Shown here: piece after piece, positions 1 to 23,161 of the stretch
How positions within the stretch are numbered: the stretch's first letter is position 1
How the letters are laid out: the number at the start of each line of letters is the position of its first letter
Source of the DNA: a virus
Direction: 5' to 3' (one strand)
IMG/VR virus record: IMGVR_UViG_3300030103_000589
Coordinates: 1,991-25,151 of that record
Length of the DNA stretch: 23,161 nucleotides
Position numbers and translations under genes: made by a program
The notes under the pieces: generated by a model
Seen by the model: only the letters and a program-made list of their open reading frames with translations
What the model was told of the DNA's origin: nothing
The model's database searches: none

Positions 1-65
1 TAAGGTACTTGAAGCCAGAATGCTTCTTGTAACCCTTTCCAAATTTTATTTAAAAAGTTTTTCAT
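1..65 (-). CDS. partial small phage protein, cut by left edge
   Basis: An ATG at 65..63 opens a frame that runs off the left edge after 21 complete codons. The readable N-terminus is MKNFLNKIWKGLQEAFWLQV followed by Pro: a basic, amphipathic start with two Trp. It begins 23 bases after the stop of the 48-aa membrane ORF, in the same direction, so it looks like the next gene of the same late operon. I do not know the function. Position next to a holin-like gene makes a lysis or small accessory role possible, but that is only context. The real length cannot be seen. Confidence 0.6.
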   Translation of the reverse strand, partial: MKNFLNKIWKGLQEAFWLQVP

Positions 66-88
66 AATTTTATTTTTATTAAAGTTAA

Positions 89-235
89 TTATTTTTTATT
101 TAATAGCTGATGAATCTTTATTATCGTATAAACCAACGTTGCTATTATTAGTAACCCTTGTAAATATTGATTTATTTCTGCTATTGTAATTATATAAACA
201 CTAATTCCTAATATTGTTGGTTCAAATCCATTCAT
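89..235 (-). CDS. 48-aa small membrane protein, holin-like
   Basis: ATG at 235..233, TAA at 91..89, 48 codons. The protein starts MNGFEPTILG, has a hydrophobic stretch around residues 8-19, a short polar turn (EINQ), a second hydrophobic stretch around residues 25-39 (GLLIIATLVYTIIK) and a basic tail ending NKK. That is the plan of a very small membrane protein with one or two membrane segments and a positive C-terminus, as in many small phage holins. It lies after the fibre genes and before another small gene, where lysis genes often sit in late operons. No endolysin is visible in the window to confirm this. An ATG at 240..238 is followed at once by a stop, so 235 is the first usable start. 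Holin is a guess; the ORF itself is well supported. Confidence 0.6.
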   Translation of the reverse strand: MNGFEPTILGISVYIITIAEINQYLQGLLIIATLVYTIIKIHQLLNKK

Positions 236-239
236 TACA

Positions 240-605
240 TTAAATTGTTATTTCTATTATTTTCCATTGTTGGTTTGCTTCGTCCCACTCATATTTATTA
301 TCATCTTCAGGGTATGGTATAGGCGCTTCCCAACGAAACTGTTCATTTAGTGACCAACTTGGGTATGGTTGCGGTGCATAAAAAGCATTATTTTCAGGAT
401 CCCAGTGGTAACCTATTCCTGGATAATTATACCTTATATTAGAATTATACGAACATTGTACCCAGTTTCTATGATGATATAACATTTCTAAAAAATCAAT
501 ACCCTTGTTCTCATTTTCTTCATCACCAATCATTAATTCGTTGTTATGTACTACTAGTACCCTCCTTACTATATTGTTGTCGCCAACTTCTGCAAAATGT
601 GCCAT
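240..605 (-). CDS. small conserved phage protein of the MAHFAxV type
   Basis: 121 aa, starting MAHFAEVGDNNIVRRVLVV. The order of motifs is the one I know from small proteins carried by many marine tailed phages near their fibre genes: an N-terminal MAHFA, a NWVQCSYN motif near residues 47-54 where relatives have W.QTSYN, a GIGYHWDPENNAFYAP stretch near residues 63-78, a PSW segment, and a C-terminal YEWDEANQQW. Aromatic residues are abundant. The biochemical role of this family is not established as far as I know; a virion or fibre-associated role is inferred from its place after the adhesin genes. It is preceded by an A/T-rich leader without a Shine-Dalgarno sequence, 24 bases after the adhesin stop. 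Confidence 0.8.
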   Translation of the reverse strand: MAHFAEVGDNNIVRRVLVVHNNELMIGDEENENKGIDFLEMLYHHRNWVQCSYNSNIRYNYPGIGYHWDPENNAFYAPQPYPSWSLNEQFRWEAPIPYPEDDNKYEWDEANQQWKIIEITI

Positions 606-629
606 TTTTATTTAATTTAATTTGTTTTT

Positions 630-2432
630 TTAAGCGTGTACATAAGTACCTGTTGCTGAAAATTTTATTATTGTATCACTTCCTGATGTTGTTACTGTTG
701 GTGATCCAGTAGTTACACCACTATAATCTGCCGTTGGTAATCTTAATATTACTACGCCTGATCCACCATTACCACCATCTCTAGCAGAACCTGCATTACC
801 AGCACCACCGCCACCTCCGCCTGTGTTCGCTGTACCTGCTGTTCCGTTAGCTATACCTTGACCAGATCCGCCACCGCCATTACCTCCTGCACCATTTGAA
901 CCTCCGTCATATTGATAACGACCGCCACCGCCACCGCCACCATAATAAGTGCCTGCACCTGTTATGGAAACTGAAACACCAGTACCACCTGCACCACCAC
1001 TGGTTGTTACACCTGCACTACCTGCTGCGCCAGTACCACCACCGCCACCTGATCCAGTAGTACCACCATTAGCACCTCCGTACCCTTGATTAGCAGTTCC
1101 TGATCCTGGATTATTTGCAGTAGCAACACCACCGCCACCACAACCACCGTCTTGAGCTTGTTGTCCTGAGCCTTCTATTTGACCTCCACCACCACCTTTT
1201 GATGATATATTTACTCCAGGTCCAAATAATTTTGATATATTTCCTTTTGTTCCCCAATCTGGAGCACCTGATAATCCTCTTCCACCACCACCAATAGTAG
1301 CTACATAAGTTCCAGGTATAAGTGTAATATTACTTTCAGCTGATGCACCACCACCTGAATTAGATCCGTAAGATGTACGCAATCCTCCAGCACCCCCTCC
1401 ACCGCCACCATTAGCGTTAGTGAATGAACCACCACCCCCTGCACCACCTGCTGCTTGAACTAGCCATTCTACATTTGAGGTTGAAGATATACTACCTGCA
1501 CCGTGTCTATATACACCTGAACCAGTAAATGTTAATATTTTATAATCGCCTTCTGTACTTACATTTGGAGATCCTGCAACTGTACCGCTATAATCAGAAG
1601 ATTTTATTTTTAAAATAACAACACCTGATCCACCAGCTCCACTTTCAAGTGATAAATTGTTACCATTACCACCTCCTCCTCCTCCGAGGTTTGTACTTCC
1701 GTCACTACCTTGTGTTGAACTAGCAATACCACCGTCTGCACCACCACCTGACCCACCTGATCCTCCAGGCGACCCTTCACTTCCTGCACCACCTCCACCT
1801 GCACGAGTCACAGATGAACCTGTTATTGAATTTGCTACACCATTACCACCGTCACCCCCAAGCCTATAACCTGTTGTTTTACCGTTACCACCTGCAGCAC
1901 TTGCTCCTCCTCCACCTCCAGCACCTGTTGTACCATTGAATGAACCTAGACCTCCTGTACCACCACCATAACCTTGATTTGATGTTCCTGCCCCACCTGC
2001 TACTGTATATGGGCTAACTTGTGCTAGAGTTCCACCTCCACCACCTGATCCACCGTCTTGCCCTACAACAAAAGTTGTATTATAACCACCTGTTGCACTT
2101 CCTGCTGTTCCACCTCCACCGCCACCTACTGATGTAACCGTAGTTATTCCTGGACCTGCTATTGATGAATCAGTACCGTTATTACCTTTTTGTGTACCTT
2201 GAACAGGACTTCCACCTGAGCCAACTGTAATTATATAATTTCCATCTTCTATAATAAGGGGATCTTCAGCTGAAGCACCTCCACCAGATGTACCAGTAGA
2301 TGTACGGTAACCACCTGCACCTCCTCCACCACCGTAAGAACCTCCACCTGCACCCCCACCTGCAAGTACCAGATAGTTTAATTCTGTTCCACTTGCGGCA
2401 AGTGACCCCATATTTAACGATTGTCCAAACAT
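630..2432 (-). CDS. glycine-rich tail fibre / adhesin, 600 aa
   Basis: A 600-aa protein dominated by glycine runs broken by Ser, Ala, Asn and Thr. It is built from two similar halves. Each has a 'VLAGGGAGGG' or 'VQAAGGAGGGG' entry, a GGASAE segment followed by a short beta-like stretch (GNYIITVGSGG and GTYVATIGGGG), a long poly-Gly body, then GGSGVVIL + DYSG + a short beta domain ending in VYRH or TYVHA. The halves cover roughly residues 20-311 and 322-600. Glycine-rich domains like this occur in adhesins at the tips of phage fibres, where they can pack as polyglycine II helices (known for the Salmonella phage S16 gp38 adhesin). A receptor-binding role is inferred from this and from its place in the fibre block. 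The start is one base after the stop of the 176-aa gene (TAA T ATG). Confidence 0.8.
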   Translation of the reverse strand: MFGQSLNMGSLAASGTELNYLVLAGGGAGGGSYGGGGGAGGYRTSTGTSGGGASAEDPLIIEDGNYIITVGSGGSPVQGTQKGNNGTDSSIAGPGITTVTSVGGGGGGTAGSATGGYNTTFVVGQDGGSGGGGGTLAQVSPYTVAGGAGTSNQGYGGGTGGLGSFNGTTGAGGGGGASAAGGNGKTTGYRLGGDGGNGVANSITGSSVTRAGGGGAGSEGSPGGSGGSGGGADGGIASSTQGSDGSTNLGGGGGGNGNNLSLESGAGGSGVVILKIKSSDYSGTVAGSPNVSTEGDYKILTFTGSGVYRHGAGSISSTSNVEWLVQAAGGAGGGGSFTNANGGGGGGAGGLRTSYGSNSGGGASAESNITLIPGTYVATIGGGGRGLSGAPDWGTKGNISKLFGPGVNISSKGGGGGQIEGSGQQAQDGGCGGGGVATANNPGSGTANQGYGGANGGTTGSGGGGGTGAAGSAGVTTSGGAGGTGVSVSITGAGTYYGGGGGGGRYQYDGGSNGAGGNGGGGSGQGIANGTAGTANTGGGGGGAGNAGSARDGGNGGSGVVILRLPTADYSGVTTGSPTVTTSGSDTIIKFSATGTYVHA

Positions 2433-2433
2433 A

Positions 2434-2964
2434 TTAACTTGCTATTTGATTTATTGCGTACCAAAACTCTGTAGCTGCTACGCAGGTTATTTGTATTAAA
2501 TTTTTCTTAGAACTTGTGTCATCATAATCCCCTGCTATTTTATTAAATGTACCTGATGCACCACCTACTGTAAAAGCTATTGTACGACTTCCGCCTGAGC
2601 CAGTTACTATTAAAGTTTTTGTTATACCAATTTTAGGATTAGTAATATTTAAAGTTGTATTTTGGTCAGGTGTTAGCGTAAATACTTGTGCTGCGTCAAA
2701 ATCTACTGCAACAGTTGCACCTGCACTTAAAGCGTCTACTGTTGTAAATTCATCATCTACTTTTTCATAATTTACTGCATTATCAGCGATCATATCTGTT
2801 GCCACTTGTACTTCTGCTATTGTACCTGCTGAAGCTGCACCTAATACTCTATTATTAGTGCTTGTGTCTTGCATTTTAGCGTATGTAACATTGTCGTCTA
2901 ATATTTTAGCGGTTGTTACTGCGTCATCTGCTATTACGTTTGTTGTTACTTTAGTTGTTGCCAT
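2434..2964 (-). CDS. short tail fibre protein, paralogue of the large fibre's C-terminus
   Basis: 176 aa. The N-terminal half carries the 'ADDAVTTAKILDDNVTYAKM' type of phrase, repeated as ADNAVNYEKV; relatives of this phrase are common in phage fibre stalks. The C-terminal half is a compact beta-rich domain with LNITNPKIG, GGSRTIAFTVGG, TFNKIAGDYDDTSSKKNLIQ. The same order (TAKI..., AVDFDAA / ALDFSAA, FNK....DYD......LVQI.C) is found at the end of the 1057-aa fibre upstream, so the two share a module. It probably forms or caps a fibre trimer. It lies 14 bases downstream of the 344-aa gene and almost touches the glycine-rich adhesin gene, so the three are probably made together. Confidence 0.75.
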   Translation of the reverse strand: MATTKVTTNVIADDAVTTAKILDDNVTYAKMQDTSTNNRVLGAASAGTIAEVQVATDMIADNAVNYEKVDDEFTTVDALSAGATVAVDFDAAQVFTLTPDQNTTLNITNPKIGITKTLIVTGSGGSRTIAFTVGGASGTFNKIAGDYDDTSSKKNLIQITCVAATEFWYAINQIAS

Positions 2965-2978
2965 TTTTTTTTATTTAA

Positions 2979-4013
2979 TTAATTAGCTGTTCTGAAAGCC
3001 ATATATATATATTTTTGACTAGATTTATTAGTTCCATCATATGCATTAGGAAAACTAAATCCTGTTGATGTTATGTCTATATGAACGGCACTTGTTGTAT
3101 ATTCTGTATCTGTTGCATTTGCTAAAAGCATATATCTACCTGTTATTGATCCTGACGGTCTTTTAGTATCATAAATCTCCCAATTATATTGTGCAAGTGA
3201 TTTAATCATTACGTATCCAGGTTCAAAACCAATATTTTGTGCATTACCTGAACTTCCTGTCCCTGTATAAGATCCAAATTTACTATATCCGTCTAATTGT
3301 TGCCACGCATAATACATAAAACTATATCCATTATTATTTGTCCCAATGTGACTTAAACCTATTGTTGTAGCATTTGGTGTACCTACTTGTGTATTACTTG
3401 AATTTACATTTAAAGCACCATCATTGTCTAAATATCCGTGATAATGATCAGATCCGTCATTTAAATAAACTATCCAATTATTTGCCCAGTTAATTGATTT
3501 GCCAATAATAAAAGTTGGCGTACCATTTAATCCGTGTCCTACAGTACCAGAGCCACCAATACCCCCATTATCTCCAGTATAATTAATTATTGAAAATCCT
3601 GCGTCTGTGTTTGCTTGTACTGTTGAATTAATACTTCCATCAGTATTTGTACTTGTTGTTCCCTCATTTGCTCTCCAACACCAAGCTACATAGTCATATC
3701 CATTTTGATTTACTGCATTGTCTGTACCTAATGTAAATCCATCTGTTCCTATAGCAGTAATCATATTAGTACCTGCACTTTCAGCAACATCAGTTGAATT
3801 TGTATGTAAAGTGTAACCATTTGTTCTAGTTGAATCTATAAGGTTGTGTTGATGTGCCGTTGGATTGTTTCTATTTTTCAACCAAATTAAGTCAGGTTTA
3901 AAGCCAAGACCTGTAATTGATTGTGAAGATCCTGTACCTGTCCAAGTAACTACATTGAATGCGTTTTCTACTGGTGGTAACCCCCCTGCAAATAACCTTT
4001 TATTTAAACTCAT
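2979..4013 (-). CDS. phage surface/tail protein of the 'PDLVWIKNR' family
   Basis: 344 aa. The N-terminal part has ITGLGFKPDLIWLKNRNN near residues 33-50, an IDST segment, a GFTLGTDNAVNQNG stretch and a YDYVAWCWRAN motif near residues 106-116. This is a layout I know from many marine phage structural proteins (GF.PDLVWIK.R ... VAW.W). The C-terminal part repeats the idea: NIGFEPGYVMIK, followed by WEIYDTKRPSG and a final YIYMAFRTAN. It therefore looks like two related beta-sandwich units, possibly lectin-like. Role inferred: exposed fibre or decoration protein with a part in receptor or glycan contact. Its start overlaps the end of the preceding gene by 14 bases. Confidence 0.75.
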   Translation of the reverse strand: MSLNKRLFAGGLPPVENAFNVVTWTGTGSSQSITGLGFKPDLIWLKNRNNPTAHQHNLIDSTRTNGYTLHTNSTDVAESAGTNMITAIGTDGFTLGTDNAVNQNGYDYVAWCWRANEGTTSTNTDGSINSTVQANTDAGFSIINYTGDNGGIGGSGTVGHGLNGTPTFIIGKSINWANNWIVYLNDGSDHYHGYLDNDGALNVNSSNTQVGTPNATTIGLSHIGTNNNGYSFMYYAWQQLDGYSKFGSYTGTGSSGNAQNIGFEPGYVMIKSLAQYNWEIYDTKRPSGSITGRYMLLANATDTEYTTSAVHIDITSTGFSFPNAYDGTNKSSQKYIYMAFRTAN

Positions 4014-4464
4014 ATTTTACTACGTCTTGTTTTTTTGTTAAATTATTTATAGCAATTTCGTGATCATTTATATTGTTTATTATTATTGCTCTTTCATCTT
4101 CTATTTCTTGTGGTACATCAATACCTCTGTCTAATTTTCTTATATAGTACCAATCTGTTTCTTTTAGTTTTAAATTAGCGTCATCTTTTAGATGTTTAAT
4201 TTTACTTTCTTTTAATTCGCTTAAAGTTTGAGTCCAAGTTTTTGCTTCAACTTTATAATAATATTTATTTCCTTCTAAATATAAGTCACCTAGTTTTTCT
4301 GTAACAGGATCATAGTTAGGGTCTGCTACTTCGTAAAAACCTTCTTCTTCTAACACTTCTACTGGCGAACTTGCAAATCCACCCATATAGTGTTTTATAC
4401 CATTCCAAGTTGATGGTAATTTATTAAATATTTTTATTTCTCCGTTTATATTATTTGCTCTCAT
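4000..4464 (-). CDS. tail fibre assembly-like protein, 154 aa
   Basis: I choose the ATG at 4464..4462 (MRANNINGEIKIF), five bases after the stop of the large fibre, instead of an in-frame ATG at 4533. The earlier start would overlap the fibre by 65 bases and add 23 residues without clear structure. The N-terminal half resembles short phage proteins that describe a 'GFYEVADPNYDP...LGDLYL' segment. The C-terminal half has a helix (SELKESKIKHLKDDANLKLKETDWYYIRKLDRGI) with the TDWY.R motif, then VPQEI..ER, as in fibre assembly proteins and fibre tails of the DUF4376/XkdW kind. Likely role: chaperone for, or small partner of, the adjacent fibres. Confidence 0.75.
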   Translation of the reverse strand: MRANNINGEIKIFNKLPSTWNGIKHYMGGFASSPVEVLEEEGFYEVADPNYDPVTEKLGDLYLEGNKYYYKVEAKTWTQTLSELKESKIKHLKDDANLKLKETDWYYIRKLDRGIDVPQEIEDERAIIINNINDHEIAINNLTKKQDVVKYEFK

Positions 4465-4468
4465 ATTA

Positions 4469-7400
4469 TTATGGTGTTGGATCACTTGCGTATGGTTGTA
4501 CTGAATACATATAAATTGGGTTTGCAGAATCATTAGTACATACTATTTGTACTAAATTATTCGTGCTACCGTCATAATCAGTAGAACCTACTTTATTAAA
4601 TGTTGCGTTAGTTTGACTAAATGTTATTGTATGGTTACCTGTTAAGATTAAATCTATAACTTGACCTTGTTTTGCATTACTAAATGTAAATGTTGCATTA
4701 CCACTAGCTGTTGCTGTAAATGTTGTGGCTGCACTAAAATCTAATGCAAAAGATGTATTACTACCTAATGCAGATAATGCAGTATATCTATTTTCTAATT
4801 TATCGTGTGTAATATTATCATTTGCTATTTTTGCAGTAGTTACATTTAAATCAACAATTTTTGCAGTTTGTACTGAATCGGTAGCCAACATTGTAGCTGA
4901 TACTGAACCTGTATCTCCTGTCCCTATTAAATTACCTGATGCAGTTGGTAATACTAATACTGCACTACTTGCTGCACTATGCGGTGCTGCTTTTAATGTT
5001 TGATAGTGTGCGTTACTAACTTCACAATAAAACCTCATTTCTGCTACATTACCAGTATTAGATCTTATTTGTACGCTTCCGTCATTTATTGTTACACCGC
5101 CTGTGCTACCATTACCGCCTATTGTAAATGCGTTTGGCGTACTTGATGATAAACTTAAAGTTACATCACCAGTTCCTGCAGATGCAGTTATACCGTCACC
5201 ACCTGTAATACTTTCTACTACATTACTTAAATTAACTGCTACAAGGTGCATAACCTCAATACTTGTACCATTAGGTACGTTAGTATCAAACGTTAAAGTT
5301 GTACCTGATACAGTATATGAGCTGTGTAGTTGATAAACACCATCAAAATATACTAATAATTCGTTTTCGCTACTTGCACTATTGCTTAATGTATATGCTG
5401 CTGTACTACCGTTACCAGTGTATGTATCAATTGCTATTGTATTAGCACCTGCTGTTGCAGATATTGTTAAAGTATCAGTTCCAGCGTTTGTTGTTAAACT
5501 TACATTACTACCAGCGGCAATAGTAAGCGTATCATTTGTGCTATCAGCAGCTATTGTAGTTTGACCTGATACAGCAATATTACCAAAAGCATTATCACCA
5601 GTTGCAGTATTTGCTATGGTAATACTACCATCAGCGTTTGTAATACCAATACCTGTACCTGCTGTAAGTGTTGCATTTTCAAAATAACTATTTGTGTTAT
5701 CATAAATCATTAAATGTCCTGCCGCAGGTGATGTTAAATTAACATCTGTTAAATTATTTAACCCTGAATCTAAACTAAATGTAGTTGAAGATAAACTTAA
5801 ACCTGTACCAGCTGTATAAGTTGTATTAGTGTCAGTAGATGCAATAGTTATTGCGCCATCTGCATTTGTTATAGTAACGTTACTACCAGCAGTTAATACT
5901 GCATTTTCAAATATTGAATTTGTATTGTCATATATTAATACGTGTCCTGCTGCTGGATTTGTTATTGTTACGTCAGTTAAGTTGTTTAAACCTGCATTTA
6001 AGCTAAAAGTTGTTCCGCCTAATGCTAAACCAGTTCCTGCACTATACGTTGTGTTTGTATCTGTAGCTGCAAAAGTTATTGTATCAGAACCTGCTGCTGT
6101 TGTAATTGTCATATTACTACCAGCTGCTAAAGTCAAAGTATCTGTTGCACTATCTGCTACAACATCAGATTGACCGCTTACTGATATTGTTTTAAATGAA
6201 TCAGTTTGTGTGTCAGTAGCTGCTATTGTAAATGTAGGGTATGTTCCGCTAACTGTTACATTACTACCTGCGTTTAAAGCTACCGTTTGATCTGGTGCGC
6301 TGTTAGTAATTGTAAAATTAGGGTATGTTCCTGATGTTGTTATGCCAGTACCGCCTGTTAAAGCAACAGTTTGGTCTGGTGCATTATTAGCTATCGTAAG
6401 TGTGCCGTTTGCGTCATCATACGTTTTTGTAATCCCTGTTCCTGCTTGTATAAGTGTATTTGCTTGATCGTCAACACGCTCAGCAGTATAATATAAATTA
6501 TTACTCCCCTCACTTACAGAATCTGTGTCAAAACTTATATTTGCGCTACCGTCAAAAGCTGTTCCGTTGATTGTTCTTGGTGTTGCAAGTGTAGCAGCAG
6601 TAGATGCAGCGATCCCTAATCCATCTACATATGATTTAGTTATATGGGCTTGTACTTCTGACTGACTTGGACCTGTATATGTAATAACCCCAGTAGAATT
6701 ATTATATGCTAGAGAACCATCACCACCTGAATCTGTTACGCTAATTAAACCTCTAACGTCACTGTCCGAAGCTCCTGTGTAAGTAAAGACACCACTTGAA
6801 TTATTATAACTAAAACTACCTAGACCGCCTGCATCTGTAGCTGATAAATCTGTTAAAGCAATACCTGAACCACTGTTACCAATAGTAAAATTTGGATACG
6901 TACCACTTACTGTTATACCTGACCCAGCTGATAAAGCAACTGTTTGGTCAGGCGCACTATTTGTTATTGTAAAGTTAGGGTACGTACCGCTAGTTGTGAT
7001 ACCTGTACCCCCAGTTAGTGCCACTGTTTGATCCGGGGCATTGTTTGCTATCGTTAATGTCCCAGCAGTATCGTCATATGTTTTTGTAATACCTGTGCCA
7101 GCTTGAATTAATGTATTAGCTTGGTCATCTACTCTTTCTGCTGTATAATATAAAAAACTAGCATTTTCTGTTATGTTAGAGGTGTCTAGTGAAATATTTG
7201 CTGTGCCGTCAAAAGATACTCCTGCAATAGTACGTGCTGTCTGTAAAGCTGTTGCCGTTGCTGCATTACCAGTTGTACTGCCTGAACTCCCACTTACATT
7301 ACCTGTTACATTTCCAGTAACATTACCAACTAAATTACCAGTGATTGCACCACTTGCTGATATTGTACCTACAGATATATTTGGCGTACCTGTTAAATTA

Positions 7401-7642
7401 GATGCTAAACTTGCTGTACCTGATAAATTTCCAGTTACGTTTCCTGTAAGAGGACCTGCAAAAGCATTTGCTGTGATTGTGCCTGTTGCTGTAAGTGCGC
7501 CTGCTGTATTTAAACTAATACCTGACGAATTACCTGCACCATCTGTTATTGATTGTAAGGAAGCAGCCAAAGTGCCATTATCACCAACCTTTAAAAGCGA
7601 CGTATATGTACTGCTTATAGAATTACCTGTTAGACTTGCCAT
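4469..7642 (-). CDS. long tail fibre protein, 1057 aa, repetitive
   Basis: A 1057-aa low-complexity protein rich in Thr, Gly, Ser, Ala and Asn. Residues 1-130 hold short GNVTGNLSG-type repeats. Two long units follow (about residues 125-252 and 345-476), each with FDG.ANIS.D, LYYTAERVDDQANTLIQAGTG, and GTYPNFTI phrases. Then come two tandem units of about 77 residues with GLNNLTDV..T.PAAGH and IYDNTNS.FENA. A separate domain near residues 734-811 (NELLVYFDGVYQ, GTTLTFDTNVPNG) matches a fibre domain often seen in marine phages. The C-terminal 180 residues carry TAKI-type repeats and a beta domain shared with the 176-aa protein. It should trimerise into a long stalk. Its start is preceded by an A-rich leader with no Shine-Dalgarno sequence and lies inside a 29-codon mini-ORF. 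Confidence 0.85.
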   Translation of the reverse strand: MASLTGNSISSTYTSLLKVGDNGTLAASLQSITDGAGNSSGISLNTAGALTATGTITANAFAGPLTGNVTGNLSGTASLASNLTGTPNISVGTISASGAITGNLVGNVTGNVTGNVSGSSGSTTGNAATATALQTARTIAGVSFDGTANISLDTSNITENASFLYYTAERVDDQANTLIQAGTGITKTYDDTAGTLTIANNAPDQTVALTGGTGITTSGTYPNFTITNSAPDQTVALSAGSGITVSGTYPNFTIGNSGSGIALTDLSATDAGGLGSFSYNNSSGVFTYTGASDSDVRGLISVTDSGGDGSLAYNNSTGVITYTGPSQSEVQAHITKSYVDGLGIAASTAATLATPRTINGTAFDGSANISFDTDSVSEGSNNLYYTAERVDDQANTLIQAGTGITKTYDDANGTLTIANNAPDQTVALTGGTGITTSGTYPNFTITNSAPDQTVALNAGSNVTVSGTYPTFTIAATDTQTDSFKTISVSGQSDVVADSATDTLTLAAGSNMTITTAAGSDTITFAATDTNTTYSAGTGLALGGTTFSLNAGLNNLTDVTITNPAAGHVLIYDNTNSIFENAVLTAGSNVTITNADGAITIASTDTNTTYTAGTGLSLSSTTFSLDSGLNNLTDVNLTSPAAGHLMIYDNTNSYFENATLTAGTGIGITNADGSITIANTATGDNAFGNIAVSGQTTIAADSTNDTLTIAAGSNVSLTTNAGTDTLTISATAGANTIAIDTYTGNGSTAAYTLSNSASSENELLVYFDGVYQLHSSYTVSGTTLTFDTNVPNGTSIEVMHLVAVNLSNVVESITGGDGITASAGTGDVTLSLSSSTPNAFTIGGNGSTGGVTINDGSVQIRSNTGNVAEMRFYCEVSNAHYQTLKAAPHSAASSAVLVLPTASGNLIGTGDTGSVSATMLATDSVQTAKIVDLNVTTAKIANDNITHDKLENRYTALSALGSNTSFALDFSAATTFTATASGNATFTFSNAKQGQVIDLILTGNHTITFSQTNATFNKVGSTDYDGSTNNLVQIVCTNDSANPIYMYSVQPYASDPTP
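5605..6066 (-). repeat. tandem 77-residue repeat inside the 1057-aa fibre
   Basis: Two adjacent units, about 5838..6066 and 5605..5837. Each reads TDTNTTY.AGTGL.L..TTFSL..GLNNLTDV followed by PAAGH..IYDNTNS.FENA.LTAG and ITNADG.ITIA. Again many codons differ between copies while the residues are kept. Boundaries are approximate. Confidence 0.7.
6215..7266 (-). repeat. two long protein-level repeats inside the 1057-aa fibre
   Basis: Unit A spans about 6880..7266 and unit B about 6215..6606. They encode nearly the same protein over roughly 125 residues, including LYYTAERVDDQANTL (A has FLYYTAERV, B has NLYYTAERV) and TSGTYPNFTITNSAPDQTV. The DNA differs at many third codon positions, so the duplication is old or has been kept different at the DNA level. 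Boundaries are approximate. Confidence 0.7.
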
Positions 7643-7712
7643 TTTTTAATTTTTTTTTTATATACTCTTTTAATTTTATAATATTTATCTTTTTTACTTT
7701 GTACCTTTTCAT
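7623..7712 (-). CDS. 29-aa lysine-rich mini-ORF coupled to connector gene
   Basis: ATG at 7712..7710 overlaps the TGA of the connector gene (ATGA), and the frame runs 29 codons to a TAA at 7625..7623, 20 bases into the fibre gene. The peptide starts MKRYKVKKINIIKLKEYI and is strongly basic. The start-stop overlap is the usual arrangement for translational coupling and the ORF fills what would otherwise be a 66-base gap before the fibre. However, the region is extremely A-rich, which by itself gives many Lys codons. It could be a real peptide, or simply a way of carrying ribosomes to the fibre start. Confidence 0.35.
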   Translation of the reverse strand: MKRYKVKKINIIKLKEYIKKKLKNGKSNR

Positions 7713-8209
7713 AAAACCCAACCGTTAAATAAATTATCTTTATCTGGATAAACATCTTCGTTTACATTTGTATTATACTCTGGAAAATGTGTACTATTAA
7801 AACTTAAATAGTCAATCATTCTTCTTATATAATATTCTGCAAACTCACGCTCTTTATTTACTAAATAATCTACTTCGTTTTTTGTAACACTTTCTGCATT
7901 TTCGCTTATATGTTTAAAAACTCCTGCGTTCTTAACTTGGTATGCAGCAAATGGTAGATAATCCATCATTGCAAAATGTATTAATGCAGGTTGTACATAA
8001 CTATTAACAAGTGTTAAATAATGCCCTGTTAAATTATCGTTAGTTATTTTTGTTTCTAATGCTTGGTATAGTTTTGTTCCTAAAAAGTTTTGTATATGTA
8101 TTTCTTGTGCTATTTTCATATACGGTAACAATTTATCAACATCAACATTCCCATCAATAATTGTATTCTTTTTTAATGTACTTACTTTTATAAATAATAC
8201 TTGTGCCAT
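7709..8209 (-). CDS. head-tail connector (adaptor) protein
   Basis: 166 aa, mostly alpha-helical by composition. It starts MAQVLFIKVSTLKKNTIIDG, then has a PYMKIAQEIHIQNFLGTKLY segment near residues 29-48. The AQ..HIQ..LGT.LY pattern followed by helices with bulky residues is one I know from small proteins placed directly after the portal in Bacteroidetes phages, where they are taken as gp6-like connectors under the portal. The gene begins two bases after the portal stop codon, which fits. It ends in TGA, while most genes here end in TAA. Function rests on family resemblance and on context. Confidence 0.7.
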   Translation of the reverse strand: MAQVLFIKVSTLKKNTIIDGNVDVDKLLPYMKIAQEIHIQNFLGTKLYQALETKITNDNLTGHYLTLVNSYVQPALIHFAMMDYLPFAAYQVKNAGVFKHISENAESVTKNEVDYLVNKEREFAEYYIRRMIDYLSFNSTHFPEYNTNVNEDVYPDKDNLFNGWVL

Positions 8210-8211
8210 TA

Positions 8212-9996
8212 TTAAAATGCTTTACCTTTCGGTGTTGTAAAATCTTTTTTCTTCTTAAACCCTCTATTTTTTTGATCTCTTGTTCTTTGCGCTACTTTTT
8301 TTTCATTAACCTCTGGTGTAAACCCTTCACGCTTTGCTTCATTAACACTAATTTCTGATCTAGGGTTTTTAGCATCAGGTGTAACTGTTTTAGCCATATA
8401 AACTCTACGTTCCCAAAAATGCCTACAAGAACCACCGCCTTTATATAACCAAATATCATAAGTGTTTGCACCGCCTTCACCCCATCCAGGATTTACCGCT
8501 TTTGAACTCATTTGTAATATATCTTCTTTACGGTATATTTTACCTGCATCAACCATATCTTTACAAAACTCCCTGCTTTCGTCATCATATTTTGCAGGTG
8601 CATACGCATACCTTACTTTAAATTTATAACCTTTGTTGTTAGTACCGTCTTGCTCACTTTTTGCATTTGACCTAGCTGTACCTTGACTTACGTCAGATAA
8701 CATTAGTTTTTCATTAAGTTCTTCATCTTTATCATAATCTACTGGTGCAGATTCTTGTAATTCCCAGTTTTCTAAATCCTCATCTTCACCTAACTCAATA
8801 AATTCTTGTAGTGCTGTTTTAACAGTTGATAATTCTGCTTTATCTTCTAAGTCAACACCAGTTTCCTCTTCCCTTGTTTCATCATCTACAATATTACCGT
8901 CTAAGTCAGTAAACTCTAACGGTTGTAACGTTGTAAAGTATAGGTTTAGTGAAATATCGTTATATGCTAATATTTTATCAAGTGCATCTAATATATATTC
9001 TTGTTGTACCCTTATTACCATATTGTCAAATAATATACTAGCTTGTTTAAGCTCATCTGCGTTACTTCCTAAGCCATTATTTTGCGTTCTAATACCTAAT
9101 AATAGTGGCGATGATAATCTATGTCCTACAAGTATTTTATTTGTAGCTTCATCACTTAAAAATTGGTATTGGTTGTGTGCGTCTGATAATTGTACAGGGT
9201 CAATAGTTGCTGCACTCTCTGCGTTATCATTAAATGCTAATATAAATTTACCTGCATTACTACTTCCGCTAAACTTTTCATATATACGCCTTTCAATTAA
9301 TTCTCTAGCTTCTTCATCAGGTGTACCGTTGTTAAAATTCAATAACATTGAAGGACTCATACCATTTTGTATATTATTAATATGGTAGTTAGCAACTTCT
9401 GCTTCTAACTCACAATAAGGTAACGCACCTTGATATGTTACAGGTGTATAATAAAAATAACCTGCTCTATATGGTTTTATACATAATATTTCAATAGCAC
9501 TGTTTGTACTTTTGCCAAATGCTGGAATCCTTGTTAATTTATCCCTGTTTGTGTATTTAGCCCAGTCGTGAAAATAATAAAAACCTTTTATATCACCTTT
9601 TTTGTCAGCTTTTTCTGCCCTTAGTGTTTGTACTGGAAAATGTTCTACTTTTACAATTTTACTACGATCTACATTATAATATACTTGCATTGTAGCTTGA
9701 CCTAATAAATAAAAGTCAGCGCATATTTTTTTAATGTCATCTTTTTTAAATAAAGTAACCATTTCTGCATACTCCATAGGTTTTTTATCACTATTAGTAG
9801 CATTTAACCCTTTACCATAAATCATTTCAGTAATACCATTAATAATTGCGTTATTAGTTGGGCTACCTTGATACTGATCTATTAAATATTGGTAATAATC
9901 GTTATCTTCACCGTACGATACAAAATCTTTGTTTTTTGTTTCTGTAATTTTAGGTGAGGTGTACGTACTTAAATTAACTATTTTTATATTACTCAT
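8212..9996 (-). CDS. portal protein, 594 aa, with C-terminal extension
   Basis: The portal forms the dodecameric ring at the capsid vertex through which DNA enters and leaves. Visible features: near residues 28-70 the GEDNDYYQYLIDQYQGSPTN and NAIINGITEMIYGKGL stretch, the usual start of a phage portal core; a helix-rich wing (KKICADFYLLGQATMQVYYN); a stem-like stretch with SPLLLGIRTQNNGLGSNADE and a long helix (ILFDNMVIRVQQEYIL) near residues 295-340; then an acidic linker. Residues about 474-536 form an extra module (SREFCKDMVDAGKIYRKEDI, NPGWGEGGANTYDIW, GGGSCRHFWERR) and the last 50 residues are very basic. Its start overlaps the previous stop (TAATG). Confidence 0.88.
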   Translation of the reverse strand: MSNIKIVNLSTYTSPKITETKNKDFVSYGEDNDYYQYLIDQYQGSPTNNAIINGITEMIYGKGLNATNSDKKPMEYAEMVTLFKKDDIKKICADFYLLGQATMQVYYNVDRSKIVKVEHFPVQTLRAEKADKKGDIKGFYYFHDWAKYTNRDKLTRIPAFGKSTNSAIEILCIKPYRAGYFYYTPVTYQGALPYCELEAEVANYHINNIQNGMSPSMLLNFNNGTPDEEARELIERRIYEKFSGSSNAGKFILAFNDNAESAATIDPVQLSDAHNQYQFLSDEATNKILVGHRLSSPLLLGIRTQNNGLGSNADELKQASILFDNMVIRVQQEYILDALDKILAYNDISLNLYFTTLQPLEFTDLDGNIVDDETREEETGVDLEDKAELSTVKTALQEFIELGEDEDLENWELQESAPVDYDKDEELNEKLMLSDVSQGTARSNAKSEQDGTNNKGYKFKVRYAYAPAKYDDESREFCKDMVDAGKIYRKEDILQMSSKAVNPGWGEGGANTYDIWLYKGGGSCRHFWERRVYMAKTVTPDAKNPRSEISVNEAKREGFTPEVNEKKVAQRTRDQKNRGFKKKKDFTTPKGKAF

Positions 9997-10442
9997 TAGC
10001 TTATTATTATATAATCATCGCTAGGATAACTTGTTGTTTGTGTATATTCTCCGTTATTAATATCGTAATAACTGTTTTCAGATTGGTCAATTGTTTGGTC
10101 CGTACAAAATATTTTATCTAAATATATAGTTGTTTCTGTAGATGTAACTGATTCCCAATTATCTGTTGCTGCTTCCCACTGTGTAGTAAATGTATCCCAA
10201 TTTGCTCCTAGACCTTTTATAATAGTTAAATCATAAAACCTACCCTCTACTAATGGAGCGCTTGATACTGTAAAAGCAGTAGTTATAGATGCCTTATCGT
10301 TACTTTTTGTTAGTGTTAAGCTGTTTATTGAATTACTGGCATTAGTGCTTGTATCCCTAAGCGTCATTTTTACGCTACTTGGGTATTCTCTTGGTATAAA
10401 CGTAAGTGTTTGGTTACCTGCACTGGTTGTCAATATCTTCAT
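9996..10442 (-). CDS. small structural protein of unknown role, 148 aa
   Basis: I do not recognise a named family with certainty. The 148-residue protein looks beta-rich, with alternating Thr/Ser and hydrophobic residues. It has a FIPREYPSSVKMTLRD segment near residue 15, a GRFYDLTIIKG segment near 67, two Trp repeats (NWDTFTTQWEAATDNWESV) and a Tyr-rich acidic tail. The FYDLTI and TIYLDKIFCT phrases are like those of short head or neck proteins placed next to portals in Bacteroidetes phages. It is the first gene after a terminator, has the TATTATATA element three bases before the ATG, and its stop overlaps the portal start. Head-associated or head-tail joining protein is the best guess. Confidence 0.6.
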   Translation of the reverse strand: MKILTTSAGNQTLTFIPREYPSSVKMTLRDTSTNASNSINSLTLTKSNDKASITTAFTVSSAPLVEGRFYDLTIIKGLGANWDTFTTQWEAATDNWESVTSTETTIYLDKIFCTDQTIDQSENSYYDINNGEYTQTTSYPSDDYIIIS

Positions 10443-10445
10443 ATA

Positions 10446-10454
10446 TATATAATA
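10446..10454 (-). promoter_or_regulatory. TATTATATA element before the 148-aa gene
   Basis: The nine-base sequence TATTATATA lies three bases before the ATG at 10442, with a G directly upstream of it, in the 39 bases between a terminator and the gene. The same nine bases occur before three other starts. It may be a promoter -10 element or a non-Shine-Dalgarno translation leader; the sequence alone cannot decide. Confidence 0.35.
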
Positions 10455-10481
10455 CTAAAAATAAGGTTTTTTATAAAATAA

Positions 10482-10508
10482 AAAAGAGGGCTATAAAAAC
10501 CCCCTTTT
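10482..10508 (-). terminator. Rho-independent terminator (minus strand)
   Basis: On the minus strand the RNA reads AAAAGGGGG, a nine-base loop, then CCCUCUUUU, giving a nine-pair stem with one G.U pair and a U-rich tail. Read on the plus strand the same stem would contain an A.C mismatch, so it suits minus-strand transcription. It sits between the tube-like gene and the 148-aa gene. Confidence 0.75.
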
Positions 10509-10528
10509 AAAACACACAAAACAAACTG

Positions 10529-11065
10529 TTATGCTGTTGGATCTATTTGTGATGCGTTAGCTAACGTAGTAACTACACTACCTGTAATATATAGAGGTGG
10601 TATTACTTCCGTTGCTGTTAGCGTCAACGTAAATCCGCTTAAATCAGTGTAAGCTGCACCTGTCACTATCGTACCAGCAGTAACTTCGGCTCCCTGATGA
10701 TAACCAACCATAAAATAGTTAGCTGTTTCGTTGTTGTCTTCTATCACAACGTGAGGTCTAGCAGCTGCAAGTAATTTTAATTCTTCTTGCGTTGCTACGT
10801 CTAAGTGCGTAAAAGTTAATTCTAGTGTTGTTTCATATACAGTAGTACCTGTATCTCTAGAACTAATAATATTTGTTGTTAATGAACTGTTAGCGCCTTT
10901 TAAATCATATTTGTAAAATGCTGGCGTACCTGCTAAAGCTGAAATATTTCCATTTGAAATAGTTGCTGTACCAAGTGTACCAAATGCTGCAAAGTATGCA
11001 GTTCTTATTCCACCTACTGATTGTTTACACGGTAACTTTCTTCCTGTTGTTAATGCACAAGCCAT
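10529..11065 (-). CDS. putative tail tube / major structural protein, 178 aa
   Basis: 178 aa, starting MACALTTGRKLPCKQSVGGI followed by RTAYFAAF. I know this start (MAC..T.GR..PCK...GG....YF) from structural proteins of Bacteroidetes and marine phages. The middle has YKYDLKG, a TTVYETTLELTFTHLDVATQ stretch and RPHVVIEDNN; the end has TDLSGFTLTLTATE. Alternating beta strands, one central helix and this size suit a tail tube protein, but a capsid decoration role cannot be excluded. The gene stands alone between two terminators, as expected for a protein needed in many copies with its own expression level. Tube identity is inference. Confidence 0.6.
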   Translation of the reverse strand: MACALTTGRKLPCKQSVGGIRTAYFAAFGTLGTATISNGNISALAGTPAFYKYDLKGANSSLTTNIISSRDTGTTVYETTLELTFTHLDVATQEELKLLAAARPHVVIEDNNETANYFMVGYHQGAEVTAGTIVTGAAYTDLSGFTLTLTATEVIPPLYITGSVVTTLANASQIDPTA

Positions 11066-11077
11066 AATGTTATTTTA

Positions 11078-11119
11078 TTTTAAAAAAAAAGGTAGGTAGT
11101 AAACTGCCACCTACCCTTT
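11078..11119 (-). terminator. strong Rho-independent terminator after capsid gene
   Basis: On the minus strand GGTAGGTGG (11115..11107), loop CAGTTTA, CTACCTACC (11099..11091) form a nine-pair stem with one G.U pair. It is extended at the base by AAAG opposite UUUU and followed by nine U residues (11090..11082). It lies 20 bases after the major capsid gene and 17 bases before the next start. It is the clearest terminator in the window. Confidence 0.88.
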
Positions 11120-11138
11120 ATTGTTATACAATTATTTA

Positions 11139-12068
11139 TTATGAATAGAGTACGATGTCAGAACCGATACCGTGCTGTATTCCTGCTGTAAATCTCATTA
11201 CAACTCTTACGTTTTGGCTTCCGTCGATGTCTGCCATATCAATTACTTTTACTTGGTTTTGATCTGACATTAGACCTGTCCCGAAAAATAGATTTGATTT
11301 TTGAGCTGCTACCATAGTATCGCTAGCTAAACCTGATGCTAATACTAATTGTACCCCATCAAAAGAAACTGCGTTACCCATATTGTACCATTGGTTACCC
11401 TCGTTGTTAGTACCTGCTGCACCTAATCCGTTAGCACCAAAACCACCTAAACTTCTTATGTAGTTTCTGTAAATATTGCTAGGTACGTAAATTACTAAGT
11501 CCTCGTTACCATATACTGCTGATGGTATTGCGTCCATTACTTTACCAATTTCTGCTGCTACGTTTGCAGATGTTGATGCTTGTCCAGCTACGTCAACTAC
11601 ATCAGCGTCAGCTAGTAGTGTAGTTTTAAAACCATCAAATTCGCCAGCGTTTGCATTCGTACCATTCCAAATATTTTGTTCCATTTTTTGTGCTACTTTA
11701 TCTGCTACGTGAGCAATTAAAAAGTCACTGAACTTTGGAGGAAGATTATCAAATGCAGAGAATCCCATTTGTACAGCTTCCCAATCTGATTGGAAATCTT
11801 GCTTACATAATTGTAAATTTACTTGAAACTCTTCTGGTTGTAAAATTCTTTCTGTTAATGTTAAAGTTGATGTTGGGTCAAAGTCACAAGTAGAATCTTT
11901 TACAATTCCGTTAGTTGCTACTTTTTTCATAACTTGCTTAAACTTTACGTTAGGAACTACTGTAATATTTCCTTCAGCAAGTGTTTTCCCACTTAAAAGC
12001 GCTGCTGAGATATATTTACCAGCGAACTCTCCTGCGTAAGATGTTGTTAAATTATTAGTTGTTGCCAT
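11139..12068 (-). CDS. major capsid protein (HK97-like fold)
   Basis: 309 aa. The capsid protein forms the icosahedral shell. Visible features: a short N-terminal arm (MATTNNLTTSYAGEFAGKYI), a TLTLTERILQPEEFQVNLQLCKQDF stretch near residues 68-92 of the extended-loop type (written here in parts: TLTLTERIL, QPEEFQVNLQ, LCKQDF), a spine-like helix with HVADKVAQKMEQNIWNG near residues 124-140, an A-domain with VIYVPSNIYRNYIRSLGG near 187-204 and a C-terminal VRVVMRFTAGIQHGIGSDI. It follows protease, scaffold-like and decoration-like genes and is followed by a strong terminator, which fits a highly expressed gene. It has no long N-terminal delta domain; the separate scaffold-like gene may replace it. 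The leader is a run of TAA/TAT units with no Shine-Dalgarno sequence. Confidence 0.88.
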   Translation of the reverse strand: MATTNNLTTSYAGEFAGKYISAALLSGKTLAEGNITVVPNVKFKQVMKKVATNGIVKDSTCDFDPTSTLTLTERILQPEEFQVNLQLCKQDFQSDWEAVQMGFSAFDNLPPKFSDFLIAHVADKVAQKMEQNIWNGTNANAGEFDGFKTTLLADADVVDVAGQASTSANVAAEIGKVMDAIPSAVYGNEDLVIYVPSNIYRNYIRSLGGFGANGLGAAGTNNEGNQWYNMGNAVSFDGVQLVLASGLASDTMVAAQKSNLFFGTGLMSDQNQVKVIDMADIDGSQNVRVVMRFTAGIQHGIGSDIVLYS

Positions 12069-12091
12069 TTTATATTATATTATTATTATTA

Positions 12092-12502
12092 TTATAGTTC
12101 CCCTACTGTTATAGATGAAGCTGCGTTACCATTACCTGATAAATAAAAGTTAGTACCATCACTTGATATTTCAACGTGATCACCAATGCTTTCTGCACCG
12201 TCTTCAAATGTTACTTGATCTACTGCGTCAGCTTCTACTATTGCACCGTTAACAATCACACCACCATTTAGAATATCTCTATTGTCAGCAGGTGTTTGTA
12301 TAACACAGTCAGTAGTGAAGGCAGCAGCCACGATAAATTTAGCGTGGAATCCTGCGTGAGGAGCAGGTAGTGTTACAGTGTAACCTGTACCATTTATTAA
12401 ATATGTTTTACCTGAATCAGCAGCAGTTAAAGTTGTTGCAGCTGTTAACGTTTCTTGTTTAGAAAAAATTCTAGTAACGTCATTTGATATAGTTGTTGCC
12501 AT
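12092..12502 (-). CDS. putative capsid decoration / head fibre protein
   Basis: 136 aa, small and beta-rich. Residues about 17-60 (TLTAADSGKTYLING, YTVTLPAPHAGFHAKFIV) form the 'L....SG.t..l......t.tLP....G....f' pattern known from phage decoration and fibre-head domains. The second half has NGAIVEADAVDQVTFEDG and IGDHVEISSDGTNFYLSG, again typical of beta-sandwich surface domains. Placed directly between the scaffold-like gene and the major capsid gene, it is best read as a protein that binds the outside of the capsid. It could also stabilise the capsid lattice as a cement protein. Family name unknown to me. Confidence 0.6.
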   Translation of the reverse strand: MATTISNDVTRIFSKQETLTAATTLTAADSGKTYLINGTGYTVTLPAPHAGFHAKFIVAAAFTTDCVIQTPADNRDILNGGVIVNGAIVEADAVDQVTFEDGAESIGDHVEISSDGTNFYLSGNGNAASSITVGEL

Positions 12503-12510
12503 TTTTATTA

Positions 12511-13119
12511 TTAATTATTAGTTATTGCTTGTAATACTCTATTATATGTAGTATTCTTATTAGAATTAACAGCATACTTAGCGCCTAGTTTTGTTTCTTC
12601 AGCTTCTGGTGAGTGCTTAATACCCTCTGCAGCTGGTTTAGACAATTCTTCTTGCTTAGCCATTTCTTCTTTTTCCTCTTTTTTGTCCATCATTTTTTCA
12701 ATGACTTCTCTAAGTTGGTTCTTGACTTCTTCAACGGCTTCCGCTAAAGCTGTCATCTCTTCTTTAGTAGCATAACCCATTTCTGATTTTTCTTCTTCTA
12801 GGTTTTGCTCTACTTGCGTTTCCTCTTGAGTTTCCTCAACGACTTCTTCTGAATTTTTGATTTCTTCAATCATACCTTCTGTTTTTACGATTAATGTTCT
12901 ATTATCTCCGAGCTCGTACTCGCCAACTGGCATTGGTACTTTCTCGTCCTCTGTTTTAATAAATACTTCATTACCTGCTTCAAAACTTTCAGCTGTAATT
13001 ACAGTACCATTTTCAAGAGTCAATTCTTCCAAAGACACTGCTTCGGCTTTAACTTCAAGATTACTTGGATCAACACCTAACAAGGTTTTGACCTTAGATA
13101 AAATTTCTGTAGCATTCAT
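12511..13119 (-). CDS. scaffold-like head protein, Glu/Lys-rich
   Basis: 202 aa. Residues 1-85 look like a small beta domain (LTLENGTVITAESFEAGNEV, VPMPVGEYELGDNRTLIVK), a domain I know from Bacteroidetes phage proteins next to capsid genes. Residues about 86-165 are a long charged helix or coiled coil very rich in Glu and Lys (EEVVEETQEETQVEQ, VEEVKNQLREVIEKMMDKK). The C-terminus (NRVLQAITNN) is a short helix. A charged helical protein between the protease and the capsid protein is what one expects of a scaffold that fills the procapsid and is cleaved away. The basic C-terminal third could contact the capsid shell. Confidence 0.65.
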   Translation of the reverse strand: MNATEILSKVKTLLGVDPSNLEVKAEAVSLEELTLENGTVITAESFEAGNEVFIKTEDEKVPMPVGEYELGDNRTLIVKTEGMIEEIKNSEEVVEETQEETQVEQNLEEEKSEMGYATKEEMTALAEAVEEVKNQLREVIEKMMDKKEEKEEMAKQEELSKPAAEGIKHSPEAEETKLGAKYAVNSNKNTTYNRVLQAITNN

Positions 13120-13122
13120 AAC

Positions 13123-13131
13123 TATATAATA
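13123..13131 (-). promoter_or_regulatory. TATTATATA element before the scaffold-like gene
   Basis: TATTATATA, three bases before the ATG at 13119, with C instead of G directly upstream. It lies in a 51-base gap after the 47-aa Cys-rich ORF. Same element as before three other genes. Confidence 0.35.
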
Positions 13132-13170
13132 GCCACTACAAATTTTTTTATATTTTCAAATGTATTTTTT

Positions 13171-13314
13171 TTATACTCGCCCTATACCTTGAGCTTGTAA
13201 ACTACCATCGCAGCACTTTTTATTGTATGTATTATCTTCACACAAACAGCCACGCCTAGCACTTTTTGGGGATGACCTACTAGGTGTTTTAAAGTAGTTA
13301 TTTTTTTTACGCAT
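13171..13314 (-). CDS. 47-aa Cys-rich small protein
   Basis: ATG at 13314..13312, TAA at 13173..13171, 47 codons. The N-terminal part is basic and Ser/Pro-rich (MRKKNNYFKTPSRSSPKSAR), the C-terminal part has four Cys in a CLC...CC arrangement: GCLCEDNTYNKKCCDGSLQA followed by QGIGRV. I believe I have seen this 'GCLC.D.TY..KCCDGSL.AQGIG' ending in small proteins of Bacteroidetes and marine phages, where it sits near head genes. Four clustered Cys suggest metal binding or disulfides. It starts inside the stop codon of an 11-codon ORF (TAATG). Its role is unknown; being between protease and scaffold, it may be a minor head component. Confidence 0.65.
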   Translation of the reverse strand: MRKKNNYFKTPSRSSPKSARRGCLCEDNTYNKKCCDGSLQAQGIGRV

Positions 13315-13349
13315 TATTTACAAATACAGTAATCGCAGTTACAATTCAT
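13314..13349 (-). CDS. 11-aa Cys-rich micro-ORF
   Basis: ATG at 13349..13347, two bases after the protease stop, eleven codons reading MNCNCDYCICK, then TAA overlapping the next ATG (TAATG). Four of eleven residues are Cys (positions 3, 5, 8, 10), a CxCxxCxC pattern. It is coupled on both sides, so ribosomes leaving the protease gene could read it and go on to the 47-aa ORF. Whether the peptide matters, or only its translation, cannot be told here. Four Cys in so short a random frame of an AT-rich genome would be unusual. Confidence 0.4.
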   Translation of the reverse strand: MNCNCDYCICK

Positions 13350-13351
13350 AG

Positions 13352-14521
13352 TTATCTTTTTATTGGTACACAGTTTGGTACTTTCCTACCGTTTTTTGTT
13401 TTTGTACCTATTTGTTCGTAACCTTTCCAACAAGGTTTTTTTAGTGTTGTCTCGTGTGCTTCACACGGCATATACCAAGTTTGCCCTTCGTAATCGTGTG
13501 TATGATGCCCTTCACAACCTATATTTTCTGCTATCTCTTCTGCTTTTTCAGGTGTGCTGTATGCAAGGCGGTCATCAATTATAGCATATTCTTCGTTAAT
13601 TACCTGTGAATATAAATTAAGTTGTTTTATTTTACTTTCTGCCCAGTTTTTAGCTGACTTACCACCCCATAATAAATAAGAGATTGTACCGCAAGCTGTT
13701 GAATCACTTGGATCATAGTATTCTTCTGCTCTTGACAAATAACTATACATACGTTTTATAGTGCTTGTACTAATCTTTTCTTTCTTGGCTAATTGTTGTG
13801 CTCTTATTTTACCTACGTCAGTTGCACACTTATTATTAACCTTTTCGTTCATTTCAATACCACGCTTTGCATTATTTGCAACAGAGTCAGGGTAATCGTT
13901 ATAACTTTCTAACGTTACTTGTACACCATTTACTAGGTCTTTTAAACTAGATAACATAAACTCTGCTTCTTCTGCTTCTATTGCAGACAAGTTACTTTGT
14001 TTATATTCTGCCTTGTCTTGAAAATAGCCTTCTATTGAAAAACCTTTTACCCTACCTGTTTCTACAAACTCTTCCCAAACTTTATCGCTTGTTACTTTTA
14101 CAGAACCAACCCAAGTTCCAACTGGGTAACTTAAACCATAAACTGCTGTTTTATCTTTTTCGGTATCTTCTACTATCCAACTTTCTACAAGGCTTAAACC
14201 TTTTAAATTCATTTGATGTTCTAACGTTGCATTGTTTTGGTTACCTTCCATTAAATATAATTCACTAGCTTTACGCACTGTATCTTTACTAAAGTATATA
14301 TAATATTCACCGTCTTCACTTTGCCTTAATATAGGTTTATTAGGTATTAGTAATGCACCTAATAATATTTTCTTTTTACTGTCAAGTTCTGCTAACTTAT
14401 ATTCAGTTTTTTTATTAAGTGTTATAAAATCTTCTTCTATTGCTGGTCTTTCTACAATAGATATAGCTTCAATACCTGAATATTCTTGCTCTTCGTCTAA
14501 TATTAACTCTACTATCTTCAT
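13352..14521 (-). CDS. XkdF-like head maturation protease with extra C-terminal domains
   Basis: 389 aa. Residues about 1-170 match the XkdF type of phage prohead protease: IEAISIVERPAIEEDF near 17-32, LLGALLIPNKPI near 53-64, a TLEHQMNLKGLSLVESWIVE segment at 99-118 with candidate catalytic His102, GTWVGSVKV at 135-143 and VKGFSIEGYF at 158-167 with candidate nucleophile Ser162. Residues about 215-300 are a second module (GIEMNEKVNNKCATDVGKIR, KRMYSYLSRAEEYYD, CGTISYLLWGG) and residues 336-389 a third, Cys/His-rich one (CEGHHTHDY, MPCEAH, KKPCWKGYEQ, KVPNCVPI). The protease should cut scaffold and capsid during maturation; the roles of the added modules are unknown. It starts after the TATTATATA element. 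Confidence 0.8.
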   Translation of the reverse strand: MKIVELILDEEQEYSGIEAISIVERPAIEEDFITLNKKTEYKLAELDSKKKILLGALLIPNKPILRQSEDGEYYIYFSKDTVRKASELYLMEGNQNNATLEHQMNLKGLSLVESWIVEDTEKDKTAVYGLSYPVGTWVGSVKVTSDKVWEEFVETGRVKGFSIEGYFQDKAEYKQSNLSAIEAEEAEFMLSSLKDLVNGVQVTLESYNDYPDSVANNAKRGIEMNEKVNNKCATDVGKIRAQQLAKKEKISTSTIKRMYSYLSRAEEYYDPSDSTACGTISYLLWGGKSAKNWAESKIKQLNLYSQVINEEYAIIDDRLAYSTPEKAEEIAENIGCEGHHTHDYEGQTWYMPCEAHETTLKKPCWKGYEQIGTKTKNGRKVPNCVPIKR

Positions 14522-14524
14522 AAT

Positions 14525-14533
14525 TATATAATA
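14525..14533 (-). promoter_or_regulatory. TATTATATA element before the protease gene
   Basis: TATTATATA preceded by G, three bases before the ATG at 14521, in the 30-base gap between tape measure and protease genes. It marks the border between tail and head blocks. Confidence 0.35.
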
Positions 14534-14551
14534 CTTTTATTGTTATTTTTT

Positions 14552-16324
14552 TTATATTCCACTTTCATTTATAATGTTTCTATCTAGTTGTTGTGCTGTT
14601 GTAACATCACCACTTACTACAAATGCCTTTACTGGTTGACGGTTGTTTAGTGATTGTGCTATTTGGTTTATTGGCGAAGCACCTACTACATTAAAGTCAG
14701 GCACGTTTTCTTCAAGGTTTTGTATTTGCGCACCAACACCAGATATTGCAGCTGCACCACCGCTGCCTTCAGCTCCTGGGATTTTTGTTGCAACTATTTT
14801 TTTAACTGATGCCATACCTGAAGCTATCACACCTGCTGCTGCTACTGCACCAAATATACCACCTTGCCCTAATGCTTTTGTTGCACCTTGATACGTGTTT
14901 ATTATAGATTGTGCTATTGCTACGGCTTTACCTGCTGCTGACTCTTGCCCTAGTAATTGGCTTAAACCACCTAACGCATCTGCAACAATTTGTCTTTTAG
15001 CTTCTTCTTTTAGTTTTGTTATTTTTGTTTCTGTATCGCTAGCATTTTTTACTGCTGCTGTTTGTTCAGCTAAAGCATTTTTATATTCTACAGTGTTTTC
15101 ATCAAACAATAAAGCTGTTTCAGCAAATTTTGCTTTTGCAATAGCTACTTCTTCATCTGCAACTTTTTGTTCTAAATCTAAACGGTCTAATATACCATCT
15201 TCAATATCTAGCTCTGCTTGTATTGCTTGTAACCTTAGTGCTGAGTCAGCATCAAGTTCTTGGTTTTTTAAATCTAATTTTTCTTTTAATAAAGCAACAC
15301 GGTTAGTTTCCTGTTCTGCTTGAATACCACCTATTCTTTCTGTAATTTCAAGCTCTGCTGCTTGCGCCCTAATTAATTCAGTTTTTAATTCTATTAATTT
15401 TGGGTTATTAGCTAAGGCTGCTTCAGCTGCTTCTCTTTGTGTTTTAGCTAACTCTTGTTCTTGTTTTATACCAGTTTCAAGTATTTCACCTAATTTTGCA
15501 TTAGCTTCAATTCTTTTATCAATAGTAAGTGAAATATTATCCCTAATTTTCCTTTGATCTTCAGCTGCTGTTAAATTAACTATTCTTAATTTTTCTTGTT
15601 CAGCTGCTGCTAGTTGTGCTGCATTTGCTAGGTTTACTTCTGCCGCTGCTGCATCACTTGCGCTTTTTACTTGTTCTTTAATAGTGCCAACAAGTTCTCT
15701 TGTTTTTTCCCTTAACTTTTCAGTTTCAACCGCATTACCAACAACAGCATCATTTATATTTTCCATTGCCTTTTGGGCTTCAACTGCTGCTAAACCAAAC
15801 TCACCTTTAAATACTTTCCCTAACGCTTTACCTAATCCACCTATACCTAATACTAAATTTTTAACCCTTGTAACTAATGCAAAAAATATTTTATTAATAC
15901 CTTCAAATATATCAGATTCAAAAAACTTTGTTACAGGTCCTGTTGCTTTTTCAAAATTATCAAGCAAGAAATTTACAAAGTCATTAAATAAATTTGTAAT
16001 AGTACCAAAAGCAATTGCAAAAGCATCTGATACTTCTTGATTTGATTGTAATACAGCTTTAAAAGTATTAAATGCTTCTAATACTAAACCAATACCAATA
16101 GATTTTAATGCAAGCGCTAAACCAGTAAAACCTTGCTGTAAACTTACTACTTGGTTACTAACACCTTTAAAACCTTTTTTTAAATCTTTGTTAGTTTGTT
16201 TACTTGTTTGGTCAAAACCTTGTACTGAATCTTTTAATTCTTTAAAGTCATTTTGTATTTCTGTTACTGACTTTTGTAAAGCATCAACGTCAACTTCTAA
16301 CTCTATTACTTTTTTAACTGCCAT
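14552..16324 (-). CDS. tail tape measure protein, 590 aa
   Basis: The tape measure sets tail length and is the core on which the tube assembles. Here residues 5-45 form a coiled coil (IELEVDVDALQKSVTEIQ), residues 66-86 a hydrophobic segment (FTGLALALKSIGIGLVLEAF), residues about 140-170 a second (FFALVTRVKNLVLGIGGLGK), and residues about 190-450 a long Ala/Glu/Lys-rich helical rod. Residues 464-519 are the Gly/Ala-rich hydrophobic part usual near the C-terminus of such proteins (AIAQSIINTYQGATKALGQG, IFGAVAAAGVIASGMASV). The end has VKAFVVSGDVTTAQQLDRN. At about 1.5 angstrom per residue the tail would be of the order of 85-90 nm if the whole chain is helical; that is an estimate. Its start lies within the last codons of a 46-aa ORF. 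Confidence 0.85.
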   Translation of the reverse strand: MAVKKVIELEVDVDALQKSVTEIQNDFKELKDSVQGFDQTSKQTNKDLKKGFKGVSNQVVSLQQGFTGLALALKSIGIGLVLEAFNTFKAVLQSNQEVSDAFAIAFGTITNLFNDFVNFLLDNFEKATGPVTKFFESDIFEGINKIFFALVTRVKNLVLGIGGLGKALGKVFKGEFGLAAVEAQKAMENINDAVVGNAVETEKLREKTRELVGTIKEQVKSASDAAAAEVNLANAAQLAAAEQEKLRIVNLTAAEDQRKIRDNISLTIDKRIEANAKLGEILETGIKQEQELAKTQREAAEAALANNPKLIELKTELIRAQAAELEITERIGGIQAEQETNRVALLKEKLDLKNQELDADSALRLQAIQAELDIEDGILDRLDLEQKVADEEVAIAKAKFAETALLFDENTVEYKNALAEQTAAVKNASDTETKITKLKEEAKRQIVADALGGLSQLLGQESAAGKAVAIAQSIINTYQGATKALGQGGIFGAVAAAGVIASGMASVKKIVATKIPGAEGSGGAAAISGVGAQIQNLEENVPDFNVVGASPINQIAQSLNNRQPVKAFVVSGDVTTAQQLDRNIINESGI

Positions 16325-16454
16325 TTAACCCTTGTTTAAATTGTTTGTATGCTTCCATAAAGCTACTAGGTAATTTATTTTTACCTTTTGCTATATCAAT
16401 ATTCTCAGTACCACCTTTAGAATATTTTAATAATGTTATAATTTCATTTAGCAT
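16314..16454 (-). CDS. 46-aa ORF upstream of tape measure
   Basis: ATG at 16454..16452, TAA at 16316..16314, 46 codons, overlapping the tape measure start by 11 bases. The peptide starts MLNEIITLLKYSKGGTENID and ends SSFMEAYKQFKQGLNGS, so it is helix-forming at both ends with a basic middle. It fills the gap between the 1321-aa and the tape measure genes, has the TATTATATA element before its start and is probably co-translated with the tape measure. The place just before a tape measure suggests a small tail assembly factor, but I recognise no family. Confidence 0.55.
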   Translation of the reverse strand: MLNEIITLLKYSKGGTENIDIAKGKNKLPSSFMEAYKQFKQGLNGS

Positions 16455-16459
16455 CTATA

Positions 16460-16468
16460 TATATAATA
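16460..16468 (-). promoter_or_regulatory. TATTATATA element before the 46-aa ORF
   Basis: TATTATATA preceded by G, five bases before the ATG at 16454, in the 30-base gap after the 1321-aa gene. Same element as before three other genes. Confidence 0.35.
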
Positions 16469-16484
16469 CGTTTATTTAGTTTTT

Positions 16485-18220
16485 TTAACAACTTGCATAA
16501 TTTGATACAACACCTGTGCTGCTTATTTGTGCTCTATAATTATTTTCAAACTTATACCAATTACCACCACCATTTAATTTATCGCTGCTTGATGTAGTAC
16601 CAGCTGATGCAGAATCAGTATATATAACTGTTCCGTTGCTTAAACTTGTACCGTCATAATAAACTATTGTACTAGGTGTAGTTGAACAAGCAGTTGCAGC
16701 ATCTGCACTACCTGAACTTGATATTTTTATACCACTCATACTTGCAGAACCTGTAATAGCTAATGCGCCTGTATCATAATTCCAGTAAAGTATTTGTAAT
16801 ACACCAGCAGAACTTACTTGACAAACATAATCGTCATAGCCACTTGTAGTAATTGTAGATGTTAAATCTGTCCATTGACCTGCTATATAGTTTTGTCGAC
16901 GTGCAAAAAATATTTTTCCTTCAGGGTATCTGCTATATTCGAAAGCTGTTGAACCTTGATCAGTTTTCCAAGTACCAGAACCTGTATATGTATTAGTTAC
17001 ACCAACGTTAGAATACATAACCCTTCCTGAACCCCAGTATGCTGTAAAATACATAACATTTGTAGTGCTTAAACCAGCAGCTTCTACAGTAGTCATATCA
17101 TAATAATTTGTTCCTGGATATGCAGCACTTATACGCACCCTAAATACAGTTGTTGTTGTACACGCAGTCTGCGTACCTAATGTACCGTTACCGCTAGATA
17201 CTTGATATGAATAATTGCTTCTAGAATAATAACCGTCAGGGGCTAATGTATTTAATCCGCTATCTGTATATAAAACTATACCAGCTTGGAATGTACTACT
17301 AGTTGAATAATATGTTTGCGGACTACTACTTATACAAGCATAGTAAGCATCATTAGCATTATAGTATGTATTGTTAAACGAATATGTTTGCACAGATGTT
17401 TGTACTGTTTCATAACTTGATGCTACACCTTTTGTGCCGCTATATGTATTTGTTGCTGTACCCCAGTAATAATATGTAGTGTTTGCTGTAAGCCCACCAA
17501 AGTCATATGATTTACTACCTGTTGTGCTAGGTGCTGGTGATATATCATAATGCGTATTGTTAGTTGCACTAGAAGCATCTGTACCCATATAAAAACCTGC
17601 ACCATTGATAGTTGCGCCACCATCAGCTGTAATATTTAAGTTAGCTGTAAAAAATGTAGTACCTACGCCTGTTTCTGCTACATTTACTACTGTTGGTACA
17701 TTTGGTGATGCTGCTGTATTAAAACTTACAGTTGTACCTACACCCTCTCCGTGTTGGTTTATACCATAAGCTGTTACGTAATAAGTTGTGTTAGCGCTTG
17801 CACCTGTTATATTATAAGTATAACTCCCTGTGCTTGTGCCTGATGCAGCTTGTTTAGTGTTGTTTGTATATACTGCATTTGTACCCCAATAAAAACCTCT
17901 TGCACTTACTGTACCGTTTGCTACATTTAAACTACCGTTCATTGTAAATGAATTATATGTTACGTTAGAACTTGATGCAGTTGCCATAGTTGGTGCTAGT
18001 GTAGGGCAAGGCTGGTAATTTGATATATAACCGTTTGTATCTATTGTTGCATAATAATTTCCAGGAAAAGCGTGAAAGTTACCAGAACCAGTATATTTTG
18101 TTGTTAGCCCTGCGTCAGTATATAATCTGTTACTATTACCTAGTGTACCTGTATAATAAACAGTGGTGTTTAGTGAATATCCACAGGCTGTACTAGCTGT
18201 TGTACTATTACTAGATGATA
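16485..18220 (-). repeat. repeated Cys-ended and Ig/FN3-like modules in the 1321-aa protein
   Basis: In residues about 745-1321 a module recurs with the order ACG or ACS, a VYY.G or similar strand, a YTD.. phrase, TGSGN or NGGGNWY, a Tyr-rich strand, and a final Tyr or Gln before Cys. Two Ig/FN3-like domains are inserted after the first copy. The copies are diverged, so this is a protein-level repeat only. Boundaries are approximate. Confidence 0.55.
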
Positions 18221-20450
18221 TTGTTGTACTAGCTGATGCAGAACCTGTTGCTGCTGTTGCTTCTCTACCGTTTAATAATTCTAATGTAGCTTCACCTGTT
18301 TGTAAGTTTGTTGTTATGCTGTTTATTCTATATGTTAAGTCGTGTATTTGTAGCTCATCTGCTAATGTAAACTGCGTTAAAAATTTTAACGGCAACCTCG
18401 CTTTTATTTTTGTTATCCTTTCGTTATACCTAAATACATTTACAATATATGATTTATAATATTTTTCAAATAGTGTGTCAGTCCAATCTGAAGATGCGTT
18501 CCACTCGTCACGCTCTAATCCAAAATTAATTGTTTCAGGGTATCCAGCATCAGCATTATCAAACGCTGGGCTGTTACTAGGTATCCAGTATGCTGTTTGT
18601 GTAGATTCAGCAGGGCTTGAACCTGCATCATATCCGGTTATTTCTGTTACTAAATTAAAAGGTTCAGCCGCAGGTGTTGTTGTGCTACTTAAATGTATTG
18701 GGTAAAATAAAACAGGCTTTCCTAAATATGGTTCACGTTTGTCATCAAGCAAATGCCCTACTTGTATATTCTTTGCAGCGCTACCATCATACAGCCTTTC
18801 AAACTTCATATGCTGGAATGGTGGTATAATTTCATAAGTTGTATTGTTACTATCTAATGCACCATCATCATCATAACTTGCTGAACCCCAGTCACTTTGG
18901 AACTGTTCTTTGTGTTGTTTTGCTAAAATATTTTCAGTGTCTTCGTATTTAAAATTAATAGCCCTATACGGTAACGCTTTATTTACTGATTTAGTTGTGC
19001 TGTCAACAAACTCTGTTATATTTCTAAGTGTGCCACCATTATAAAAATCATCTAGTGTATCTATTGTTATTTTTCCATTTTTAGCTGTTGCTGTTAGGTT
19101 AAACATTTTAAACAAGCCTGATAAAAAATCTACTATCTTTATGTCTGGTATATTACTACGTAAAGCAAACCCACCGCTAGGAATATCAAACGGACCATCA
19201 ACATCACCTGTTGCTATACTTGTTGTACTGTTTGTATCAAATGTGTCTATAAGGTTTATACTAAAACTTGTAACTGTTTGTGCTGCACTACTTCTAAATT
19301 TTAATTCATATGTACCATTACCTATTTGATAACTCCTTGTACCACCTGATTGACTTGTTGTATAAGTAAATGTAGTTTCTAACCTATTGTTTGTAACTTC
19401 AATTAAGTCTACATATATAGTGTCTGTTGTATTGCTAAAGTTTACTGTTAATGTAAATTGAAACTGTTGCCCTGTTGTTAAACCATATGGTCTTATAGTG
19501 GAATTTGTTAATTGTAAATTTAATTCGTGGTCAGCTGCTAAATTGCCTTCTATATACCCCCTGTTTGCTTGTTGGTTTGGTGTATAAGAATCACCTAGTC
19601 CTTCTAATATTTTACCTGCGTTACGCTGGCATAACATATACAAATTATAAAACCCTGTGTTAGTTAAATTAAAAAAGTCATCACTAAAATATATTTGTTG
19701 GTTTCCATTAATATCTTTTGTAATATCAGACTTTTCAATTGCTTTTATTAAAACATATAACCTAACGCTAAATGTTAAATCTTTCCAATAATAACCAGAG
19801 TAATCAGTTCCTTGACTAGGGTTTAAATTACCACCTGATTTATTTATTTCTTGTTTTGTATTATCCCAGTATGCAGGTGTAGTTGATGATGAATAAAATG
19901 CACGCATTGAATTACCTATCAAGGCGGTGACCAGTGGCGCAGGATAAGATACGCTGTCAACTGTAACCGTTCCTGTACCACCGCTGCCTAGCCCTGTTAT
20001 AATATTTGCTGATGTGTATGTCGTGTCAAAATTAGTTAGCCAGTCAAGGTCTTGTAATTTTAAATCACCTAATATATCCTTTAGGTTTTGTTCACCAAAA
20101 AATGTTATCCTGTATGTATCAGGTCTACCGTTTTTTAAATCAACACCCTCTAACCTAATTTTACCTTTTTGAAACGGTGCGCTGTTTAATTCTATTTTAG
20201 CATCTGCTTTTTTACGACCATCAAAACTATACGTTTGGCTTTGTGTAAATATTTCGTAATGCTTGAAAAACTTGTTATTTGTTTTGCTAGCTGGTAAACT
20301 AAATGTTTTACTAAAATCTGTAAATACTTTTCCTGGATCTTTTACATCTTGTATAACTTGTGTTAATGATATTGTTTCATCTTTAAACAAATCAAGCCTA
20401 GTATAATTTAAATCACTAGGCAGTTTTATATATAACTCTATATTGTTCAT
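16485..20450 (-). CDS. large baseplate / tail-tip protein, 1321 aa
   Basis: The first 130 residues (LFKDETISLTQVIQDVKDPG, VFTDFSKTFSLPASKTNNKF, IELNSAPFQKGKIRLEGVDL) are a start I know from large tail proteins of Bacteroidetes phages. Residues about 130-740 hold a long beta-rich body with an INSITTNLQTGEATLELL end, resembling baseplate hub proteins. After a Ser/Thr linker come display modules. A repeat with VYYTG..GN...YTDAGL ends near residue 812 in a Tyr..Cys motif. Two Ig/FN3-like domains follow (about 813-1015; FYWGTN and FYMGTD, then TTYYV.A.G and TTYYYWG). More Cys modules lie at about 1016-1100, and the last at about 1253-1321 ends VSNYASC. The C-terminal modules probably face outwards. 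Its start overlaps the previous stop (TAATG). Confidence 0.75.
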   Translation of the reverse strand: MNNIELYIKLPSDLNYTRLDLFKDETISLTQVIQDVKDPGKVFTDFSKTFSLPASKTNNKFFKHYEIFTQSQTYSFDGRKKADAKIELNSAPFQKGKIRLEGVDLKNGRPDTYRITFFGEQNLKDILGDLKLQDLDWLTNFDTTYTSANIITGLGSGGTGTVTVDSVSYPAPLVTALIGNSMRAFYSSSTTPAYWDNTKQEINKSGGNLNPSQGTDYSGYYWKDLTFSVRLYVLIKAIEKSDITKDINGNQQIYFSDDFFNLTNTGFYNLYMLCQRNAGKILEGLGDSYTPNQQANRGYIEGNLAADHELNLQLTNSTIRPYGLTTGQQFQFTLTVNFSNTTDTIYVDLIEVTNNRLETTFTYTTSQSGGTRSYQIGNGTYELKFRSSAAQTVTSFSINLIDTFDTNSTTSIATGDVDGPFDIPSGGFALRSNIPDIKIVDFLSGLFKMFNLTATAKNGKITIDTLDDFYNGGTLRNITEFVDSTTKSVNKALPYRAINFKYEDTENILAKQHKEQFQSDWGSASYDDDGALDSNNTTYEIIPPFQHMKFERLYDGSAAKNIQVGHLLDDKREPYLGKPVLFYPIHLSSTTTPAAEPFNLVTEITGYDAGSSPAESTQTAYWIPSNSPAFDNADAGYPETINFGLERDEWNASSDWTDTLFEKYYKSYIVNVFRYNERITKIKARLPLKFLTQFTLADELQIHDLTYRINSITTNLQTGEATLELLNGREATAATGSASASTTISSSNSTTASTACGYSLNTTVYYTGTLGNSNRLYTDAGLTTKYTGSGNFHAFPGNYYATIDTNGYISNYQPCPTLAPTMATASSSNVTYNSFTMNGSLNVANGTVSARGFYWGTNAVYTNNTKQAASGTSTGSYTYNITGASANTTYYVTAYGINQHGEGVGTTVSFNTAASPNVPTVVNVAETGVGTTFFTANLNITADGGATINGAGFYMGTDASSATNNTHYDISPAPSTTGSKSYDFGGLTANTTYYYWGTATNTYSGTKGVASSYETVQTSVQTYSFNNTYYNANDAYYACISSSPQTYYSTSSTFQAGIVLYTDSGLNTLAPDGYYSRSNYSYQVSSGNGTLGTQTACTTTTVFRVRISAAYPGTNYYDMTTVEAAGLSTTNVMYFTAYWGSGRVMYSNVGVTNTYTGSGTWKTDQGSTAFEYSRYPEGKIFFARRQNYIAGQWTDLTSTITTSGYDDYVCQVSSAGVLQILYWNYDTGALAITGSASMSGIKISSSGSADAATACSTTPSTIVYYDGTSLSNGTVIYTDSASAGTTSSSDKLNGGGNWYKFENNYRAQISSTGVVSNYASC

Positions 20451-21457
20451 TACCTAATATTGCTAATCATATCAAACGCATATTCAGCTGTTAGTGTATA
20501 TTGTATTGTTTTATCATTAACACCTGTTTTAATTCTAGTTGCTGTATTAGTTATGTTTATTGGTGTTGTTTGACTATCTTTATATATCCATACTTGCTCA
20601 CTTACTAATAACTGTTTAAATGCTTCGTTAACATTGTCGTAACTCATTTGCGGTGAATTAAGTATTAATGTTTCATTTGCTAATGCGTTAAATTGTTTTA
20701 TGCTATGCTTTTGGTTACTGTACCTAGAATTACTATCTATAATGCTACGCTTAAATGTAGTTTTTTCTACGTTAATATTTTCTGTTGTTTTACCTGTAAA
20801 ATATAAATCTTGCAACGCACCATATTTATTTACAAATGTAACTTTATATGCTTCGTGCTTTGTACATACCCTTTCAATATCAAACGTTGTACTTAAAACA
20901 GTTTCACTTGTATCACCTGCGGCAAATGCTTGATATACTATTGTACTTGCACTTTCATCATAGTAAGGTATTACACCTGCTGTGTTATCAGGTGCATATA
21001 TTGTAGTGTTGTCTTGTAACACTGTGTCCTGTGTTGTTGATAATGTTAATGCGCTGTTTTGCCCTGTACCTAACCCTTCTGTAAATTCAAAGTAACCATC
21101 TAAACCTGTGTGTGTTATTGATACAGCGTTACCTACTGTTGTTGCAGTAGCACCTGTGTTTATTTCATCTACTGTTTTATTTTTAAATGTAAGCGTACCT
21201 GTAATTGCTATTACTTGGCTAGTATAAGTATTGTTAAATGTAATGTCAAGATAGTCTCTACATAAATCAGCTATCTCAAATGCCACTGTACCTGTTTCTT
21301 GATTAGTTGTTCCACTTAACGTTGTATCCTTGCTCATTTCGCTTATTTGTGTTCCGCCTACTGATAATGTCAACGTAGCACTTTTTGCAACGTTAGGGCT
21401 AACGTATGGCTGACTGTGTGATTCATAATATGGACTTCTTAATAATATATTTGCCAT
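20450..21457 (-). CDS. tail protein of unknown exact role, 335 aa
   Basis: 335 aa, starting MANILLRSPYYESHSQPYVS. The N-terminal 120 residues are beta-rich, including FEIADLCRDYLDITFNN near residues 60-76. The C-terminal part has DIERVCTKHEAYKVTFVNKY followed by GALQDLYFTGKT near residues 195-226, and SEQVWIYKDSQ near the end. I know the LLRSP start and the YKVTFVNKYGALQDL phrase from tail proteins of Bacteroidetes phages, always beside the large 'LFKDE' baseplate protein, as here. A distal tail or baseplate role fits, but no enzyme signature is present. It is coupled to both neighbours by TAATG overlaps, so the three are probably made in fixed proportion. Confidence 0.65.
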   Translation of the reverse strand: MANILLRSPYYESHSQPYVSPNVAKSATLTLSVGGTQISEMSKDTTLSGTTNQETGTVAFEIADLCRDYLDITFNNTYTSQVIAITGTLTFKNKTVDEINTGATATTVGNAVSITHTGLDGYFEFTEGLGTGQNSALTLSTTQDTVLQDNTTIYAPDNTAGVIPYYDESASTIVYQAFAAGDTSETVLSTTFDIERVCTKHEAYKVTFVNKYGALQDLYFTGKTTENINVEKTTFKRSIIDSNSRYSNQKHSIKQFNALANETLILNSPQMSYDNVNEAFKQLLVSEQVWIYKDSQTTPINITNTATRIKTGVNDKTIQYTLTAEYAFDMISNIR

Positions 21458-22035
21458 TAGTTACCTCTTTTAATTATACCTGCTTCTATTAAACTATCAA
21501 TCATTAGTATTACCATATCATCTGCGAAAATGTCCTGTAATTCATTTGGTAGTTTTTTAAACTCATTAACAAATGGTATAGTAAAAAAGTTGTTAGCCCT
21601 TATACCTTTTTCAAATATTGACCTTGCTATTACATAACCTATGGCATTATAATTGCCTTTTTTAAATTTACCCTTTGCATCTCTAAACCTTATATTTCTA
21701 TTCTTTGCCCAGTTACCTATTAAATTAGATGGTGGTGGTTTAGTGGTGTATTTAAACGGTGTATTTTTATTTACACGGTAGTTGCTTTTTGTACCTTTAA
21801 CACCGCTGTCGATGTAATCACCGTAATCTTCCATAAATAAACCATAGGCAAGTATATCACCAGTTTCCACTAAACGTTTATAATTTATACTATTGTATAG
21901 TCTTTTTGTATTATTTATAGGTCGCTTCTTCCTTTGCGTTTTTGTACCCTTACTTAAATTTTGTTTAGCTTGTTTCTTTACAGCTTTAAAAAAATCTTCT
22001 AACCTTGCATTAAACCTATCTGAAAATATTAACAT
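21457..22035 (-). CDS. HK97 gp10-like tail completion protein
   Basis: 192 aa, basic. Landmarks: NNTKRLYNSINYKRL near residues 42-56, YGLFMEDYGDYIDSGVKGTK near 64-83, FKYTTKPPPSNLIGNWAKN, then GYVIARSIFEKGIRANNFFT near 133-152. The pattern L..S....... YG..ID.GV.GT ... I..W ... I.R.I...GI....F is that of HK97 gp10-like proteins, which join or complete the tail at the neck. It follows a terminator-like protein, the usual neighbour. Its ATG overlaps the end of that gene by seven bases. Assigned from motif order and context. Confidence 0.75.
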   Translation of the reverse strand: MLIFSDRFNARLEDFFKAVKKQAKQNLSKGTKTQRKKRPINNTKRLYNSINYKRLVETGDILAYGLFMEDYGDYIDSGVKGTKSNYRVNKNTPFKYTTKPPPSNLIGNWAKNRNIRFRDAKGKFKKGNYNAIGYVIARSIFEKGIRANNFFTIPFVNEFKKLPNELQDIFADDMVILMIDSLIEAGIIKRGN

Positions 22036-22502
22036 ATGTATTGGTCGTTTCTTACTTCTATATTTATATCTGCACTCCAGCCTGCTAAATTGTTTTCAAA
22101 CCTATCTACAAACGGCTCACACACTGGGTCATTTATAACCCTGTAACCTGTTGTATGTAAATCACCAAACCTTAGTTTTTGTACTAATAAATTTAATACG
22201 CCTAACTGTGTATTTAATATATCTTGCTGGTCTGTGTTACCCCTAAACCTATCAGTTTCTTCTGACTTGCTTGTGTCAACAATATCCATTGCCATTACTG
22301 TAATACTATACACTAACGTTTGTTCTGTTGTAGTTACATTGTTAACTATAAAGTGTGCTAGGGGAAATATAGATTGTTTACCTAAGTCTACATCAGATAC
22401 ATCTCCTATTGTTACTGTTTTAGTTATATTGTTGTTTAGTAATGAACTTTCTAGCGCTTCGCTTAGTAAGTAATATGATCTAATTGCTACGTTTCCTGGC
22501 AT
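22029..22502 (-). CDS. tail terminator-like protein
   Basis: 157 aa. It starts MPGNVAIRSYYLLSEALESS, a helical start as in small tail terminator/neck proteins. The middle has FPLAHFIVNNVTTTEQTLVY and MAMDIVDTSKSEETDRFRGN near residues 45-105. Then come DILNTQLGVLNLLVQKLRFGDL and a CEPFVDRFENNLAGWSADIN stretch before the C-terminus. The order of an alpha helix, a beta sheet with DIVD, then a helix and a final strand pair matches proteins that cap the tail in other phages. Followed by a gp10-like gene, which supports a neck role. Its start lies 23 bases inside the end of the predicted frameshift ORF. TATTATATA also occurs 42 bases upstream, but within coding sequence. Confidence 0.6.
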   Translation of the reverse strand: MPGNVAIRSYYLLSEALESSLLNNNITKTVTIGDVSDVDLGKQSIFPLAHFIVNNVTTTEQTLVYSITVMAMDIVDTSKSEETDRFRGNTDQQDILNTQLGVLNLLVQKLRFGDLHTTGYRVINDPVCEPFVDRFENNLAGWSADINIEVRNDQYIC

Positions 22503-22749
22503 TTGCTTTTAATTCTGCTTGTTCTACTTCGTTCTTTTCTTTCATATATAATAATATATTCAAAGATTTTAATAATCTTTCTTTAGTGATATTTTCGAAT
22601 TCTGTAATACGTCCTTGAGCGAGTTCGTAAATTGCTGAATACCACCCCCATCGTTTAGAAAACTGTGCTGACCTTCCGTGAGGTTGTTCAGTTGTTCCTC
22701 CGTCAAATAATCCATCATATTGCTTGACAACTCGATCCCTAAATTGTAA
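22480..22749 (-). CDS. frameshift extension of the tail chaperone (-1 frame, GT-like)
   Basis: In the -1 frame relative to the chaperone gene there are 89 open codons from the slippage site to TAG at 22482..22480. The translation contains QFSKRWGWYSAIYELAQGRI (about residues 29-48 of the extension), then TEFENITKERLLKSLNILLY and MKEKNEVEQAELKANARKRS. The WGWY.AIY.LA.G..T.F pattern followed by two helices is what I know from the second part of tail assembly chaperones in Bacteroidetes phages. No ATG, GTG or initiation-competent TTG precedes the WGWY motif in this frame after its last upstream stop (TAG at 22767..22765). It must therefore be reached from the other frame. The single in-frame ATG (22545) would give only 21 residues. 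The product would be a fusion of 212 aa counted from ATG 23117. Confidence 0.78.
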   Translation of the reverse strand, partial: LQFRDRVVKQYDGLFDGGTTEQPHGRSAQFSKRWGWYSAIYELAQGRITEFENITKERLLKSLNILLYMKEKNEVEQAELKANARKRSN

Positions 22750-23161
22750 AAAAAAACCACTGCACTAAAACAAACATCTAACGGCATATCTTTCAGTACA
22801 TCTGTTTCTTTAGCTTCATACTCTTCTATATTATATTTATCTCTGTATGCTTCTGATACAGGTCTGTACAGTACACTCATAGCTTTATGCATATCATCCC
22901 AGGATTGCATATAGTTTTCTATGTCTACATATTCACCTAATGATATATCTTCTAATACAGGTATAAATCCGTATGCTACATTATTTAATTCAAATCTGTT
23001 TATTAGTTTTGGCTTTATCTCTAATAAATCGTTAAGTATTTTTATGATCTCATTCATATCTTTTATCTTGATCTTGAATGTATCTTTTAGATCTATGCCA
23101 CAAAATATCTCTATCATTTTTTGTGCTATGAATGTACCATCGCCATTGTCTTTCTGTATCT
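22569..23161 (-). CDS. tail assembly chaperone (G-like), 5' end beyond window
   Basis: An ATG at 23117 gives 182 aa, but the frame is open to the right edge and the 14 codons before it (IQKDNGDGTFIAQK) look like protein, with no ribosome binding site before the ATG. I therefore treat the gene as partial at its 5' end. Landmarks counted from ATG 23117: NNVAYGFIPVLEDISLGEYV near residues 46-65, DMHKAMSVLYRPVSEAYRDK near 75-94, MPLDVCFSAVVFFYNLGIEL near 112-131, then DGGGIQQFTNSLKDVLQ near the C-terminus. The order yGfIP...gEy.D......h.amsvLyRP..... is that of tail assembly chaperones in Bacteroidetes phages. These proteins bind the tape measure until the tube grows. From the poly-U tract on, the DNA also codes in the -1 frame. 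Confidence 0.75.
   Translation of the reverse strand, partial: IQKDNGDGTFIAQKMIEIFCGIDLKDTFKIKIKDMNEIIKILNDLLEIKPKLINRFELNNVAYGFIPVLEDISLGEYVDIENYMQSWDDMHKAMSVLYRPVSEAYRDKYNIEEYEAKETDVLKDMPLDVCFSAVVFFYNLGIELSSNMMDYLTEEQLNNLTEGQHSFLNDGGGIQQFTNSLKDVLQNSKISLKKDY
22749..22755 (-). promoter_or_regulatory. -1 ribosomal slippage site, U_UUU_UUU
   Basis: In the chaperone frame the codons are GTT TTT TTT TAC, a run of nine T (22756..22748), which contains a perfect X_XXY_YYZ heptamer. It lies ten bases after the last stop in the -1 frame and 264 bases before the TAG that ends it. Slippage here joins the N-terminal domain to the WGWY extension. I did not find a clear downstream stem-loop by eye. Confidence 0.65.

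Follow-up and report, generated by a model that had tools for sequence, protein, structure and literature searches.

The locus studied here raises the question of whether a run of nine T residues near the end of a viral contig allows one gene to give two proteins, and whether the bases that follow the run are held in two reading frames at once. The window, that is, the whole stretch of 23,161 nt that was analysed (positions 1,991 to 25,151 of IMG/VR record IMGVR_UViG_3300030103_000589), ends where the 25,151-base record ends, and the gene is truncated at that point. A sequence-only reading of the window had proposed a programmed -1 frameshift producing a short and a long tail chaperone of the phage lambda G/GT type, with about 180 bases coding in two frames. 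As judged from its relatives, the gene carries a programmed -1 frameshift that is conserved widely and is followed by a long stretch coding in two frames, and the short and long forms that it would make are probably a tail-assembly chaperone set.

Reading frames and slip site

Through the T9 run (22756-22748, minus strand), the 0 frame reads GTT TTT TTT TAC. The features around it are as follows:

22749..22755, minus strand: slippery heptamer T_TTT_TTT, inside the T9 run 22748-22756, in phase and kept in relatives
22572..23159, minus strand: 0-frame (short-form) coding sequence, limited by the contig; from the ORF listing, with a match to phrog_32199 (E 4e-14) and to the N-terminus of relatives
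22569..22571, minus strand: 0-frame stop TAA, end of the short form, read from the sequence
22483..22749, minus strand: -1-frame extension of the long form, 89 codons, LQFRDR...WGWYSAIYELAQG...KANARKRSN, conserved in all relatives analysed
22480..22482, minus strand: -1-frame stop TAG, end of the long form, read from the sequence
22572..22748, minus strand: stretch coding in both frames, 177 nt or 59 0-frame codons, marked by stop avoidance and by codon identity and shifted-frame similarity above controls

On re-reading the sequence, the T run, both stops and the open span of the -1 frame were found where the sequence-only reading had placed them. A TAG at 22767-22765 bounds the -1 frame, which then stays open from 22764 to the TAG at 22482-22480. 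As had been claimed, no usable start precedes its WGWY motif in the window: ATG, GTG and TTG are all absent from the frame up to that point, and its earliest start codon, a TTG, lies 29 codons past the motif. The short form likewise runs 59 codons past the slip site, as proposed, before reaching the TAA at 22571-22569. The 5' end of the gene had to be corrected. The ATG at 23117, taken at first as the start, is internal, because no stop interrupts the 0 frame before the contig end and relatives start ~38 codons upstream of the residue that matches this ATG, which places the true start off the contig. The frame there reads IQKDNGDGTFIAQK (23117-23161 side, minus strand), which matches the full N-terminus of relatives; in complete members this begins MK-x-x-I-x-V/I-P-T-x-L...E-I-x-L-x-Q-Y-Q-K-F. 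Just before the start codon of several relatives (L075, L086, L087, L090, L099 and others), a recurrent ACGTTTATA-like motif was observed, which is possibly a promoter or initiation element.

Conservation of the frame relation

When both frames were aligned with homologues, the segment carrying WGWY stood in the -1 frame throughout. Among the matches listed, the -1 relation between the two parts was found in 314 of 314 two-part loci, 266 of them distinct, an earlier round having given 227 of 227; with the conserved heptamer at the junction, this result upholds the proposal of a programmed -1 frameshift. The 314 loci come from IMG/VR, the P12024 records and one Bacteroidetes MAG, each broad scan of IMG/VR giving at least 600 rows. 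Since some loci share a contig, the distinct counts (266, 195, 181 and 64) are the better figures.

A conserved T run ahead of the -1 frame had also been predicted, and this held for most of the family. Of the 266 distinct loci, 253 have T9 and 11 have T10 as their longest run (264/266); of the two that remain, one is without the slip region (L195) and the other without a T run (L306). The latter belongs to the clade L317-L332, whose in-phase site at the corresponding point is A_AAT_TTT. In this sister clade of 16 loci the -1 relation is also present, and although members are down to ~53% identical and the residue preceding the heptamer varies between V, I and A, the heptamer itself is invariant. 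Runs are mostly T7 in the distant branch described below, and the element common to all branches is an in-phase X_XXY_YYZ heptamer. Within 64 representatives of less than 85% nucleotide identity to one another, both Phe codons are always TTT and the preceding codon always ends in T. Codon usage alone predicts these slip-site codons at ~10^-41, assuming independence of sequences that are not fully independent. The +1 frame is closed after two codons in 179 of 181 loci, which we read as a by-product of two coding frames.

These alignments also bear on the idea of two separate genes, with the -1 frame started internally or by re-initiation. Such an arrangement is suggested by the annotation of the Nonlabens phages P12024L and P12024S, in which an ATG overlapping the 0-frame stop could give the extension its own start. 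However, the -1 frame is already conserved from the slip site onward, before any start codon occurs, and ATG is absent before WGWY in 61 of the 64 representatives, as are all three start codons in the window. As an account of this gene, two separate genes are most improbable, and a frame change at the heptamer is the reading followed below.

A few loci depart from the common pattern. In L195, the slip region and surrounding residues are gone and both flanks are open in the -1 relation, as after a deletion or misassembly. In L340 (2930-3300), a base is apparently missing upstream of the run, which is T10; this reflects two errors in the sequence or else a frame change at a shifted point. Both anomalies are possibly assembly errors. 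In L241 (3460-3500), the run sits one codon position away from its usual place (GGT TTT TTT TTG) but is still T9. A search for relatives fused in frame, using the junction only, gave T10 loci and the odd locus L340. Some single proteins in BFVD, including A0A516L5A8 (260 aa) and A0A6J5N0W0 (267 aa), match the models of both the short form and the extension, and uncultured phages may thus include in-frame fusions.

A distant branch in bacterial genomes

A distant version of the gene was found in 6 of 395 genomes of a Bacteroidota phylum sample and, within one bacterial family (phylum of G001), in 63 of the 301 genomes sampled. By hhalign it is related to the phage family with an E value of 3e-8, both parts being aligned through the slip point into the extension. 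All 29 resolved loci of this branch show the -1 relation with the site CAT TTT TTT; T7 predominates among the runs, beside a few of T8 and a single T9, the two frames overlap by 60-138 nt, and the short form extends 20-46 codons past the slip site. The distant loci in G364, G100, G215, G262, G380 and others (L348-L387) lie in apparent prophages or elements derived from phages. The same gene layout, together with a tape measure and a head protease, was found in one bacterial genome, in a region resembling a prophage. A homologous extension in L353 (genome G119) lies in one continuous frame of 199 aa, behind an unrelated N-terminal part and with no frameshift.

Proposed mechanism of the frame change

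In the mechanism that we propose, one start would serve two proteins. Most ribosomes would read through U_UUU_UUU and complete a short form of ~220 residues (182 visible and ~38 off the contig), and a minority would shift one base backwards on the heptamer, where both tRNA-Phe would pair anew, and so make a long form whose last 89 residues would carry a helical domain with the conserved motif F-x-x-[RK]-W-G-W-Y. Since the short form would also need its 0-frame residues past the slip site, the same bases would be selected in two frames. We infer both the occurrence of slippage and its efficiency. In E. coli, U_UUU_UUU slips at >0.10% without stimulators and is thus a working but weak site (PMC4066793). 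No signal of an RNA stimulator was detected over 45 representatives, the mean z being ~0 around the slip site in modelling of pseudoknot-free structures; the A_AAT_TTT clade gave no consistent structure, and Rfam gave no match on 22400-23161. A downstream stimulatory RNA structure is common in programmed -1 frameshifts but not obligatory, and with none detected the predicted efficiency is low or host-dependent.

The lack of a detected stimulator would also suit transcriptional slippage, in which the polymerase adds a U in the T9 run and normal translation then gives the long form. The mxiE gene offers a U-run precedent for transcriptional slippage. T9 or T10 is nearly invariant in the main phage group, and elsewhere in these phages long runs are scarce. 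In ORFs of at least 120 aa over all loci, A/T runs of at least nine occur 4- to 10-fold less often than in shuffles of the codons (T>=9, 9 in other ORFs vs. 34 in shuffles; A>=9, 10 vs. 106), and A7 and T7 are depleted in every phase, T7 in all three. Nine A/T residues is the length at which selection against slippage becomes evident in many bacteria (PMC1088944). The T9 sequences alone could not separate ribosomal from transcriptional slippage. Against the latter, however, a whole clade carries A_AAT_TTT, which is not a homopolymer, and the distant branch is mostly T7, leaving the in-phase heptamer as the sole common element. Because the A_AAT_TTT clade and the T7 branch share the heptamer and not a long homopolymer, comparison of the branches favours ribosomal -1 slippage; the two branches largely exclude transcriptional slippage, which we consider distinctly unlikely. 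With T7, T8, T9, T10 and A_AAT_TTT, the family provides a natural slip-site series for bacteria that have hardly been studied for frameshifting.

Selection on two frames in the overlap

The overlap of the two frames has a median of 177 nt in 181 loci and ranges from 49 to 264 nt across phages (49 nt in the P12024-type clade), with the short form extending 16-88 codons past the slip site; in the group with the 264-nt overlap, the 0 frame ends 8 nt before the end of the -1 frame. With the -1 protein and the local codon usage taken as given, a 0 frame open as far as the observed stop has a probability of 0.002 (median of the 181 loci), and stop avoidance spans 165-264 nt in most of them. The synonymous constraint that coding in two frames should leave was also found. 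In pairs that are 40-50% identical, codon identity at identical residues was 0.593 in the overlap vs. 0.436 expected, and 0.475 vs. 0.469 expected in the N-region of the same pairs, synonymous sites being saturated. Shifted-frame similarity had a z value of 2.90 in the overlap, compared with 0.11 for the N-region and 0.36 for the tail. The 0-frame similarity in the overlap exceeds the level forced by the -1 protein, with a related result when stops were excluded.

Purifying selection, as read from these comparisons, is acting on both frames in the overlap and is unevenly spread. The claim that ~180 bases are constrained in both frames thus held overall but not evenly: constraint peaks at codons 1-20 and 41-50 after the slip site, and codons 21-30 are near the control level. 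The first peak could in part be a cis signal. It can accordingly be argued that the 0-frame tail past the slip site is nonfunctional and that it is conserved only on account of the -1 protein or of a cis signal close to the slip site. The unevenness of the constraint, strongest in the first 20 codons, would fit such an explanation, as would the low confidence of the last ~39 short-form residues in fold prediction (pLDDT <50) and the tail of just 16-25 residues in P12024-type phages. This is nevertheless unlikely, given a 0-frame similarity beyond what the -1 protein forces, controls near zero and stop avoidance over such lengths in most of the loci. Selection on both frames is therefore retained as our reading of the overlap. 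We put at about even the chance of the fuller proposition that both C-termini are selected, that the short form has a conserved C-terminal segment of its own in bases which also encode the recruiting domain of the long form, that the isoforms swap C-termini rather than add one, and that the bare heptamer slips without a stimulator.

Protein identity and gene neighbourhood

The short form belongs to phrog_32199 and the extension matches phrog_38404 in P12024-like members, both being function-unknown PHROG families that now gain a handle. Searches of Pfam and PHROGs with both parts gave no chaperone match and no informative Pfam match, and the PDB gave nothing significant by sequence or by fold. 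Folds were predicted for the two parts separately. The predicted short form has a mixed alpha/beta N-domain and, where the slip would occur, a long helix, its tail being of uncertain structure, and the predicted extension is all-helical. Among the structural matches, unnamed relatives rank highest; of those with a name, the tail assembly chaperone of Arthrobacter phage Kitkat comes first but is weak (E 0.068), and a further weak match is the tape-measure chaperone of Caulobacter phage Seuss (E 0.29). Flavobacterium phage 6H (fold match E 0.047) was rejected, having no simple -1 extension; its record (L228) has an unannotated gap at 10047-10352, after a gene of 191 aa, with coding-looking sequence in other frames.

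In relatives the gene order is terminase, frameshift gene, then tail-like genes. Two genes follow the frameshift gene in the window:

22029..22502, minus strand: next gene, 157 aa, phrog_30964, its ATG overlapping the last 23 nt of the -1 frame
21457..22035, minus strand: gene of 192 aa, phrog_29822, at the same place in the P12024 phages

Because of this overlap at the ATG (22502), translational coupling of the long form and the next gene is possible; ribosomes making the long form would terminate (22480-22502) just past that ATG. The 192 aa gene is probably HK97-gp10-like. Further along, the window holds a gene of 590 aa with tape-measure and structural matches, then a protease, a possible capsid protein and a portal. 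The frameshift gene thus lies at the head of a tail module, after terminase, with the tape-measure candidate several genes downstream. The lambda-style position between the major tail protein and the tape measure was not found at the frameshift locus; such a position is typical of G/GT genes without strictly defining them.

The layout of terminase followed by tail genes, seen also in the prophage-like region, supports a role in tail assembly. The analogy with lambda G/GT and P2 E/E+E' makes a tail-assembly chaperone set, its two forms produced in a fixed ratio, the most likely identity of the pair; the tape measure would then be bound by the N-domain that both forms share, and the tail-tube protein recruited by the extension. 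We infer the term 'tail chaperone' from architecture, synteny and weak fold matches. Of the G/GT assignment made at the outset, the architecture and the tail module stood, whereas a family match was not found, the folds matched weakly and the gene proved to follow terminase; it would work like G/GT. A real frameshift could also provide proteins for head-tail joining, packaging or tail termination instead of tape-measure chaperoning. The place of the gene, immediately behind terminase and with several genes between it and the tape-measure candidate, would agree with one of these roles, as would the lack of a sequence match to known chaperone families, but the downstream module is like that of a tail, conserved -1 frameshifting at a low level within a tail operon is a usual mark of tail chaperones, and the weak fold matches are to chaperones. 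We therefore consider these other assembly roles possible but less likely, and keep the chaperone reading, under which G/GT-type frameshifting would be extended to a very common, functionally unannotated group of Bacteroidota phages and prophages.

Comparison with known systems

The gene resembles lambda G/GT and its HK97-type relatives in encoding, as predicted, a short form and a -1 long form with a common N-part, from an in-phase heptamer in the tail region of long-tailed phages. It differs in having no detectable sequence relation to G/GT, in lying after terminase whereas lambda's pair lies before the tape measure, and in a short form that continues 59 codons past the slip, where lambda's ends near it. 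The site is T_TTT_TTT or A_AAT_TTT here and G_GGA_AAG in lambda. To our knowledge, the overlap is among the longest conserved two-frame stretches for a tail gene. With Shigella mxiE and Thermus dnaX, which use transcriptional slippage, the T9 members share a homopolymer of nine, but relatives here keep the frame change without a run of nine. Like P2 E/E+E', the gene combines a T-run slip site with a -1 extension of a tail gene; P2 and P2-like phages (e.g., Smp131) have T-run sites of T6G, T7G and T7C (PMC3931495). The P2 E' frame reaches just 37 nt back into E (PMC3931495), in contrast to an overlap of 177 nt here (49-264 nt across phages).

The sole isolate-phage homologues in the phage collection are those of P12024L (gp40/gp41) and P12024S (gp38/gp39), each a pair of phrog_32199 and phrog_38404. 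They differ in an overlap of 75 nt, are ~27% identical, and are annotated as two hypothetical proteins, which agrees with the earlier expectation that standard ORF calling would miss the long form, as gene callers will continue to do. They are nonetheless true homologues, in which the T9 run, the -1 frame and the same order directly after terminase have been kept.
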